Source: Candidatus Desulfovibrio trichonymphae
GTDB taxonomy: Bacteria; Desulfobacterota; Desulfovibrionia; Desulfovibrionales; Desulfovibrionaceae
Assembly: GCF_002355955.1 (NCBI RefSeq)
Contig: NZ_AP017368.1
Coordinates: forward strand, 890,001 to 954,000
Length of the DNA: 64,000 nucleotides
Direction of reading: 5' to 3'
The notes beneath the pieces are model-generated. The model did not search any database. It was not told the DNA's origin and saw nothing but the letters and a program-made list of their open reading frames with translations. Within the stretch, counting starts at the first letter, position 1, and each line of letters begins with the position of its first letter. Made by a program: the position numbers and the translations under genes. Of the stretch, positions 1-64,000 are shown piece by piece.

Positions 1-25
1 GATTAATGTTTTCACTCACAAAAAA

Positions 26-271
26 CTACTCAATGCTTTCATGCTCCTCAATCTTGCGCAGCAGGTCGTCAAGACGCTTCAGCGCCTCGGCGCGAGTGTT
101 CCCCGCCTGGGCAAGCGAAGCCCGCAATGTACGGTTTTCTTCTTCCAGTTCAGTTTTTTTTGTAGCCGCCTCGGCGACTTCAGCACGAAAACGCGCGTTC
201 TCCGCCTTCAGATTGTCAAATTTCGTCAAAAGTCCGGTTATGTGCTTTTCCAACTGTTCAAAAATTTCCAT
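26..271 (-). CDS. ZapB-like coiled-coil protein
   Basis: An 81-residue protein that is almost entirely heptad-like coiled coil, with Leu/Ala/Glu-rich stretches from about residue 5 to 75 and no membrane segment or signal. Length and composition fit the small cell-division coiled-coil proteins (ZapB type) that stabilise the Z-ring. In Desulfovibrio such a gene is usually followed by zapA, which would lie to the left of this window. The start ATG follows an AGG a few bases upstream. Coiled-coil composition alone cannot separate ZapB from other short coiled-coil proteins, so the name is a family-level guess and no symbol is given. Confidence 0.6.
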   Translation of the reverse strand: MEIFEQLEKHITGLLTKFDNLKAENARFRAEVAEAATKKTELEEENRTLRASLAQAGNTRAEALKRLDDLLRKIEEHESIE

Positions 272-345
272 ACATGAAACCTACCACCACCACTTTTCAA
301 TGGCAAGATAAGGATACAGTGTGCATACCGCATCTGCCAAAAAAC

Positions 346-378
346 ATATTACAATTCTTAACAAATAATTATTGTCAA
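346..378 (-). promoter_or_regulatory. Promoter-like elements upstream of the ZapB-like gene
   Basis: On the minus strand a perfect TTGACA (373-378) lies upstream of TAATAT (346-351). The spacer is 21 bases, which is long for a sigma-70 promoter. The stretch 272-416 is AT-rich and holds no gene. This is a weak call. Confidence 0.25.
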
Positions 379-416
379 GTCATTTTGCGTTCATTCAACA
401 AAAAAACGCCGGCCTA

Positions 417-1772
417 TCAAACTTTTTTGCGCGGCAGATTTTTTTGCTTTCCGCGGGCGATGGACATATCACCTTCAGGCACGTCTTTGGTAATGACGGA
501 ACCAGCGCCGACAAGAGCCCCGGCGCCGACGCTGACAGGGGCAACCAGCGCAGTATTGCTGCCGATAAAGGCCTTTTCCCCAATGATGGTCTTATATTTA
601 TGGCTGCCGTCGTAATTGCAGGTGATGGTTCCCGCGCCGATGTTCGCGCCCGCGCCGACATCAGCGTCTCCAAGATAGGTCAGGTGATTGGCCTTGGCAC
701 CCTCACCAAGGCGGGCATTCTTTACCTCAACAAAATTGCCAACATGCGCGTTCGCCGCAATGACAGCACCGGAGCGCAAACGCGCAAACGGCCCCACAGT
801 CGCGCCCACACCCACGCGCGCACCCTCAAGATGTGAGAATTGACGCAGTTCGGCCCCTTCTTCAATCACGCTGTCGAGCACAACACAATGCGAAGCGACA
901 CGCGCCCCGCGCCGCACCTCTGACCGGCCCGCAATTTCACAAGGTCCTGTCAGTTCGGCACCCGGCTCTATGCGCGCGAACGGAGAAACACGCGCCATAT
1001 CCGGCGCATGAAGCAGGACGCCTGACTGCAAAAGACGCTCAGCAACGCGGGCACGGAGCAGTTCTTCCATACGCGCAAGCTCCAGCGGCGAATTGACGCC
1101 CAGAAAACTTTCATCCTTGCCGCATTCCACAGCGCGAACGCTGTGTCCTTTTGTCGCAGCCAGGGCAATCAAATCAGTGACATAGTATTCTCCGCTCCTG
1201 TTGGCACAGGTAAGGCAGGGCAGAAGTTCCGCCACAAGGGCCAGATCAAGCAGGTACATGCCGGCGTTGACTTCATGAATCTGTGCGCCGTTTGCCGGAG
1301 CGTCGCAATCTTTAGCCTCCACAACGGCGCGCACCTGCCCCCCCTCGCGCAACACGCGGCCATACGCGCCGGGGCTATCCAGCACAATGCTCGCAAAGGC
1401 AATATCCGCACCCTCGGCTTTCTCAAGAAAGATGCGGACCAGATGTTCGTCGAGCAACGGCGCGTCGCCGTTAACCAGCAAAATATGACGGCAGCCCGCC
1501 CCGGCAAGCGTCGGCATGGCTTGCATCAGAGCATGGCCTGTGCCGAGTTGCTCGGCCTGCATGACAAAACGCCGATCCGGAAAGGCAGCCTGAAGCATTT
1601 GCGCCTGATGACCTGCAACTACCCAGACATCGTCGCCAAAATGCGGGCGCAATGCGGCAAGCACATAAGCGAGCATGTATTCGCCGAGAAGGGTCTGCAA
1701 AACCTTCGGCCTGTCGGAATGCATGCGCGTGCCCTTGCCGGCCGCTAAAACAAGAGCTGCCTTGTCCGGCAT
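417..1772 (-). CDS. glmU: Bifunctional UDP-GlcNAc pyrophosphorylase / GlcN-1-P acetyltransferase
   Basis: A 451-residue cytoplasmic enzyme making UDP-N-acetylglucosamine for peptidoglycan and lipopolysaccharide. The N-terminal uridyltransferase half opens with the nucleotide-binding signature AAGKGTRMHSDRPKVL. The C-terminal half (about residues 240-450) is a left-handed beta-helix of hexapeptide repeats containing the conserved NYDG and a GSxTALVAPV-like segment typical of the acetyltransferase. Length matches the family. The frame stays open 39 codons further upstream, but the ATG at 1772 is chosen because it directly precedes the conserved N-terminus and follows a GAGGGG ribosome-binding site; the extension has no family resemblance. 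It lies downstream of clpB with a gap of about 130 bases. Confidence 0.96.
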   Translation of the reverse strand: MPDKAALVLAAGKGTRMHSDRPKVLQTLLGEYMLAYVLAALRPHFGDDVWVVAGHQAQMLQAAFPDRRFVMQAEQLGTGHALMQAMPTLAGAGCRHILLVNGDAPLLDEHLVRIFLEKAEGADIAFASIVLDSPGAYGRVLREGGQVRAVVEAKDCDAPANGAQIHEVNAGMYLLDLALVAELLPCLTCANRSGEYYVTDLIALAATKGHSVRAVECGKDESFLGVNSPLELARMEELLRARVAERLLQSGVLLHAPDMARVSPFARIEPGAELTGPCEIAGRSEVRRGARVASHCVVLDSVIEEGAELRQFSHLEGARVGVGATVGPFARLRSGAVIAANAHVGNFVEVKNARLGEGAKANHLTYLGDADVGAGANIGAGTITCNYDGSHKYKTIIGEKAFIGSNTALVAPVSVGAGALVGAGSVITKDVPEGDMSIARGKQKNLPRKKV

Positions 1773-1905
1773 ACCCCCCTCGCTGTGTACTGCGCGTTCT
1801 GAACAACTGGAGCATTGCACATCGTGAAGTGCTCTACTGCGCGTCCGACCGCCGAAAATACCGGACACAGGCCAACTTGAACCAGTCAAAGTCTAATATC
1901 TGTCT

Positions 1906-4506
1906 TTAGTAGGAGCCAAAAATAAACTCCTCATCTTTCACATCCACCGTGACGTCCTGTCCGTCGCAAATGTTGCCCGCCAAAATCTCGCGGGCAAGCG
2001 GCGTCTCCACACGCTGCTGCACGTAACGTTTGATCGGACGTGCGCCGTAAACAGGATCATACGCCGCCACGGCAATGAAGTCACGCGCAACGTCCGTCAT
2101 GACAAGACTGATCTTGCGCTCCTCAAGCCGCAAACGCAAGCGGGCAAGCTGCAAATCCACAATACGCGCGATTTGCTCACGCCTCAGCGGCAGGAAAACC
2201 ACGGTTTCATCCACGCGGTTCAAAAATTCTGGACGAAAATGAGCGCGCAAAGCCTCCATAACCTGCTCCCGCGCGCCGTCTTCCAGCGCGCCGTCCGGAG
2301 ATATGCCTTCGAGCAGATGCAGGGAGCCGATGTTGGAGGTCATAATCACAATGCTGTTGCGAAAATCCACCGTACGTCCCTGACTGTCCGTCAGGCGGCC
2401 GTCATCAAGCATCTGCAAAAGCGTGTTGAAGACATCGGGATGCGCTTTTTCAATTTCATCAAATAAAATGACGGAATAGGGTTTGCGGCGCACCGCTTCG
2501 GTCAACTGCCCACCCTCGTCATAGCCCACATAACCGGGGGGCGCGCCGATAAGCCGCGACACGGAATGTTTTTCCATATATTCGCTCATGTCAAGGCGCA
2601 CCATATTATCTTCAGTGTCAAACAACGCCTCGGCAAGCGTTTTGCAAAGCTCTGTCTTGCCCACGCCGGTCGGACCCAGAAAAATAAAGGAGCCGGTCGG
2701 CCGACACGGATCGGACAGCCCTGCCCGCGCGCGAAGCACAGCGTCGGCCACCGCGCTCACAGCCTCGTCCTGGCCAATGACACGCTTATGCAGCTCATCG
2801 GCGAGCTTCAACAATTTTTCGCGTTCAGACTCAACCAGCCGCGCAACCGGAATACCCGTCCATCTGGCCACAATTTCCGCCACGTCGTCAGGCCGCACTT
2901 CTTCACGCAACAGGCGCGGGGCATCGCCGACATCGCCACCGGAAAACTGAGCCAGTTTTTTCTGCAAATCAAGCAATTTTGAATACTTGAGTTCAGCCGC
3001 TCTGGTGAGATCATAGGCCTGTTCGGCCTGCTCAATGGCAAGACGCGTCTGCTCAATCTGTCCCTTGATCTTCCGCACCGTATCTATGGAACCCTTTTCA
3101 TTTTTCCACTGTTCACGCATGGCGGTCTGCTCACCACGCAGATCGGCAAGCTCGTTCTCCAGTCGCTGAAGGCGTTCGCGCGAAGCCTCGTCCGTTTCAC
3201 GGCGCAGGGCCTCGCGTTCAATTTCCAGCTGCATGACTTTACGATTGGCTTCGTCCAGATCGGCCGGCAAGGAGTCAATCTCCGTGCGTATCATGGCGGC
3301 GGCTTCGTCAATCAGGTCAATGGCCTTGTCCGGCAGCTGTCTATCTGAAATATAACGGTGCGAAAGCGTCACGGCATCCACAATGGCCGAATCGCTGATG
3401 CGCACCCCGTGGTGCACCTCAAAACGTTCTTTCAGGCCGCGCAGGATGGAAATGGAGTCCTCCACCGTAGGCTCATCCACCATCACCGGCTGAAAACGCC
3501 GTTCAAGCGCCGGGTCTTTTTCAATATATTTGCGGTATTCATCCACAGTGGTGGCGCCGATGCAATGCAGCTCGCCGCGCGCCAGCATGGGTTTGAGCAG
3601 ATTGCCTGCGTCCATGGAGCCTTCTGTTCTGCCGGCACCCACAATGGTGTGTAACTCGTCAATAAACAGAATGATCCTGCCTTCGCTTTTTTCCACTTCG
3701 CCGAGTACGGCCTTGAGGCGCTCTTCAAATTCTCCCCGGTATTTCGCACCCGCAATCAGCGCGCCCATGTCCAGCGCGAATAATTTACGCCCTTTCAAGC
3801 CTTCCGGCACGTCTCCCTTGACAATGCGAAAGGCAAGCCCCTCGACAATGGCGGTTTTACCCACGCCCGCCTCGCCGATCAGCACAGGATTGTTCTTGGT
3901 GCGTCGTGAAAGAATGCGTATGACACGGCGTATTTCCGCATCACGGCCAATAACCGGGTCCATTTTGCCCTGATGCGCGGCCTCGACAAGATCGCGGGCG
4001 TATTTGTCAAGGGCCTCAAACGTGCCTTCGGGATTGGGACTTGTCACGCGCGCGCTGCCGCGCAATTCCTCCATGGCCATGACAAATCTCGCGCGGGTGA
4101 CGCCGTATTCTTTCAGCGTCTGCCCAAGCGGAGAAGACGGCTCCACGCCGACAAGTGCGGCGAAGAGATGATCCACACTCACGTATTCGTCTTTCAGACG
4201 TTTTGCCTCGTTCTGTGCCTCACCCAGCACTTTTGCCAGACGCGGGGTGATTATGATTTTTGTCGAATCCACGCCGCCGCCCGAAATCTGCGGACGCTTG
4301 CGCAACGCCGTTTCCACCGCAACGGCAAACGCTTTGGGCTGTATGCCCGCGTGTTCGAGAATACGGGGCACAATACCGTTATCCTGCCGAGCAAGAACAA
4401 ACGCCAGATGCTCGGCGTCAGTTTCCTGATGGCCCATGCCGGCGGCCAGAGTTTGCGCGTCGCTCACCGCTTCGCGGGCTTTGTCCGTAAATCTGCTGAT
4501 GTCCAT
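1906..4506 (-). CDS. clpB: ATP-dependent disaggregase ClpB
   Basis: An 866-residue Hsp100 disaggregase that works with DnaK/DnaJ to rescue aggregated proteins. In order: a Clp N-domain (about 1-145), NBD1 with Walker A GEAGVGKT (211-218), a long coiled-coil middle domain (about 400-520) rich in Glu/Arg/Leu, and NBD2 with Walker A GPTGVGKT (about 605-615). Length matches canonical ClpB. The gene starts 14 bases after the stop of the upstream dnaJ-like gene, so the two are probably cotranscribed. I see no CIRCE element and no HspR-type regulator gene next to them. Confidence 0.97.
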
Positions 4507-4520
4507 ATATGCCTCCGGAA

Positions 4521-5465
4521 TTACGCCCGCGCATCAAACGCTGACGCCTGCGCGAGCTTTTGCCAAAGCTCCTGTTCGGTCTCGTTCAGACACGCGGGTG
4601 TTCTGATCATTACTCTGACAAGCAAATCACCGCATTTGACGCCGCAGCCAAGCCCTTTGCCGCGCAAACGAAATTTGCGACCTGAACTCGTGCCCTGCGG
4701 AATATTCAACTCCACACTGGCATCCAGCGTCGGCACAGCCACTCTGCTGCCCAGCGCCGCTTCCCACGGCGCAAGCCATACGTCGCACTGCAGATTGTCT
4801 CCCCCTACCCTGAAGCGAGAGTGAGGCAGGTAGCGCACGCGCAAAAACAAATCGCCGGGCGAGCCGCCCGGAAGAGGGACTCCCTGGCCGGCCAAACGCA
4901 GCTTGGCGCCCTCACGGACGCCGGCCGGTACGTTGACCTCCAGCGTTTTCGGCCCATGAGCCATGCGCAACGTTACCGTATGGCGACCGCCACACGAAAC
5001 ATCTTCAAGACTCAAGGCCAATTCCGCTTCCACATCCCGGCCGCGCCGGCTCTTTGCGGAAAAACCGCTGAAAGAATCCGGCCCGAAACCTGCGTTTCTG
5101 CCCGCAGATCCGCCCTGCGCCGCGCCGCCGAAAAGTGTTTCAAAAAAATCAGAAAAGCCGGAGCCGTCAAAACTTTTGCCGTTAAACGTAAAATGCACGT
5201 TCTCAAAACCCGGCTCGCCCTGAAACTGCTGACCGTGCTGCCAGTTCGACCCCAACCGGTCATACAGGCGGCGTTTTTCCGGATCTTTTAGTACTTCATA
5301 TGCCTCATTGACCTCTTTGAATTTTTCCTCGGCCTGCGCGTCGCCGGGGTGGAGATCCGGGTGGTACTGCCGGGCCAGCTTTTTAAAAGCCTTGGCGACA
5401 TCTTCAGCGTCTGCCCCGCGTTCCACGCCCAGAAGCTTGTAATAATCCTTATACTCTACCGTCAT
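4521..5465 (-). CDS. DnaJ/CbpA-type co-chaperone
   Basis: A 314-residue class II J-domain protein. Residues about 5-70 form the J-domain with the HPD motif (YHPDLHPGD), followed by a Gly/Phe-rich linker (about 75-140) and two DnaJ C-terminal beta domains. The Cys-rich zinc finger of true DnaJ is absent, so this is CbpA-like. Its role is to stimulate DnaK ATPase and hand clients to the disaggregase encoded just downstream. The ATG at 5465 is chosen over one nine codons upstream because it has a GGAG about eight bases before it and gives the normal J-domain N-terminus. It forms a heat-shock-type pair with clpB. Confidence 0.92.
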   Translation of the reverse strand: MTVEYKDYYKLLGVERGADAEDVAKAFKKLARQYHPDLHPGDAQAEEKFKEVNEAYEVLKDPEKRRLYDRLGSNWQHGQQFQGEPGFENVHFTFNGKSFDGSGFSDFFETLFGGAAQGGSAGRNAGFGPDSFSGFSAKSRRGRDVEAELALSLEDVSCGGRHTVTLRMAHGPKTLEVNVPAGVREGAKLRLAGQGVPLPGGSPGDLFLRVRYLPHSRFRVGGDNLQCDVWLAPWEAALGSRVAVPTLDASVELNIPQGTSSGRKFRLRGKGLGCGVKCGDLLVRVMIRTPACLNETEQELWQKLAQASAFDARA

Positions 5466-5587
5466 GCTCTGATCTCCATTCGCGCTGGGCAACAGTTACG
5501 ACGCCAAGGCGCACTGCCCGACGCGGTTACAGACAAAATAAGACCGCGCCGGAGATCGTCAACACTTTTGCACCGGGGGCAATCACA

Positions 5588-5791
5588 ATGAAACAATATC
5601 TACCGACAGGGACATCCATATGTTCAAAAATGACCTTTCACGGCTTCCGCTCTATGGCCTCTGTGGCAGCAAAAAGAAATGGGGCAAGCATATTATTGCC
5701 TTGGAGAAAGGGCATATCGTGTTTCAGCAAGAGCCGGAACGCCAAAAGCACGGGAGCGCGACACGGAATGGAGCCGGTAACTCCCTTTTAG
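5588..5791 (+). pseudogene. Possible phage-type integrase remnant
   Basis: A short open frame begins by resembling the C-terminal box II of P4-type tyrosine recombinases: MTFHGFRSMAS carries the H-x-x-R pair in a context typical of these integrases. Resemblance stops after about 11 residues, and neither the catalytic tyrosine nor the rest of the domain is visible in any frame. It sits 60 bases before a DUF4391 remnant, so the segment may be what is left of an integrated island. The match is very short and could be chance. Confidence 0.4.
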
Positions 5792-5862
5792 GGCGGACAC
5801 CTTGTCGGTCAAGTATGTTTTGCAATTATGCATAGTTTTCAGTAATATCTAACATGCAGGCG

Positions 5863-6186
5863 GATTTTATGGGAAGCGCTGAAGGCGGAACTTTCCAAAA
5901 TCGAAGTTCTGGAGTTCATTTTTATCGCCGCCGGAAATCACCAATACTCCGGCAAGCAAAGCAGTACCGGAAATTCAGGTATTCAGGCGCATTGAAAAAC
6001 GACGTCTTGCGGTGTAAAGATCAGGCTATACCGTTTCCGCTCCTGTTTGAACTTCAGCAAAACGGGACAAGTGAAGGTGGTTGCCGCCTACAAGCGGCAC
6101 AGCGGGAACTCGAGAAATGGCGAAGCAAGTTGAAACAGGAAAAACAGTTCAACCGCAAGATGAAGCTAAATCAAAAGGTTAGATAA
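5863..6186 (+). pseudogene. DUF4391 gene remnant broken over three frames
   Basis: Family-like pieces appear in the right order but in different frames: WEALKAELSKI (from 5870), then SPPEITNTPASKAVPEIQVF in a second frame (about 5930-5990), then QAIPFPLLFEL in a third (about 6015-6055), then GQVKVVAAYKR (about 6065-6100), and finally the C-terminal coiled segment KQEKQFNRKMKLN (to about 6177). Between the last two, the usual central part is missing. At least three frameshifts and one deletion therefore inactivate the gene. DUF4391 proteins commonly sit beside helicase and methyltransferase genes of restriction-like systems; no partner survives here. Recognition is from remembered family patterns, not a search. 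Confidence 0.72.
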
Positions 6187-6556
6187 TTGGACACCCGAAT
6201 AGAGACATTATGCTGAATACATTTGCATTCTCAGGAAAAAAGTATAGGATTTACCAATAATTATAGTCCGTAAAATACTCTTTTTGACTCATTGCTGTCC
6301 GGTTAAGCGGTCAGATGAGTTATGCGCACGCCGCATGCGGCGCGTATGGCATTGAGAATAACAGCCAGGGCAAAACCCACGCCCTGCTGCCAGCGAGCCG
6401 TAAATCTGCTCACCGGTCACAAGACGGTAAACATGAAATTCATGACATTCGCCCACTGCTGTTTGCGCAGCGCGAAAAAACGCCCCAACGGGAGGAGGAC
6501 AGCAGCCTTGCGGCCTCTTAACAAACTGCCGCGTGACAGGTTGCCCAAAATTCTTC
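6187..6556 (+). other. Gene-poor stretch before the efflux operon
   Basis: About 370 bases with no convincing gene. The left part (6187-6300) is AT-rich. The right part is GC-rich and holds short open frames on both strands whose translations resemble nothing I recognise. It may be decayed coding sequence, possibly of a lost regulator for the downstream pump, but no motif supports that. Confidence 0.4.
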
Positions 6557-6558
6557 CC

Positions 6559-6599
6559 TTGTCCCTGCGGAGTTCGTGATATAAAGAATATGCACGAAC
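6559..6599 (+). promoter_or_regulatory. Promoter with flanking inverted repeat upstream of the RND operon
   Basis: A perfect 7-base inverted repeat, GTTCGTG (6572-6578) and CACGAAC (6593-6599), brackets a -10-like TATAAA (6580-6585). A partial -35 (TTGTCC, 6559-6564) precedes it with a short 15-base spacer. An inverted repeat around the -10 is the arrangement expected of a TetR- or MarR-type operator, common for efflux pumps. No such regulator gene is next to the operon. Confidence 0.45.
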
Positions 6600-6618
6600 A
6601 CGGGGAGGCGGAAACGGC

Positions 6619-7794
6619 ATGATTTTGTCAGGGCAAAAAGGCCCCCGCCGCAAACTGCCCTGGCTGCTCGCCGGGCTTGCGGCCCTTGGGCTTGCGTGGC
6701 GCATTTTCTTCTTCGGCGGTGAGGACGCGCAGCGCGTGAGCATGCAACAGCCGCCGGTGCGCGTGGCCATAGCCCGCGTCCAGGACATGCCGCACTATCT
6801 CGGCGGCCTCGGCACGGCGCTTGCCTCAAGCGACGTGCTCGTGACAAGCCGGGTGGACGGCGAGCTTGTGCGCCTGCACTTTCAGGAAGGCCGGCGCGTC
6901 AGGGCCGGCGATCTTCTGGCCGAAATAGACCCACGCCCCTATGAGGCGAAGCTGGGGGAGGCATTGGGTACGCTCGCCCGCGACGAAGCCCAGCTCGCCA
7001 ACGCCCGCCGCGATCTCGCCCGCTACGCCAGACTGGCCGGGGGAGATTTCATCGCCGCCCAGCAGTATGAAACCCAGCGCTCCCTTGTACGCCAGCACGA
7101 AGGCACCGTGGAGGCGGACAAAGCTGCCATGAACGCGGCCCGCCTGCAGCTTGAATACAGCCGCGTCACAGCGCCCGCCGGCGGACGCCTAGGCCTCAAA
7201 CAGGTAGACGAGGGCAATCAGATAAAAAGCTCGGACGCGAACGGCCTTGTACGCATCACCGAAACAAGCCCCTGCGACGTAATCTTCACCCTGCCGGGGA
7301 AATTCACCCCGCTCGTCATGCGGGCGTTGCGCGCCGGCGAAGCGAACCCCGACAGCGTGCCGCCTCCGGTAGAGGCATGGGATCAGGAAGGAAAAATTCT
7401 GCTGGCCACAGGCCGTCTGGTCTCAATGGACAATCAGATAGACGCGGCAACCGGCACCATAAGGCTCAAAGCCCGCTTCGCCAACACCGACGAGCGCCTC
7501 TACCCGAATCAGTTTGTCAACGCACGCCTGAAGGCGCGCACGCTTGAAAACACTGTCACCATACCCTCTTCGGCGGTGCAGCTCGGCGCGCGCGGCCCGT
7601 ACGTCTTTGTGATTGACGCAGACAACACGGCGCGCGTCCGCGAAGTCGCGCAGGGCATCGCCACGCAGGGCCTGACCGTGATAGACAGAGGCATTGGAGC
7701 TGGCGATCGCGTCGTCACGGACGGCATTGACCGCCTGCGCGACGGAATCGCCGTCACCGTGGCCGCCGAGACGCAAACGCCGGCGGCGCCATGA
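6619..7794 (+). CDS. RND efflux periplasmic adaptor subunit (MdtA-like)
   Basis: A 391-residue membrane-fusion protein. A short basic N-terminus and one hydrophobic segment (about 13-30) anchor it in the inner membrane. Biotinyl-lipoyl-like halves flank an alpha-helical hairpin (about 100-170, [19 protein letters not shown]), followed by beta-barrel and membrane-proximal domains. It links the inner-membrane pump to an outer-membrane channel. A GGGGAGG ribosome site precedes the ATG, and its stop overlaps the start of the first permease by four bases. No TolC-like outer-membrane gene is present in the window, so the channel must be encoded elsewhere. Confidence 0.93.
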
Positions 7795-10700
7795 ACTTCT
7801 CGCGCATCTTCATTTTACGGCCCATCGCGACGTCACTGCTGACGGCGGCGCTCTTTCTCTCCGGCCTGCTGGCCTGGCGCTCGCTCCCCGTCGCGGCGCT
7901 GCCGCAGATAGACTACCCCACCATACAGGCGCAGACCTTTTACCCAGGCGCTTCGCCCGACGTGACGACCGTCGTTGTCACAGCGCCGCTGGAGCGGCAG
8001 TTCGGCATCATGCCGGGCCTGACGCAGATGTATTCGCTCTCGGCGGCGGGGGCATCCATGATAACATTGCAGTTCGACCTCTCTGTGCCGCTGGACGTGG
8101 CGGAGCAGGAGGTGCAGGCGGCCATCAACGCTGCGGCCAACCTGCTGCCCGCGGACCTGCCTTCTCCGCCCGTCTACAACAAGGTGAACCCCGCCGACCC
8201 GCCGGTCGTCACGCTGGCCGTGCTCAGCGACTCCATGCCCCTCACCAGCCTGGAAGACCTGACTGACACGCACCTCGCGCAAAAAATTTCGCAACTGCCG
8301 GGCGTGGGACTGGTGACGCTCTCGGGCGGACAACGCCCGGCCGTACGCGTGCAGGCAAACCCGCGCCTGCTCGCCGCCGCCGGCCTGACGCTCGCCGACG
8401 TGCGCGAAACCATAGCGCGCGCCAACGTCAACGCCGCCAAGGGCAGCCTTGACGGCCCGGAACGAGCATCCACCATAGACGCCAACGATCAGCTCGCCTC
8501 GGCGCAGGAATACGCGCAGACCGTCATAGGCTACAAAAACGGCGCGCCCCTGCGCCTTCAGGATGTGGCCGAGGTGGTGGAAGGCGCGGAAAACGTCCGT
8601 CTGGCGGCATGGGTGGCTGGGCGGCATCAAAATATCGCGGACGAGATGCCCTTCCGGCCCGCCATCGTGCTCTCTGTACAGCGCCAGCCCGGTGCGAACG
8701 TGCTGCGCGTGGCCGACAGCGTGAATGCCCTCCTGCCCTCGCTCACGCAAAGCCTGCCCGGCAGCGTGGAGGTGCGCGTCATCACCGACCGCACGGCCTC
8801 TATCAGAACGACAGTGCGCGGCGTACAGCGCGAGCTTTTTTTCGCCGTGGCCCTGGTTGTTTTTGTGATATGGCTTTTTTTGCGCAACGCGCGGGCCACC
8901 CTCATTCCGGCGTTGGCCGTGCCGCTCTCGCTCGTGGGTTCGCTTGGCGTCATGCACCTGGCCGGATTTTCCCTCAACAATCTGACGCTGATGGCCCTTG
9001 TCATCGCCACCGGCTTCGTGGTGGACGACGCCATTGTTGTCATAGAAAACATCTCACGCTATCTGGAGGCTGGGGAAAAGCCCCTGCAGGCCGCCCTCAA
9101 CGGAGCTGGGCAGATAGGTTTCACCATCATTTCACTGACGGTTTCCCTCGTGGCGGTGCTCATTCCGCTGCTGTTCATGGGCGACGTGGCCGGGCGGCTG
9201 TTCCGCGAGTTCGCGGTCACGCTCGCAGTGACCATACTTGTTTCAGCCGTCACCAGCCTCACCCTGACGCCCATGCTCTGCACCGTCGCCCTTCGACAGA
9301 AGTGCCGTGAATCAGAACGCCCCGGAGGCTTTTTTCAGCGTCTGCTCGGCCTGTACGGGCGCGGCCTTGACCTTGTGCTGCGACGGCAGGGCATTGTGCT
9401 CGGCGCGGCCGTTGCGGTGCTGGGGCTCACGGCCATGCTGTGGGCCGTCACGCCCAAGGGCTTTTTTCCCGTGCAGGACACGGGCGTCATACAGGGCATG
9501 GCCGAATGCCCGCCCGACGCCTCTTTCGCGGCCGTGCGCGACTGCCAGAACGCCCTTGCCGAGGTAATCACAGGCGACGAGGCTGTGGAAAACGCGGCTT
9601 TTTTTATAGGCGTGGATGGCGTCAACCGCTCCATGAGCGTCTCGCGCCTGACAATAAAACTCAAGCCCCTGAGCGAACGCAATGCCCGCGCGCCGGAAAT
9701 CGCCCGGCGCATTATGCGCAAGGCCGCAGCCCTGCCGGACGTGCGTCTGCATCTGCAGCCGGTGCAGGAGCTGACTATTGAAGACCGCATTTCCGCAAGC
9801 CAGTATCAGTTCACGGCAGAGGCCACCACCCGTGACGAGCTGCAAACATGGGTTCCGCGCCTTGTCGCGGCCCTGCGCGTCCGGCCGGAGCTTGAACACG
9901 TCACAAGCGACCTGCCAGAGCCCGCCCGCATGACTTGGCTGCGCGTCAACCGCGAAACGGCGGGGCGGCTCGGCGTGAGCATGGCCGACATAGACAGCGC
10001 GCTTTATGACGCCCTAGGCCAGCGCCTTGTCTCCACCATTTTCACACAGACAAACCAATACAAGGTGGTGCTGGAGGCGGCCCCGCGCTTTCGCGCGGAC
10101 GCCTCGGCCATTGACGGCATCTACGTGCGCGGCGCAGGCGGCGCGCCAGTGCCGTTGACGAGCCTGGCCTCGGTGGAGGAACGCCCGGCGGCGGCAGCCG
10201 TGTCGCGGCAAGGGCAGTTTCCCGCAGCGACCATTTCCTTCAACGTTGCCCGCGCTTCCTCGCTGGGCGCGGCCACAGAGGCGGTGCTTGAAGCGCAGGC
10301 GGGGCTCGCGCTCCCTGCTTCCCTGCGCACGCGCTTTCAGGGCGCGGCCGAGGCATTCGCCTCTTCCACGACAAATCAGCTCCGGCTCATTCTCGCGGCG
10401 GTAGTCACCATGTATATTGTGCTCGGCGTGCTGTACGAAAGCTACATCCACCCCGTGACAATACTCTCCACCCTGCCTTCGGCGGGCGCTGGCGCGCTGC
10501 TGGCGCTGCTGATCGGCGGCATGGAGCTGGGGGTCGTCGGCATTATCGGCATCATATTGTTGATCGGCATTGTCAAGAAAAACGCCATCATGATGATAGA
10601 CTTCGCCCTTGACGCCGAACGCCGCGAGGGCCTGTCGGCCGAGGATGCCATACGCAAGGCATGCCTCCTGCGTCTGCGGCCCATTTTAATGACCACCATG

Positions 10701-10892
10701 ACCGCGCTGCTGGGCGCCCTGCCGCTCATGCTCGGCACGGGCATGGGCGCGGAACTGCGCCGCCCGCTCGGCGTGACAATGGTGGGCGGGCTGATTGTAA
10801 GTCAGGTTCTGACGCTTTTTACGACGCCCGTGATTTATTTGTGGTTTGACAGGCTCGGCAGGGCCCTCGGCGGAGGCAAAAGACATGAATAA
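7791..10892 (+). CDS. RND multidrug efflux permease (MdtB-like)
   Basis: A 1033-residue inner-membrane proton antiporter of the AcrB/MdtB hydrophobe-amphiphile efflux family. It has the N-terminal membrane segment with [15 protein letters not shown], two large periplasmic loops, and the TM4 proton-relay aspartates in [14 protein letters not shown]. The C-terminal membrane segments contain [14 protein letters not shown], with the conserved lysine region. Length is normal. Its ATG overlaps the adaptor stop (ATGA), indicating translational coupling. Tandem permeases of this sort assemble as a mixed trimer in MdtBC. Confidence 0.94.
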
Positions 10893-13800
10893 CGGCGCGG
10901 CGGGCCGCAGGCGCTTCGGCCCTGAATTTTTGCCGCTCAATGTCTCGGCGCTCTTCATACGCCGTCCTGTAGCCACCACCCTTTTAACCATCGCGCTCAC
11001 GCTCGCCGGCGCGACGGCCTTCGGCCTTCTGCCGGTGGCGCCGCTGCCCGAGGTGGATTTTCCCGTTGTGGTGGTACGCGCCGGCCTGCCCGGCGCGAGC
11101 CCGAAAACCATGGCCGCCACTGTCACCACGCCGCTGGAGCGCGCGCTCGGCCACATCGCGGGCATTACGGAAATGACATCCACAAGCAGCCTCGGCACGA
11201 GCAGCGTGACCCTGCAATTTGATCTCGACCGCAGCATAGACGGCGCGGCCCGCGACGTGCAGGACGCCGTCAACGCCGCGCGCGCCGCTCTGCCCGCCCT
11301 GCCCTCCAACCCATCCTGGCGCAAGGTCAACCCTTCGGGAGCGCCCATCATGATACTTTCCATCACCTCGCAGGTGCTGACCCGCGCCCAAATGTACGAC
11401 GCGGCATCCACCGTGCTGGCCCAAAAAATATCGCAGATTCCCGGCGTGGGCGAGGTCATTGTGGGCGGCGGCGCGCTGCCCGCCGTGCGCGTGGACGTGA
11501 ATCCCGGCGCGCTTTCTGCGGCGGGCCTTGTCATGGAGGACGTGCGCGCGGCGCTTGTGCGGGCCAACGCATTTCTGCCCAAGGGCATGCTTGAGAACGA
11601 AACGGTTTGCCGGCTCGTGGGCGTGGATGACCAACTGCAAAAAGCGGAACAGTACAAACATGTCATTGTCGCAGAACGCGGGGACCGCGTTCTGCGCCTG
11701 GCGGATGTGGCCGAGGTGACGGACTCTTCGCAGGACGTGCGCAACATGGCGGTGGCAAACGGCAGGCAGGCCATACTGCTTATCGTCTTCCGCGCTCCAG
11801 GGGCCAACATCATCGACACGGTGGATCAGGTCAAGGCCATGATGCCGCGTCTGCAGGAGTGGCTTCCGGCCGGCGCGGAACTGGAAGAACGCATGGATCG
11901 TTCGGTAACCATACACGCCTCTCTGCGCGAAGTGGAAAAAAGCCTCGCGTTCTCCGTCATTCTGGTGGTGCTGGTGGTCTTTCTGTTTCTCGGCAGCGCG
12001 CGGGCGGCGATCATTCCGGCCATGGCGGCGCCGGTTTCGCTCATCGCCACCTTCGGCGTGATGTATCTGTGCGATTACAGCCTGAACAATCTCTCGCTCA
12101 TGGCGCTCACCGTCTCCACCGGCTTTGTGGTAGACGACGCCATTGTAGTGCTTGAAAACATCACCCGCCGCATCGAGGCGGGCGATTCCCCCTTCCGGGC
12201 CGCCCTGCGCGGCGCGAGGGAAGTGGGTTTCACCGTGTTTTCCATTTCCCTTTCCCTTGTCGCCATGTTCACGCCCATACTCTTTATGGGCGGCATTGTC
12301 GGCCGCCTTTTCCGCGAGTTCGCCGTGATTCTGACCACGGCGGTGCTCATCTCCATATTCATCTCCTTGAGCGTCACGCCCATGATGTGCGCCCGCCTGC
12401 TCAGGCCGCGGCGCACGGACAAGGCGGACGGCCCCGGCGAGACAGGCATTGCACGCTCAGGCCGCCTTGCCCGCCTCATGCCGCGGCTCGCCGCCCTGCC
12501 GGGCCGCCTGCACGCGGGCTACGCGAAAAGCCTGGCCGTCACCCTACGGCATCCCGCGCTGGTCATGACCGGGCTTGCGCTGGTGATCGCCGGCAATGCA
12601 TATATGTATTTCATTGTACCAAAAGGCTTTTTTCCGCAACAGGACACAGGCGTCATCATGGGCGGCATACGGGCGGACCAGAGTGCCTCATTCCAGTCCA
12701 TACGCGACAAATTGACCCGCCTTGTCGAGACCATAAGGAAAGACCCCGCCGTGGCGCAGGTTTCCGCCCATATTTCCGGAGGACGAGGCGGGGGCGGGGT
12801 GTTTATATCCCTCAAGCCCCTAGCCGAGCGCAAGCTTCCGGCCGAGGCCGTGATAGGCCGGCTGCGGAGCAGCCTTTCCTCGGAGCCGGGCCTGCAGATT
12901 TTTCTGCAGCCCGCGCAGGACATCATGATGGGCGGTCGCGGCTCGCGCTCGCAGTACCAGTACACCCTGCAGGCGGACAACTTGACGGAACTGCGCGCCG
13001 AGGGTCGCCGCATGCAGGCGGCCCTCGCCCGACACCCCCTCTTCAGGGATGTGGACAGCGACATTGAGGAACGCGGCCTGCAGACCGTGCTCGCGGTCAA
13101 CCGCGACGCGCTCGCCCGCGCGGGACTTTCCATGCGTGATGTGGACAGCGCCCTGAACAATGCCTTCGGCCAGCGGCAGATCTCCACTATTTATGAAGAC
13201 AAAAATCAGTACCGCGTTGTGCTGGAATACGGACAGAACTGGCTTGAGGACGCGGACGCACTTGACAGGGTGCGCCTGTCGGGCGCAGGCGGCCTTGTGC
13301 CCCTTGCCTCCGTCGCAACCGTCGGGCCGGGATTCGCGCCGCTTTCCGTGGCACATCAGGGGCAGTTCGCCGCAGTGACCATTTCTTTCAACCTAGCGCA
13401 GGGCGCGGCTCTTTCACAGGCGCAGGAGGCCATTGCAGCCGCCCGGACGGCTCTGGACACGCCGCAGAACGTGCTGGGCAGCTTTCAGGGCACGGCCAAG
13501 CTCTACAGCGACACGGCGACGAATCAGGTCATTCTTGTGCTGGCGGCACTCGCCGCGCTCTATATTGTGCTGGGCGTGCTGTACGAAAGCCTTGTCCATC
13601 CCGTGACCATACTCTCCACCCTGCCGCCGGCCGGGGGGGGAGCGCTCGCCGCGCTGCTGCTCTTCCGCATGGAATTTACCGTCATCGCCCTGATAGGCAT
13701 GTTGCTGCTGTGCGGCATAGTGAAAAAAAACGCCATCCTGATGATCGACTTCGCCCTTGAGGCCGTGCGCGTTCGGGGACTGCCTCCGGAAAAGGCCATA

Positions 13801-14127
13801 TACGAGGCCTGCCTGCTGCGCTTCCGGCCTATTATGATGACAACCGCAGCCGCCATTCTGGGGGCCGTGCCCCTGGCGCTCGGCCGAGGCGACGGCGCGG
13901 AGCTGCGGGCGCCGCTCGGCGTGACCATTGTGGGCGGGCTTGTGGTGAGCCAGTTTTTGACGCTCTACACAACGCCGGTGGTATTTTTGTACCTTGACCG
14001 GCTGCGCCTTGCCGCGCGGCGCGCCCGGCTCGAACTGCGTTACGGCCGGGCAAAGGCCGCGCGCATTCTGCTTTTCGGAACGCGACGGCCGAAAATAATC
14101 ACAGATTTTCCGGAGAACATCACATGA
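10885..14127 (+). CDS. RND multidrug efflux permease (MdtC-like)
   Basis: A 1080-residue paralogue of the preceding permease with the same architecture: TM4 relay [14 protein letters not shown] and TM10-region [17 protein letters not shown]. The start at 10885 is preferred over an in-frame candidate 13 codons upstream because GGAGG lies just before it and the resulting overlap with the MdtB-like stop is only eight bases. A G8 run at 13633-13640 does not disturb the frame. The C-terminal 40 residues after the last membrane segment are Arg-rich and cytoplasmic. The adaptor plus two different permeases make a complete MdtABC-type inner-membrane set. Confidence 0.94.
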
Positions 14128-14786
14128 ACATCATTGGAGCCGGCTTTGAAATCACGGCTATTGCCCCGGGCGCGAATATACTCAGACGCATTGAGACGGC
14201 CGGACGCGTGTGTCACAAGTCTGAAGACAGAATAACGGACACTTCCGCAGCCTCCTTTGTGCGCAAAATTCTCGCGTCAGGCCATCACAGCGTTATTGAG
14301 CACGCCTCCGCAACGGCGCGCATCGTGTGCGACCGCGGGGTCTCCCACGAGCTTGTACGCCACCGTCTCGCCGCCTGCAGTCAGGAGAGTACGCGCTACG
14401 CCAATTACGCGCGGGACAAGTTCGGAAGCGAAATCACGGTGATCAGGCCCTGTTTCTGGCGGGAGAGCTCACCGGAATACGATCTGTGGCGTGAGGCCAT
14501 GCTCGCGGCGGAAGCGGCTTATCTGTCGCTTGTTGCGACCGGAGCCACGGCCCAGCAGACGCGCTCGGTGCTGCCCAACAGCCTGAAAACGGAAATCGTG
14601 CTCACCTGCAATATGCGCGAATGGCGGCATATTTTTACCTTGCGCTGCGCAAAAACCGCGCACCCGCAAATGCGCGAGGTAATGCTGCCCCTGCTTGCCG
14701 CCATGCACAAACGCGCGCCAGAACTCTTCACCGACCTGTTTGAGCAGTTCCAGCGGGACATTGAAGACGAAACATGGAAAGGCTGA
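14124..14786 (+). CDS. thyX: FAD-dependent thymidylate synthase ThyX
   Basis: A 220-residue flavin-dependent enzyme that methylates dUMP to dTMP using methylene-tetrahydrofolate and NADPH. The diagnostic motif RHR followed by SQESTRY is present (about residues 79-92). Length is typical. The ATG overlaps the stop of the MdtC-like gene by four bases (ATGA), so an essential nucleotide enzyme is the last gene of an efflux operon here. No ThyA-type gene is visible in the window. Confidence 0.96.
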   Translation: MNIIGAGFEITAIAPGANILRRIETAGRVCHKSEDRITDTSAASFVRKILASGHHSVIEHASATARIVCDRGVSHELVRHRLAACSQESTRYANYARDKFGSEITVIRPCFWRESSPEYDLWREAMLAAEAAYLSLVATGATAQQTRSVLPNSLKTEIVLTCNMREWRHIFTLRCAKTAHPQMREVMLPLLAAMHKRAPELFTDLFEQFQRDIEDETWKG

Positions 14787-14807
14787 CGGGCCGGCCTCTT
14801 CCACGAA

Positions 14808-15190
14808 ATGGTATTTGATAACCTGATCCCCTCGTGGAAAGGCGACAAAACCGCGCGGGAACAGATGCACTATGCACAGTGTCTGGCTGGAATGGCGTTC
14901 TCAAACACGCTTCTTGGGATCATGCACTCCATGGCACATAAAACCGGCAGCGGCGTTCTCGACAGGGCATATCCCTCACGGCTGCGCCAACGCGATATAT
15001 CTGACGTATGTCATTCGGTACAACTCGCGCGCCGCGGGCAGCCGGCGATGAGTTCACCAAAAAATTGTCGTCCATAGCCGAACTTGCCGTCGGCGACGCG
15101 TGCACGGGCTCCAACCCGAGGCCGATAACGCCGAAGGAGATGGCGACGCTTATGTCCTGCACATACTACAGAGGCGCACAGTCTGTGGGC
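14808..15190 (+). pseudogene. Iron-dependent alcohol dehydrogenase remnant
   Basis: The C-terminal part of a group III (iron-containing) alcohol dehydrogenase is legible across three frames. Frame one gives [19 protein letters not shown] and HSMAHKTG, the second (about 14950-15045) gives [20 protein letters not shown], and the third (about 15060-15165) gives AELAVGDACTGSNPRPI. The metal-binding histidines of the H-x-x-x-H and G-H-x-x-H types are still visible. The first roughly 200 residues of a normal 380-390-residue enzyme are missing, and only 21 bases separate the remnant from thyX. It is inactivated by N-terminal loss and at least two frameshifts. Confidence 0.85.
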
Positions 15191-15272
15191 GGCCCTTGTC
15201 GGACTATCTGCTGCTCAGCGAGGCAAACTGCAAGCACTGCTATAAGTGCGTAAGGCTACAATGTCTTTTTTA

Positions 15273-16268
15273 TCATTCATCCCGCAATGTTCTGGCCATC
15301 AGGCTTTGAGCCGCCTCACGGGGGCAACTCCCGCGGTAAAGGATATGATACACCGCCGCGCTTATCGGCGCGTCCACACGGAGGCGGCGGGTCAGTTCAT
15401 GGACGGCGGCAGCGGTTTTAACCCCCTCCGCCACCATGCCGAGATTTTTTGTTGTGCCTTCAAGCGATTCTCCGCGTCCGAGGCGCAAGCCCACCTGTCT
15501 GTTGCGAGAAAGATCACCCGTGCAGCTTAAAATCAGATCGCCGAGACCTGAAAGTCCCATGAAAGTGCGTTCTAAGGCACCGCAGGCCACACCGATGCGG
15601 CTCATTTCAGCAAGACCTCTGGTGAGCAGCGCAGCGCGGCTGTTGAGCTCCAGCTCAAGACCGTCACAAAGGCCCGCTGCGATGGCCATGACATTTTTGA
15701 GCGCTCCGCCCATTTCCACCCCGACAACGTCTGTACTGGAATAGCAACGAAACGTCGCGCCTGAAAAAATTTCCCGAAGATGCCGGCCGGAAGCTTCGTC
15801 ATGCGTGGCAAGAACAACGGCCGTGGGCAGAGAGCGCAGCACTTCTTTTGCGAAAGACGGTCCGGAAAGCGCGGCGTAACGCAAAGCGAAACCGTCAAGT
15901 TCTTCCTGCGCGATTGTGGTGCACACGGCCAGACTGCCTGTTTCAATCCCCTTTGCCGTGTTGACCACGGTGAGGCTGTGCCGGAAATATTTTTTGTAGA
16001 CACGCAGCCACGCGCGCAACTGTTGACACGGCACGGACAGCACCAGCAGATCGTTGTGCAGTGCAGCCGGATCTGTAGTGGCTGTCACACCCTTGTCAAG
16101 TGACACTCCGGGAAGATAGCGCGGGTTTTCGCGATGGGTGTTGATGGCGTGCGCCACTTCCTCATTCCGCAGCCAGAGCGTGACCACATGACCGCGGGCG
16201 GCGAGCATGTGTGCAAGCGCCGTGCCCCAGCTGCCGCCGCCCGCTACACAAACAGAAACGGCGTCCAT
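15273..16268 (-). CDS. gpsA: Glycerol-3-phosphate dehydrogenase [NAD(P)+]
   Basis: A 331-residue cytoplasmic enzyme reducing dihydroxyacetone phosphate to sn-glycerol-3-phosphate for phospholipid synthesis. The Rossmann motif GGGSWGTALA is at about residues 10-19. The conserved stretch with TAKGIE (about 107) and the catalytic lysine region GALKNVMAIAAG (about 188-199) are present, as is the C-terminal substrate domain with GLSGLGDLILSC. Length matches the family. It probably starts its own unit: the next gene to the right is a small chaperone 177 bases away on the same strand. Confidence 0.96.
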   Translation of the reverse strand: MDAVSVCVAGGGSWGTALAHMLAARGHVVTLWLRNEEVAHAINTHRENPRYLPGVSLDKGVTATTDPAALHNDLLVLSVPCQQLRAWLRVYKKYFRHSLTVVNTAKGIETGSLAVCTTIAQEELDGFALRYAALSGPSFAKEVLRSLPTAVVLATHDEASGRHLREIFSGATFRCYSSTDVVGVEMGGALKNVMAIAAGLCDGLELELNSRAALLTRGLAEMSRIGVACGALERTFMGLSGLGDLILSCTGDLSRNRQVGLRLGRGESLEGTTKNLGMVAEGVKTAAAVHELTRRLRVDAPISAAVYHILYRGSCPREAAQSLMARTLRDE

Positions 16269-16445
16269 ATTTTACCATTGACGGTCAGCATCATCTCACC
16301 TTGAATGCCGCCTGCCACCAGACGCCAGGCGCGGTGTTGCCCAAGCGAATTGTTGTGAAATCAAATGAAAACGATCCACGCGCCGTTGTTCTATCAGCGG
16401 GGCAAAGGCATATGGCAGGACAGAGAACAGAATATAATGCGTGTC

Positions 16446-16643
16446 TCATTCCACATCAAAACCTGTGTCCTGTATGGCCTTTTTGAGCTCTTCCCTGTCC
16501 ACCGGCGCGGATTCCTCGTAGCTCAGCAGGCCTGCGGCAGGGTCGGCAACAGGGCTGCGCACGCCGGGTACCTTGCCCGCCGCTTCTTCTACTGCGGCCT
16601 TGCAGCGGCCGCAGTGCATGCCTGTTACGTTCAATTTTTTCAC
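16446..16643 (-). CDS. CopZ-like heavy-metal-binding chaperone (GTG start)
   Basis: A 65-residue single HMA domain. The metal site GMHCGRC lies at residues 8-14 and is followed by a helix and strand pattern typical of the ferredoxin-like fold (KAAVEEAAGKVPGV). Such proteins shuttle Cu(I) in the cytosol to P-type ATPases or regulators; no ATPase is encoded nearby. The GTG at 16643 is chosen because AGGGGG precedes it by seven bases and it begins exactly at the domain boundary. An in-frame ATG far upstream would add an unrelated 38-residue tail. Confidence 0.85.
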   Translation of the reverse strand: MKKLNVTGMHCGRCKAAVEEAAGKVPGVRSPVADPAAGLLSYEESAPVDREELKKAIQDTGFDVE

Positions 16644-16825
16644 GATCAAGCCCCCTTGCCGTTGCGAAATTTGCAGATCGTTGATATGATAAAATTCTTG
16701 CACCGGACAGTCAATCATTCGATAAGCACAGTCGATTTCCTGATGCCGCGCCGTCAATGAACGGCATCGTCAACAGAGAATTTTCTAGGTGCCATGATGT
16801 AATCCGGCGCTATGGGCCCCAATCA

Positions 16826-17303
16826 AAAAAGATGGATAAACAGCGGCAGGATTTTGTCAATGTCAGTGCCTGTTGTTTTCAGTGCGCCGTCACGGAAAGA
16901 ACTGTCGATGAATCGCCGCGTTTCATCCCGCCGATGCTCCAATATTCCGGAATATGCGTTCAAGCGTTTCGTTGAGGTTTGCATCATTTGACGCGCGGCG
17001 ACGCACGTTTTCAAACAGCCCGCTCGGCAGGATAAAAAAGCCTTTCGTCTTTACCATGTCTTCGCGGGCTTGCTCAGCATCGCTGTCCGAGAGTTCGGCG
17101 TAGTCGAAAGAAGCGTCTCCGGCTTCGCGCTCGCCGGCATTGATGTATGCCGCGAGGTTTTCCGATATGTAACGATAAAACAGCATGCCGAGGACGTATG
17201 CCTTGAAATCCCAACCGTCCACACTCCCGCGCAGGTCGTTTGCGATACTCCAGATCGCGCGGTGAAGTTCCGCCCGTTCTTGATCTTTGCTGCTGTCAGG
17301 CAT
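16826..17303 (-). pseudogene. Type I restriction remnant: HsdM N-terminus joined to HsdR-like C-terminus
   Basis: From 17303 a well-formed start (AAGGAGA before ATG) opens 126 residues matching the N-terminal domain of HsdM methyltransferases, for example GWDFKAYVLGMLFYRYIS and LNETLERIFRNI. The frame stops at 16923. At exactly that point another frame reads DETRRFIDSSFRDGALKTTG, then TDIDKILP, which resembles the C-terminal end of HsdR restriction subunits. The SAM-binding and catalytic regions of HsdM, all of HsdS and nearly all of HsdR are absent. The simplest reading is one large deletion across an hsdM-hsdS-hsdR operon. The HsdM end is firm; the HsdR assignment is from memory of the family and less sure. 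Confidence 0.8.
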
Positions 17304-17503
17304 ATTTGCTTTCTCCTTATATATGAATATAAAAAAACTATAAGAATGGCACAGTATAAAAAATGTGCATCTATGTGATATCAAATTTATACTGCTTATA
17401 CCGCAACAAAAATTCTTTTAGACTTAAATTTGTGTGCGTATTTTGACGTCTACCGAAGGTAAACACAATGCTATATTATGCTTGGCGTAGATATCAGCAA
17501 TGG

Positions 17504-17794
17504 TTAACTCCACAAAAATTCTAACAAGTCGTTCCCTAAGGGCATGATAGTTTGCAGATGGTTTTCTTGCGAACCTGCACCACCAATACAAAAGACATAT
17601 TCCTCCAGAAGGAAGACAATTTTTTTGTGGAAAGATGGCTGAACCTGCTTTAATATATAGAGAGCGGCAATACTGAAGGCTCTGCCATCATCGTTGTCCT
17701 TGAAAGCTCTTTTCCCTAAAAAGCTTTTTATCTGAACTTGCTGTCGGCCAACCCCTTGTATTTTATAAAAATTATGCGTCTTTAGAAATGTCAA
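17504..17794 (-). CDS. Hypothetical 96-residue ORF in an AT-rich gap
   Basis: An ATG-initiated open frame of 96 residues, basic and hydrophobic in patches, with no motif, signal peptide or clear membrane segment that I recognise. It lies in a stretch (17304-17956) markedly richer in A and T than its neighbours, between the restriction remnant and tRNA-Leu. No convincing ribosome-binding site is seen. It may be leftover island DNA rather than a working gene. The rest of this 650-base gap contains nothing else recognisable. Confidence 0.22.
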   Translation of the reverse strand: MTFLKTHNFYKIQGVGRQQVQIKSFLGKRAFKDNDDGRAFSIAALYILKQVQPSFHKKIVFLLEEYVFCIGGAGSQENHLQTIMPLGNDLLEFLWS

Positions 17795-17956
17795 TAATCT
17801 AAACTTAAAAAATAATTTAATATAATAATTTCAACAAATATAAACATACCAGTGCGACCCAGCAAAATAGTTTTGCTCCAACTTCTGCGTCACATTTTGC
17901 TGAGCAATTGACACAAAATGGCCGCAAAAGATCAAGAAGGCCGATTCCCCATTTTT

Positions 17957-18043
17957 TGGTGCCCAGGGCGGGGCTTGAACCCGCACAGCCTTACGGCCGA
18001 GGGATTTTAAGTCCCTTGTGTCTACCAGTTCCACCACCCGGGC
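17957..18043 (-). tRNA. tRNA-Leu(UAA)
   Basis: An 87-base cloverleaf on the minus strand. The acceptor stem pairs GCCCGGG (5' end at 18043) with CCTGGGC, with one G-T pair, and the CCA end is encoded (17957-17959). The anticodon arm is AGGGA-CTTAAAA-TCCCT, giving anticodon TAA. There is a long variable arm (CGGCCGTAAGGCTG region) as expected for a type II leucine tRNA, and the T arm reads GGTTCAAGCC. The adjacent AT-rich gap and restriction remnant suggest the locus once served as an integration target, but no att duplication is seen. Confidence 0.95.
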
Positions 18044-18295
18044 AGCATAGTTGCAAAAAACTGTATTGCCGGTTTGCGTTGCGGTTACCCCGCGACCGGC
18101 CTGCTGACGCGCCTGATTTTCAGGTCGGCCGGAGGTTCAGGCGGCACAGGGCGTTCTTCTTCTCACCGGCCTGCCTGAATCCAGCACACGTGCAGGACGT
18201 TCAGATTTTTTTCAAGGCAGAGCAGACGACCGCAAAGTCCGCAGGCAAAAGAACCGCCGCTTCATGGACGATTTTGCGATATGGCTGTTTCACGG

Positions 18296-20152
18296 TCACT
18301 GCCGACGCTTGAACAGTTTTTCCAGATCCGTCGCGTCCCGGCGCAGCACACAGGGGCGCCCGTGCGGGCAGTATTCTTTTTCCAGTGAAGAAAGCCACTG
18401 CCGCACAAGTTCCGCCGCCTCGTCGTCCGTCAGGCGCTGCCCGGCCTTGACAGCCCCCTTGCACGACAGAGAGATAAACACAGACGCGAGATCGTCCTTG
18501 CGTCCGGCAAGCGCCTCGCGCAGAAATTCGCCGGCGTCGGCGCGCGAAAGCGTCGGCGGCGTTGACAAAACAACAAGAACGGCGTCTGCGCATTCCAGCT
18601 CAAAACCCAGAGACTTGAAACGGTCGCCGATCTCGTACAAACGCTCTTTTTCCGCCGGGTGCAGAGGCAAATTGAACGGGAGCGCAAGACGTCGTCCCTT
18701 GCCGGAAAAAACATGCTTCTTCGCGCGTTCGTACAGCACGCGTTCGTGCGCCGCATGCTGGTCCACAAGCAGCAAAGCGCCGACGGCGTCACGCAGCACA
18801 AGATACGTATCCGCCACCTGCCCAAGATAACAGAATGAACCCACCTGCGGCCGACCGCGCTGCGGCGCCGTTGTTTCGTCCGGCGGGTCGACCGGGGCGG
18901 CGCCCTCGCCACGGTGTTCCGCAGCCGCAAGGCCATAGGCGGCGGCTGTCTCGGCAACAGCCTTACAGAAGGGCGGCGCGTCAATAGAGGGCAGATACGC
19001 GTCCTGCATTTCGGCGCTTTCCCTGCGGGGCAGCAACGGGGGATTGTCAATGCTGCCCCAGAAACCTTGCGGGCGGGGGGGGGCGTTCACGGCAGCGCCC
19101 TGCGCCGGCAGTTCCGCGCTCAGCCCGTCGAAAACCACAACGGAAGGCAACGCACTTTGCAGCGCGTGCAGCGTTGCGGAAAAAACAGCGGAGCTGTCAC
19201 GAAAACGCACTTCAAACTTGGCCGGATGCACATTCACATCCACCTCACGCGGATCAATCTCCACAAAAAGGGCTGTTTGCGGGTAATCCCGGCTGGTCAA
19301 TCGCCCTTTATAGGCTTCTCGCACGGCTGCGGAAAGACCTTTGTCCGCCACAGGACGGCCGTTGACATACAGAAAAATGCGATCCCCGCGGAGCCGACTC
19401 GCATGCGACGGCGCGGCAAGACCATGCACGCGTATGCCGTGGCGCTGCACGTCAAAGGGACACAGGGCGTTCACAACCAGCGCCGGCCAGAGCAGGGCAA
19501 GGCGGTCACGCAGAGTCTGCCCCGCCGTAAAACGCAGAACTTCTCTCTCGCCCGCGCGCAGAACAAAACCCACATCTGTCCAGGCCAGAGCCAGACGGGC
19601 AAGCCACTCCTGAGCGCGCTTGAACTCTGCGGACGGGCTTTTTAAAAATTTAAGACGGGCGGGCACATTTGCAAAAAGATCGCGCACTTCCACAACAGTG
19701 CCCTGGTGCAGCGCCGCAGGGTTTGACGCCACAAGCCGTCCGTGTTCCACTTCAACAGAGCGGGCCGTGCCGAGACCGCCGTCTTCGCGCACGGCGGAAG
19801 TGATTTTGAAACGGGAGACAGAGGCAATGCTCGGCAGGGCCTCGCCCCGAAACCCATAGGAAGAGACACGTTCCAGATCGTCCATGCTTGCAATTTTGCT
19901 TGTAGCGTGGCGTGTAACGGCAAGCTCAAGTTCCGCGGCGGGAATGCCGCAACCGTCGTCCTGCACGGAGATGCGGCTTTGTCCGCCGTTTTCCAGCGTG
20001 ACGACAATGTGTCCGGCGGCGGCGTCCAGACTGTTTTCAACAAGCTCTTTCAAAGCGCCGGCAGGCCTGTCCACCACTTCGCCGGCAGCGATCTGATTGC
20101 GCAACTCTGGAAGCAACAGCTTGATATGACGACTTTTTTCAGTCATTGCCAC
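18296..20152 (-). CDS. mutL: DNA mismatch repair protein MutL
   Basis: A 618-residue GHKL ATPase. The N-terminal ATP-binding motifs are intact: ELVENSLDA, DDGCGIP and YGFRGEAL. The C-terminal domain carries the metal-dependent endonuclease motif DQHAAHERVLYE, plus SCKGAVKAG and CPHGRP, so this is the nicking type found in bacteria without MutH. The linker (about 340-430) is Pro/Ala-rich and contains a nine-base homopolymer (19075-19083) without frame loss. The start at 20152 or two codons later cannot be decided. MutS is not in the window. Confidence 0.96.
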   Translation of the reverse strand: MAMTEKSRHIKLLLPELRNQIAAGEVVDRPAGALKELVENSLDAAAGHIVVTLENGGQSRISVQDDGCGIPAAELELAVTRHATSKIASMDDLERVSSYGFRGEALPSIASVSRFKITSAVREDGGLGTARSVEVEHGRLVASNPAALHQGTVVEVRDLFANVPARLKFLKSPSAEFKRAQEWLARLALAWTDVGFVLRAGEREVLRFTAGQTLRDRLALLWPALVVNALCPFDVQRHGIRVHGLAAPSHASRLRGDRIFLYVNGRPVADKGLSAAVREAYKGRLTSRDYPQTALFVEIDPREVDVNVHPAKFEVRFRDSSAVFSATLHALQSALPSVVVFDGLSAELPAQGAAVNAPPRPQGFWGSIDNPPLLPRRESAEMQDAYLPSIDAPPFCKAVAETAAAYGLAAAEHRGEGAAPVDPPDETTAPQRGRPQVGSFCYLGQVADTYLVLRDAVGALLLVDQHAAHERVLYERAKKHVFSGKGRRLALPFNLPLHPAEKERLYEIGDRFKSLGFELECADAVLVVLSTPPTLSRADAGEFLREALAGRKDDLASVFISLSCKGAVKAGQRLTDDEAAELVRQWLSSLEKEYCPHGRPCVLRRDATDLEKLFKRRQ

Positions 20153-20214
20153 AGTATACCCGGCCTGCCGACAAAAGCCAAGCCTGATAAGCGGCAGACG
20201 CGATTGTCCGCTCG

Positions 20215-21142
20215 TCAGCGCAACGTTGCGGATTCCAGCAAGACGCGCGCGGTGTCTACATCACGGTCAATTTGTTGCTTGAGAGCCTGAGCCGAATCAA
20301 AATGACGCTCGTCGCGCAAGCGGGCCACAAACTCCAGACGAACGCATTGCCCGTAGAGATTTTCAGAAGCATCCGGCAAAAAACTTTCCACGATTACGTC
20401 ACCGCCGCCAAACGTGGGGCGACGGCCAACATTGGTCACAGCCTTAAACCTCTGCGTGCCCACCCATAAAAAGGCCGCATATACGCCACAAGCCGGCAGC
20501 AGCACGTCAGGCCTCGTCAGATTGGCTGTGGAGAAACCGAGCCCCCCCCCCCCGCCCCGCGCCGTGCGTCACCTCTCCGGAAAAACCGTAAAAACGCCCC
20601 AGCAGGCGCGCTGCTCTCCGCACATCGCCACTGCCTATCATGTCGCGCAAACGCGTAGAGCTGACAACGGCCCCGTCCAGAATGACCGGCGGCAACTGTT
20701 CCACAAGAAAACCCAAATCCAGGCCCAGAGAGCGCAGCACAACAAAGGAGCCGCCGCGATTTTTGCCGAGAGAAAAATCATAACCTACGGCAAGGCGGCG
20801 GACAGACAGCGGCACAAGCCACCGGCGCGCGAATTCTTCAGGCGACATGTTCGCCAGTTCCCGCGTAAAAGACAGCTCCAGCACTGTTTTCACGCCAAGT
20901 TCAGCCAGCAGTTCCATGCACCGCGCACGACTGCCCAGTGGCACATGCCTGTGCGGAGCGAGTACGCTGCGCGGATGCGGCGTAAATGTTATGAGTACAC
21001 AGTGCAGGCCGTCCTCACGACAAATGTCGAGCGTGCGGCGTACAAGCGTCTGATGCCCGATATGGACGCCGTCAAAATTGCCGATGGTAACGCCGGCGCC
21101 GGAAAAGGAGGGCAGAGCCTCCAGTGAGGACGCAATCAGCAT
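20215..21142 (-). pseudogene. ribF: Riboflavin kinase / FAD synthetase split by a 12-base homopolymer
   Basis: The first frame (from 21142) encodes the FAD synthetase nucleotidyltransferase half with VTIGNFDGVHIGHQ and the start of the kinase half, ending HGAGRGGG before running out of frame. The other frame resumes LGFSTANLTRPDVLLPACG and continues to a normal RibF C-terminus ending at 20215. The break is exactly at a run of 12 C on the plus strand (20542-20553; G12 in the mRNA). Eleven would restore one frame with the family's spacing between HGxGRG and LGFxTAN. It may be a true disruption, a slippery or phase-variable site, or a sequencing error in a homopolymer. The start is uncertain; no clear ribosome site precedes 21142. 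Confidence 0.9.
20542..20553. repeat. Homopolymer C12/G12 tract inside ribF
   Basis: Twelve consecutive C on the plus strand, read as G12 by the ribF transcript, followed by G and another CCCC. It is the longest homopolymer I noticed in the window and sits at the reading-frame break. Confidence 0.95.
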
Positions 21143-21210
21143 GCGCAAGCAAAGACTGTCATATTGTATAAATACATACATCCACACGGATGAATGAAAT
21201 AAACGCCGGG

Positions 21211-21684
21211 CTATAACAGCCTGTCAAAAATGCTTTTATATATCTTGCGGATGTGCAGCGCGAGTTTCAGGCGCATACTGCGCAGTTCTTTGACGTCTTG
21301 GCTGAAAAAAGAAACCAGATGCCGCGCCGCGGGGTTAAAATCAGTCTCGCCGGCAGGCGCAAGCATACCCCAGTACTCGCCGGCGCGCACAAGACCAGCG
21401 GCGCTTTGCTTGTCAGGATGCGCGGCGCTGTAATCGCGCACAAACGCGTCGAATATGCGCCCTGCGTCATGAGGGAAGGATTTGTCAAGCGCCAGACGCC
21501 AAAGCGCCATGTACAAACTTCTCCATTCCAGCAGCATCTGTCGACGGAGCAAAAACTGCAGACGCCCGATACCCATAAGCTCCAGCTCAACAGTAAAGTC
21601 CATATCTCCAAGAAGCGCTTCAAAATTTTTCAGAGCCTGCTGGCCCGCGCTCTCCGGGTCAAAAATTTCCGCGGTATTTTGCAT
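21211..21684 (-). CDS. Conserved hypothetical protein, 157 aa
   Basis: A soluble, acidic-then-basic protein with no signal or membrane segment. It is mostly helical in character (for example QFLLRRQMLLEWRSLYMALW) with a basic C-terminus (HIRKIYKSIFDRLL). I do not recognise a domain. The ATG at 21684 is preferred: 81 additional upstream codons in the same frame are Arg/Ser-rich and overlap the helicase gene antisense-free but out of frame, whereas the sequence becomes protein-like at this ATG. It begins 26 bases after the stop of the RNA helicase gene, so the two are likely cotranscribed. Confidence 0.7.
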   Translation of the reverse strand: MQNTAEIFDPESAGQQALKNFEALLGDMDFTVELELMGIGRLQFLLRRQMLLEWRSLYMALWRLALDKSFPHDAGRIFDAFVRDYSAAHPDKQSAAGLVRAGEYWGMLAPAGETDFNPAARHLVSFFSQDVKELRSMRLKLALHIRKIYKSIFDRLL

Positions 21685-21709
21685 GTCGGTTGTTCGCCTT
21701 TCTGTCTGA

Positions 21710-23209
21710 TCAACAAGCGCGGCGGCGAGAACGCCGGCGCCTGACCGGCGCCGAACCTGACCCTTTCGCTCCAGCCGGCTGCTGGTCGGGGAAGCGGTTT
21801 TCCTGAAGGCTTTGCTGGTGAAAAGCGTCCAGAAGCATGGCCAGCAGAGGCGCATTGTCTTCCTCATCGTTCCCGCGCGCAAGCTCACGCGCCAGTGCGA
21901 CATACCGGGCCGCGCGCAGTCGCTCAAGGCCTGTAAGTTTACGGAAGCACGTCTTCAGAATGGCCGTCAAACGCGTGCCGGCAACAACGGCCACATCTTC
22001 GTCCGTGGGCGGGGGCAATGCCGTAAGCGCAATACCGTAATGCCCTGCTATGCGCTTCAGTTCCATGCGCTGCATCACATCCACAAGCGAAATCACCGTC
22101 CCCGCGGCTCCGGCGCGGCCGGTACGCCCGGCACGGTGGATATAGCTTTCATGATCTTCGGGCGGCTCATAGAGAAAAACATGCGAAAGCGCCGGTATGT
22201 CTATGCCCCGCGCGGCCACATCCGTCGCCGTCAGAAACTGCAGCCGCCCTGCGCGTATTTTGTTCAGCACCGCCTCACGCCGGCTTTGCGAAAGATCTGA
22301 GGAAAGCTCATCGGCACTGTAGCCAAAGCCTTGAAGCACTCCTGTCACATAGTGCACATTGGCCTTGGTGTTGCAAAAAATAATGGCCTGGGCCGGATTT
22401 TCCGTCTCCAGCAGGCGCACCAACGCCCTGTCTTTGTCCATGGGCTTTACTTCGCAAAAAAGGTGCTGCACTTCAGCCACATGCACCTGTTTGTGCGAAA
22501 GGGAGAGCATGGAGGGCGTCTCCATAAATTCAGCCGCCAGTTTGAGAACATGCGGCGGATAGGTGGCGGAAAACAGGCAGGTGTGCACGCGCCGCCGCGG
22601 CAGATAGCGCTGCACTTCCTTCATGTCGGGGTAAAACCCAATGGAGAGCATACGATCCGCCTCGTCAAAAATCAGGGCGCGCAACTCGTCAAGGTGCATG
22701 GTGCGGCGCAGCAGATGATCCAACACGCGGCCCGGCGTACCCACAAGCAGTTGGGCACCGTCGCGTAGGGCGTCCGCCTGCTGTTGATACCCGACGCCGC
22801 CATAAACAGCCGCCGTGCGTATGCCCGTTTCCGCAAAAATCGTCGCTGCCTCACGGGCCACCTGAATGGCCAGCTCACGCGTGGGAGTAAGCACAAGCGC
22901 CTGCGGCGCCTTGAGTTTCGCAGACAGACGCGGCAGCAGCGGCAGCAGATAACATCCGGTTTTGCCGCTGCCCGTGCGCGACTGCACCATGATGTCGCGG
23001 GCTTCCAGCAGATAGGGCAGCACCAGTGACTGCACGGGCATCAGGCTTTGCCAGCCGGCCCGCGCGCAGGCCGCCCGCATGGCTGCCGGCAGATCACCCA
23101 TGGCAACGGCGGGCAGGGCGCCTTCCGGCTCGCTGACAAAAATTTCACCCGACAGGCACGCGGCTTCGGCTTGCGGCTTGCGGCCTTTATAAGAGTCCAG
23201 TACCGGCAT
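21710..23209 (-). CDS. DEAD-box ATP-dependent RNA helicase
   Basis: A 499-residue DEAD-box protein. Ordered motifs are the Q motif region GWQSLMPVQ, Walker A SRTGSGKTG (motif I), PTRELAIQV (Ia), TPGR (Ib), DEAD in IFDEADRMLSIGF (II), SAT (III), and HRAGRTGRAG (VI). A C-terminal extension of about 120 residues ends in a very basic tail (RRRRSRRR), likely an RNA-binding arm. It is closest in outline to RhlE/DbpA-like helicases acting in ribosome assembly or mRNA turnover; the exact subfamily cannot be set. A sigma-70-like promoter lies just upstream. Confidence 0.93.
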   Translation of the reverse strand: MPVLDSYKGRKPQAEAACLSGEIFVSEPEGALPAVAMGDLPAAMRAACARAGWQSLMPVQSLVLPYLLEARDIMVQSRTGSGKTGCYLLPLLPRLSAKLKAPQALVLTPTRELAIQVAREAATIFAETGIRTAAVYGGVGYQQQADALRDGAQLLVGTPGRVLDHLLRRTMHLDELRALIFDEADRMLSIGFYPDMKEVQRYLPRRRVHTCLFSATYPPHVLKLAAEFMETPSMLSLSHKQVHVAEVQHLFCEVKPMDKDRALVRLLETENPAQAIIFCNTKANVHYVTGVLQGFGYSADELSSDLSQSRREAVLNKIRAGRLQFLTATDVAARGIDIPALSHVFLYEPPEDHESYIHRAGRTGRAGAAGTVISLVDVMQRMELKRIAGHYGIALTALPPPTDEDVAVVAGTRLTAILKTCFRKLTGLERLRAARYVALARELARGNDEEDNAPLLAMLLDAFHQQSLQENRFPDQQPAGAKGSGSAPVRRRRSRRRAC

Positions 23210-23243
23210 ATTGTATCCCGAGTTCTCAGTTCAACAACATGTT

Positions 23244-23272
23244 ATAATACCGCAGAACGCATTTTTCCGCAA
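23244..23272 (-). promoter_or_regulatory. Sigma-70-like promoter of the RNA helicase gene
   Basis: On the minus strand TTGCGG (23267-23272) and TATTAT (23244-23249) are separated by exactly 17 bases. The -10 matches consensus at five of six positions; the -35 is weaker. Confidence 0.5.
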
Positions 23273-23298
23273 GGTGCCTGGGCGATGAGTATTTCACC

Positions 23299-24357
23299 TT
23301 ATAAACAGTCACACAATGTTCTCGCCCGAAGAGATTTTATCTGAATGCCGCCGCTCACAAGCTCTTTTCTCAATTCGGCAATGCGGCGGTCCATATCATC
23401 GGGAAAATTCCGGGCGGCTGACGCGTGAAAGCGTGCCATATCCGTAATCCCCACACCGTTGTTCGCAAGATCATAGACAATAATTTCCTTGCCCCTGAAA
23501 CGCCCGGACGCGGCGGCGGATACAATGTCGTACACGGCCCTGTCCGCCCGTTTTACAATAGACGTCAGCATGCGGCCGGGCAGCAGCTCGTCCCGGTTTT
23601 CATCCATGCCGACAAGATAGCAGCCTTGCCCGCCGACGAGAGAAAGAGCTTCCGCATTGCCTGTGCCGGCGGCCAGCACCAGCACGTCGCAGCCCGCGTC
23701 AAGCAGGCGTTGTGTCTCTTCCCGCGCTCGTCCACGGCTGCTGAAAGAACCGGAACACGCGTTGATCACCCGCATTTCAGGGTCAATCAGCCGCGCGCCA
23801 TCCGTAAAGCCGTTTATAAGAGAGCGCATGGCCGGAACATCCTCCCCGGCAAGCCAGCCCAAAACTTTTTTACTGTTGACGCCGGGCAGACCTGTCTGCA
23901 CGGTCAGCATGGCTGCCGCCGCCCCGGCAAGACAGGCCGCCTGCTCGTCGGCAAACGTCACGGACATGATGTTCGGCGCGCGCACGCCGGCGTCCACGCA
24001 GCCAAAAAACGTTTTGCGATAATTGGCGGCATTGTTGCGCAAAATTTCGTGAAAGCGATCAGATGCGACGATCACCAGATCAAACTCGCGCGCGGCCATG
24101 TGAAACAACGTCTCCTGCTCCTCCGCAACCGATTCCGACATTACTTCGACAGTTACGGAAAAATTACGCCCGGCCTGAACAAGACCAGCGCGCAGCAGTC
24201 CTGCCCAGTCGCCCCCGTCGTGTTCCAAGAGCAGAGCAGCACGCAGGGGCTTTGCCGCGCTTTCCGGCACCGCCGCCTGCAGCGGCGCCGCAAAAAACAT
24301 GTGCAGCAACGCCAGAACAGCGTAAACGCCATACGGCCGACAGGGCATGCAACGCAT
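23299..24357 (-). CDS. BMP/Med-family periplasmic substrate-binding protein
   Basis: A 352-residue exported protein. It has an N-terminal signal peptide (about 1-28, hydrophobic core YAVLALLHMFFAAPLQA). The mature part is a periplasmic-binding fold of the basic membrane protein family: FDLVIVASDRFHEIL, then FADEQAACLAGAAAAML, GWLAGEDVPAMRSLINGF and VLVLAAGTGNAEAL. Family members bind nucleosides for ABC importers, but no transporter subunits are adjacent and no lipobox cysteine is apparent. The ATG at 24357 is preceded by GGGAGGAAATA, an excellent ribosome site. It begins 19 bases downstream of typA. Confidence 0.85.
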   Translation of the reverse strand: MRCMPCRPYGVYAVLALLHMFFAAPLQAAVPESAAKPLRAALLLEHDGGDWAGLLRAGLVQAGRNFSVTVEVMSESVAEEQETLFHMAAREFDLVIVASDRFHEILRNNAANYRKTFFGCVDAGVRAPNIMSVTFADEQAACLAGAAAAMLTVQTGLPGVNSKKVLGWLAGEDVPAMRSLINGFTDGARLIDPEMRVINACSGSFSSRGRAREETQRLLDAGCDVLVLAAGTGNAEALSLVGGQGCYLVGMDENRDELLPGRMLTSIVKRADRAVYDIVSAAASGRFRGKEIIVYDLANNGVGITDMARFHASAARNFPDDMDRRIAELRKELVSGGIQIKSLRARTLCDCL

Positions 24358-24376
24358 TATTTCCTCCCGGAGCGAC

Positions 24377-26206
24377 TCAGGACTTCCGCCTGACACCTGC
24401 CGCCTGATAGCGCTTGTGGGCGGAAAGCTCGGCCTTGCGCAGACGAACGGATTTCGGCGTCACCTCAACCAGCTCGTCTTCGCGCACAAAATGCAGCGCG
24501 TGTTCCAGCGTCATTTTTTTCACCGGCGTCAAAATCACGTTTTCATCCTTGCCGGCCACGCGCAGATTGGTCAATTTTTTTTCCTTTGTGGGGTTCACGT
24601 CAATATCATTGTCACGATTGTGCTCGCCCACAATCATGCCTTCGTAAACAGGGTCGCCCGGCGCCGCAAAAAGAACACCGCGCGGTTCCAGATTAAACAG
24701 CGCGTAGGCCACAGCCGCGCCCGCCCTGTCCGCGACAATGGAACCGGAAAAACGGACGGGAAAATCACCGCGCCATGCCTCATAGCCTTCAAGGCAAGAA
24801 TTCATTATCCCAGTGCCTCTGGTGTCCGTCAGAAATTCATCGCGATAACTGATGAGCCCGCGCGACGGAACGGAAAACTCCAGACGCACCCTGCCCGTGC
24901 CGCTGATGGCGCAGTTGAGCATACGCCCCTTTCTCTGCGCCAGCTTTTCCGTCACAACGCCCATAAACATCTCGCCGCAATCAACATACAGGTGCTCAAT
25001 GGGCTCAAGCACGGCGCCGTTTTCATCTTTTTTCAAAATCACCTGCGGGCGGCCCACCGAAAGTTCAAAGCCTTCACGCCGCATGGTTTCGATCAGGATG
25101 GCCATCTGAAACTCGCCCCGCCCCTTCACGAGAAAGGCATCGCGATCGTCTGTCTGCTCGACGGCGATGGCCACATTGCGAAGGCTTTCTTTATTGAGCC
25201 TCTCCCCAATGGCCCGGCTCTGGACAATCCTGCCCTCGCGACCGGCGAGCGGCGATGTATTGATGCCGAAGCGCATGGCCACCGTGGGCTCGTCCACACG
25301 AATACGCGGCAAAGCCTGCGGGTTGTCGCGGGTGCAGATAGTGTCGCCGATGACCACATCCTCAATGCCCGCCAGAACAACAATATCACCGGGGTCGGCC
25401 GCGTCCGCATCCTTAAGCTGCGGGCCGTCATAAACCTGCAGTCTGGTGACGCGCAGGGGCAAAAGCGCGCCGTCTTCCCGCATGCAGGCAAGAGACTCTT
25501 TGGCCGCCACGCTGCCGTGCATTATCCGGCCGACGGCAAGCCGCCCCAGATAATCGGAGTAATCAAGATCCGCCACAAGCATCTGAAAAGGCTCGGCCGG
25601 ATCGTGCGACGGACCGGGAATTTTTCCCACAATAGCCTCAAAAAGCGGCGTCAGGTCTTTTTGCGGGGCATCCAAAGCGTTCATGGCTATGCCCGAACGG
25701 CCGACGGCGTACAGCACGGGAAATTCCAGCTGCCGGTCATCGGCGTCCAGATCAATAAAAAGATCATAAATTTCGTTCAGCACTTCCGCAGGACGCGCGT
25801 CTTTGCGGTCAATCTTGTTGATCACAACAAGCACGGGCAAACCGGCCTCCAGGGTTTTGCGCAGCACAAAACGCGTTTGCGGCAGCGGGCCTTCCGAAGC
25901 GTCCACCAGCAGAATGGCCCCGCTCGCCATGGAGAGCGCGCGCTCCACCTCTCCGCCGAAATCCGCGTGACCGGGCGTGTCGATAATGTTTATCTTCACT
26001 CCATTCCAAGTTACGGCGCAATTTTTGGCGGCAATGGTGATGCCGCGCTCGCGTTCCAGATCCATATTGTCCATGACGCGCTCATCCACGCGCTGGTCGG
26101 CGCGAAATACGCCGCTTTGTCTGAACATCGCGTCTACCAGGGTTGTCTTGCCGTGATCAACATGGGCGATAATCGCCACATTGCGAAGTGCGTTATTCTG
26201 CTGCAT
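24377..26206 (-). CDS. typA: Ribosome-binding GTPase TypA/BipA
   Basis: A 609-residue translational GTPase. G1 is [11 protein letters not shown]2 lies in RERGITI, G3 is [12 protein letters not shown] and G4 is NKIDR; EF-G-like domains II, III and V follow, and the BipA-specific C-terminal domain includes [19 protein letters not shown]. It assists ribosome assembly and stress translation. Length is normal. The promoter side faces a divergent biotin carboxylase gene. Confidence 0.97.
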
Positions 26207-26279
26207 GTATGTCTTGCCTTTATGTCGGCCGGTGCCGGATTACAGCGAACTGGACTTTTTGCGGATTTTGCGTATATTG

Positions 26280-26310
26280 TCTGTAGCCGGTTAAAAGAAC
26301 TTTTTGTCAA
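26280..26310 (-). promoter_or_regulatory. Promoter-like elements upstream of typA
   Basis: A perfect TTGACA (26305-26310, minus strand) is followed after 19 bases by TACAGA (26280-26285). The spacer is longer than ideal. The region lies between divergent typA and the biotin carboxylase gene. Confidence 0.35.
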
Positions 26311-26433
26311 AATACAACCGCACCGGCCACTATAACGCATATGCAACCGCACGACAAGGCCGGCAGAGAAGCGTGCGACGAACGAGACTAAAAACAGGGA
26401 AAACATCTGGACAACACTCACAACACCCGCCCC

Positions 26434-27846
26434 TTGAATGATCACAAAATTCTGGTGGCCAACCGGGGTGAAATCGCCATGCGCATCATGCGCGCCTGCC
26501 ACAAGCTCGGCGTGGCTTTTACAGCCATTCACACGGCTGAAGACGCCGCTTCCGGCCATGTGCTTATGGCCCGTCGGGAAGGCGGCGAAAAAAGCCTCTT
26601 CCGCGTCTCTTCTTATCACGACGCCAATGAACTGATGTCTGTGGCCGACGAGGCGGGCTGCACGGCCGTGCACCCGGGCTACGGTTTTTTTGCGGAGGAT
26701 TTCCGCTTTGCACGCCGTGTGGCAAAACGCGATAGAACAATGATCTTTATCGGACCTTCCTGGAAAATCATCCGCGAACTGGGTGATAAAATCAATACCA
26801 AACGTCTGGCCCGCAGCCTGAATGTGCCTACCGTGCCAGGTTCGGACAGGCCTATTTATAATGAAATGGAAGCCGAACGCATTGCCAAGACGATCTTCGA
26901 ATTTCAAGAACAGCAGGGCCTCAAACGCCCGCTCGTGCTCGTCAAGGCGTCGGCCGGCGGCGGCGGCATGGGCATTGAGGAAGTGTATGACCCCGATCAG
27001 TTCCGCTCGGTGTACCGACGTATCCGCAACTATGCCCTGCGCCAGTTCAAGGATGAAGGCGTTCTTATCGAACAAAGGGTCATGGATTTCAATCACCTGG
27101 AAGTCCAGATTGTTTCAGACCGCACAGGCCGGAACCCCGTGCATTTCGGCACGCGCAACTGCTCCATACAGTCCTCGGGGCTGCAGAAACGTATTGAGGT
27201 CGCACCGGGCTTTGCGTCCGAAACTCTGGAATATACGTTTAACGCAAAAAAACTGCTCACGGATATCGTGGACTATTCGCTGGCCATGGCCCGAAAGGTC
27301 GGCTACGACAATGTGGGCACGTGGGAATGGATCGTCACGCGCAAAGGCGAACCCTTCCTTATGGAAGTCAACACCCGCATCCAGGTGGAAAACGGCGTCT
27401 CCGCCCGCATTGCCCGGATAAAAGGAAATGACGGCGTTGACCTGATAGCCGAACAGATACGTCTTGGCCTGGGACAACCCCTAGGATACAGTCAGAACGA
27501 CATAGGCTTTGAAGGGGTCTGCATTGAATACCGGCTGATCGCGGAAGACCCGGACAACAATTTCACGCCCTGGGTTGGCCGGATCGAACGCTTCCACTGG
27601 GAAGACGCCCCCTGGCTGACCATGCTGACACATGTGCCGAACACAACACCATATGAAATTCCTATAGAATTTGATCCAAATCTGGCTTTGGCCATCGTCT
27701 GGGGCAAGGATATCTCAGAGGCAAAAACACGGGGAACGGCCTTTCTTGACTCATTGCGACTGACAGGCCGGAACAGCGCCGGCGAGAGCCTGAAATCCAA
27801 TGCGGCTTTTCTGAAGGCCAACACTGAACGCATTCTGCATTTTTGA
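26434..27846 (+). CDS. Biotin carboxylase subunit (acetyl-CoA carboxylase type)
   Basis: A 470-residue ATP-grasp enzyme that carboxylates biotin. Features are the N-terminal KILVANRGEIAMRI, the glycine-rich ATP loop KASAGGGGMGIEEV, FVQ-like EQRVMDFNHLEVQIV, and the active-site stretch EVNTRIQVENGVSARI, where most relatives have EHPVTE-like residues. The frame has no ATG at its start. Possible starts are TTG at 26434 (no ribosome site) or CTG at 26407, preceded by AGGGA with six-base spacing, which would add nine residues. Only 73 bases separate it from the carboxyltransferase, so they form one operon for malonyl-CoA synthesis. Confidence 0.9.
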   Translation: MNDHKILVANRGEIAMRIMRACHKLGVAFTAIHTAEDAASGHVLMARREGGEKSLFRVSSYHDANELMSVADEAGCTAVHPGYGFFAEDFRFARRVAKRDRTMIFIGPSWKIIRELGDKINTKRLARSLNVPTVPGSDRPIYNEMEAERIAKTIFEFQEQQGLKRPLVLVKASAGGGGMGIEEVYDPDQFRSVYRRIRNYALRQFKDEGVLIEQRVMDFNHLEVQIVSDRTGRNPVHFGTRNCSIQSSGLQKRIEVAPGFASETLEYTFNAKKLLTDIVDYSLAMARKVGYDNVGTWEWIVTRKGEPFLMEVNTRIQVENGVSARIARIKGNDGVDLIAEQIRLGLGQPLGYSQNDIGFEGVCIEYRLIAEDPDNNFTPWVGRIERFHWEDAPWLTMLTHVPNTTPYEIPIEFDPNLALAIVWGKDISEAKTRGTAFLDSLRLTGRNSAGESLKSNAAFLKANTERILHF

Positions 27847-27919
27847 ACGCCACGCCCGGACAGCGAAGCATGCGCTGTTGTTTGACAAAAAACATCAAAA
27901 TAACCGACGCGCCTACGAC

Positions 27920-30169
27920 ATGGACAACAATATCGAAAAACGGCTGCAGAGCCTGCGCGACAGACTGGCCTATCTCGGCGACATTTTTGCCGGCAGGCAC
28001 AGGAACAATACGGCCATGCTGGAAGAAAAGCTTGCGGCTTTCGACGCGAACGCCCACACGGGCGCCTGTGAAGACCCGTATGCGGAACTCGCGACCATTG
28101 AAGACATATTCGCCTATGTGGAACGACGCCTCGAAAGCGCCATAACGCCCATGGATCGCGTGCGCATTGTGCGCCACCCGCAACGCGTCTGTCTGCGTGA
28201 TATTCTGGAAAACGTCTACGACAATTTTACGGAAGTGGGCGGTCAGGACGAGCACAGCCTCGATCCAAGCATGCTCATTGCCCGCGCGGTGATTACCCGC
28301 CGCCGCGGCAAAAAAATCTACATGCAGTCCGTCATGGTTATCGGCCAGGAAAAAGGACACGGCGCGGAATTTCGCAACGGCGGGTCAGTCAAGCCCTGGG
28401 GTAACGCCAAGGCCCTGCAATTTATGAAAGTTGCTGAAACAGAAGGCATCCCCGTCCATACATATATTTTCACGCCGGGATCCTATCCTGTTGAAGACTA
28501 CCCCGGCGCGGCCCAGCAAATCGCCCGCAATCTTTATCAGATGGCGGGCCTGCGCGTACCTGTGGTGGCCGTCATTTCCGAGGGCGGATCGGGCGGCGCC
28601 GAGGCCATAGGCCTGGCGGACAGACGTTTGATGCTGTCCCACGGCTATTATTCCGTCATTTCCCCTGAAGGCGCGGCGGCTATTGAAGGCCGGCTCAAAA
28701 ACGGAGAGCGCGCCACGCCCGAACTGATTGCACACTGCGCGGCCAATCTCAAAATCATGGCGCGGGACAATCTGAAATTCGGCTACATTGACCGCATAGT
28801 GCAGGAACCCCCCCTCGGCGCGCGCCCTTGGCATTTCAACTTTTTCCGCTCCCTGCGGCAGGAGATTATCAGAGCCACGGACGAAGTCATCATTTCCACA
28901 AGAAAAACTCCTGTTTTTCGCGGTCTGGCTCTCGCGCGCCACCGCAACTCTGAAGCCGACCTCGACGACCTGCACATCCGCTGGGGACTCACCAAAGCGG
29001 CAAAAGCACGGATGCTGCACCGCCGCCAGGAAAAATTTTTGAGACTTTCGCGTCAGGCGGCCAGTGACAGACGCCCCTTTATAAAAAAATCCGCCGTCGC
29101 CTTCCTAGACTGGATTTCCACCCCCTGGCTCAGTTTCAAATATGATTTTTACCACAAACACCAGCGTCAGATCAGCACGTTCATGGAAGAAATCAACAAT
29201 GAATTTGAAATGTTCAAAAAACTTCTGCTGGCCCCCCTGCGGAAGCTCACCCGCAACCTGCCGGGCAGTATGGACAACAAGGCAAAAGAACTGACAGCCC
29301 TGTCGCTCTGGCAGGGCGATTCCCGCGGCCACCGATGGAATTATATTTCCCCCCGATACAAAATTGACCGCACGCTGACATGTCCCAACAGTAAATCTTA
29401 CGGCTGTCTGGATCTCTGGGGGCCGGATCTCTTTGCCGAATTTGCCGGCGTGTGCACCCATTGCGGCTATCACTTCCCCATGGAACCTGAATGGTATGTT
29501 AAAAATGTTTTTGACCCCAGGTCGGTCTTTGAATTCAACAGCGAAATTGAAGCGGGCAATCCTTTGGATTTTCCGGGTTTTTCAGAACAAATCGCGCAAG
29601 CCAAGGCAAAAACCGGCGCCAAAAGCGGCTGCGTAACCTTTGAAGCTCGCATCGACAATATAAAGATGGTCGTTGCCATGCTCATGGGGACATTTCGAGG
29701 AGGCTCCGTGGGAGCCGCGGAAGGTTATAAATTTGTTGAAGCCGCAACCAGAGCCGCGAAAAAACGTTACCCTTTTCTCGCGTATGTACACGGCACAGCC
29801 GGCATACGCATACAGGAAGGTACCCACGGCGTGATACAGATGCCCCGCTGCACTGTGGCTGTGCGCCGCTATATCGAAACAGGCGGCCTGTACATGGTGC
29901 TTTACGACACCAATTCCTTTGCCGGGCCGGTCGCCAGTTTTCTCGGCTGTTCACCCTATCAGTTCGCGGTGCGCTCCTCCAATATCGGCTTTGCCGGCCC
30001 CGGCGTCATCAAAGAAACCACAGGCATGGACATTCCGCCCAAATACCACCGCTCCTACCACGCTCTCTCACGAGGACACATACAGGCAATCTGGGACAGA
30101 AGACAAATCAGGGCAAATCTTAAACAGGCGCTGCTGACCATCGGCGGACGAAACCTGTATTACAGGTGA
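27920..30169 (+). CDS. Fused acetyl-CoA carboxylase carboxyltransferase (AccA-AccD)
   Basis: A 749-residue crotonase-fold protein combining both carboxyltransferase subunits in the order alpha then beta. The alpha-like part (about 90-330) has ISEGGSGGAEAIGLAD and YYSVISPEGAAAI. The beta-like part begins with a four-cysteine zinc ribbon (TCPNSKSYGC near 487 and CTHCGYH near 512) and ends with the acyl-CoA-binding stretch IGFAGPGVIKETTGMDIPP (about 690). It transfers the carboxyl group from carboxybiotin to acetyl-CoA. The ATG at 27920 lacks a clear ribosome site; an in-frame TTG at 27878 is the alternative. Confidence 0.9.
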   Translation: MDNNIEKRLQSLRDRLAYLGDIFAGRHRNNTAMLEEKLAAFDANAHTGACEDPYAELATIEDIFAYVERRLESAITPMDRVRIVRHPQRVCLRDILENVYDNFTEVGGQDEHSLDPSMLIARAVITRRRGKKIYMQSVMVIGQEKGHGAEFRNGGSVKPWGNAKALQFMKVAETEGIPVHTYIFTPGSYPVEDYPGAAQQIARNLYQMAGLRVPVVAVISEGGSGGAEAIGLADRRLMLSHGYYSVISPEGAAAIEGRLKNGERATPELIAHCAANLKIMARDNLKFGYIDRIVQEPPLGARPWHFNFFRSLRQEIIRATDEVIISTRKTPVFRGLALARHRNSEADLDDLHIRWGLTKAAKARMLHRRQEKFLRLSRQAASDRRPFIKKSAVAFLDWISTPWLSFKYDFYHKHQRQISTFMEEINNEFEMFKKLLLAPLRKLTRNLPGSMDNKAKELTALSLWQGDSRGHRWNYISPRYKIDRTLTCPNSKSYGCLDLWGPDLFAEFAGVCTHCGYHFPMEPEWYVKNVFDPRSVFEFNSEIEAGNPLDFPGFSEQIAQAKAKTGAKSGCVTFEARIDNIKMVVAMLMGTFRGGSVGAAEGYKFVEAATRAAKKRYPFLAYVHGTAGIRIQEGTHGVIQMPRCTVAVRRYIETGGLYMVLYDTNSFAGPVASFLGCSPYQFAVRSSNIGFAGPGVIKETTGMDIPPKYHRSYHALSRGHIQAIWDRRQIRANLKQALLTIGGRNLYYR

Positions 30170-30174
30170 CAGGC

Positions 30175-30825
30175 ATGCTCGACATCTCCAAACTGCTGGA
30201 CGCAATCAAGGCCTCACCGTATCGTGAAATTGTCATTGCCGCTCCCCACACCGGCAGAATCACCTTTGCCGACATAAAACAGGGCGATGTCGTTCTCGGC
30301 CGGCAGGGGCAATGGAAGGAGAAGCCCGGCGTCCTGCTGGCCACGCTGGAACGCGAACACAACCCAAAACCGGTTCGCGCTCCGGAAAAAGGCGAAATAA
30401 GCCTTGTGCACAAAAATCTGGAAGGTCAGTACGTAGAAGCCGGCACCCCGCTTGTCGTCCTGCGCCATATGCTCACCCGTGATGAAGTGCAGAGGATCAT
30501 TCTGCAAAAGGCCCTGTATCTCTTCCGTGCTCCTGAACGGGCCAAATACTACCTGACGCCTGAGGCGGACAAAAAAATTCGCGCCGCCGACACGTATTCA
30601 GTTACTGTTCGCGACGGTATGGAGCTCTTCATCATGTCGCGCATGAAGCGTGAGGCCCCCCTGAACTATACCGGGCCGGACGGCGTCATCTATGAGGTCT
30701 ATTTCAAATACAACGAAAATATGGATGCGGGATCGCCGCTGATCGGCGTTTGCCCGAAAGGTCAACTGCAGCTTGTTCAGGAGATGATCATGCGCGTGCA
30801 GACAGAATGGACGGAACCGTCCTGA
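30175..30825 (+). CDS. Biotinyl/lipoyl-like protein of the carboxylase operon
   Basis: A 216-residue soluble protein following the carboxyltransferase with a five-base gap. AGGTGA immediately precedes the ATG at 30175; a GTG at 30166 overlapping the upstream stop is the alternative. The centre (about 55-100) follows the biotinyl-domain pattern, APEKGEISLVHKNLEGQYVE then AGTPLVVLRHML. Where acceptor domains have an A/V-MKM lysine, this one has RHML. A second, similar half is suggested near the C-terminus (YNENMDAGSPLIGVCPKGQL). It may therefore be a scaffold or a degenerate carrier rather than the biotin carrier; no other carrier gene is in the window. Confidence 0.75.
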   Translation: MLDISKLLDAIKASPYREIVIAAPHTGRITFADIKQGDVVLGRQGQWKEKPGVLLATLEREHNPKPVRAPEKGEISLVHKNLEGQYVEAGTPLVVLRHMLTRDEVQRIILQKALYLFRAPERAKYYLTPEADKKIRAADTYSVTVRDGMELFIMSRMKREAPLNYTGPDGVIYEVYFKYNENMDAGSPLIGVCPKGQLQLVQEMIMRVQTEWTEPS

Positions 30826-31163
30826 TGGGAAAAGCATTGCAGATCCGCGTCAGCGCCGTCACCTGGAACGAAGACCTCATGGAAGAGATATGGCCGAAGC
30901 TGTCGGAGCTTGCTTTCAGCGTGCCCATAAAACACGAAGGACACGGCGTGCTTGAAATGGTGCGGGCTCTGGATGAAGGTCTTATGTTCATGCAATGGTC
31001 CTGCGCCCGCAAAAAGGCCATGGGCGAAGGCATCCGCCGGGCCGCCGGATTGAAAAAAGCCCTTGAGGAAGCCCTTGCAAACTGGCAGCCTCGTGAGGCC
31101 AACGCGCTGAGCGATCAGCTGGAAGACACGCTTGATCAGTTGGAAACGTCCATTGTGGCCTGA
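30825..31163 (+). CDS. Hypothetical protein, 112 aa, carboxylase operon
   Basis: A 112-residue soluble protein with mixed charge and a helical C-terminus (KKALEEALANWQPREANAL, then DQLEDTLDQLETS). The ATG overlaps the upstream stop by one base (TGATG), indicating translational coupling to the biotinyl-like protein. I recognise no domain. Its position between carboxylase genes and ssb may reflect a conserved gene order in this group, but a function cannot be assigned. Confidence 0.7.
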   Translation: MGKALQIRVSAVTWNEDLMEEIWPKLSELAFSVPIKHEGHGVLEMVRALDEGLMFMQWSCARKKAMGEGIRRAAGLKKALEEALANWQPREANALSDQLEDTLDQLETSIVA

Positions 31164-31196
31164 AAATTTCTTCACCTTTACTACAGGAGTTCTGTC

Positions 31197-31700
31197 ATGT
31201 TGAATAAAGTCATGATCATCGGCCGCCTTGGCCGCGACCCGGAACTGCGCTACACACAGAGCGGATCGCCGGTCGCAACCCTGAATGTCGCCACGGACGA
31301 ATCTTACACGGATCGCGAAGGCAACAAGGTGGAACGCACGGAATGGCACCGTGTCGCCGTTTTTCAGCGTCAGGCTGAAAACTGCGCCAATTTTCTCTCA
31401 AAGGGCAGTCTCGTCTATGTGGAAGGCTCGCTGCAAACGCACAAATGGCAGGATCAAAGCGGGCAGGACAAATACACCACGGAAATCAGGGCACAACGCG
31501 TCCAGTTTTTGGACCGCAAGAGCGATTCCCCGCGCGGAGGCGCCCACGGCGGCTTTGAAGACGACCATGCCGGTCAGGACGCGCCTGCCCGGCCTCAGGG
31601 CGCACGTCCGGGAGGCAATCAGCAGCCCAAAGCCGCGCAGGAAGACCTGGGACCGGCCTTCCCTTCAGAAACCGCCAATATGGACGAAGTGCCTTTTTAG
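31197..31700 (+). CDS. ssb: Single-stranded DNA-binding protein
   Basis: A 167-residue protein with an N-terminal OB fold (1-110; NKVMIIGRLGRDPELRYTQS, then WHRVAVF and LVYVEGSLQTHKWQD). A disordered Gly/Pro/Gln-rich linker follows, and the acidic C-terminal tip (DEVPF) recruits repair and replication proteins. GGAG precedes the ATG by about seven bases. It starts 33 bases after the previous gene. Confidence 0.96.
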   Translation: MLNKVMIIGRLGRDPELRYTQSGSPVATLNVATDESYTDREGNKVERTEWHRVAVFQRQAENCANFLSKGSLVYVEGSLQTHKWQDQSGQDKYTTEIRAQRVQFLDRKSDSPRGGAHGGFEDDHAGQDAPARPQGARPGGNQQPKAAQEDLGPAFPSETANMDEVPF

Positions 31701-31880
31701 ACATTAGACCTTCTGATGAAATTCAGTCTGAAAATTTCCAAAGGGCGGTTGACTTTTTGTTCGATTATTCACAAGATACCCCCGCCGAAACAGTCTTTCC
31801 CGCTGCCTGCCTGCCTGCTCCCTGCGGATCGGCACGGTGAGGCAACGTCAAACCATATATATAACCCGGAGGATTCAACC

Positions 31881-33152
31881 ATGTCCAAACTGGTGCCCGC
31901 TCATGGAGGAAAAGGTCTGGTATGCTGCCTTCTGGAAGGCAAGGCGCTGGAAGACGAAAAGAAAAAAGCCGCCGGACTGAAGCGGATCGAGATTTCTTCA
32001 CGAGCCAAAGGCGATTTGATTATGATGGGCATCGGCGGTTTTTCGCCGCTGAACGGCTTTATGAACAAAGCGGCCTGGAAAAGCGTGTGTGAAAAAATGG
32101 TGCTCACCGACGGCACGTTCTGGCCGCTGCCTGTCACCCTTGATGTTTCCGCCGCTGACGCGAGAAATCTCAAAAACGATCAGGATGTCGCCCTCGTGCA
32201 CAACGGCGAAATCATGGCAACCCTGAAAGTAGAAGAACTTTATGAAATGACTGAAAAAGACAAGAAATGGGAATGTGAACTTATCTTCAAGGGCGCGGGG
32301 CCTGACTCTGAAAAATTCTGGGAAGTCGCCCTCAATGACCATCCCGGCGTCAAAATGGTGATGGCCCAGAAGGGATACAACGTCGCCGGCTCTGTCAAGG
32401 TGCTTTCCCAGGGCGAATTCCCGACAAAATTTCCCGGCGTCTACATGACGCCGGCCCAGTTGCGCGTCAAAATGGATGAACGCGGCTGGCAAAAAGTGGC
32501 AGCCCTCCAACTTCGCAACCCCATGCACCGTTCACACGAATATCTGGCCAAGATCGGCATTGAAGTCTGCGACGGCGTGGTGATTCACTCTCTGGTCGGT
32601 TCGCTCAAGCCCGGCGACATCCCGGCTGAAGTGCGCGTGCAGTGTATTGACAAGCTGGTCGAAAAATACTTTGTGAAAGATTTCGTCATACAGGCCGGCT
32701 ACCCTCTGGACATGCGCTACGCGGGCCCGCGCGAAGCTCTGCTCCACGCCACCTTCCGCCAGAATTACGGCATCAACAACCTGCTTGTCGGCCGTGACCA
32801 CGCAGGCGTGGGCGACTTTTACGGCATGTTTGAAGCCCAAGAAATCTTCCGCAGGATTCCCCGCCCCTCAGATCCCGCCAAACGCCTGCTCTGCGAGCCG
32901 CTGAACATTGACTGGACGTTTTACTGCAAAAAGTGTGACGGCATGGCCAGCATGCGCACCTGCCCACATTCCAAGGAAGACCGCGTTATCCTCTCTGGCA
33001 CGAAACTGCGCAAAATGCTCTCTGAAGGCGCTGAAGTTCCGGATCACTTCGGGCGCAATGAAGTTCTTGTCATCCTGCGCGAATACTATTCCAGCCTGAC
33101 GGAAAAAGTGGAAATCAAAATGCAGCGCGCCGCCGCCGGTTTCACTATGTAA
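31881..33152 (+). CDS. sat: Sulfate adenylyltransferase (ATP sulfurylase)
   Basis: A 423-residue enzyme that activates sulphate to adenosine 5'-phosphosulphate, the first step of dissimilatory sulphate reduction. It has the N-terminal PUA-like domain, the nucleotide-binding stretch [16 protein letters not shown] (HxxH-like), the [20 protein letters not shown] region, [12 protein letters not shown], and a C-terminal Cys-containing segment ([15 protein letters not shown]). The ATG at 31881 is chosen because GGAGG precedes it; the open frame extends 55 codons upstream without family similarity. A strong terminator follows. This gene is the main evidence for sulphate-reducer ancestry. Confidence 0.97.
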
Positions 33153-33171
33153 ATAAACCGCAACAGCATTA

Positions 33172-33205
33172 CGAAAAAGGCGTTCTGAAAAGGGCGCCTT
33201 TTTCG
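33172..33205 (+). terminator. Rho-independent terminator after sat
   Basis: A perfect 11-base stem, CGAAAAAGGCG (33172-33182) with CGCCTTTTTCG (33195-33205), and a 12-base loop. The stem itself supplies the U-tract, and it could work in both directions. Confidence 0.9.
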
Positions 33206-33290
33206 CACGCAAAAACACGCTTTACTAACAACAAAAAACAATCTATATTTTATCGTCGTTCTTGCGGTCTGCCAACTCCAGAGGTATTTC

Positions 33291-34268
33291 ATGAATCGCC
33301 CCCGTGAAGTGCTTACCGGCTCTTTGTCCATTACGCTTCTTGCCGCGGCTTTCTGCATCTGGAGCGTCTTCGGCAACGACATCAATTTTTGTGTTACTGC
33401 AGGATGCTCCCTGTATCAGGACTTCACGCTCAACGGCATTTCGCTGTGGCTGGTCGGCACAGGCGTTTTCGCCGTGCTGGCCCTGCTGTCTCTCGTGGGC
33501 GCGGCATCCTTGGGCCGCGCAGTCGCGGGCATTGCCCTGACAGGCGATATCTGCCTGCTGCTGCTCATGACACTTACCGCCCCATGCGTAAGCTGCCTCA
33601 TCGCGGCCCTGTTTTTTGCCGCAAGCTACATGAGCTTCAGCCATGCCGAAACAGGGGCGATCCGCATCAGCAACGCAAGACGGCGCCGTTCACTTCTGCT
33701 CTGGGTTTGGGCATTGCTTTTCACAATCAATATCGGCGCCCTCGTCCGCTCCCAGAGCGAAATCTGGCCAATTATCCCGGCGGATGACGAAGTAACGACA
33801 CGCCTTTTTTTCTCCCCTTCCTGCTCCGGTTGTCAGGAAGCGGTCACCATGCTCTCCGGCCATGTGGATGTGGCTTTCTACCCGATTGGGGAGAATGACG
33901 CAGACATTTACAAAATCGCACAGATGCGCGAACTGCTGGACACAGGCATGAACCTTGCCGAAGCGCTTGCCCGGTCGCGGGAGGTGCAGGCGCCGCACGG
34001 CTTTTCGTCTTTCAGTCCCGACATGCTCTTGCTGCGTTTCAGAATGCTACGCAACAAGGCCCATATTTTTTCAGCAGACGCCCAATCAGTGCCTTTTTTT
34101 GAATATCAGGGCTTGCCGGCCGCGCTGCTCATGCAAAAAAAACAGACAGGAACGCTGCCGCCGCAAGGCCGTGGGCAAGATAATCTTTCACGCGACGGCT
34201 CTGATGCAACACTCCCCCTTGATTCCCCCTCAGAAGAACGTTGCGGCGCAACCACGCCCTGTCCTTAG
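33291..34268 (+). CDS. VKOR-like membrane protein with thioredoxin-like domain
   Basis: A 325-residue protein. The N-terminal 150 residues have about five membrane segments with a cysteine pattern like vitamin K epoxide reductase homologues: C34 and C39 (FCVTAGCS) after the first segment, and a C99-x-x-C102 pair (PCVSC) in a later one. A periplasmic thioredoxin-like part follows, with C178-x-x-C181 (SPSCSGCQEA) after a beta strand. In bacterial VKOR-Trx fusions the membrane half reoxidises a periplasmic disulphide-forming partner using quinone. The C-terminal 40 residues are Ser/Pro-rich and look disordered. AGAGGT lies before the ATG. No dsbA is nearby. Confidence 0.65.
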   Translation: MNRPREVLTGSLSITLLAAAFCIWSVFGNDINFCVTAGCSLYQDFTLNGISLWLVGTGVFAVLALLSLVGAASLGRAVAGIALTGDICLLLLMTLTAPCVSCLIAALFFAASYMSFSHAETGAIRISNARRRRSLLLWVWALLFTINIGALVRSQSEIWPIIPADDEVTTRLFFSPSCSGCQEAVTMLSGHVDVAFYPIGENDADIYKIAQMRELLDTGMNLAEALARSREVQAPHGFSSFSPDMLLLRFRMLRNKAHIFSADAQSVPFFEYQGLPAALLMQKKQTGTLPPQGRGQDNLSRDGSDATLPLDSPSEERCGATTPCP

Positions 34269-34320
34269 ATATGAACCTGCAGGGAAACGGGCAGCCGGGT
34301 AATAAAATTTTCATTTGTGC

Positions 34321-34350
34321 TTGACAGTTTTCGTATTTTGTTTGTATAGA
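34321..34350 (+). promoter_or_regulatory. Consensus-like sigma-70 promoter for the autotransporter locus
   Basis: A perfect TTGACA (34321-34326), an 18-base spacer and TATAGA (34345-34350). It lies about 265 bases upstream of the autotransporter ATG, so the mRNA would carry a long leader that includes the (AC)10 tract and a hairpin. Confidence 0.65.
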
Positions 34351-34397
34351 GAGAAAAACCTCATGGTTTTTTGCATTGTAACGTAAAGGCATAGTGC

Positions 34398-34619
34398 ATG
34401 TGGTCAGGGCAAGGACAAATTTTCCCGCGCGGAGCGGAGAGAGATTCGGGCGAAGCTGACGGTTTCGGCCCGATTCTTGCTACACACACACACACACACA
34501 CTAACTCCGCAGTGCCGCGCTGTCCGCCGCAAGGTTCAGCGCGGCTTTCGGCGTTTCCTTCGGACATGGTGAATTCAGCATTATCGTTTACATATAAAAA
34601 CAGGGGAAGGAATTTATGA
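34398..34619 (+). CDS. Possible coupled leader ORF carrying the (AC)10 repeat
   Basis: A 73-residue open frame starting eight bases after AAAGG, running through the (AC)10 tract (encoding THTHTHT) and stopping in an ATGA overlap with the autotransporter start at 34616. There is no recognisable domain. The overlap and ribosome site suggest a leader peptide coupled to the large gene. Gain or loss of one or two AC units would shift its frame and remove the overlap. There is no proof it is translated; it may be an open frame by chance. Confidence 0.35.
   Translation: MWSGQGQIFPRGAERDSGEADGFGPILATHTHTHTNSAVPRCPPQGSARLSAFPSDMVNSALSFTYKNRGRNL
34482..34501 (+). repeat. (AC)10 dinucleotide repeat
   Basis: Ten uninterrupted AC units in the leader between promoter and autotransporter start. 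Such tracts are slippage-prone during replication. Confidence 0.97.
34514..34545 (+). promoter_or_regulatory. Hairpin in the autotransporter leader
   Basis: A perfect 9-base stem, GCCGCGCTG (34514-34522) and CAGCGCGGC (34537-34545), with a 14-base loop, followed by a weakly T-rich stretch. It could act as an attenuator or mRNA-stability element; the T-run is too short for a confident terminator. Confidence 0.4.
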
Positions 34620-37600
34620 AAAGAAACTACGTAAAGCAGTTTATGGTTACTCTGATAACCATAACCATGTTTACAGCGTATCCGTTTTTTACCCGGGCGG
34701 AAGATCTTAATGGTGGTGGAAAGTTGCCTTCAGACTTGTCCACCGGCTTGATTGATCTAGCAAGAGGGGAAACGGGCGGTTTGAAAAAACTTATTTCTGA
34801 TGCTGTAGAGCTTGCTATAACCAGTTTTGGTGGTACAGCTTTTCCGTCAGATGCGATGATTGAACCAACAACAAATCTTGGTGGATACCATTTCAAGGAT
34901 TATGCTGGTAACAATGCTGTACTATATGGCAATATCGGCAATCTTAGTGAAATTGTGTTCAACAATAATACAGTAACCTTTGAGGTGGGCGACAATCTAC
35001 GAGGCGGCGGCGTATTAAGAGCTGGTGAGAATCAACAGATAGGCGCCATCGACAATGCTATTTTCAGTAATAACACAGTAACAAAAAATGGAGACGGCGA
35101 TTTCCAGGGTGGCGGCATTATCGGAGCCTATCGGGGAACTATAGGCGATATCAGCAACAGTATATTTAACGATAACATCGTAACAGCCACCGAAATAATG
35201 CGTGGTGGTGGGATAGTTGGTGTTTATGGTGTTCAGGAAGCTTCAGCCATTGGTGCCCTTAAGAACAATATATTCAGCGGCAACACGGTAACAATCGCCG
35301 ACACTATGGCAGGTGGTGGGATAGTTGGTGTTCATAGTAGTCAGGAAGCTTCAGCCTCTATTGGTGCCGTTAAGAACAATATATTCAGCGACAATACGGT
35401 AACAATCGACGCAGTAATTCGTGGTGGTGGGATAGTTGGAGTTTACACTGATAACCTGCAAAGTGCCGATGGGACATATATAGGAGATATTACAGATAAC
35501 ATATTCAGCGGTAATACGATCATTGCTTCTGGAGTTGTTGGTGGTGGTATTGTTGGTGCTGATACATACAGCACAATAGGCGATATTGTCAATAATGTTT
35601 TCGATAACAATACTGTAATTACCACGGGCTCACTTTGGACAGGTGGTATTGTTGGTGCTTTAAATCAGAGTACTATTGGCGATATTATTGATTGTACGTT
35701 CACCAACAATGTTATTTCTGCTATAGATATTAATGGCGGTATTGTTGGTACTTTAACAAGTACAATAGGCGATATCAGTGGCAGTATATTTGCTGATAAT
35801 ACAATTACAGCAAGAGGTAATATACGTGCCGGAATACTGTATCTTGAAGATAGTTTGACAGTCACTGATAGTCAGTTTACAGATAATATATTTACTTCTT
35901 TGCAGACGTATGATTCGGGTCGTGTATACGGTGGTGCCATTACACTGGATACCGGCACCGACATCGCCGCTTCTTCTGGGACTTTGTCCTTAACTATAGT
36001 TGCAACTGCCGGCAACACAACGATTTTCCGGAACAACGAGATTAATGATATTGATGGAAAACGGACCAATTCCATCTCTATCCGATCGACGACACCGATA
36101 ATCGAACCCCATAGCAATGCTGACGCGACTCTTGTCATTTCCCCATTCTCGGGTGGTGATGTATATTTGTATGACCCCATCTATGTGGAACAGGACAACG
36201 GTAAAACATTCGGAATGGAAGTTACTCAGGATGGATACTTTTACTGGGGCGGCGATAACAAGTTTATTGTAGACGCGCCCGATGCTGAAAAAAATATTGT
36301 CAATTTGCGTCAGTATACTAATACATCGTTAATGAGCGGTTTCAATTTGGATGCGCCCAATCACGATTTTAATATGAGTCGTTATGCAAATCTGCATATA
36401 TATCCTGGAAGCAGCATGACTGTGCATGCGGCCGATTTAAGAGGAATGTTAGCATTTTATCTGCGAGGTATTCCAGTCAATAATCAAGATAATCCAGTGT
36501 TAACTGTTACAGCGGACAGCATCAGTATTGATGGAATGTGGCCACAACTAGATTTCTCTGGCGATGTTGAACCATTGCAGTTTGGCGACAAATACTATCT
36601 GCTTCGCGGAAGTACAGAATTGGCAGGTAATATTAAAGACAGCGGAATTCAAACAATACAACACGGTTCTCTTCTTGAATTCACTTTTCAGTTGAGGAAA
36701 GACGGCGACAACGACTTCGTTGCTGAACTTATTGAATCTGACGGCCCAGGCGGCGGTGGTACTCCTGTTGTACCCGGTGCCAAATCGATAACCGAAGGAG
36801 CCTCTGTTGGGGCAGCTCTTGCCAATCAGGGTGCGGACCTTGCGGCAGGCGCAGGTATGGGAAGCGCAATCAATTCTGCGAAAGAAGATGCCTGGGGTGC
36901 TTTCGCTGTTGTTGATGCAAGCAGCATGCGTTATAACACCGGTTCATATATTGACACAAGCAGTGTAAATTTGATGGCCGGTATTTCACGTAATATAAAT
37001 ACGGAAATCGGTAAACTGACTGCCGGTGCCTTTTTTGAATATGGTGGAGCTTCATACGATATTCATGGAAGCGGCAACACTTCCTATATTGGTGGCGGTT
37101 TGCTGGGTCACTTAAAGTTCAATGATGTCGGCCCGGGTCACTTCTATACAGAAGCCGCGGCCCGCATCGGTGGACTCAATAATGATTATGAATCCACCAG
37201 ACTGAAGGATGTTTCCGGACGCAAGGCCTCGTTTGATACGGAATCGACGTATTACGGTATTCACGCCGGTGTGGGCTATGTGTGGAACATCACCGAGGAA
37301 GCCTCTCTTGATGTGTACGGCAAATACTTCTGGTTGCACCAGGACGGCAATGACGCAACAATTTCCACAGGCGAACCGGTAAGTTTTGATCCGATTGATT
37401 CTCATCGTCTGCGTGGCGGAGCTCGATTTGCCTATGCAATCAACGAGTATATCAGCCCTTATATCGGTGCGGCCTTCGAATATGAATTTGACGGCAAGGC
37501 AAGAGCGTCTGTATGGGGCTATGATCTCAAGGCTGCGAAGTTCGAAGGAGAGACGGGCATTGGTGAAGCGGGTTTGGTTTTTAAACCTTCCAGCAAATCT

Positions 37601-37687
37601 CCGTGGCTCGTTGATCTCGGCGTGCAGGGCTATGTCGGCAAACGCGAAGGCGTGAGCGGTTCCCTCCGCGTGGGACTGGAATTCTAG
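34616..37687 (+). CDS. Autotransporter adhesin-like outer-membrane protein
   Basis: A 1023-residue type V secreted protein. It has a signal peptide (1-28; core FMVTLITITMFTAYPFF then TRA-E). The passenger (about 100-430) holds roughly ten repeats of a pattern IGxIxNxIFxxNTVT...GGGIVG, typical of a right-handed beta-helix. A linker with SDGPGGGGTPVVPGAKS follows, then a C-terminal autotransporter beta-barrel of about 270 residues ending in aromatic F (RVGLEF). AAGGA precedes the ATG. Codon and base use are visibly AT-richer than the flanking genes, suggesting acquisition or relaxed selection. No protease motif is seen in the passenger, so adhesion or surface display is likelier than proteolysis. 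Confidence 0.9.
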   Translation: MKRNYVKQFMVTLITITMFTAYPFFTRAEDLNGGGKLPSDLSTGLIDLARGETGGLKKLISDAVELAITSFGGTAFPSDAMIEPTTNLGGYHFKDYAGNNAVLYGNIGNLSEIVFNNNTVTFEVGDNLRGGGVLRAGENQQIGAIDNAIFSNNTVTKNGDGDFQGGGIIGAYRGTIGDISNSIFNDNIVTATEIMRGGGIVGVYGVQEASAIGALKNNIFSGNTVTIADTMAGGGIVGVHSSQEASASIGAVKNNIFSDNTVTIDAVIRGGGIVGVYTDNLQSADGTYIGDITDNIFSGNTIIASGVVGGGIVGADTYSTIGDIVNNVFDNNTVITTGSLWTGGIVGALNQSTIGDIIDCTFTNNVISAIDINGGIVGTLTSTIGDISGSIFADNTITARGNIRAGILYLEDSLTVTDSQFTDNIFTSLQTYDSGRVYGGAITLDTGTDIAASSGTLSLTIVATAGNTTIFRNNEINDIDGKRTNSISIRSTTPIIEPHSNADATLVISPFSGGDVYLYDPIYVEQDNGKTFGMEVTQDGYFYWGGDNKFIVDAPDAEKNIVNLRQYTNTSLMSGFNLDAPNHDFNMSRYANLHIYPGSSMTVHAADLRGMLAFYLRGIPVNNQDNPVLTVTADSISIDGMWPQLDFSGDVEPLQFGDKYYLLRGSTELAGNIKDSGIQTIQHGSLLEFTFQLRKDGDNDFVAELIESDGPGGGGTPVVPGAKSITEGASVGAALANQGADLAAGAGMGSAINSAKEDAWGAFAVVDASSMRYNTGSYIDTSSVNLMAGISRNINTEIGKLTAGAFFEYGGASYDIHGSGNTSYIGGGLLGHLKFNDVGPGHFYTEAAARIGGLNNDYESTRLKDVSGRKASFDTESTYYGIHAGVGYVWNITEEASLDVYGKYFWLHQDGNDATISTGEPVSFDPIDSHRLRGGARFAYAINEYISPYIGAAFEYEFDGKARASVWGYDLKAAKFEGETGIGEAGLVFKPSSKSPWLVDLGVQGYVGKREGVSGSLRVGLEF
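35204..35430 (+). repeat. Near-identical tandem repeats in the autotransporter passenger
   Basis: Two adjacent copies of about 108 and 111 bases (aligned GGGATAG anchors at 35210, 35318 and the next at 35429) share long identical stretches, including GGTGGTGGGATAGTTGG, TCAGGAAGCTTCAGCC and AAGAACAATATATTCAGCG. They differ by one inserted Ser codon and scattered bases. This points to a recent in-frame duplication of one 36-37-residue beta-helix unit. Confidence 0.85.
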
Positions 37688-37711
37688 GCGTTAACCGCCA
37701 ACGTCACCAGA

Positions 37712-37757
37712 TGCGGCGCGGTGTCGGCCCTTACGGGACGGCCCGCGCCGCACTTTT
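37712..37757 (+). terminator. Terminator between autotransporter and AsmA-like gene
   Basis: The stem TGCGGCGCGG (37712-37721) pairs with CCGCGCCGCA (37743-37752); further pairing is possible inside the loop, and CTTTT follows. It lies between two converging genes and may serve both. Confidence 0.75.
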
Positions 37758-37803
37758 GCAATACGGAAACTTCAGCATCGTCCTGGCAGACCTGGCAAGC
37801 CTC

Positions 37804-40788
37804 TCAGCGCAGCAGTTTCCAAGCGCCCTGCACCACATCGCCGAGCACGTCAAAAATGCCTTTGGGAACAGCCCCAAGCGTGTTCAAAATAACCTTGCCC
37901 ACGCTCACGGTTGTTTTGCTGTCGCGCAGGCCGCCGTGCAGGCGGATGGGAATCTCGGGCACACCGGGCATATTGACAATAAAATTGCAGTCAACGGCAT
38001 CGCTGTTCAGATCAACAACACCCCCGCCGTTCATGGCAAGTCCCTTGCCCTGAAGCGCAAAATCATTACTGCGTGCCACGCCGGCTTTGATGTCGCCCGA
38101 GGCGCCGGCTGTTGCAAACTCTATAGCCTTGCCCTTCCCCTCGCCGTCGCCTCCGCGCTTTTGATACGAGCCGTCACGCACGAGAAAACGCCATGCGCCG
38201 TTCAGCGCAGAGGGCATCTGCCCCGGCCCGCCCAGCACGCCGGAGATCGCCGCGCTTAAGCCGACCTTGCCGCCCAGCACAACGCCGCCGCCCACATCTT
38301 TACTCGCGGCTGTCATTTCCGCGCCGTCCACGCTGAAATCAGCCGCAAAGCACAGCCCCCGGTCAAAATCCATTACGCTTTTGCCGTGCAATGTGCTTCC
38401 ATAACAGCCCGCTTTTACAGGCGAACAGACAAGATGGCCATTTTCCAGCAGAACGGGCAGCATGACGTCACGCAAGTTCAAACCCCACAGGGCCAGCCTG
38501 TCGACACGCAACGCGCCCTTCACATGCATCCCGCGTAAAAAACGCAAATCCCACGCCTTGCCGGCAGACGATTTTTTGTTTGTCTTTTCTTTCCTGTCTG
38601 AGAAAAAACGGTCTGCATTCACTGCGTCGGCCGCAAGATCGAATTCCAGATTCGGCTGTTCGCGCCAGACGGCGGAAAAAGAACCCGTCACCTTTGTCTG
38701 GTCAACAACCGCGCGCAGGTTGCCGAGCGTAACGGCCCGCATGCCGCCCCTGATGTCGGTGTCGAGCGTCAGTTCGCACGCCGATGACAAAAAATGCGCG
38801 CCCGTCACCCCAAAAAGACGCGCAAGTTGCCCCATATCCTTGCTGCGCACGACGACAGCGCCCTTAAAAGCCGCGCCGTCACTGCCACCGCCAAGCTGAA
38901 TATTCCCGCTGACCTCAATGCCGGGGATGGACAGGCGCGCATTGCCGACCTCCACCTGCTTGCACTCACGCAAAGAAAAATTGCCCTTTAATTCCGCAGA
39001 CACGCCCTGCAAGGTAGCCCAGTCGGCAGATACAAACTGCAAAGAGAACACGCCCGGACAATTGTTGAAGAACACAGTGCCTTCGTCGGCGCTGCCGCCG
39101 AAGGACAGCGTGCCGGCAAGTTCCGAGCGCAGCTTGCAGCCGGCGGCCTCCAGAACGGAACTCCATTGCCCGTTCAAAGCCAGCCTGCCTTTTTCCCAAA
39201 CGCCGGAATGTGCGTCGACGCTCACGACAAGGCTGCGGATATCCAGTGTCCCGGCCCGGGCTTCTCTGGCAGATCCTGCGTCCGGTAAAAGCAAGGCCCC
39301 CTGCGTAAGGACCACATCAACCCTAGCGCGGAGTCTTTCAAGAAATTCCGCAATGGAGCGACCCTGGCTTGTGAGCTGAACATCGCCCCGCAAGCGGCCT
39401 TTGTTTAGCGGCAGCACGGTCAGAATTTCGGACGCGGCAGCGCCGTCCACATCGCGAAAACGCAGATTGACGGCATAAGGGCCGGCATGACCGCCGCCAA
39501 ACACCGCCTCTCCATGCAGGCTCCCGCCGCAGAAACGTGCGTCAGCCGTCAGCAGCGTGTCTTCCAGACCATTCTCATCCTGTTTGCCCTGCGTTATCGC
39601 CACGCCGGCGTTCTCAAAGGCCACGGAAGCATAGTCCAGCGTCCGCGCGCCAAGACGGATATTATAATTGACACCGATTTCACCGGGTTTGAGCGGTTCT
39701 CCGGGCATGGGAGTCAAAGGAGCATGAGGGAAGTCCGGCGGCCTGGGCAAGCGCCCCACGGCTTCGGGAATCCCCGCTTCAAGTCTGAGCCTGTCAGCTG
39801 TCAAATCCAGAGCCACTTCCGGATTTGCCCAGGTCCGCACGCCGCCGGAACCTGTAAAACGCCCGCCCGCCACGCTCGCCTCAATATGCGGCACGGAAAG
39901 CCCCCGCCCGTCCAGGGAAAAATCCAGAACAGCGTCCGTCACGTTGTCAAGCGCCCATTGCAGACCGGGGGAAAGGTTGCGGGCAAACCCGAGCCAGCGG
40001 GTTAGGCTGACGCGCTGTACATGCAGACTTCCCGCGAGACCGAACCCTGCGGCATCCGCATCGTGCCGCGTCAAAACAGCATTGAGCCGCGCGCTGTCCC
40101 CGCCAAGCCTCATGTCAATATCTTCAAAGCCGACAAGGCGCCCGCCCTGATTGCTCCTGCCGCAGGTCACGGCAACGCCGCCGAGAGAAAAAGGCGTGCG
40201 CGCGCCGTCTATAGCTACAACGCCGCGAACATCCGCCTTGACCCGCCATCCGCCGGCTTTCGACTGTAGCACAGAAAGATCGCAATCCATCCCTGAGAGT
40301 TGCAGACGGACAGTGTCCTTTCCTGCCAGATCCGCCTCGCCCTGTTCAATGGTCAAGCGCAACTTCTCTGACGGCGCAAAGGCCTCCCCTTGTGTCGGCG
40401 CGGCGAAAAACGCCGCAAGTCTCCGCGCGTCGTCAGGGGCGACCTCTCCCTTCACAGCCGGCTGCGCCAGCAAAAGGCTTTTCAGAACAACTTTGCCCCG
40501 CAGCAAAGCGAACAAATCAAGACACAGAATCACTTTTGCCGCGCTGAAACGCATATCCGCGCTTTCTACAGAAAACGTTCGAGCAACAAAAGACGGCGCG
40601 TGCCAAAGCGATACGCGCACGCTTTGCGCGCGTATCGCAAGGCCTGTCTCCACGGACAGCTTGTCCAGATACTGCTGTGCAAAGTACCCGAAATTGCGTT
40701 GCAAAAACCAGCAGGCCGCCGCCGCTAAAAAAAGCAGTGCCAGTACAATGCCCAACAGCAAACGGAACCGGCTGAAAACATGCAGCAT
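37804..40788 (-). CDS. AsmA-like inner-membrane-anchored periplasmic protein
   Basis: A 994-residue protein with one N-terminal membrane segment (about 9-29, LLLGIVLALLFLAAAACWFL) and a long beta-rich periplasmic part with the AsmA-type opening (EVTGLAIRA-like, here YLDKLSVETGLAIRAQSVRV). The C-terminal quarter resembles the AsmA C-terminal region (FAADFSVDGAEMTAASKDVG and DSDAVDCNFIV). Large AsmA/TamB/YhdP proteins are thought to bridge the periplasm and carry phospholipids to the outer membrane. The gene is alone on its strand, facing the autotransporter terminator. Family-level confidence is good; subfamily is not resolved. Confidence 0.78.
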   Translation of the reverse strand: MLHVFSRFRLLLGIVLALLFLAAAACWFLQRNFGYFAQQYLDKLSVETGLAIRAQSVRVSLWHAPSFVARTFSVESADMRFSAAKVILCLDLFALLRGKVVLKSLLLAQPAVKGEVAPDDARRLAAFFAAPTQGEAFAPSEKLRLTIEQGEADLAGKDTVRLQLSGMDCDLSVLQSKAGGWRVKADVRGVVAIDGARTPFSLGGVAVTCGRSNQGGRLVGFEDIDMRLGGDSARLNAVLTRHDADAAGFGLAGSLHVQRVSLTRWLGFARNLSPGLQWALDNVTDAVLDFSLDGRGLSVPHIEASVAGGRFTGSGGVRTWANPEVALDLTADRLRLEAGIPEAVGRLPRPPDFPHAPLTPMPGEPLKPGEIGVNYNIRLGARTLDYASVAFENAGVAITQGKQDENGLEDTLLTADARFCGGSLHGEAVFGGGHAGPYAVNLRFRDVDGAAASEILTVLPLNKGRLRGDVQLTSQGRSIAEFLERLRARVDVVLTQGALLLPDAGSAREARAGTLDIRSLVVSVDAHSGVWEKGRLALNGQWSSVLEAAGCKLRSELAGTLSFGGSADEGTVFFNNCPGVFSLQFVSADWATLQGVSAELKGNFSLRECKQVEVGNARLSIPGIEVSGNIQLGGGSDGAAFKGAVVVRSKDMGQLARLFGVTGAHFLSSACELTLDTDIRGGMRAVTLGNLRAVVDQTKVTGSFSAVWREQPNLEFDLAADAVNADRFFSDRKEKTNKKSSAGKAWDLRFLRGMHVKGALRVDRLALWGLNLRDVMLPVLLENGHLVCSPVKAGCYGSTLHGKSVMDFDRGLCFAADFSVDGAEMTAASKDVGGGVVLGGKVGLSAAISGVLGGPGQMPSALNGAWRFLVRDGSYQKRGGDGEGKGKAIEFATAGASGDIKAGVARSNDFALQGKGLAMNGGGVVDLNSDAVDCNFIVNMPGVPEIPIRLHGGLRDSKTTVSVGKVILNTLGAVPKGIFDVLGDVVQGAWKLLR

Positions 40789-41022
40789 GAAATTGGCCTT
40801 ACTCCACTACCGGCGCTCGTAACTCTGTGGATTACATATTTTTTATGTGTCGCCGATTTGCGGAAGCGCATAAAAAATATAACTGTTTTAAATAATTGCT
40901 GTGCAACATGACCACACAGGCCAAATCTGTCGTGCCTTGACGCCGCGCAAGTCATGGACTAGTGTCACAACAACAGGCTTTACACTATGTTACCCCTGTG
41001 TGTCCGGCGCAGCATCAAGTCT
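40789..41022. other. Intergenic stretch upstream of the AsmA-like gene
   Basis: About 230 bases, AT-rich between 40840 and 40900. No gene is recognised; it presumably holds the AsmA-like gene promoter, but no clear -35/-10 pair was found. Confidence 0.4.
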
Positions 41023-41331
41023 TCACTGCCCGTGGCGGCCGTCTGAATCCTGCCCGGCGGCGGGGTCAAAGTGCAGATCCAGCGCCGGGTCAAAGCCGCC
41101 CTGTTCCGGGAAGGCGCTTTTTTCATCTGTCATTTTGAGGAAGGGATCTTCCCCTTCGTCCGCCGCATTCGGGAGGTTCAGCCGCGCTTCAAGGGCCAGC
41201 AGAAGAGCCTGCGTCTTGTCTAGTTCATCGCGCAACGCCCTGTACTGCTGCTCTCCGTTGCGCAACATAAAGAACAACACAAGCAATATGCCTGAAAAAC
41301 CAAAAAACATGCACAACATAATAGAAAACAT
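41023..41331 (-). CDS. Small membrane protein with coiled coil, 102 aa
   Basis: It begins with one membrane segment (about 1-23, FSIMLCMFFGFSGILLVLFF), followed by a charged coiled coil (about 27-52, QQYRALRDELDKTQALLLAL) and an acidic tail rich in D, P and G. No family is recognised. The ATG at 41331 is preceded by GGGGCGAG; an in-frame GTG four codons earlier is the alternative start. The layout suggests a membrane-tethered accessory protein. Confidence 0.6.
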   Translation of the reverse strand: MFSIMLCMFFGFSGILLVLFFMLRNGEQQYRALRDELDKTQALLLALEARLNLPNAADEGEDPFLKMTDEKSAFPEQGGFDPALDLHFDPAAGQDSDGRHGQ

Positions 41332-41461
41332 GGCTCGCCCCACAAAACAGGATATAACATTTTACACCTTTGCGCAAGCTTGAGCAAGACATAATTGACC
41401 AGAATCCGCCGCAGAATGGATTGAAACGACCATAATTCATTATCAACAAGAGATTACGGCG

Positions 41462-42658
41462 TATGCCTAAAACACGTCTCCAGCCCCGCACTGTCATGGC
41501 CGACGAGATGCCCCGCAATTACTGATGGTCTGCCGCCGCGGCGGCCAATGGGGCATCCCGCGCCCGGACGAAATGCTTGTACTGCCCCCGGGAAGCGACC
41601 TCTTTCTCCTGCCCGGCCGCCGCGCCGCCGGGCTTGACCCGCGAAGCGGCAGGATAACATGCCTGCCGGAATCGGCTGTGGCCGCTTTTGTCGCCCCAGG
41701 GCACACGTTTTCGGCCCATCCCGCGTATAAAAGCGACGCAAAGGCCCCACTGCTGCCCCTCTTTGCTTATGGGGCCGTAGGCTTTGCCGGGGGCCGCTTT
41801 TATGTCTGCGCCCGCAGGGTAGATACAGACCAGCGCCAGCAATTTCAGCATATTCCGCCGGCACGCATCGAACAAAATGCGCGCCGGCTTCTGCGCGCAT
41901 ACCCTGGAAACCGTCTGATCAGCCATATTCTGAACAATTGTGTACTGCGCAATGCCGCCTCTCTTTCAGCCCGACAGCGTCGGAAATTGTGGAGGTCATG
42001 CGCCTGCACGAACAACGCGAAACAAGACATCCTGTCTATTCCTTCGGTCAGGGCTGCGAGGGAGACCCCCTGATGGACGCGGATCTGCTTGCTGAAAGCA
42101 TACAGACGTTCCGAGACGGCGGCGGCAGAGGCACCATCAACTGCAACACCAACGTATCCCGGCCCGAGGCCGTTATCCGCCTTGCGCAAGCGGGCATGAC
42201 AAGCCTGCGGGGTAAGCCTGAACAGCGCCCGCGACAGTCTGTACCACGGCTATTATCGCCCCATGGATTACAATTTTGACGACGTGCGCCGCTCCATGCG
42301 CGAGGCAAGAGAACGCGGCATTTTTGTTTCGCTGAATCTTATATTTTTTCCCGGCATCACAGATACGGAAGATGAACTCGCCGCGCTTGCGCGGCTTGTC
42401 GACGAAAACGGCGTCAGCATGGTGCAGTGGCGCAATTTGAACATTGACCCGGAATGGCACTTCACCATGACGGCGGACGCGGCGCAGCCTTCCCCATGCA
42501 TGGGACTCACGACATTACTCTGCCCCTGGCTGCGTTACGGCTATTTCAACCCCTGGCTCGGGGAAAAGGTCGTAATAACAGCGCCCATGCCGGGGCAGTG
42601 GAACATGCCTTCCGACGTGACAGGCGCGGTCTCAGGCAGTCACGGCGTCACCGTATAG
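41462..42658 (+). pseudogene. Radical SAM protein remnant lacking its iron-sulphur motif
   Basis: Three overlapping frames together give most of a radical SAM family protein. The first (from about 41520) reads LMVCRRGGQWGIPRPDEM and runs to ISHILNNC; the second (from about 41950) carries YSFGQGCEGDPL and the GGRGTINCNTN stretch; the third (from about 42210) reads SLNSARDSLYHGYYRP then FPGITDTEDELAAL and NLNIDPE. The segment that should hold the CxxxCxxC cluster motif is missing at the first junction (about 41940-41990). A frameshift at about 42210 and possibly one near 41515 complete the damage. The enzyme cannot be functional. The 3' end overlaps the converging binding-protein gene. Confidence 0.82.
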
Positions 42659-44277
42659 CGTTGCGCGCTCTTGGGAACCCACCATTCGTCAAAGTTATAC
42701 ATGATACCGGCAAGCGCGGGCTTTATGCCCATGAAGCGCCGCTGCACAAGCGGCAGGGCATAGGGCACGAATAAAAAACAATAGGGCTGCTCCCTGTCCA
42801 GAACCTCCTGAAAGCGACGATACAGCGCCGCTCTGACGCTCTGGTCGGGCGTTGTGCGCGCTTCTTCAAGCAGCGCGTCCACCTCGCTGCTGATGTAACG
42901 CGTAAAATTCAGGCCCCCCTCCCGCGCTTGGGAAGAATGCCATATTGTATAAATGTCAGGATCCTGCGGAATAGTCCAGCCCAAAATAACAGCGTCAAAG
43001 CGGCCCTTGTCCACAAATTCGCGGATAAAAGCCGCCCATTCCACCGTGCGTATGCGCGCATCTATGCCCACAGCGGCGAGCTCGTTCTGAATGACCTCGG
43101 CCGTCAGAATGCGCTGGTCGTTGCCCTGATTGGTCAATATTGTGAAAGAAAAGGGCCGGCCGTCCCTTTCCAGTACACCGTCTCCGTCGTTGTCCGCAAA
43201 GCCCGCTTCGGCCAGCAGAGCTGCGGCGGCCTCCACATTCTGACGAACAGGCGAAAGCGCCGGGTGATAAGCCCAGGTTCCCGGCATAAAAGGTCCAAAT
43301 GCCGGCACACCCTGCCCCAGCAACACCCCCTTCACAATATCATCGCGGTTCACGGCAAGGGATATGGCCCTGCGCACGCGGACATCCTTGAAAAAAGGGT
43401 GCTCCATATTAAAGCCCAGGAAAACATAGACAGAAGCAAGATAGTGGTATTTATCAAAATTTGCCTCCCATGCAGGACCGTCGGTTTCACGCAGGTACTG
43501 CAGGGGACTTAAATTCATCACGTCCAGACGGTTTGCGCGGGTTTCCATAAACATGGAGGCATTGTCGGGAATAATCCGGTACACCACCTCAGCAATGCGC
43601 GGACGGCCCATAAAATACGTGGGCGAGGCGGCAAGGGTGATGCGGCTGCCGGGCGCCCAGTCTTTCAGGCGGTAAGCCCCGGCGCCCAGTGGTTTGCGGG
43701 AAAAAGGCGTTTTGCGTATGTCCTGCCCCTCAAGAATATGTTTGGGCAGCACGGGATTCATCCATGAGGCGACGGCGCGCGCAAAAAAATTTTCATACCT
43801 CGCCTCAAAGCTATAGCGGCCCGTCACGCGAAATTCCTTGACGCGCAAAAAATCATCGGCATAGGGGCTTGCCGTGGCCGGGTCAATCACAAGTCTGTAA
43901 GTAAAGGCCACGTCCTCCGCCGTCAGTTCCCGCCCGTCTTCCCACAATATGCCCTTGCGCAGGGTAAAACGCAAAAAACGTCCTTCGTCTTCCACAGAAA
44001 AGGTTTCCGCAGCCCAGGGCTCAATCTGTAAATCGGCGTTGTAACGCAGCGGCGCGACAAAAATCAGATCAGCCACTTCATGTGAAGCCGAATCGGTGGA
44101 CAGATAGGGTATGAGATTGGAAGCTTCGCCAACGCTGCCGAAAATAATGCGGTCGCCAAAGGCCTGGCCTGTATCGTCCTTTTCCCAGACAGCGCCTGAA
44201 AACGCAGGAAGACAGAGCGCAAGAATGACAGCTGCAGCAGCAGGGAAGACAGAACGCATGCAAAAAAATTTATTCAT
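42640..44277 (-). CDS. Oligopeptide/dipeptide ABC transporter substrate-binding protein
   Basis: A 545-residue family 5 extracellular solute-binding protein. It has an N-terminal signal peptide (about 1-29, FPAAAAVILALCLPAFSGA). Typical stretches follow: FGSVGEASNLIPYLSTDSAS, LRKGILWEDGRELTAEDVAF, then VRRAISLAVNRDDIV and a C-terminal domain with WTIPQDPDIYTIWHSSQ. It would bind peptides in the periplasm for an ABC importer, but no permease or ATPase genes are adjacent, so it probably works with components encoded elsewhere. It is divergent from the SNF2 helicase with only 52 bases between. Confidence 0.92.
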   Translation of the reverse strand: MNKFFCMRSVFPAAAAVILALCLPAFSGAVWEKDDTGQAFGDRIIFGSVGEASNLIPYLSTDSASHEVADLIFVAPLRYNADLQIEPWAAETFSVEDEGRFLRFTLRKGILWEDGRELTAEDVAFTYRLVIDPATASPYADDFLRVKEFRVTGRYSFEARYENFFARAVASWMNPVLPKHILEGQDIRKTPFSRKPLGAGAYRLKDWAPGSRITLAASPTYFMGRPRIAEVVYRIIPDNASMFMETRANRLDVMNLSPLQYLRETDGPAWEANFDKYHYLASVYVFLGFNMEHPFFKDVRVRRAISLAVNRDDIVKGVLLGQGVPAFGPFMPGTWAYHPALSPVRQNVEAAAALLAEAGFADNDGDGVLERDGRPFSFTILTNQGNDQRILTAEVIQNELAAVGIDARIRTVEWAAFIREFVDKGRFDAVILGWTIPQDPDIYTIWHSSQAREGGLNFTRYISSEVDALLEEARTTPDQSVRAALYRRFQEVLDREQPYCFLFVPYALPLVQRRFMGIKPALAGIMYNFDEWWVPKSAQRYTVTP

Positions 44278-44329
44278 ACAGTGTGCGCTTATGTTGCCTT
44301 TGTCTCGAGCCCTGTGTTAATTTCTGAAC

Positions 44330-47300
44330 ATGAGCCGTTCAGAACAAAACGCCGTGAGTGAAATGTGCAGGATATTCCTGCAGGATTCCGTGCAGGAATA
44401 CATCCGTGACGCGGCACATCATATACTCTCCGGCAACGAGGTGCAAAAAATAAATATTCAGGAGGGCGAAACCTGGACGGCGCGGGGTTCCGTGCAGGGA
44501 GAAAACCTTCAGGTGTATACCCCCTCCCTGAATTTTTCCCTGATCGACCGCGCAACAACCAGCCACTGCAACTGCCCGGACGCTTTTTCCGGAGTCTGCC
44601 GCCATGTGGCGGCGCTTGCCCTGCTCCTTATGGAAGACATACGCAGGGAACAGGGCGATGATATAGACGATTTCCCGGTGACCGTGGACTGGAAGCACAG
44701 TTTCCGCAGCTTTTTTTCCACAGCTATGGAAGCGGAACCAGGGCGCTACTACCTGATTTTTCGCTTCACGCCGGAGGATGGCCGCCTGCTTGTATCGTTT
44801 TTCCGGGCGCGCCAGAATAAAACCGGCCTCTCCAGCGTACATGCGGAAGTAACGCTTGAGCAGATCATCTACAACCCGGACTGGTGCGAGGCTTCGCCGC
44901 AATTGCCGCACGTGGCCAGCCAGATAGGCCGTTGCCTCGACTACTACGGCCACAGGGTTAAAATTCCGGACGGCCTCCTCTCCTGGTTTTTCTGGGCCAT
45001 ACGCAACGAATATTATCTGCTCTGGGAAGACACGGATCAACCCTGCGGCATTGAAAGCGCCCCCTTTGCCCTGAAACTCAACCCCATTCTGGACGATGCG
45101 GGTCTGCGCTTTCAGGTGCTTATTCAGCATGAAGGCCGCCCGCCCCTGACAATACGCACACTGAATGAACAGGCGGACGAAGACGGCCAAACCATTGCGG
45201 AACAGCCGCCCACCACCTTTCACGGGCAGATGCCGCTGTGGGTCTGCTTTAACCACAAATTTTACCCTGTGCAGACATGCCTGAACCCCGAACTTGTCCA
45301 CAAACTCCTGCACGACTGCCCTGTTGTGCCGCACGAAGAAATTTCAGAATTTCTGGACCGCGTCTGGACCAGGATGCCGGCCTCGGAACTTTACCGGCCG
45401 CAGGAATTTTTAAAACTCATAAGCCCCATTTTTCAGCCGGCCACATACAATCCCAAACTCTTTCTGAATGAAGAAGGCAGTCTGCTGACGCTGGAAATAG
45501 ACAATATTTATGAAACCGTTCACGGCGAGTTCACCATAAACGGGCCTAATCCCGATTTCCAGACAGGCAGCTACGCATACAAGGGCAAAACCTATCTGGT
45601 GCGCCGTCATCAGGAAAAAGAGGCCCAGCTGCTCACCGAACTCGCCCGGGCCGGCTTTCAGTCGCGCTCGACAAAACTCTGGTTCCTTGAACCGGAAGAG
45701 GCCATCGTCTTTCTGCTCGATGTTTACCCCGCAATGGTGGATTATTACCGCATTTACGGAGAACACGCGCTCACCCGCTACAAAGTGCGCGCGGCAAAAT
45801 CCTTTGTCACGGCAGATGTGACAAGCAATGAAAAAGAAAAATGGTTTTCGCTCGACATCAACGTGAGTTATGAAGGTCAGAGCCTGCCGCTTGAAAAAAT
45901 ATGGAAGGCATGGACGCACGGCAAACGCTATGTGCAATTGAAAGACGGCGCATACACAAACCTGCCGGAAGCCTGGCTGTCAAAACTTGCCCGCAGGCTG
46001 CAAAGTCTGGGTTTGGACCCTTCAAAACCCCCGCGACAGAAATTTCAGCTGTTTGAAGCTCCTGTGCTCGACACTCTGTTGGAGGATATGCCGAACGCGA
46101 CCACAGACTCGTTCTGGAACTCCCTGCGCGAAAAAATTCGCTCTTTCCGCGAAATCACGCCCATTGCTTCGCCCAAGGGACTGAACGCATCCTTGCGTTC
46201 CTACCAACAGCAGGGCCTCTCGTACCTGAATTTTCTTTCGGAATACGGATTCGGGGGCATTCTGGCCGATGAAATGGGCCTTGGCAAAACCGTGCAGTCG
46301 CTCGCTTTTATTCAATATATGGCCGAACGCCACCGTGAGGGACAAAACCTCATCGTTGTGCCCACGTCTGTTTTACCCAACTGGGAACGCGAGGCGAAAA
46401 AATTTGTGCCCAACCTGAAATGCGTCATTATTTACGGCGCGCGACGCGGGGGTCTGCTCAAACATGCGGCGGACGCACACATTGTCGTCACCACATACGC
46501 TCTGTTGCGACGTAATCTGGAAGAGATGGAAAAGTACGACTTCAACACCGTCATTCTGGATGAAGCCCAGAACATAAAAAATCCCAACACCATCACGGCC
46601 CGCGCCGTGCGCCGCCTGAACGCCCGCATGCGGCTGTGCCTTTCGGGCACGCCTATTGAAAACAACCTCTTTGAACTCTGGTCGCTCTTTGAATTTCTCA
46701 TGCCGGGTTTTTTGGGATCCCAGCACGCATTCCAGTGCGGCATTGTCAAACCCATCAAGGACGGCGATACGGAAACACTGGAATACCTGCGCACCCGCGT
46801 TCGCCCCTTTATTCTGCGCCGCACCAAGGCTGAAGTGGCGCAGGATTTGCCGCCCAAACTCGAAAACGTGACCTTCTGTGCGCTTGAAGACGCTCAGGCA
46901 GAGCTGTATACGGCCCTTGCCCGCAAGCTGCGCGCCCAAGTGCTGGCCGATGTGGACGAAAAAGGCATTGCCAAAAGCCAGATGTCCATTCTGGACGCGC
47001 TGCTCAAACTGCGTCAGATATGCTGCCACCCGCGTCTGCTCAAAATAGAGATGCCGGGGTTCAGCAACAATCTGCCGTCAGGCAAATTTAACGCTTTCAA
47101 AGACATGGTCACAGAAATAGTGGAAGGTGGGCACAAAATGCTTGTTTTTTCGCAGTTTGTGCGGATGCTGCACATCATACGGCAATGGCTCGATGCCTCA
47201 AAAATGCCCTTCTGCTACCTTGACGGAGCGAGCAAAGAACGCCTTGAAATGGTAGACAAGTTCAACAACAGCCCCGACATACCCATTTTTCTCATTTCTC

Positions 47301-47584
47301 TAAAAGCAGGCGGCACCGGTCTGAATCTGACCTCAGCCGACTATGTGATCCACTACGACCCGTGGTGGAACCCGGCTGTGGAAAATCAGGCCACAGATCG
47401 CACGCACCGCATAGGCCAGACGCGTCAAGTTTTTTCCTACAAGCTCATCTGTGAGAACACGGTGGAGGAAAAAATTGTCAAACTGCAGGCAAGTAAGCGC
47501 GACATGGCCGAGGCCATCATTCCCGGCAGGGGGGCGTGGAAGCCGCTCACGCGCGACGATCTGGAGATGATCTTCGACATATGA
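44330..47584 (+). CDS. SWIM zinc-finger SNF2-family helicase
   Basis: A 1084-residue protein. The N-terminal SWIM zinc finger has C80-x-C82 and C90-x-H92 (HCNCPDAFSGVCRHVA). After a long middle domain comes a Swi2/Snf2 ATPase: motif I ADEMGLGKTVQSL (about 646-658), DEAQ box in ILDEAQNIKNP, LSGTPIENNLFELWSLFEF, and the helicase C half with LKAGGTGLNLTSADYVI and DRTHRIGQTRQV. Such RapA/HepA-like bacterial proteins translocate on DNA, acting on transcription complexes or repair. No methyltransferase or nuclease partner flanks it, so a defence role is not indicated. Confidence 0.93.
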   Translation: MSRSEQNAVSEMCRIFLQDSVQEYIRDAAHHILSGNEVQKINIQEGETWTARGSVQGENLQVYTPSLNFSLIDRATTSHCNCPDAFSGVCRHVAALALLLMEDIRREQGDDIDDFPVTVDWKHSFRSFFSTAMEAEPGRYYLIFRFTPEDGRLLVSFFRARQNKTGLSSVHAEVTLEQIIYNPDWCEASPQLPHVASQIGRCLDYYGHRVKIPDGLLSWFFWAIRNEYYLLWEDTDQPCGIESAPFALKLNPILDDAGLRFQVLIQHEGRPPLTIRTLNEQADEDGQTIAEQPPTTFHGQMPLWVCFNHKFYPVQTCLNPELVHKLLHDCPVVPHEEISEFLDRVWTRMPASELYRPQEFLKLISPIFQPATYNPKLFLNEEGSLLTLEIDNIYETVHGEFTINGPNPDFQTGSYAYKGKTYLVRRHQEKEAQLLTELARAGFQSRSTKLWFLEPEEAIVFLLDVYPAMVDYYRIYGEHALTRYKVRAAKSFVTADVTSNEKEKWFSLDINVSYEGQSLPLEKIWKAWTHGKRYVQLKDGAYTNLPEAWLSKLARRLQSLGLDPSKPPRQKFQLFEAPVLDTLLEDMPNATTDSFWNSLREKIRSFREITPIASPKGLNASLRSYQQQGLSYLNFLSEYGFGGILADEMGLGKTVQSLAFIQYMAERHREGQNLIVVPTSVLPNWEREAKKFVPNLKCVIIYGARRGGLLKHAADAHIVVTTYALLRRNLEEMEKYDFNTVILDEAQNIKNPNTITARAVRRLNARMRLCLSGTPIENNLFELWSLFEFLMPGFLGSQHAFQCGIVKPIKDGDTETLEYLRTRVRPFILRRTKAEVAQDLPPKLENVTFCALEDAQAELYTALARKLRAQVLADVDEKGIAKSQMSILDALLKLRQICCHPRLLKIEMPGFSNNLPSGKFNAFKDMVTEIVEGGHKMLVFSQFVRMLHIIRQWLDASKMPFCYLDGASKERLEMVDKFNNSPDIPIFLISLKAGGTGLNLTSADYVIHYDPWWNPAVENQATDRTHRIGQTRQVFSYKLICENTVEEKIVKLQASKRDMAEAIIPGRGAWKPLTRDDLEMIFDI

Positions 47585-47602
47585 CCGCAGCTGAACAACA
47601 GG

Positions 47603-49984
47603 TTACGGAAGCCGCTCGGCTCTTGCTTCCGCAAGCTGCGCTTCCGCGTCGCGTCCCAAGACGCGCATCGCCCGCGCCAGTGTTTGCCACGCCTCCGGGC
47701 AGTCGCGCAATGCCGCGCTTCTACGGGCCAGCATTTCCGCAAGCGACGGATCCTCATTGCCGTTCAAATAAAGTCTGGCCAGCGCCAGCATGGCCGCCGC
47801 ATCATCCGGGTTGCGCAAAAGCGCCTCACGCAAGAGTTCCCTCGCTTCGCCCTGTTGCCGCCCGTGCACCGCAAGCCCGGCCAGCAGCCTTCGCGCCGGG
47901 CACAGGTTGCCCGGCTGCGCGTCTTCCAAAGCCGCCGCGCGTTCGTAAAAACGCTTTGCCTGCCCCGGCCTGCGGCGTTCTTCACACATCTGCCCAAGAC
48001 GGATATGGGCAAAGCTGTGATTCGGCACAACAGCGATGCAACGGCGATAATAATGGCCCGCAGCGCGGCGCTCGCCAAGGCTCTGGCAGATTGCGCCCAA
48101 ATTGTAGCAGGTCTGCCCTGCCAAAGGCCCGTCAGCCCCGCGCTTCAAGGCCGCCAGAAAATGACGGCGCGCATCCTGTCTACGCCCAAGGGCGGCCATG
48201 CACACGCCAAGCGAATTCAAGGCCATCACATTGGTCTTGTCCGCCAGCAGGGCGAGCTTGTATTCCTCCACCGCTCCGAATACGTCGCCAAGACTGTAAA
48301 GCCTGTCCGCGCTGATGTTCAGCGCCAGAGAATTACATACCCCGGCTTTCGGTTCCGGCAATAAAAGCGCGTATTCCAGTGCTTTCAAGGCGCAGTCGCG
48401 CGTCTCGGCTTTTGTATAGCGCAAAAAAGGGTAGCCTGCCACGCCGGCCGCCGCGCCAAGGCCACGCTGTGCAAGACATTCGCACAAACGGCGATAGACC
48501 GGCGCCACATCTTCCGGCGTTGCGCCAGAATGAAACAAAATCAGGCTGTTGTCGCCGTATCTTCCGCCAAAAGGCGCAACGCCGCCTCCCAGGCCGCCAG
48601 ACCCGGATACGAGAGAGCGCCAAAGCCTAAATGCCCCGGCGCATGCCCGTGATCCTGCCCTGTCAAGGCGCACCAGGACAAGTGTAAAACGCGCCGACCT
48701 CTCCATTTCAAAGCCGGAACGCTTCAAAAAATCGCCGTAGCCGCACAGGCTTTCTCCTTTTGCACCATGTGCGCAGTCAGACGCCCTGAGAACAATATGG
48801 GTCTTCGGCTGCGAAGCCGGGGCTGACGCAGGGTCAAGCAGGGTCAGTCCATCGCCCGGCGCAGGCATGTTCGCCGCGTCGGCAACGTGCAGAATTTCCG
48901 CAACGGCGCCTGATTCCTCTACCTGCAACAGCACAATTTCGCCTTTGCAGGCACGCCCTGTTTCCCGGCCTTTCTCCGGGCTGTATACCGCGAAGCGCAT
49001 TCCTTCGGCAGCCTTGGCCCGGCGGCCGAGGCTGACGCGCAGACACGCGCCCTGAAGACTTTGCAGCACAACACCGCCTTCATGCAAAATACGGGCAAAA
49101 GGCATGACGCGACTTTTGCCCGTTCCGGCCATGCCGTCCCGCGCAACGTCCGCCGCGAGCCCTGCCAGCGACATGAGCCTGCGGGCCTGTTCAAACATGG
49201 GTAGCCGCATCTCCGCTCCCCGCATGTCCTGCGGATACAGCGCGTGCCCCGCGCAGAGCACGGGGCGGATGGATCTGCCTGTCAACGGATCGGGCAGACG
49301 CACTGTTTCCATACGGTCAAGCGCGGCGCGGGCCAGTTCGTGACAGGCCATACGCCCGCCGACAGGAAGCACAAGAGCCAGCTCATGACGCCCCACGCGG
49401 GCTGCCTGTACGCCCTCGGGCAGGTCGGCCGCGCACGCCTGCGCCAGCTTGCGCAACAGAGCATTTTCAGAGGCATAACCCACACGCAGGGCAGTTTCTT
49501 TGCCGTTACACAGGCGCAACAACACAAGCCCAAAGCACAAACTGTGCAGGGGAGCGGACTGATTGCCTGTTGCGGCCGGGTCATCCAAAAAAGCGCGCAC
49601 GCGAAGGGCCTGCTGCTGGATATCGGCAAAAAAAGCCTCTTCCGTGGCAAGAGAAGTCAGCGCATCTGTGCGCGTGGCTTTTACAAGGGCAAGATTGTCC
49701 AGGCAAAGCGCGGCCACTGCGGGCAGGACCGGCAAAAGCGGTCTGATCTCGCGCAGACGCACGCCGCGCGCCATAAAAACGCCCAGCAGGCGATTTTGCC
49801 GGGCAAGCGGCAGAAGCAGACGCCGCTCTTGCGGCACAAGCTTCGGCGTTGCCGGCGCGGATTCTGTGGGAAAATACAGGGCGTGCCCGCTGAAGGAAAA
49901 AAAATCCACCAGATTCCGGCGCAGCATGTCTTCCATTTCCAGCAGATCGCGACGCTCAAGCCCAGACTGACGGGAAATTTTCAT
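47603..49984 (-). CDS. Degenerate GGDEF and TPR protein
   Basis: A 793-residue cytoplasmic protein. A GAF-like N-terminus (about 1-100) is followed by a GGDEF-type domain opening ATRTDALTSLATEEAFF, in which the active-site loop reads GRHEL rather than GGDEF. A second similar domain (about 430-550) has YGDNS at the equivalent place. The C-terminal 240 residues are at least five tetratricopeptide repeats (for example AVEEYKLALLADKTNVMALN). Both cyclase sites look inactive, so it is more likely a c-di-GMP-independent scaffold or nucleotide sensor than a diguanylate cyclase. It converges with the SNF2 gene with 18 bases between. Confidence 0.75.
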   Translation of the reverse strand: MKISRQSGLERRDLLEMEDMLRRNLVDFFSFSGHALYFPTESAPATPKLVPQERRLLLPLARQNRLLGVFMARGVRLREIRPLLPVLPAVAALCLDNLALVKATRTDALTSLATEEAFFADIQQQALRVRAFLDDPAATGNQSAPLHSLCFGLVLLRLCNGKETALRVGYASENALLRKLAQACAADLPEGVQAARVGRHELALVLPVGGRMACHELARAALDRMETVRLPDPLTGRSIRPVLCAGHALYPQDMRGAEMRLPMFEQARRLMSLAGLAADVARDGMAGTGKSRVMPFARILHEGGVVLQSLQGACLRVSLGRRAKAAEGMRFAVYSPEKGRETGRACKGEIVLLQVEESGAVAEILHVADAANMPAPGDGLTLLDPASAPASQPKTHIVLRASDCAHGAKGESLCGYGDFLKRSGFEMERSARFTLVLVRLDRAGSRACAGAFRLWRSLVSGSGGLGGGVAPFGGRYGDNSLILFHSGATPEDVAPVYRRLCECLAQRGLGAAAGVAGYPFLRYTKAETRDCALKALEYALLLPEPKAGVCNSLALNISADRLYSLGDVFGAVEEYKLALLADKTNVMALNSLGVCMAALGRRQDARRHFLAALKRGADGPLAGQTCYNLGAICQSLGERRAAGHYYRRCIAVVPNHSFAHIRLGQMCEERRRPGQAKRFYERAAALEDAQPGNLCPARRLLAGLAVHGRQQGEARELLREALLRNPDDAAAMLALARLYLNGNEDPSLAEMLARRSAALRDCPEAWQTLARAMRVLGRDAEAQLAEARAERLP

Positions 49985-50349
49985 GCCGGCAGTGTAGTGA
50001 AGGCGCGACCGATTGTCCAGCAGCAGGTTCGCTCAGAACGTCCAACGAAGGCTGACGGAGAAGGGGAGATTCACATATTTTATCCATAACCATTGCTGTT
50101 ATTAGATTTTATTGTCATTCCATCACCACCGGTTGCGCAGCTCTCTATACGGCACAGCGAAACACATACAAAACGCATCTGTCCGGCACTGCCCTGTTAT
50201 GGCGCACAGCCTGTCGGTCTTTGTTTGGTATTTTTCTTCATAATATTTTAAAATTTTATGATTTTTCTTCCGTGAAAGAATGAGTTCCTAGCTTGCGATT
50301 CCCATGTCTTTTAAAACTGTCTCCAGATAATTTTCAAAAGCACAATGCT
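49985..50349 (-). other. AT-rich gap with a possible C-terminal gene fragment
   Basis: About 365 bases, AT-rich around 50210-50280, upstream of the GGDEF/TPR gene. On the minus strand, out of frame with the UvrD stop at 50350, the bases 50294-50365 read YGNKLEHCAFENYLETVLKD then MGIAS-stop, which looks protein-like. It may be the tail of a lost gene. No domain is recognised. Confidence 0.3.
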
Positions 50350-53300
50350 CTAATTTGTTCCCATAACGGACAGCAGCGAAAGACGACGCGCTGCGGCACG
50401 TTTGTACTTTACAAGAGCGCTTGGGCGGCAGAATTGTTTGATGTCGTTAAGAAATGGTGACAGCGCAAGGCGGAGCCTTGTCCCCCACAGCACACGTTGC
50501 GCTGCGCGGCTCAGAAACAGCACTCGTGCGGCGCGTGTCAACCCGACATAGAGAAGACGACGTTCATCCTCAACATCAGAGCCGTCTTCTCCTGATTCAT
50601 CTTCTCTGTTATCTGCCGGTGTCTGGGCTGTGGGGCGGTCAGCAGTGGCCTTGTCTTCGCAGCGCAAAAGAAGGCCGCGACGCAACGGCAACAGACCGTT
50701 TTCCAGCCCAGGCAGAAAAACAGCTTCAAATTCAAGCCCTTTTGAGGCATGGAGAGTGAGAATTTGCACTTGCTCCGCCTTGGATCGCGCTAGTTCAGCC
50801 TCCTGAAGCCAGATCAGACGGCGAAAGAGTTCCTCCCAGTCACCGCATTCCTGAAAAAGGCTGCAGACTTCCCGCCATGCCCTACTTCTGCTGATGTGCT
50901 CTCCTGCCCAAGGTTGGCGGGCGAGCCAAGGGAAGAGTTCTGTCGGGGAGGGAAGAAAACCGGCAGTCCATGGAAGGTCCTCAACCAATATTGTGTCATC
51001 AGCCGGGAGGAGCGGCCCGAGAGATACAGACAGATTCGCAAATCCGCAGTGTGCTGCAGCCATCTTGAGCAGGCGTCCGCAGACAGGATCCTGCAGTATA
51101 TTTTCCTCGGCAGGGGCTGCGCAGGGAATGCCGGCGCGCTCCAAAGCCCGTCGCAATACCGGCATTTGTGCTTTGAGGCGAACCAGCACGGCAATATCCG
51201 AGGGAGAAAGCGGTTCCGGCTCGTCACCCGTTGCGCGGTCTTCGCCATTGGAGCACATCTGATCAAGCAGCGTATGGCTTGTGCCGCCAAGCAGGCGTTG
51301 TATGCGGCGGGCTATGGCGTCGGCCTCCGCCTGATCGTCCGGCGCGTCCAAAAAATGGATGCTGCAGTCAATGCGCCGTACAGCGTTCAGCGGGGCGCAA
51401 GCTGCTCTGCCGCCAAGCAGCGTCTGCGCCAGCGTGAGAATCGCCTGCCCGGAACGGTAACTCTGTCCAAGACGGTAAAGGGACAGTTGCGGCCAGAAGT
51501 CTGCAAGGACTGCTGCGCAGTTTTGTCCGGCACCTCGAAAACCATAGATTGCTTGATCAGGGTCGCCTATGCCGAAAAAACCTTGGCCGCCAGCGGACAG
51601 CATGGCGCGGACAAGCTCAAGCTGGACGGGCGAAAGATCCTGAACTTCATCCACAAGCACATGCAGCGGACGTTCCGCTGGCGGAAGCGTGGGCAAATGT
51701 GCCAGAAGGCTTTCCAGCAGATCCTGATAGTCCAGCAGGCGGATTTCCGGATTTGCGGTTTTACGTTGATTATAGCGGTCAACGGCAAGCTGGGCGACTT
51801 CAGCAAAAGTGCCGCCGGTCTCGCGGGCTAGGGAGATTATATCCCAAAGTCTCCGCAAGTCACGTTGCGCAACGGCGGGATTTGCCGCTGCAAAAAGCGC
51901 GTAAGATGCGTCATCCGTCAACAGGAGAGATTTTGGATAGTGCGTCTGAACAACACTGTAGGCAAGGGCGTGCAGGGTGTCGCAGCGCGGCAGATGCTCG
52001 CGCATATGCGGCAATGCACGCGACAGCCGTTCACGCAATTCGCCCGCAGCGCGACGGGTAAAGGTGAGGGCAACAATCCGCCGCGGCTCCACGCCGTGCT
52101 CAAGCAGCCATTGCAAGCGGCCTGTCAAAATGCGGGTCTTTCCGGCGCCTGGTCCCGCAAGAACAAGAACAGGGGCGGGACCGGCAGCAAGCGAGGTTCG
52201 CTGTTCCTCAGAAAGGCCCCCCTGTTCGTGGAAAATCAGAGATGTCACAGGCCGTTCTTCAAGTGCCGTGGAGGGATGCTTTTGAAGCCTTGCGGACGCC
52301 CGCATGTCTGTTGCAGGAAAGGACTGCGGTGCACTGCGCATTGCAAAGCCGGGCAACGCCTTGCTTCCGGCGCGTATATCGCGCAATTCTTCAGGTGTGA
52401 AGACGCGCGCTGAACCATACTGACCGTCAAAACCGCCGCTGCGGATAATATTACCGCGGCGCATGCGCGCAACAGCCTCACCGAGCACATCCCAGCGCGC
52501 ACGTATATCGGCTTCAGGCAAAAGACAGAGGAGGCGCAATTCCGGCCCGAGGTCACGCAAGAGGCGTATATAGCAGTCGTGAACCTTGCGGGATTCCGGC
52601 CCGACGCCAAGAATTTCACTAAGCAACTCAGGCAGGGGTATCAGCGGCTTTGCCGACGGTTCCAGTGGCAGCTCAGGTGGCGACTCCCTGTCAGCGAGCG
52701 CAAGCACACGATGCAGCACGCCAATAGTCAGGGATTTGCTGCAGACAGGACAAATATTGTTGAGTGCCAGCGTTTCATGCGGTTCAAAAACGACATTACA
52801 GGCTCTGTGGCCGTCAAGATAGTATTTGCCTTCCTCAGGGCAAAATTCCAGTGTGCCGAGAAAAAGGCAGGAAGACGTTTGATTCGTCCGTCGCGCCGCC
52901 GCGGCTCGCAGCGCTGTAAACAAGCCTGTAAAGGAGGGACGTCCTGCAAAGAGATTTGCTTCTCTTCCGAGATTTGCAGGGGAATGTGCGTCGGAATTTG
53001 AAATGAGAGCAAAGTTGTCCAGCCGGCTAACAAGGCGGTTCATGGCAGGATCAGATGACAGTCCGGTTTCAAGCGCAAAAATGTGTGAGGAAAGATCGCC
53101 GAAGCAGTCAGTCAGTCGATCAAAGCCTGATTTTGAACCGAAAAGGGAAAACCAGGGGGTCCATATATGAGCCGGTATCAGGACGGCGTGCGGAGCAGCC
53201 TCCAAAACAATTTCAAGCAGATCACGGCTGTCAAGTCCCAGTATGGGCCGTCCGTCGGCAGAGAGATTGCCTACACAAGCAAGCCTGTCAGCAATGCGGT

Positions 53301-53679
53301 CAGCATCTTCAAGTGTGGGCGCATAGACAAGGTTGTGTACTTTACGGACTTTACCGTGACGTTTGTAAATGGAACTGATTTCTGCCTGAAGGCAAAAAAG
53401 CGTGTCTGAGGCGGTTGCAGGGACAAAAGGAGGGACAAAAGGAATGTCAATTTCCCGAAGAGGAGCAGGACTAGTCAGACGGTAGAAGCCGCTTTCTTCG
53501 TCAAGACATAAATGTTCCCGCAATTCCGCGCGCCATTGCGGATGTGTGAAATCGCCCGTCGCAAGCACGTCTATGCCCTTGCAAGAAGCCCAGGCCGCAA
53601 GAGTTAACGGGTTGAGTTGCTTGCTGGTGGCACGCGAAAAGCGGGAATGAATATGGAGATCGGCAGTAAAGGTCAGCAT
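50350..53679 (-). CDS. EndoQ-like PHP nuclease fused to UvrD/Rep helicase
   Basis: A 1109-residue fusion. Residues 1-about 330 match endonuclease Q: D7LHIHS, ATGDFTHPQW (39-48), HNLVYAP, PAHIWTPWFSLFG, ISNSDAHSPANLGREAN (about 226-242), and the zinc-ribbon start NNICPVCSKSLTIGV (about 310). Residues about 485-1109 form an SF1A helicase: Walker A AGPGAGKTRIL (about 507), DEVQDLSPVQ, QSYRSGQAIL, TLHASKGLEFEAVFLP and YVGLTRAARVLF. EndoQ nicks DNA 5' of deaminated bases such as uracil and hypoxanthine; UvrD unwinds from nicks. The fusion suggests one polypeptide that nicks at deaminated bases and peels the strand. All PHP metal ligands that I can place appear intact. Confidence 0.88.
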   Translation of the reverse strand: MLTFTADLHIHSRFSRATSKQLNPLTLAAWASCKGIDVLATGDFTHPQWRAELREHLCLDEESGFYRLTSPAPLREIDIPFVPPFVPATASDTLFCLQAEISSIYKRHGKVRKVHNLVYAPTLEDADRIADRLACVGNLSADGRPILGLDSRDLLEIVLEAAPHAVLIPAHIWTPWFSLFGSKSGFDRLTDCFGDLSSHIFALETGLSSDPAMNRLVSRLDNFALISNSDAHSPANLGREANLFAGRPSFTGLFTALRAAAARRTNQTSSCLFLGTLEFCPEEGKYYLDGHRACNVVFEPHETLALNNICPVCSKSLTIGVLHRVLALADRESPPELPLEPSAKPLIPLPELLSEILGVGPESRKVHDCYIRLLRDLGPELRLLCLLPEADIRARWDVLGEAVARMRRGNIIRSGGFDGQYGSARVFTPEELRDIRAGSKALPGFAMRSAPQSFPATDMRASARLQKHPSTALEERPVTSLIFHEQGGLSEEQRTSLAAGPAPVLVLAGPGAGKTRILTGRLQWLLEHGVEPRRIVALTFTRRAAGELRERLSRALPHMREHLPRCDTLHALAYSVVQTHYPKSLLLTDDASYALFAAANPAVAQRDLRRLWDIISLARETGGTFAEVAQLAVDRYNQRKTANPEIRLLDYQDLLESLLAHLPTLPPAERPLHVLVDEVQDLSPVQLELVRAMLSAGGQGFFGIGDPDQAIYGFRGAGQNCAAVLADFWPQLSLYRLGQSYRSGQAILTLAQTLLGGRAACAPLNAVRRIDCSIHFLDAPDDQAEADAIARRIQRLLGGTSHTLLDQMCSNGEDRATGDEPEPLSPSDIAVLVRLKAQMPVLRRALERAGIPCAAPAEENILQDPVCGRLLKMAAAHCGFANLSVSLGPLLPADDTILVEDLPWTAGFLPSPTELFPWLARQPWAGEHISRSRAWREVCSLFQECGDWEELFRRLIWLQEAELARSKAEQVQILTLHASKGLEFEAVFLPGLENGLLPLRRGLLLRCEDKATADRPTAQTPADNREDESGEDGSDVEDERRLLYVGLTRAARVLFLSRAAQRVLWGTRLRLALSPFLNDIKQFCRPSALVKYKRAAARRLSLLSVMGTN

Positions 53680-53706
53680 ATTCGTAACATAAGAGCGAAA
53701 AACATG

Positions 53707-55794
53707 TTAGAGGAGCTGTCCATCATAGTTAAAAAAAGCCTGACGCCGCGATTCAGGCAAGCCGTGCGGCGTGTGCTCCTCAATATGCGCGAAGAAACTG
53801 TAGCCCGCGTCCACAAGCTCCTTGCGTTTTTCAGTCAGGTCGAGAGGCCAGCCGGGGTAGAGCCAGATATTGGCACCATAGCGGCGTGCCCAGAACATTT
53901 CTCCCTTGGGGCTGACAAAAGGCATATCCGTCTTGATGCCCAACAGGCCAAAACGGCTGATGCCCACAGGCCAGAACCCGGTGAGAACAAGACCGAGCGG
54001 CAGGGGACTCTGACGCGGCAGCGCGAGCAAGTCGTCACGGGCAAGCTCCAGACTGACAAAAGCGGCTGCAAAGCCCATTTTCCGCAGCACGCCCAGTGCT
54101 GCGGCATTAGCTGCGCCGCAAAAGGGGCCAGCCAAAAGCTGCACACTGTCTGACTGGTCAGGAAAGAAGCAGCGCTGCCAGGGGGCGTTGCAGACAAAAC
54201 GCCGCGCACCGTCGCGTCGGAGGTGCTCTATGCGGCGGGCAAGAGAATCTTCTTCTTCCGGCCAGACAACCGGCGGCAGCCACCAGACAACGCGTGAAAC
54301 TACAGTGCGGGAAAGCGCGGCACTGCGTAGCGAAAGCCAGAGCGCCGTCTCAAACTTGCGGCTAAAACGCGTTTCCCTGCCCCGCGGCACGCTTGCGCGC
54401 AGAAGCATATCCGGCTGTGGGGCAGACCGGACGGGCATAGAAAGACGGGGGGAGGCGTCAACGGCTTTTGCAGGACGGCCCTGCACCTCGCGAAGTTTGG
54501 CCTGCCAAGAGGCAATCGCCGCTGCGAGTTGAGGGTCGCGCCGGTCAATCAAAAAAACAGGGGTACCGTTTTTGGGTGTTTTGTGCTTTGCCGTGCGCAG
54601 AGTTAATGTACCTGCCTTGGGGACTCGACGGGTGACGGGCAGCGTGGCGTGCCAAGTTTCATCTTCAACGCCGACACGCAGGCAATCACCAGGCAGTAAA
54701 TCAAAATGCGGCTTGAGCAGCACGCTCCTGTTTTGTGTCATGTTGATTTTGCCCGCCAGAAGGCCGGAAGAAGTCTGCCCGCCGGGGTCGGTAGGCACGC
54801 GCTCTTTGGCAGGCAGAAAGTTCGCTCTGGTGAGAGGGCGGCCTAAGGCCATTTGCAGGAGTTCCTGCGCCATTTTACGGGCCTTGGGGTCAGACGCGTC
54901 GGCCCGCAACATGCGATAGGCCGTGACAACATGATAAACGTAATAAGGGCCTTTTTTACGGCCTTCAATTTTCCAGGAAACAAGACGGCGCATGCCGAGG
55001 AGGGTTTTTGTGAGCACGTCCAGAGAGAGATCAAGACAGGAAAAAAAGCGGCCTTCCCGCCCTTTGCCGCCGGATGCTTTGCGGCGTTCATGATGATAAA
55101 TGTCTTCCGGAATGCGTTTGTGTTCATGGCGGCGGACAGCAGAGATCCCCTGGCTGTAGAGGCGTCTGCATGGCTGAACGCAATAGCCGCGCAACCCACT
55201 TTTACCTCCCATGTAGCTTGACCACCAGCAGCGGCCGGAAACGCAATAACACAATGCGCCATGTACAAAACATTCCAGGTTGAGTCCGTCAGGACAGGCC
55301 GCGTCCATCATGCGTATTTCGTCAATGGAGAGCTCCCGCGGCAGGATGACCCTGTCCGCTCCACAGCAGCGCGCAGCGATAAGCGCGCGCGGGTGGGTCA
55401 CATTGGCAAGGGTGGAGAGAAAAAGTCCCTTTTCAAATCCTGCCTGACGGGCCAGATCAAGCATCCCCATGTCTTGTATGATCAGGCCGTCCGGCCTTGC
55501 CTGCCGCACAAGACGCACGAGCAGACGGTAGGCTGCCTTTATTTCCGACGGTTTGAGCAGAGTGTTCATGGTGACGTAGACGCGCCTTTGCTCTGCGTGC
55601 GCCAGATCTGTCAGACGCGAAAGCTCTGTCAGGCTGAAGTTTTCCGCTTGCATTCGTGCGGAAAAATGCTTGAGTCCCACATATACGGCATCCGCTCCTG
55701 CGGCCAGCGCGGCCAAAAACGAGTCAATGTCGCCCGCGGGTGCGAGAATTTCCGGCGGCGTGCGTGGCGGCGTTTGGGCGGAATGCTCCGTCAT
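53707..55794 (-). CDS. Peptidase U32 family protein
   Basis: A 695-residue protein. The N-terminal half is a TIM-barrel-like U32 domain starting EILAPAGDIDSFLAALAAGA. It carries the family signature LECFVHGALCYCVSGRCWWS followed by a GLRGYCVQPCRR cysteine cluster, which may hold an iron-sulphur centre. The C-terminal half has an added domain typical of the longer U32 proteins. Relatives (RlhA, TrhP) modify RNA by hydroxylation rather than cleaving peptides, so the peptidase name is historical. The ATG overlaps the stop of the upstream epimerase gene (ATGA). Confidence 0.88.
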   Translation of the reverse strand: MTEHSAQTPPRTPPEILAPAGDIDSFLAALAAGADAVYVGLKHFSARMQAENFSLTELSRLTDLAHAEQRRVYVTMNTLLKPSEIKAAYRLLVRLVRQARPDGLIIQDMGMLDLARQAGFEKGLFLSTLANVTHPRALIAARCCGADRVILPRELSIDEIRMMDAACPDGLNLECFVHGALCYCVSGRCWWSSYMGGKSGLRGYCVQPCRRLYSQGISAVRRHEHKRIPEDIYHHERRKASGGKGREGRFFSCLDLSLDVLTKTLLGMRRLVSWKIEGRKKGPYYVYHVVTAYRMLRADASDPKARKMAQELLQMALGRPLTRANFLPAKERVPTDPGGQTSSGLLAGKINMTQNRSVLLKPHFDLLPGDCLRVGVEDETWHATLPVTRRVPKAGTLTLRTAKHKTPKNGTPVFLIDRRDPQLAAAIASWQAKLREVQGRPAKAVDASPRLSMPVRSAPQPDMLLRASVPRGRETRFSRKFETALWLSLRSAALSRTVVSRVVWWLPPVVWPEEEDSLARRIEHLRRDGARRFVCNAPWQRCFFPDQSDSVQLLAGPFCGAANAAALGVLRKMGFAAAFVSLELARDDLLALPRQSPLPLGLVLTGFWPVGISRFGLLGIKTDMPFVSPKGEMFWARRYGANIWLYPGWPLDLTEKRKELVDAGYSFFAHIEEHTPHGLPESRRQAFFNYDGQLL

Positions 55795-56810
55795 GATTTG
55801 TAATATTCCCTGTACCAGGCCGCAAAACGGGCAATGCCGTCGCGCAGATGCGTTTTGGGTGTAAAACCGGTGCGTTCATTCATATCGTTTATGTCGGCAA
55901 AGGTGGCTTCCAGATCGCCGGGCTGCATGGGCAAGAACGTTTTGCGAGCTTTTTGTCCAAAGGCGTCTTCCAACAGGGATATAAAGGTATTGAGTTCAAC
56001 AGAGGTGTTATTGCCGATATTATGCACGCGCCAAGGCGCGGAGCTTGCGGCCGGGTTCGGCGCGGCCGTGTCAAAGTCCGTATCCGGCGTGGGGATGAGG
56101 GGCACAAGACGCGCCAGAGCTTCCACAGCATCGTCAATATAGGTAAAGTCGCGACACATGCGGCCTTTGTTAAATACCCGCAGCTCCTGCCCGCGCACAA
56201 TGGCTGCGGCAAAAATGTGTGGGGCCATGTCCGGCCGACCCCAAGGACCGTACACCGTAAACAGGCGTACTCCCGTACAGGGCAGACGGTAGAGATGGCT
56301 GTAGGCATGCGCCATGAGTTCATTGCTCTTTTTTGTGGCGGCGTACAGGCTTGCCGGGTGATCAGTATTGTGGCGGACAGAATAGGGTCTTTGCGTGTTC
56401 AGGCCGTAAACCGAGCTGGATGAGGCAAAAATCAGGTGGGCGACGTTGTGGTTGCGGCAGCATTCGAGCAGATGGCCGAATCCTGTCAGATTTGTGCTGA
56501 TATAAGCTGCCGGGTTTTGCAGGCTGTAGCGCACGCCCGCCTGCGCTGCCATATTGACGACATAAGTGAAGTTTTCGTGCGTAAAAAGGGCATCAAGGCC
56601 TGCATTGTCGGCCAGATCCAGCCTGACGAAACGAAAGTGTTTGCCGGCTTCCGGCGCAGATGCAATACTGGCCAGGCGATCTTTCTTGAGCTGCACGTCA
56701 TAATAGTCGTTCAGATTGTCAATGCCGGTCACGTCGTGACCGGCAGCCAGCAGCCGCAACGTCAGGTGATAGCCTATAAAACCGGCCGCGCCGGTCACAA
56801 GCACATGCAT
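55791..56810 (-). CDS. NAD-dependent nucleotide-sugar epimerase (UDP-glucuronate 4-epimerase-like)
   Basis: A 339-residue short-chain dehydrogenase-type enzyme. The NAD motif GAAGFIG is at residues 7-13, the catalytic Ser region is SSSSVYG and the YAATK motif follows. Substrate-loop segments VYGPWGRPDMAPHIF and GRMCRDFTYIDDAVEAL are typical of UDP-glucuronate 4-epimerases (CapI/LpsL). It would supply galacturonate for surface polysaccharide. GGAGG lies just before the ATG at 56810, which starts exactly at the Rossmann fold. It is translationally coupled to the U32 gene. Confidence 0.93.
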   Translation of the reverse strand: MHVLVTGAAGFIGYHLTLRLLAAGHDVTGIDNLNDYYDVQLKKDRLASIASAPEAGKHFRFVRLDLADNAGLDALFTHENFTYVVNMAAQAGVRYSLQNPAAYISTNLTGFGHLLECCRNHNVAHLIFASSSSVYGLNTQRPYSVRHNTDHPASLYAATKKSNELMAHAYSHLYRLPCTGVRLFTVYGPWGRPDMAPHIFAAAIVRGQELRVFNKGRMCRDFTYIDDAVEALARLVPLIPTPDTDFDTAAPNPAASSAPWRVHNIGNNTSVELNTFISLLEDAFGQKARKTFLPMQPGDLEATFADINDMNERTGFTPKTHLRDGIARFAAWYREYYKS

Positions 56811-56980
56811 GCCGCCTCCTTTGCCTGTCCGCGCCAAGAGTACGGCAGATGTGTTCCCAAGGCAAGGGCTGGTTTTTCAAGCGGGCAGGACGAAAGCCGC
56901 TCTGTTGCTACGCCGCTGCGCGGCTGGCTGTTGCCAAAAGCCGTCGGAGCTGCTATTTATTAAGACGGAGGCCGGGATTG

Positions 56981-57007
56981 ACGTCGGTTGACGTCGAAAT
57001 CCGACGT
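56981..57007 (+). promoter_or_regulatory. Inverted repeat upstream of the MFS remnant
   Basis: ACGTCGG (56981-56987) and CCGACGT (57001-57007) form a perfect 7-base inverted repeat, and TTGACGTCG occurs twice within the stretch. It could be the former operator of the transporter gene. Only position supports that. Confidence 0.3.
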
Positions 57008-57030
57008 GACTGCGACGCCGCCGGCACAGC

Positions 57031-57520
57031 GGTGATTTCCGCTTCGGGCGCACGCCCTTTATCGTCTATCTGGCCTTTTTAAACGCTTTTGTTCCCCTTT
57101 CGACAGATCTCTATCTCACCGCGCTGCCGAGCATGATAGCGGTCTTTGACTGCCCGCGCGCGCTCGTTGACCTCACCATCAGCGGCTTTATGCTCTGCTT
57201 TGCCCTGTCCATGCTCGTATGGGGCCCGTTGAGCGACAAATACGGCCGCAAGCCAGTACTCGCCGCAGGTCTGGGCGTGTATGCCGCAGCCTCGCTCGTC
57301 TGCCTTTTTTCCGTCAGCATATATACTCATTGCCGGGCGCATCCTGTAGGCGGCGGGCAGCGGAGCCGTGTGCTCCGTTTCCATGGCAATCGTCAAAGAC
57401 GCATTCAAGGGATGGGAGATGGAAAATGCGCTTGTGTGGATGCAGAGCATCAGCACCATAGCGCCCATGCTGGGAGCGGGCATGCTGAGGCTGACCTCGT
57501 GTCGGTTGCGGCGCGGCAGA
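57031..57520 (+). pseudogene. Bcr/CflA-type MFS drug transporter remnant
   Basis: The first three membrane segments of a Bcr/CflA family transporter are readable. Frame one gives NAFVPLSTDLYLTALPSM, FMLCFALSMLVWGPLSDKYG (the loop 2-3 motif) and ends near 57328. The next frame continues AGRIL-stop-AAGSGAV then SMAIVKDAFKGWEMENAL to STIAPMLGAG. There is thus one frameshift near 57325 and a TAG (57336-57338) where glutamine is expected. The remaining nine segments are absent; sequence similarity ends at about 57490 and lysC begins from the other strand. No start codon is preserved. Confidence 0.85.
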
Positions 57521-57581
57521 AACGGTTCAGCCGGCGCAGGTATTCCGTGCATTTTTCAGAAAAAAGGCAATCTGCCCCAGC

Positions 57582-58799
57582 CTATGTCCAGTCAAGGCCA
57601 AAGGTGTCGTGCAGAATGCGCACGGCAAGTTCCACGTATTTTTCCTGAATCAGGATAGTAATTTTTATTTCCGAGGTGCTGATCATCAAAATGTTGATGC
57701 CTTCCTGAGTCAGTGCCGCAAACGCTCTAGCCGCAACGCCCGAATGATTGCGTATTCCCACGCCGATGACCGAAACCTTGGCCACATTCACGTCGTGCAC
57801 CACCTTCGACATCCCTATTTTCGGAGAAATCTCCGCCATGATACCCAATGTCTGCTGCAAATCCCTGCGGGAAATGGTGAAGGTGATATCCGTATGCCCG
57901 TCAAGGCTGGTGTTTTGCACAATCATGTCAACAAGCACGTCTTTTTCGGAAAGCGGGCAGAAAACGGCAGCCGCGACGCCAGGCACATCGAGCACATCAT
58001 GCAGGGTAACGCGGGCCTGATCTTTATCATACGCAATACCTGAAACGAGCAGTGCTTCCATGCTGGAATCCTCCTGAGTGACAAGCGTGCCGGGATCATC
58101 GTCAAAGGTGGAGCGAACACGCACAGCCACCTTGTATTTTTGGGCAAACTCCACAGAGCGGATATGCAGAACTTTTGCGCCCATGCTGGACATCTCAAGC
58201 ATTTCATTGTAGGCGATACGGTCTATTTTGCGTGCTGTGGAGCATATATTGGGATCTGTCGTGTACACGCCGTTCACATCTGTATAGATTTCGCATTCCA
58301 CAGAGCCGAGGGCGGCGGCCAGAGCCACTGCCGACGTGTCCGAACCGCCACGTCCAAGTGTTGTGACGCGTTTGTCTTCCGTGCATCCTTGAAAGCCAGC
58401 GACAACAAGAATGTCATATTGTTCCAGCCAGCCGCGCAGGGCTTCACTGTTGATCGCGCGAATGCGCGCGCAACCGAAACTGTCGTCAGTGACAATAGGT
58501 ATCTGGCTCCCCAGCAGGGAACGCGCGCGAATGCCCATATCTTTGAGCAGCATGGTGAAAAGACTGATGGAAACCTGCTCGCCGGTGGAAACAAGCACAT
58601 CGCATTCCGCCTTATCCGGCGTTGGCGACCATTGCCCGGCAAGCGCCAGCAGATTGTTTGTGTCCCCGGCCCTTGCCGAGAGCACAACAATAATTCTGTC
58701 AGCGCGCTGGAGGCCATTTAAAACTTTGTCACGCACTTTTTCCATGCGCTCCAGCGTGGCTACGGAAGTGCCGCCGAATTTTTGCACGAGAATTTGCAT
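57582..58799 (-). CDS. lysC: Aspartate kinase
   Basis: A 405-residue enzyme phosphorylating aspartate at the head of lysine, threonine and methionine synthesis. The kinase domain opens QILVQKFGGTSVA and includes STGEQVSISL and LGRGGSDTSAVALAAALG. Two C-terminal ACT domains (about 265-405) provide allosteric feedback (SVIGVGIRNHSGVAARAFAA). The ATG at 58799 gives the family N-terminus. An in-frame ATG 14 codons upstream (58841) has a better AGGAG ribosome site and may be the real start. No lysine riboswitch is seen upstream. Confidence 0.96.
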   Translation of the reverse strand: MQILVQKFGGTSVATLERMEKVRDKVLNGLQRADRIIVVLSARAGDTNNLLALAGQWSPTPDKAECDVLVSTGEQVSISLFTMLLKDMGIRARSLLGSQIPIVTDDSFGCARIRAINSEALRGWLEQYDILVVAGFQGCTEDKRVTTLGRGGSDTSAVALAAALGSVECEIYTDVNGVYTTDPNICSTARKIDRIAYNEMLEMSSMGAKVLHIRSVEFAQKYKVAVRVRSTFDDDPGTLVTQEDSSMEALLVSGIAYDKDQARVTLHDVLDVPGVAAAVFCPLSEKDVLVDMIVQNTSLDGHTDITFTISRRDLQQTLGIMAEISPKIGMSKVVHDVNVAKVSVIGVGIRNHSGVAARAFAALTQEGINILMISTSEIKITILIQEKYVELAVRILHDTFGLDWT

Positions 58800-59092
58800 A
58801 GCTGTATCCACTCTGTCCATGATCCTGCAGGGGAACGGCATGGGGTCTCCTGCACATGAGGGCGTGTATTATCCCGACAAACAGCCGTTTGTCCACAATC
58901 TGCGTCGGATTTCGCCGGCATATCGGCTGATTGAAATTTCAGCAATTAGATACTAGTAATCAATTGTTTTTACTTGGTAAAAATATCAAAAACATCACAA
59001 AGGTAAAACTCTCATCCACCGCAAAGAACAGGGCCGGACAGGGATTCTTCCAAACCATCCAGATAGGTGCGCAGGCCATGGTGGATAACAGC

Positions 59093-60172
59093 CTACAAAA
59101 TCCGGACGCCATCCTCTTCTACCAACACAGTGTATTCCAGGCGCACGCCTCCCCAGTCGGGATAATAGAGGCCAGGCTCCACGGTGACGACCATGCCGGG
59201 CGCGAGTGCGCGCTCACTACGCGGACTGAGGGAAGGCGCTTCATGCGTTTCCAGGCCCACGCCGTGCCCAAGGCCGTGGATAAAAGCTTTTTCCTCTCCG
59301 GCCTTTTCAAACACAGCACGGGCCAGAGCATAGACATCCCGTCCGGTCATGCCGGGGCACATCGTTTCCAAGGCCGCCTCCTGCGCATCGCGTACCAGCG
59401 CAAACGTGCGCGCGAAACGTGAATACAACGGCCCGTACTCATCGCCTGCCCAGAAAGTTCGCGTCTGATCTGAGCAGTAATTTTGCACACGGCAGCCCAC
59501 ATCAACAAGCACAGGATTGTGCTCCACAATCCTGTCCGCCCCAGGTATCGCATGCGGCAGCGCCGCATTTTTGCCTGTTGCAGCAATAACGGCAAAGGCC
59601 AGTTCGTCCGCGCCGTTCTCCCGAAAAAAACGTTCAATGGCCCAACTTATCTCGGCCTCGCTTTTGCCGGGCTGCACCTCGCCCTCCACCCAGGCAAGCA
59701 GCCTGTGATTGAGTGCGAAAGATTGCGCGAGCGCCGCCTGTTCCTCCAACCCCTTGACAAGGCGCAGTTCTTCCACAAGGCCGTCCGCTGCCTCCAGAAA
59801 CAGACCTCCGGCCGTGCCGAGCGCACGGGCAAAGGCAAAGCTCACGTCGTCCGCCTCCAGACCGACGCGTGAGCCGCAACGCTTGAGCAGACGGGCTGTA
59901 TCCCCGGCAGCGTCCGAACCGTATTGAAAAACACGCTCAGTCTCCCACAGGCAAGCGGCAGCGTCCACATAGCGGGAATCGGTAGCAAGCCAGTCCCGCC
60001 CGTCAACGGTAATCACAAGCCGCCCGGCGCTCTCGTTACGCTGTGGATCGTGCAATTCAAATCCGGAGAGATAAAAACGGTTGGCGGCGTTACTGACCAA
60101 TAGTACGTCGAGACCACGCGCGCGCATGGCGCGGCGCAGCCGTTCCCGACGGTCGGCGAAAATATTTTCCAT
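59093..60172 (-). CDS. Xaa-Pro aminopeptidase (M24 family)
   Basis: A 359-residue pita-bread metallopeptidase removing N-terminal residues next to proline. After a creatinase-like N-domain (1-130), the metal ligands are visible in order: VDVGC (D), SDQTRTF (D), HGLGHGVGLETHE (H), VTVEPGLYYP (E) and RLEYTVLV (E). Length is typical of the short prokaryotic type. The ATG at 60172 is 16 bases after the secA stop; a GTG at 60199 overlapping secA is an alternative. It is probably cotranscribed with secA. Confidence 0.93.
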   Translation of the reverse strand: MENIFADRRERLRRAMRARGLDVLLVSNAANRFYLSGFELHDPQRNESAGRLVITVDGRDWLATDSRYVDAAACLWETERVFQYGSDAAGDTARLLKRCGSRVGLEADDVSFAFARALGTAGGLFLEAADGLVEELRLVKGLEEQAALAQSFALNHRLLAWVEGEVQPGKSEAEISWAIERFFRENGADELAFAVIAATGKNAALPHAIPGADRIVEHNPVLVDVGCRVQNYCSDQTRTFWAGDEYGPLYSRFARTFALVRDAQEAALETMCPGMTGRDVYALARAVFEKAGEEKAFIHGLGHGVGLETHEAPSLSPRSERALAPGMVVTVEPGLYYPDWGGVRLEYTVLVEEDGVRIL

Positions 60173-60188
60173 AATAAAAAACCACTCC

Positions 60189-62708
60189 CTAACGCCCACA
60201 ACACTTTTTATATTTCAGGCTGCTGCCGCAAGGGCAGGGATCGTTACGACCTACACGGGGCGCTGCCCTGACAGGCTCACGCGCCGCCTCCTCTCCCCCG
60301 CCCGAGTAAGAAAGCCCCGTCGCCGAATCTTCCTTGTGACGGTATTCCCGAGTTACGTTCTCCGCTGCTTCAACTGCCGGCGCTTCTACACGCAAACGCG
60401 TCAGCACACGAAAAACGCTCTCCCGGATGTGAAACAGCGTCTCCTGAAACATGGCAAAACCTTCACGCTTATATTCCAACTTGGGGTCTTTCTGCCCATA
60501 ACCACGCAGGCCAATGCCGTCGCGCAGGGCGTCCATGTTGCGCAAATGCTCTTTCCAGCAGCGGTCCAGCCCTTCCAGCAGAAAATAACGCTGCACGCCT
60601 GTCCAGCTTTCGCCGGTATCAGCTTTAAGCATCTCCAGCATGCGCCGCACATGTCCCTCGCACTCTTCGCGGGAGGGCAGAGCGGCATTTTCCGGCAGCA
60701 CCCGATCAAGGTTGAATATCTCGCGCAGACGCGCCAGCACGGCTGCCTCCTGCTCCGCGTCAGGCCCGGCATTGCCGAGTTGTGCGTATTCATTGTCAAG
60801 CACGTCGCCAAAAAATTCGTCCACAACAAAGTCAAGAACCTCCTCCACCATCAGATCACGCCGAAGAGCATAAATCACTTCACGCTGTTGGTTCATGACA
60901 TTGTCATAATCAAGCAGGGTCTTGCGTATTTCAAAGTGGTGGGCTTCCACGCGCTTTTGCGCCCTCTCGACCGCGCGGGAAACCATGGCATTTTCAATGG
61001 ATTCTCCATCGCGCAAGCCGAGTTTTTCCATAAGGCCCTTGATTCTGTCCGAGCCGAACAGACGCATAAGATCATCTTCAAGCGAAAGATAAAAACGCGA
61101 AGACCCCATGTCGCCCTGACGGCCCGAACGGCCGCGGAGCTGATTATCTATGCGGCGGCTCTCATGGCGCTCCGTACCCAGAATGTGCAGTCCGCCGATA
61201 TCCGGCACTCCTTCGCCAAGCACAATATCCGTACCGCGTCCGGCCATGTTGGTGGCAATAGTCACCCTACCCTTTTGCCCGGCCTGTGCCACGATTTCCG
61301 CCTCTTTTTCATGCTGTTTGGCGTTCAGTACATTGTGCGGGATGTTCAGCTTCGCGAGACGGTTTGAAAGCATTTCCGAAGTTTCAATAGAAATGGTGCC
61401 CACAAGCACGGGCTGCCCTTCTTTGTGGATGTCGGCTATGGCGGCCGTAATGGCGTCAAATTTCTCCTGACGGCTGCGATAGATCATGTCGGGATAATCT
61501 TTGCGTATCATGGGCTTGTTGGGCGGAATGCACACGACCTCAAGATTGTATATCTGCTGAAATTCCACAGCTTCTGTGTCCGCCGTGCCTGTCATGCCCG
61601 AGAGTTTGCCGTACAGACGAAAGTAGTTCTGAAAGGTGATGGAGGCGAGCGTCTGATTTTCCGCGGCCACGGTCACATGCTCCTTGGCCTCCAAGGCCTG
61701 ATGCAGGCCGTCGGAGTAACGGCGGCCATCCATAAGCCGACCGGTGAACTCGTCCACAATGACCACATGGTCGTCCTTGACGATGTAGTCCACATCGCGC
61801 CTGAAAATTCTGTGCGCTTTCAAAGCCTGCAATACGTGGTGCTGCAGGGTAATGTTGGCGGGATCAAACAAATTTTCTACCTTCAAAAGCTCTTCACACC
61901 GGGAAACGCCCGCATCCGTCAGCATGGCGGTGCGGGTTTTTTCGTCTATGCTATAATGTACCGGCTCAAGCTTGCACACGAGCTCGTCCACCATACGATA
62001 CATGCCGACGGACTCATCGGAAGCTCCGGAGATGATCAGCGGGGTGCGGGCCTCATCTATAAGAATGGAGTCCACCTCGTCCACAATGGCGAAGTTGTGG
62101 CCGCATTGCACAAGCTGGTTGGCATAGAATTTCATATTGTCGCGCAAATAGTCGAAACCAAATTCATTGTTTGTGCCGTAGGTGATGTCCGCGTTATAGG
62201 CGGCCGCTCGTTCGTTGTCGTCCAGATCGTGCACAATGACGCCGGTTGTCAGACCGAGAAAATGATAGATTTTACCCATCCATGCCGCGTCACGCCTTGC
62301 CAGATAGTCGTTGACCGTAACCACGTGCACGCCCCTGCCGGAAAGCGCGTTCAGCACAGCGGCCAGCGTTGCCGCCAGAGTTTTGCCCTCGCCTGTTTTC
62401 ATTTCGGCGATTTTGCCCCAGTGCAGTGTTATGCCGCCCACAAGCTGCACGTCATAGTGGCGCAAGCCGAGCGTACGGCGCGAGGCCTCGCGCGTGAGGG
62501 CAAATACTTCCGGCAACAGGCTGTCCGGCGTGGCATTGTTGTCCTTAATCTCCTTCCGAAAAGCGTCTATACGGACGCGAAAATCTGAGTCGGCAAGAGC
62601 CTGCGCTTCCGGTTCCAGCGCGTTGATGCGCTCGACCAACGGACGCAGGCGGCGCAGAAAGCGCTCGTTCCTGCTGCCGAAAATTTTTTTAAATAAAAAA
62701 GAAAACAT
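60189..62708 (-). CDS. secA: Preprotein translocase ATPase SecA
   Basis: An 839-residue motor driving Sec-dependent export. [20 protein letters not shown] (86-105) leads into the Walker A GEGKT. The DEVD box region [17 protein letters not shown] and the second nucleotide-binding half with [10 protein letters not shown] are present. The C-terminal zinc-binding tail [16 protein letters not shown] binds SecB or the ribosome. The length is normal. It is the only Sec component in the window and is needed for the several exported proteins encoded here. Confidence 0.98.
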
Positions 62709-62725
62709 GCGGTTCCTTCAATATT

Positions 62726-63023
62726 TCATGCGTCGGCAGGAAGGCCCTGAGAACGGTATACATTGCGTTTGTTGCACAGCGTGCGCACGAAAATGCCCAG
62801 CAGTTCCGCGGCATGCGCGCAATTCCCGACCATAGCTTCAAGACCTTTGATAATCGTGAGCTTTTCCACTTCGTGCAGGGGCATCACCGAGCCGGCCAGC
62901 AACCTTGCTGCAACCATTGAGATTTTCTGTCAGATCGATCTCACAGCCCGCGTCTCGCAACGACGGAGAAATGGCTGCCACGGCTCTGGCCGGCGAGAGA
63001 AACAACAATCGGCGCGTAGACAT
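62726..63023 (-). pseudogene. Sigma-54 response regulator reduced to its two ends
   Basis: From the ATG at 63023 about 28 residues resemble the first strand and helix of a receiver domain (STRRLLFLSPARAVAAISPS, then LRDAGCEIDLTENL). The sequence then shifts frame and continues directly as a C-terminal Fis-type helix-turn-helix: VMPLHEVEKLTIIKGLEAM and AAELLGIFVRTLCNK. The phospho-acceptor region and the whole AAA+ sigma-54 activator domain, about 380 residues, are missing. One large internal deletion explains it. Even the helix-turn-helix has drifted (NCAHAAELLG for the usual NRTxAAELLG). It lies immediately upstream of secA, 18 bases away. Confidence 0.8.
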
Positions 63024-63074
63024 TTTACTCTTGTAACGCGTCACACCATACAATGCAACAGCCGTCTTTCACGC

Positions 63075-63251
63075 ATGAAAACCCATATCGCGGATAAAAC
63101 GCCCTATGATAACAATTCACTGCGCTTTGATCCGCAAGATTTATTCCGATTGAAGGAATGTGAATGTTGTTTTGACCACAAGAAAGAGAGATTATACAAA
63201 ATGGTACTAAACATGTTCAGGGAAAATCCTTCAGCCAAGCATGACCAATAA
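63075..63251 (+). CDS. Hypothetical 58-residue ORF
   Basis: A small open frame from ATG at 63075, charged, with two adjacent cysteines (ECECCFDHKKE). No ribosome site, motif or family is recognised. It lies in a stretch full of broken frames and may be debris. Confidence 0.25.
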   Translation: MKTHIADKTPYDNNSLRFDPQDLFRLKECECCFDHKKERLYKMVLNMFRENPSAKHDQ

Positions 63252-63410
63252 TTTTAAATGATGACTCGGTTATTTGCCAACTTCAGGTTCAATGGGAATA
63301 TCTCTGAACTCTTATCATTGCCAGGGCGAAACACTCCAAGGCTATTGCCCCTTGCCTGAAGCCGCCCTCCGGGTTAAAGTCTTTTTGAGTGGAGCGGAGA
63401 TGATGCTGAT

Positions 63411-63851
63411 ATGATGAAAGACGCAAGGAAAACAATAGGCAATGTGATTGACAAGCAGAGCGTCGCATACTTCTTCCATACGCGCAGCCCAATACAGGAA
63501 AAACTCGAAAACCTGCATTTATTTTTGCGACAGGAAATTTTTCGGGGCGTTATGTTGAAAGGCGCCATGAAATACTGAAGGATGCTGTCAACAAGGACAT
63601 GCGCCGAACTACGGCGACTACCGCTTCAAGGTTGACGAGCGGCAAAACAGATGGATGCTCATAGCAGGTGCCTGCTGCGACAGCAGGTCAACCGCGCCCA
63701 TAAAAATCCAGCAGGACGTTAGTGTCTGCGCAATCGCTGGACAAAGGGCAAATCCTGACCTTCAAGATCACGGCCATCAGGCGTATCTGGTGCTGATTGA
63801 AAGGGCAGTCGGAACAAACGGCGTTGAACAACATAGCGTGAAGGAGCGCGT
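63411..63851 (+). pseudogene. Unidentified broken gene before the RNase II-like gene
   Basis: Protein-like pieces occur in order but in different frames. A 55-residue piece from 63411 (AYFFHTRSPIQEKLENLHLF then GVMLKGAMKY) stops at 63578. A second frame (about 63575-63605) gives KDAVNKDMRR, and a third (about 63605-63850) gives NYGDYRFKVDERQNRWMLIA and AYLVLIERAVG. They read like one gene with two or more indels. I cannot name the family. The last piece runs into the ribosome site of the following gene. Confidence 0.4.
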
Positions 63852-64000
63852 ATGCCTGATTGCGTGCGATACCCTGCACCGGGCTGTATTGTGGAATACA
63901 TGGAGGGCAATGCCCCCCAGATCGCCATGATCACAGAAGAATCCGGAGGGCATCTGCGTCTGTTGCTGCCCAACCGGCGCGAAATGCGCCTGAACGCCGC
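63852..64000 (+). CDS. RNB-family ribonuclease (RNase II-like), N-terminal part
   Basis: An ATG at 63852 with AAGGAG eight bases upstream opens a frame that runs off the window end (at least 49 residues). The start resembles the N-terminal RNA-binding part of RNB-family exonucleases in Desulfovibrio: PAPGCIVEYMEGNAPQIAMI, then LRLLLPNRREMRL. The catalytic domain is outside the window, so the assignment rests on the N-terminus only. Confidence 0.55.
   Translation, partial: MPDCVRYPAPGCIVEYMEGNAPQIAMITEESGGHLRLLLPNRREMRLNA

Follow-up and report, generated by a model that had tools for sequence, protein, structure and literature searches.

What might a dinucleotide repeat do when it lies inside a small open reading frame that ends exactly where an autotransporter gene begins? 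The question arises in the 64,000-nucleotide stretch of Candidatus Desulfovibrio trichonymphae DNA analysed here (the window), taken from the 1,410,056-bp genome of a probable termite-gut symbiont. All features described lie on the forward strand, and the elements named in the original prediction (promoter, ribosome site, leader ATG, tract, hairpin and ATGA) are established at their positions, exact to the base. A putative promoter, TTGACA-18-TATAGA (34321..34350; TTGACA 34321–34326, TATAGA 34345–34350), matches 10 of 12 consensus bases and is followed by AAAGG (34385..34389), the putative leader ribosome site; leaders of genome G085 carry AAGG at matching spacing in 6/6 cases and AAAGG in 4/6. 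The leader itself is a 73-codon ORF (34398..34619) when read in the register of ten repeat units, with a predicted hairpin A (34447..34472) directly 5′ of the (AC)10 tract (34482..34501). Beyond the tract stands hairpin B (34514..34545), a terminator-like structure with a perfect 9-bp stem (GCCGCGCTG/CAGCGCGGC, 34514–34522 with 34537–34545), a predicted −26 kcal/mol and a weak T-run. The autotransporter ribosome site, GGGGAAGGA (34603..34611), falls within the leader ORF, whose stop overlaps the autotransporter start in ATGA (34616..34619). UCCUUC (34556..34561) is predicted to pair with GAAGGA (34606–34611) of that ribosome site, in a fold whose z of −1.68 is weak taken alone. The gene (34616..37687) encodes 1,023 amino acids with a C-terminal autotransporter β-domain (PF03797, residues 777–983, about 36944–37564; E 6e-15, 56 bits against a cut-off of 26). 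A strict consensus scan of 34250–34640 called no sigma-70 promoter and no terminator; the −10 element lacks its final T and the hairpin is poor in its T-run. Rfam returned nothing above gathering score in 34200–34800 (best, narK RNA, 16.6 bits versus 43.2).

By frame arithmetic, the repeat count sets where this leader ends. Ten units give the 73-residue peptide terminating in ATGA; nine or twelve lead to a TAA immediately 3′ of the tract (34502..34504), 111 nt upstream of the autotransporter ATG and, for nine units, 5′ of hairpin B; eleven or five lead to a TGA (34570..34572) 43 nt upstream of the same ATG. A change of one or two units would thus break the overlap, as originally proposed, since 9, 11 and 12 units all stop early. 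Length differences do exist. The genome carries four copies of the autotransporter locus that are identical over 3.3 kb (34381..37687) apart from the tract, which reads (AC)10, 10, 10 and 5 (the last at G000:C1, ~725.8 kb), an observation in favour of a length-dependent switch. Tracts of 5–58 units, mostly taken from draft MAGs, occur across 105 related elements (search minimum five units, so that L101 and L111, with four units each, were left out; places fetched twice, and the four copies from this genome, were counted once). The AC count is therefore not fixed. Nor is the tract there by chance, since all three exact (AC)10 runs of the genome lie within copies of the autotransporter locus and a reversed-pattern control gave 0 matches. 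The same count bears on a RepG-like scheme, in which a small RNA bearing GU repeats and acting in trans would pair with the AC tract and tract length would tune expression gradually. That principle exists in Helicobacter pylori, where RepG pairs with a variable G-repeat in the tlpB mRNA leader (PMC8295292, in excerpt), and the AC repeat is likewise variable and sits in a presumed mRNA leader. The AC repeat, however, lies in a leader ORF, of which the excerpt on RepG names none; every exact (AC)10/(GT)10 of the genome belongs to the autotransporter-locus copies, with no separate (GT)10, and the frame-specific features would be left unexplained, making this scheme very improbable. Separately, variation in the Rs-N31 population is very low, at 0.027 SNPs and indels per kb (PMC7608387, in excerpt), and was counted against a switch.

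Conservation of the leader frame, which the original prediction had anticipated, is clear. An ATG-started ORF enters the tract in the window's frame in 59 of 84 non-redundant elements (shuffled mean 18.4, maximum 31), the other two frames giving 22 and 5 (expected 9.7 and 17.1); counted in any frame, such an ORF is open into the tract in 81/84 (shuffled mean 39, maximum 52). ATGs 60–100 nt upstream of the tract divide 74/18/16 by frame, and stops per codon amount to.017 in the leader frame against.031 and.036 in the others and.056 in shuffles. Spacing between leader starts was discarded as evidence, being a multiple of three by definition; the 74/18/16 split and the shuffle control bear the weight. 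Near-identical sequences were removed from this set and from the sets of 78, 69 and 28 used below, and kept in that of 76. The peptide itself seems hardly conserved, since differences among 28 diverged leaders fall almost evenly on the three codon positions (.35/.36/.37), a result that counts against the switch. A synonymous excess in frame appears only among the window leader and its six closest relatives (59:65 versus 4:108 and 13:64; 14 variable sites). The codon-level conservation originally expected thus shows weakly in these seven and not across the diverged leaders, where selection on the peptide found no support. Poor peptide conservation would suit a leader that is translated while its repeat is neutral, hypermutable DNA, with a length of no consequence for regulation. 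Such neutrality hardly accounts for the way the element recurs at dozens of unrelated genes, or for the conserved frame and the exit stops and terminators described below, and we consider it very unlikely.

Exit from the tract was analysed relative to the downstream gene, taken as an ORF on the same strand that begins no more than 450 nt away and spans 60 codons or more. Of the 82 elements with 300 nt or more of downstream sequence, 78 have one; its start was picked by a script that considered the + strand alone. The register leading to ATGA stays open all the way from the tract to the gene in 23/69 loci, compared with 17/138 for the two other registers (odds ratio 3.6; Fisher p 4e-4, optimistic because the elements are related by descent). 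In 13 of these 69 loci the stop and the predicted start of the gene overlap by exactly 4 nt, as ATGA or GTGA (permuted mean 0.46, maximum 4); the other 56 lack this overlap. Two frames are closed within 30 nt of the tract in 22/78 loci (8.5 expected), and loci in which no frame is closed there number 10/78 (34 expected). In 26/69 loci a long exit frame comes to its stop close to where the gene is predicted to start (permuted mean 9.2, maximum 19); the 43/69 without such a stop speak against the switch, as does the uncoupled L106 of G085. At a few loci, for example L124, L216 and L217, one register runs from the tract directly into the gene.

Terminator-like structures are also enriched between tract and gene. 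A hairpin with a T-run of −15 kcal/mol or lower was predicted in 61/76 loci (15% of shuffles), and one of −18 kcal/mol or lower in 47/76 (5% of shuffles). Where the terminator lies within 130 nt (49 loci), 40 combine at least one frame running past it with at least one stopping before it, a raw count given without a null. Three results weigh against the switch: as assembled, 26 of the 49 stop before the terminator versus 19 passing; the G085 relatives L110, L116 and L118 keep a strong terminator that the window copy lacks; and RNAalifold, applied to an alignment of 51 downstream regions, recovered no more than a single consensus helix of 4 bp.

These hairpins invite comparison with Streptococcus gallolyticus pil1/pil3 (Danne et al. 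2014, PMC3894217), where, in the excerpted text, a leader ORF that has a ribosome site of its own contains a simple sequence repeat, and the number of pil1 units fixes the position of the ribosome stop with respect to a premature terminator that precedes an operon for a surface structure. Judged by arrangement, pil1 appears to be the closest precedent, and the only match in mechanism among the literature matches listed: in the AC leader, too, a repeat sits in a leader ORF with its own putative ribosome site and unit number would set where the ribosome stops. The likeness is one of arrangement. The AC leaders occur in unrelated bacteria; they use AC instead of GCAGA, are dispersed upstream of many functional classes instead of two pilus operons, and are often ATGA-coupled to the gene start. 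The original prediction held the architecture to be new in Desulfovibrio-like bacteria. Its basic mechanism has this precedent, and the AC element itself is unreported among the listed matches on phase variation or slippage in Desulfovibrio and termites and on leader-peptide or upstream-ORF phase variation, a literature from which subscription journals were mostly outside scope. Could attenuation of the pil1 type be the whole explanation, with only the distance from leader stop to terminator counting and the ATGA overlap incidental? The mutation-tested precedent, the abundance of strong hairpins and the persistence of terminators in loci without ATGA make this a serious, if tentative, possibility; the favoured ATGA register and the window copy's want of a strong terminator argue against it.

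A repeat-length switch that works through the leader ORF, by translational coupling, attenuation or both, is the best reading of these data, and in our judgement probably the right one. The translational on/off switch originally proposed remains the leading model in that the tract varies and the frame is conserved; it needs amending in that attenuation is likely to act besides coupling, because in the majority of relatives examined a terminator-like hairpin separates tract from gene. A promoter lying 5′ of 34381 would yield an mRNA with the leader as its first ORF, and replication slippage in the tract would alter unit number and so the frame of ribosomes leaving it. With 10, 13, 7 and so on units, the ribosome would read across hairpin B and on through a helix possibly masking the downstream ribosome site; stopping on ATGA, it would leave the autotransporter start exposed and re-initiated (ON). 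With 9 or 12, it would stop straight after the tract and the hairpins would stay folded (OFF), while the stop 43 nt short at 11 or 5 might give an intermediate state. In relatives, whose terminator is usually stronger, the leader frame would also decide whether transcription continues, by translation-mediated antitermination.

The original prediction tied this arrangement to an adhesin, a restriction that does not hold: sensor, c-di-GMP, glycosyltransferase and toxin-antitoxin genes follow AC leaders too. Pfam, run on 50 of the 78 downstream proteins, the window protein and three further window translations, matched 41 of the 50 same-strand proteins. These data also address a mobile element or att-site repeat, in which the AC tract would act as a target for recombination and play no part in regulation. 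The element is multi-copy and present in distant lineages, and an integrase gene lies 3′ of the tract in L189 (by Pfam) and L105 (by sequence similarity); L161, L174 and L202 have a similar post-tract flank, their sequences ending before any integrase could show. The longest open stretch near the tract nevertheless lies on the tract strand in 50 loci and on the other strand in 12 (62 loci with at least 1,500 nt downstream), which, with the Pfam matches and the enriched leader frame and ATGA register, makes such a repeat very unlikely. Amino-acid operon attenuators such as trp, his and thr likewise place hairpins and a terminator after a leader ORF, and the AC leader is rich in His and Thr. Any reading of an AC repeat gives His-Thr codons, however, and none of the 50 tested downstream proteins matches a His or Thr biosynthesis family; attenuation of this kind was rejected.

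Of 288 Desulfovibrionaceae genomes, 27 carry the tract pattern, often at several places in one genome. A class-level search matched 26/297 genomes, with 0/47 outside the Desulfovibrionaceae. The pattern also occurs in one Accumulibacter MAG (G288) and one Azoarcus MAG (G289). In the family of the former, 2/199 genomes match, G288 itself and G440, whose single match (L240) was read by eye only. G289 gave three pattern matches against two for the reversed control, too near for the count to serve, so its case rests on two loci with a readable leader and terminator. A Riflebacteria locus (L101) was dismissed as chance, having four units and no match to the wider pattern in its genome, and a phage origin was rejected after one exact pattern gave 0 matches in viral_contigs. 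We lean slightly towards reading the AC leader as a portable phase-variation cassette that termite-gut bacteria share horizontally, spanning Desulfovibrionaceae and Betaproteobacteria of one habitat and letting genes flip independently across the genome. Its proposed targets would be autotransporters, chemoreceptors, c-di-GMP enzymes, histidine kinases, glycosyltransferases, permeases and toxin-antitoxin operons, each locus having three translation outcomes: early stop, uncoupled read-through and coupling.

Most of what is known about phase variation comes from pathogens and a handful of gut commensals, generally locus by locus. In Neisseria, Haemophilus and Campylobacter, simple sequence repeats act inside coding regions; the AC leader shares the slippage-prone repeat and, by prediction, the frame-dependent output, but the window tract sits in a separate leader ORF. 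In Haemophilus influenzae lex2A/lex2B, as proposed for the AC leader, a small upstream ORF with a repeat, there a tetranucleotide, controls the following gene, a glycosyltransferase gene; that is a single locus, whereas the AC dinucleotide recurs at many. The whole control unit of leader start, repeat and hairpins has apparently been deployed dozens of times over, at unrelated genes and in unrelated bacteria. If so, one could test whether stochastic switching is a strategy general among protist and termite symbionts, and the unit would be a natural, modular slippage switch. That a reduced 1.4-Mb genome keeps four identical copies of one probably switchable surface protein points to a role for the autotransporter in attachment to, or life in, the host.

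Upstream of the leaders, promoter-like scores of at least 9 occur in 23 of 90 cases (7% of shuffles). The copies L014/L016 have a second promoter type, which shares with the window promoter TTGACA and part of the spacer. Inverted repeats resembling hairpin A were spotted by eye in relatives.

The leader (34398–34619) that precedes the autotransporter gene (34616–37687) has the anatomy set out in the original prediction: a promoter-like TTGACA upstream, an ATG at 34398 preceded by AAAGG, an exact (AC)10 tract at 34482–34501, a perfect 9-bp stem 3′ of it (hairpin B, 34514–34545) and an ATGA at 34616–34619 that joins 73 leader codons to a 1,023-codon ORF, whose terminal β-domain identifies it as an autotransporter. 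Altering the number of AC units (n) in a script yields three registers, the frames in which a ribosome leaves the tract: with n = 9 or 12 a TAA follows the tract directly, with n = 11 or 5 the leader stops 43 nt 5′ of the autotransporter ATG, and only n = 10, of the values tested, ends in ATGA, so that a change of one or two units breaks the overlap as anticipated. The passenger coding region also carries ~111-bp direct repeats (35196–35443, 2.3 copies).

A PF03797 search of the host genome (one contig of 1,410,056 bp, 98.9% complete; PMC7608387 describes a complete 1.4-Mb genome for strain Rs-N31) returned four autotransporter copies, all in stop-free open frames. Once the tract is collapsed, window 34381–37687 is identical across the four, and the AC count, whose variability had been proposed, is 10, 10, 10 and 5; since nothing else differs within 3.3 kb, the tract has evolved more quickly than the rest of the block. 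The flanks of these copies (L014–L017) are mosaic, with two promoter types, mosaic 3′ flanks and a terminator region common to three of the four; such flanks around identical gene bodies suggest gene conversion among older paralogues. Two further traces were found: a deletion remnant (L018:6558–7003; contig 595557–596002) in which the promoter and first leader part (143 bp, 96% identity) abut the final 303 bp of the autotransporter gene, and a shortened, diverged paralogue (L019:5357–6739; contig ~115.4–116.7 kb; 73–89% identity) that matches the promoter region of the copies over 29 bp.

Conservation of the leader frame, a further expectation, is borne out. Of 84 non-redundant elements, 59 have an ORF that begins with ATG and reads into the tract in the frame of the window's leader (shuffles: mean 18, maximum 31), and 81 have one in any frame (mean 39, maximum 52); in this set, ATGs 60–100 nt 5′ of the tract divide 74/18/16 by frame (binomial p = 9e-14, which wrongly assumes related ATGs to be independent). 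With frames set by the TTG that precedes the tract, the frame of the window's leader is open for >60 nt 5′ in 85% of elements (41% and 15% for the others). The common peptide resembles MKVQAKKIFR...RAE..GFGLIFA(HT)n; a group including toxin–antitoxin loci uses another frame, starting 21–27 nt 5′ of the tract. Selection on the amino acids is weak, which suits a device for positioning ribosomes more than a peptide with a function of its own. Promoter-like scores of at least 9 occur upstream of 23/90 leaders, against 7% of shuffles.

Exit from the tract is similarly structured. Two of three exit frames are stopped within 30 nt in 22/78 non-redundant loci (8.5 expected), and none in 10/78 (34 expected). 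Among the 69 loci with a predicted gene, a long exit frame overlaps the gene start by exactly 4 nt in 13 (permuted mean 0.46, maximum 4; 2,000 permutations), a stop lies at −15 to +10 of the start in 26 (permuted mean 9.2, maximum 19) and is absent there in 43, and the ATGA register has no stop between tract and gene in 23, against 7 and 10 for the other registers (Fisher p = 4e-4). A few loci (L120–L124, L216, L217) have a register that continues directly into the coding sequence, lengthening the protein at its N terminus. A hairpin followed by a T-run reaches −15 kcal/mol in 61/76 loci (15% of shuffles) and −18 kcal/mol in 47/76 (5%). Where such a terminator lies within 130 nt, raw counts give a passing frame in 49/49 loci and an additional frame stopping before it in 40/49; at the assembled lengths the terminator is passed in 19 loci, while the stop falls ahead of it in 26 and within it in 4.

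Compared with relatives in one family genome (G085; L110, L116, L118), the window copy retains hairpin B and ATGA and is without their CCTGTCC...CAGGGC terminator hairpin. In a predicted fold of 34502–34640 (z −1.68; −2.51 for the whole leader), UCCUUC at 34556–34561 pairs with the autotransporter ribosome site, which a translating ribosome would unmask, coupling the two ORFs. With that terminator absent and the ribosome site predicted to be paired, coupling appears the likelier step in the window copy, and attenuation in the relatives. The AC leader would work much like pil1/pil3 of Streptococcus gallolyticus, where mutants show that GCAGA repeats, rather than AC, in a leader ORF place the ribosome stop relative to a premature terminator (PMC3894217); the likeness is one of mechanism, with no homology claimed. 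A putative on/off switch is supported as the leading model.

Querying 34381–34700 against 288 Desulfovibrionaceae genomes matched 28, with the matches confined largely to the tract and the sequence bordering it. The pattern TTGC, 0–2 bases, (AC)6 occurs in 27/288 genomes and 4/44 genera (up to 17 matches per genome, overlapping registers counted twice), against three matches in all for the reversed control. Scanning named genomes matched 20 stretches, of which ten come from Desulfovibrio, four from Deltaproteobacteria, three from a single Accumulibacter MAG, two from a single Azoarcus MAG and one from Riflebacteria; the reversed control is not clean for the Azoarcus genome (2 matches, against 3 for the pattern). 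Two sample prefixes were traced, Kf353 for the Accumulibacter and also Gx485; both denote termites (Kalotermes flavicollis, Glyptotermes; PMC11707648), and AC leaders may be confined to termite guts. Tracts in 105 oriented elements (up to 11 per genome) span 5 to 58 units. Many draft contigs of G126, G127, G282, G283 and others end near a tract (for example, L152, L162, L167, L172, L211), which would follow if tracts that are long or vary in length disrupt assembly from short reads.

Pfam searches of 50 of 78 predicted same-strand genes found autotransporters, an inverse autotransporter and a PEP-CTERM protein; GGDEF/EAL and HD-GYP proteins; chemoreceptors, histidine kinases, a sigma-54 activator and FecR proteins; glycosyltransferases and sugar enzymes; permeases and binding proteins; a PIN protein and, below the Pfam cut-off, a Phd/YefM-like antitoxin; and a STAND-like ATPase. 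For nine of these 50 no family matched at E 0.001. Genes were sought on the tract strand, which holds the longest open stretch in 50/62 long loci (the opposite strand in 12). As far as our literature searches reach, the AC unit and ATGA coupling are new, as is the finding that a single recognisable cassette recurs in front of dozens of unrelated genes and occurs in distant lineages.

VapBC-like pairs follow AC leaders at six loci in several genomes, assigned by the PIN match (L153), the Phd/YefM-like match (L155) or sequence similarity (L160, L181, L184, L185); their leaders belong to a separate subtype that carries a CCGG-rich hairpin of its own. A phage-type integrase gene lies 3′ of the tract in L189 (Pfam) and L105 (sequence similarity), and post-tract sequence is alike in these two and L161, L174 and L202; an integrative element may target AC leaders.
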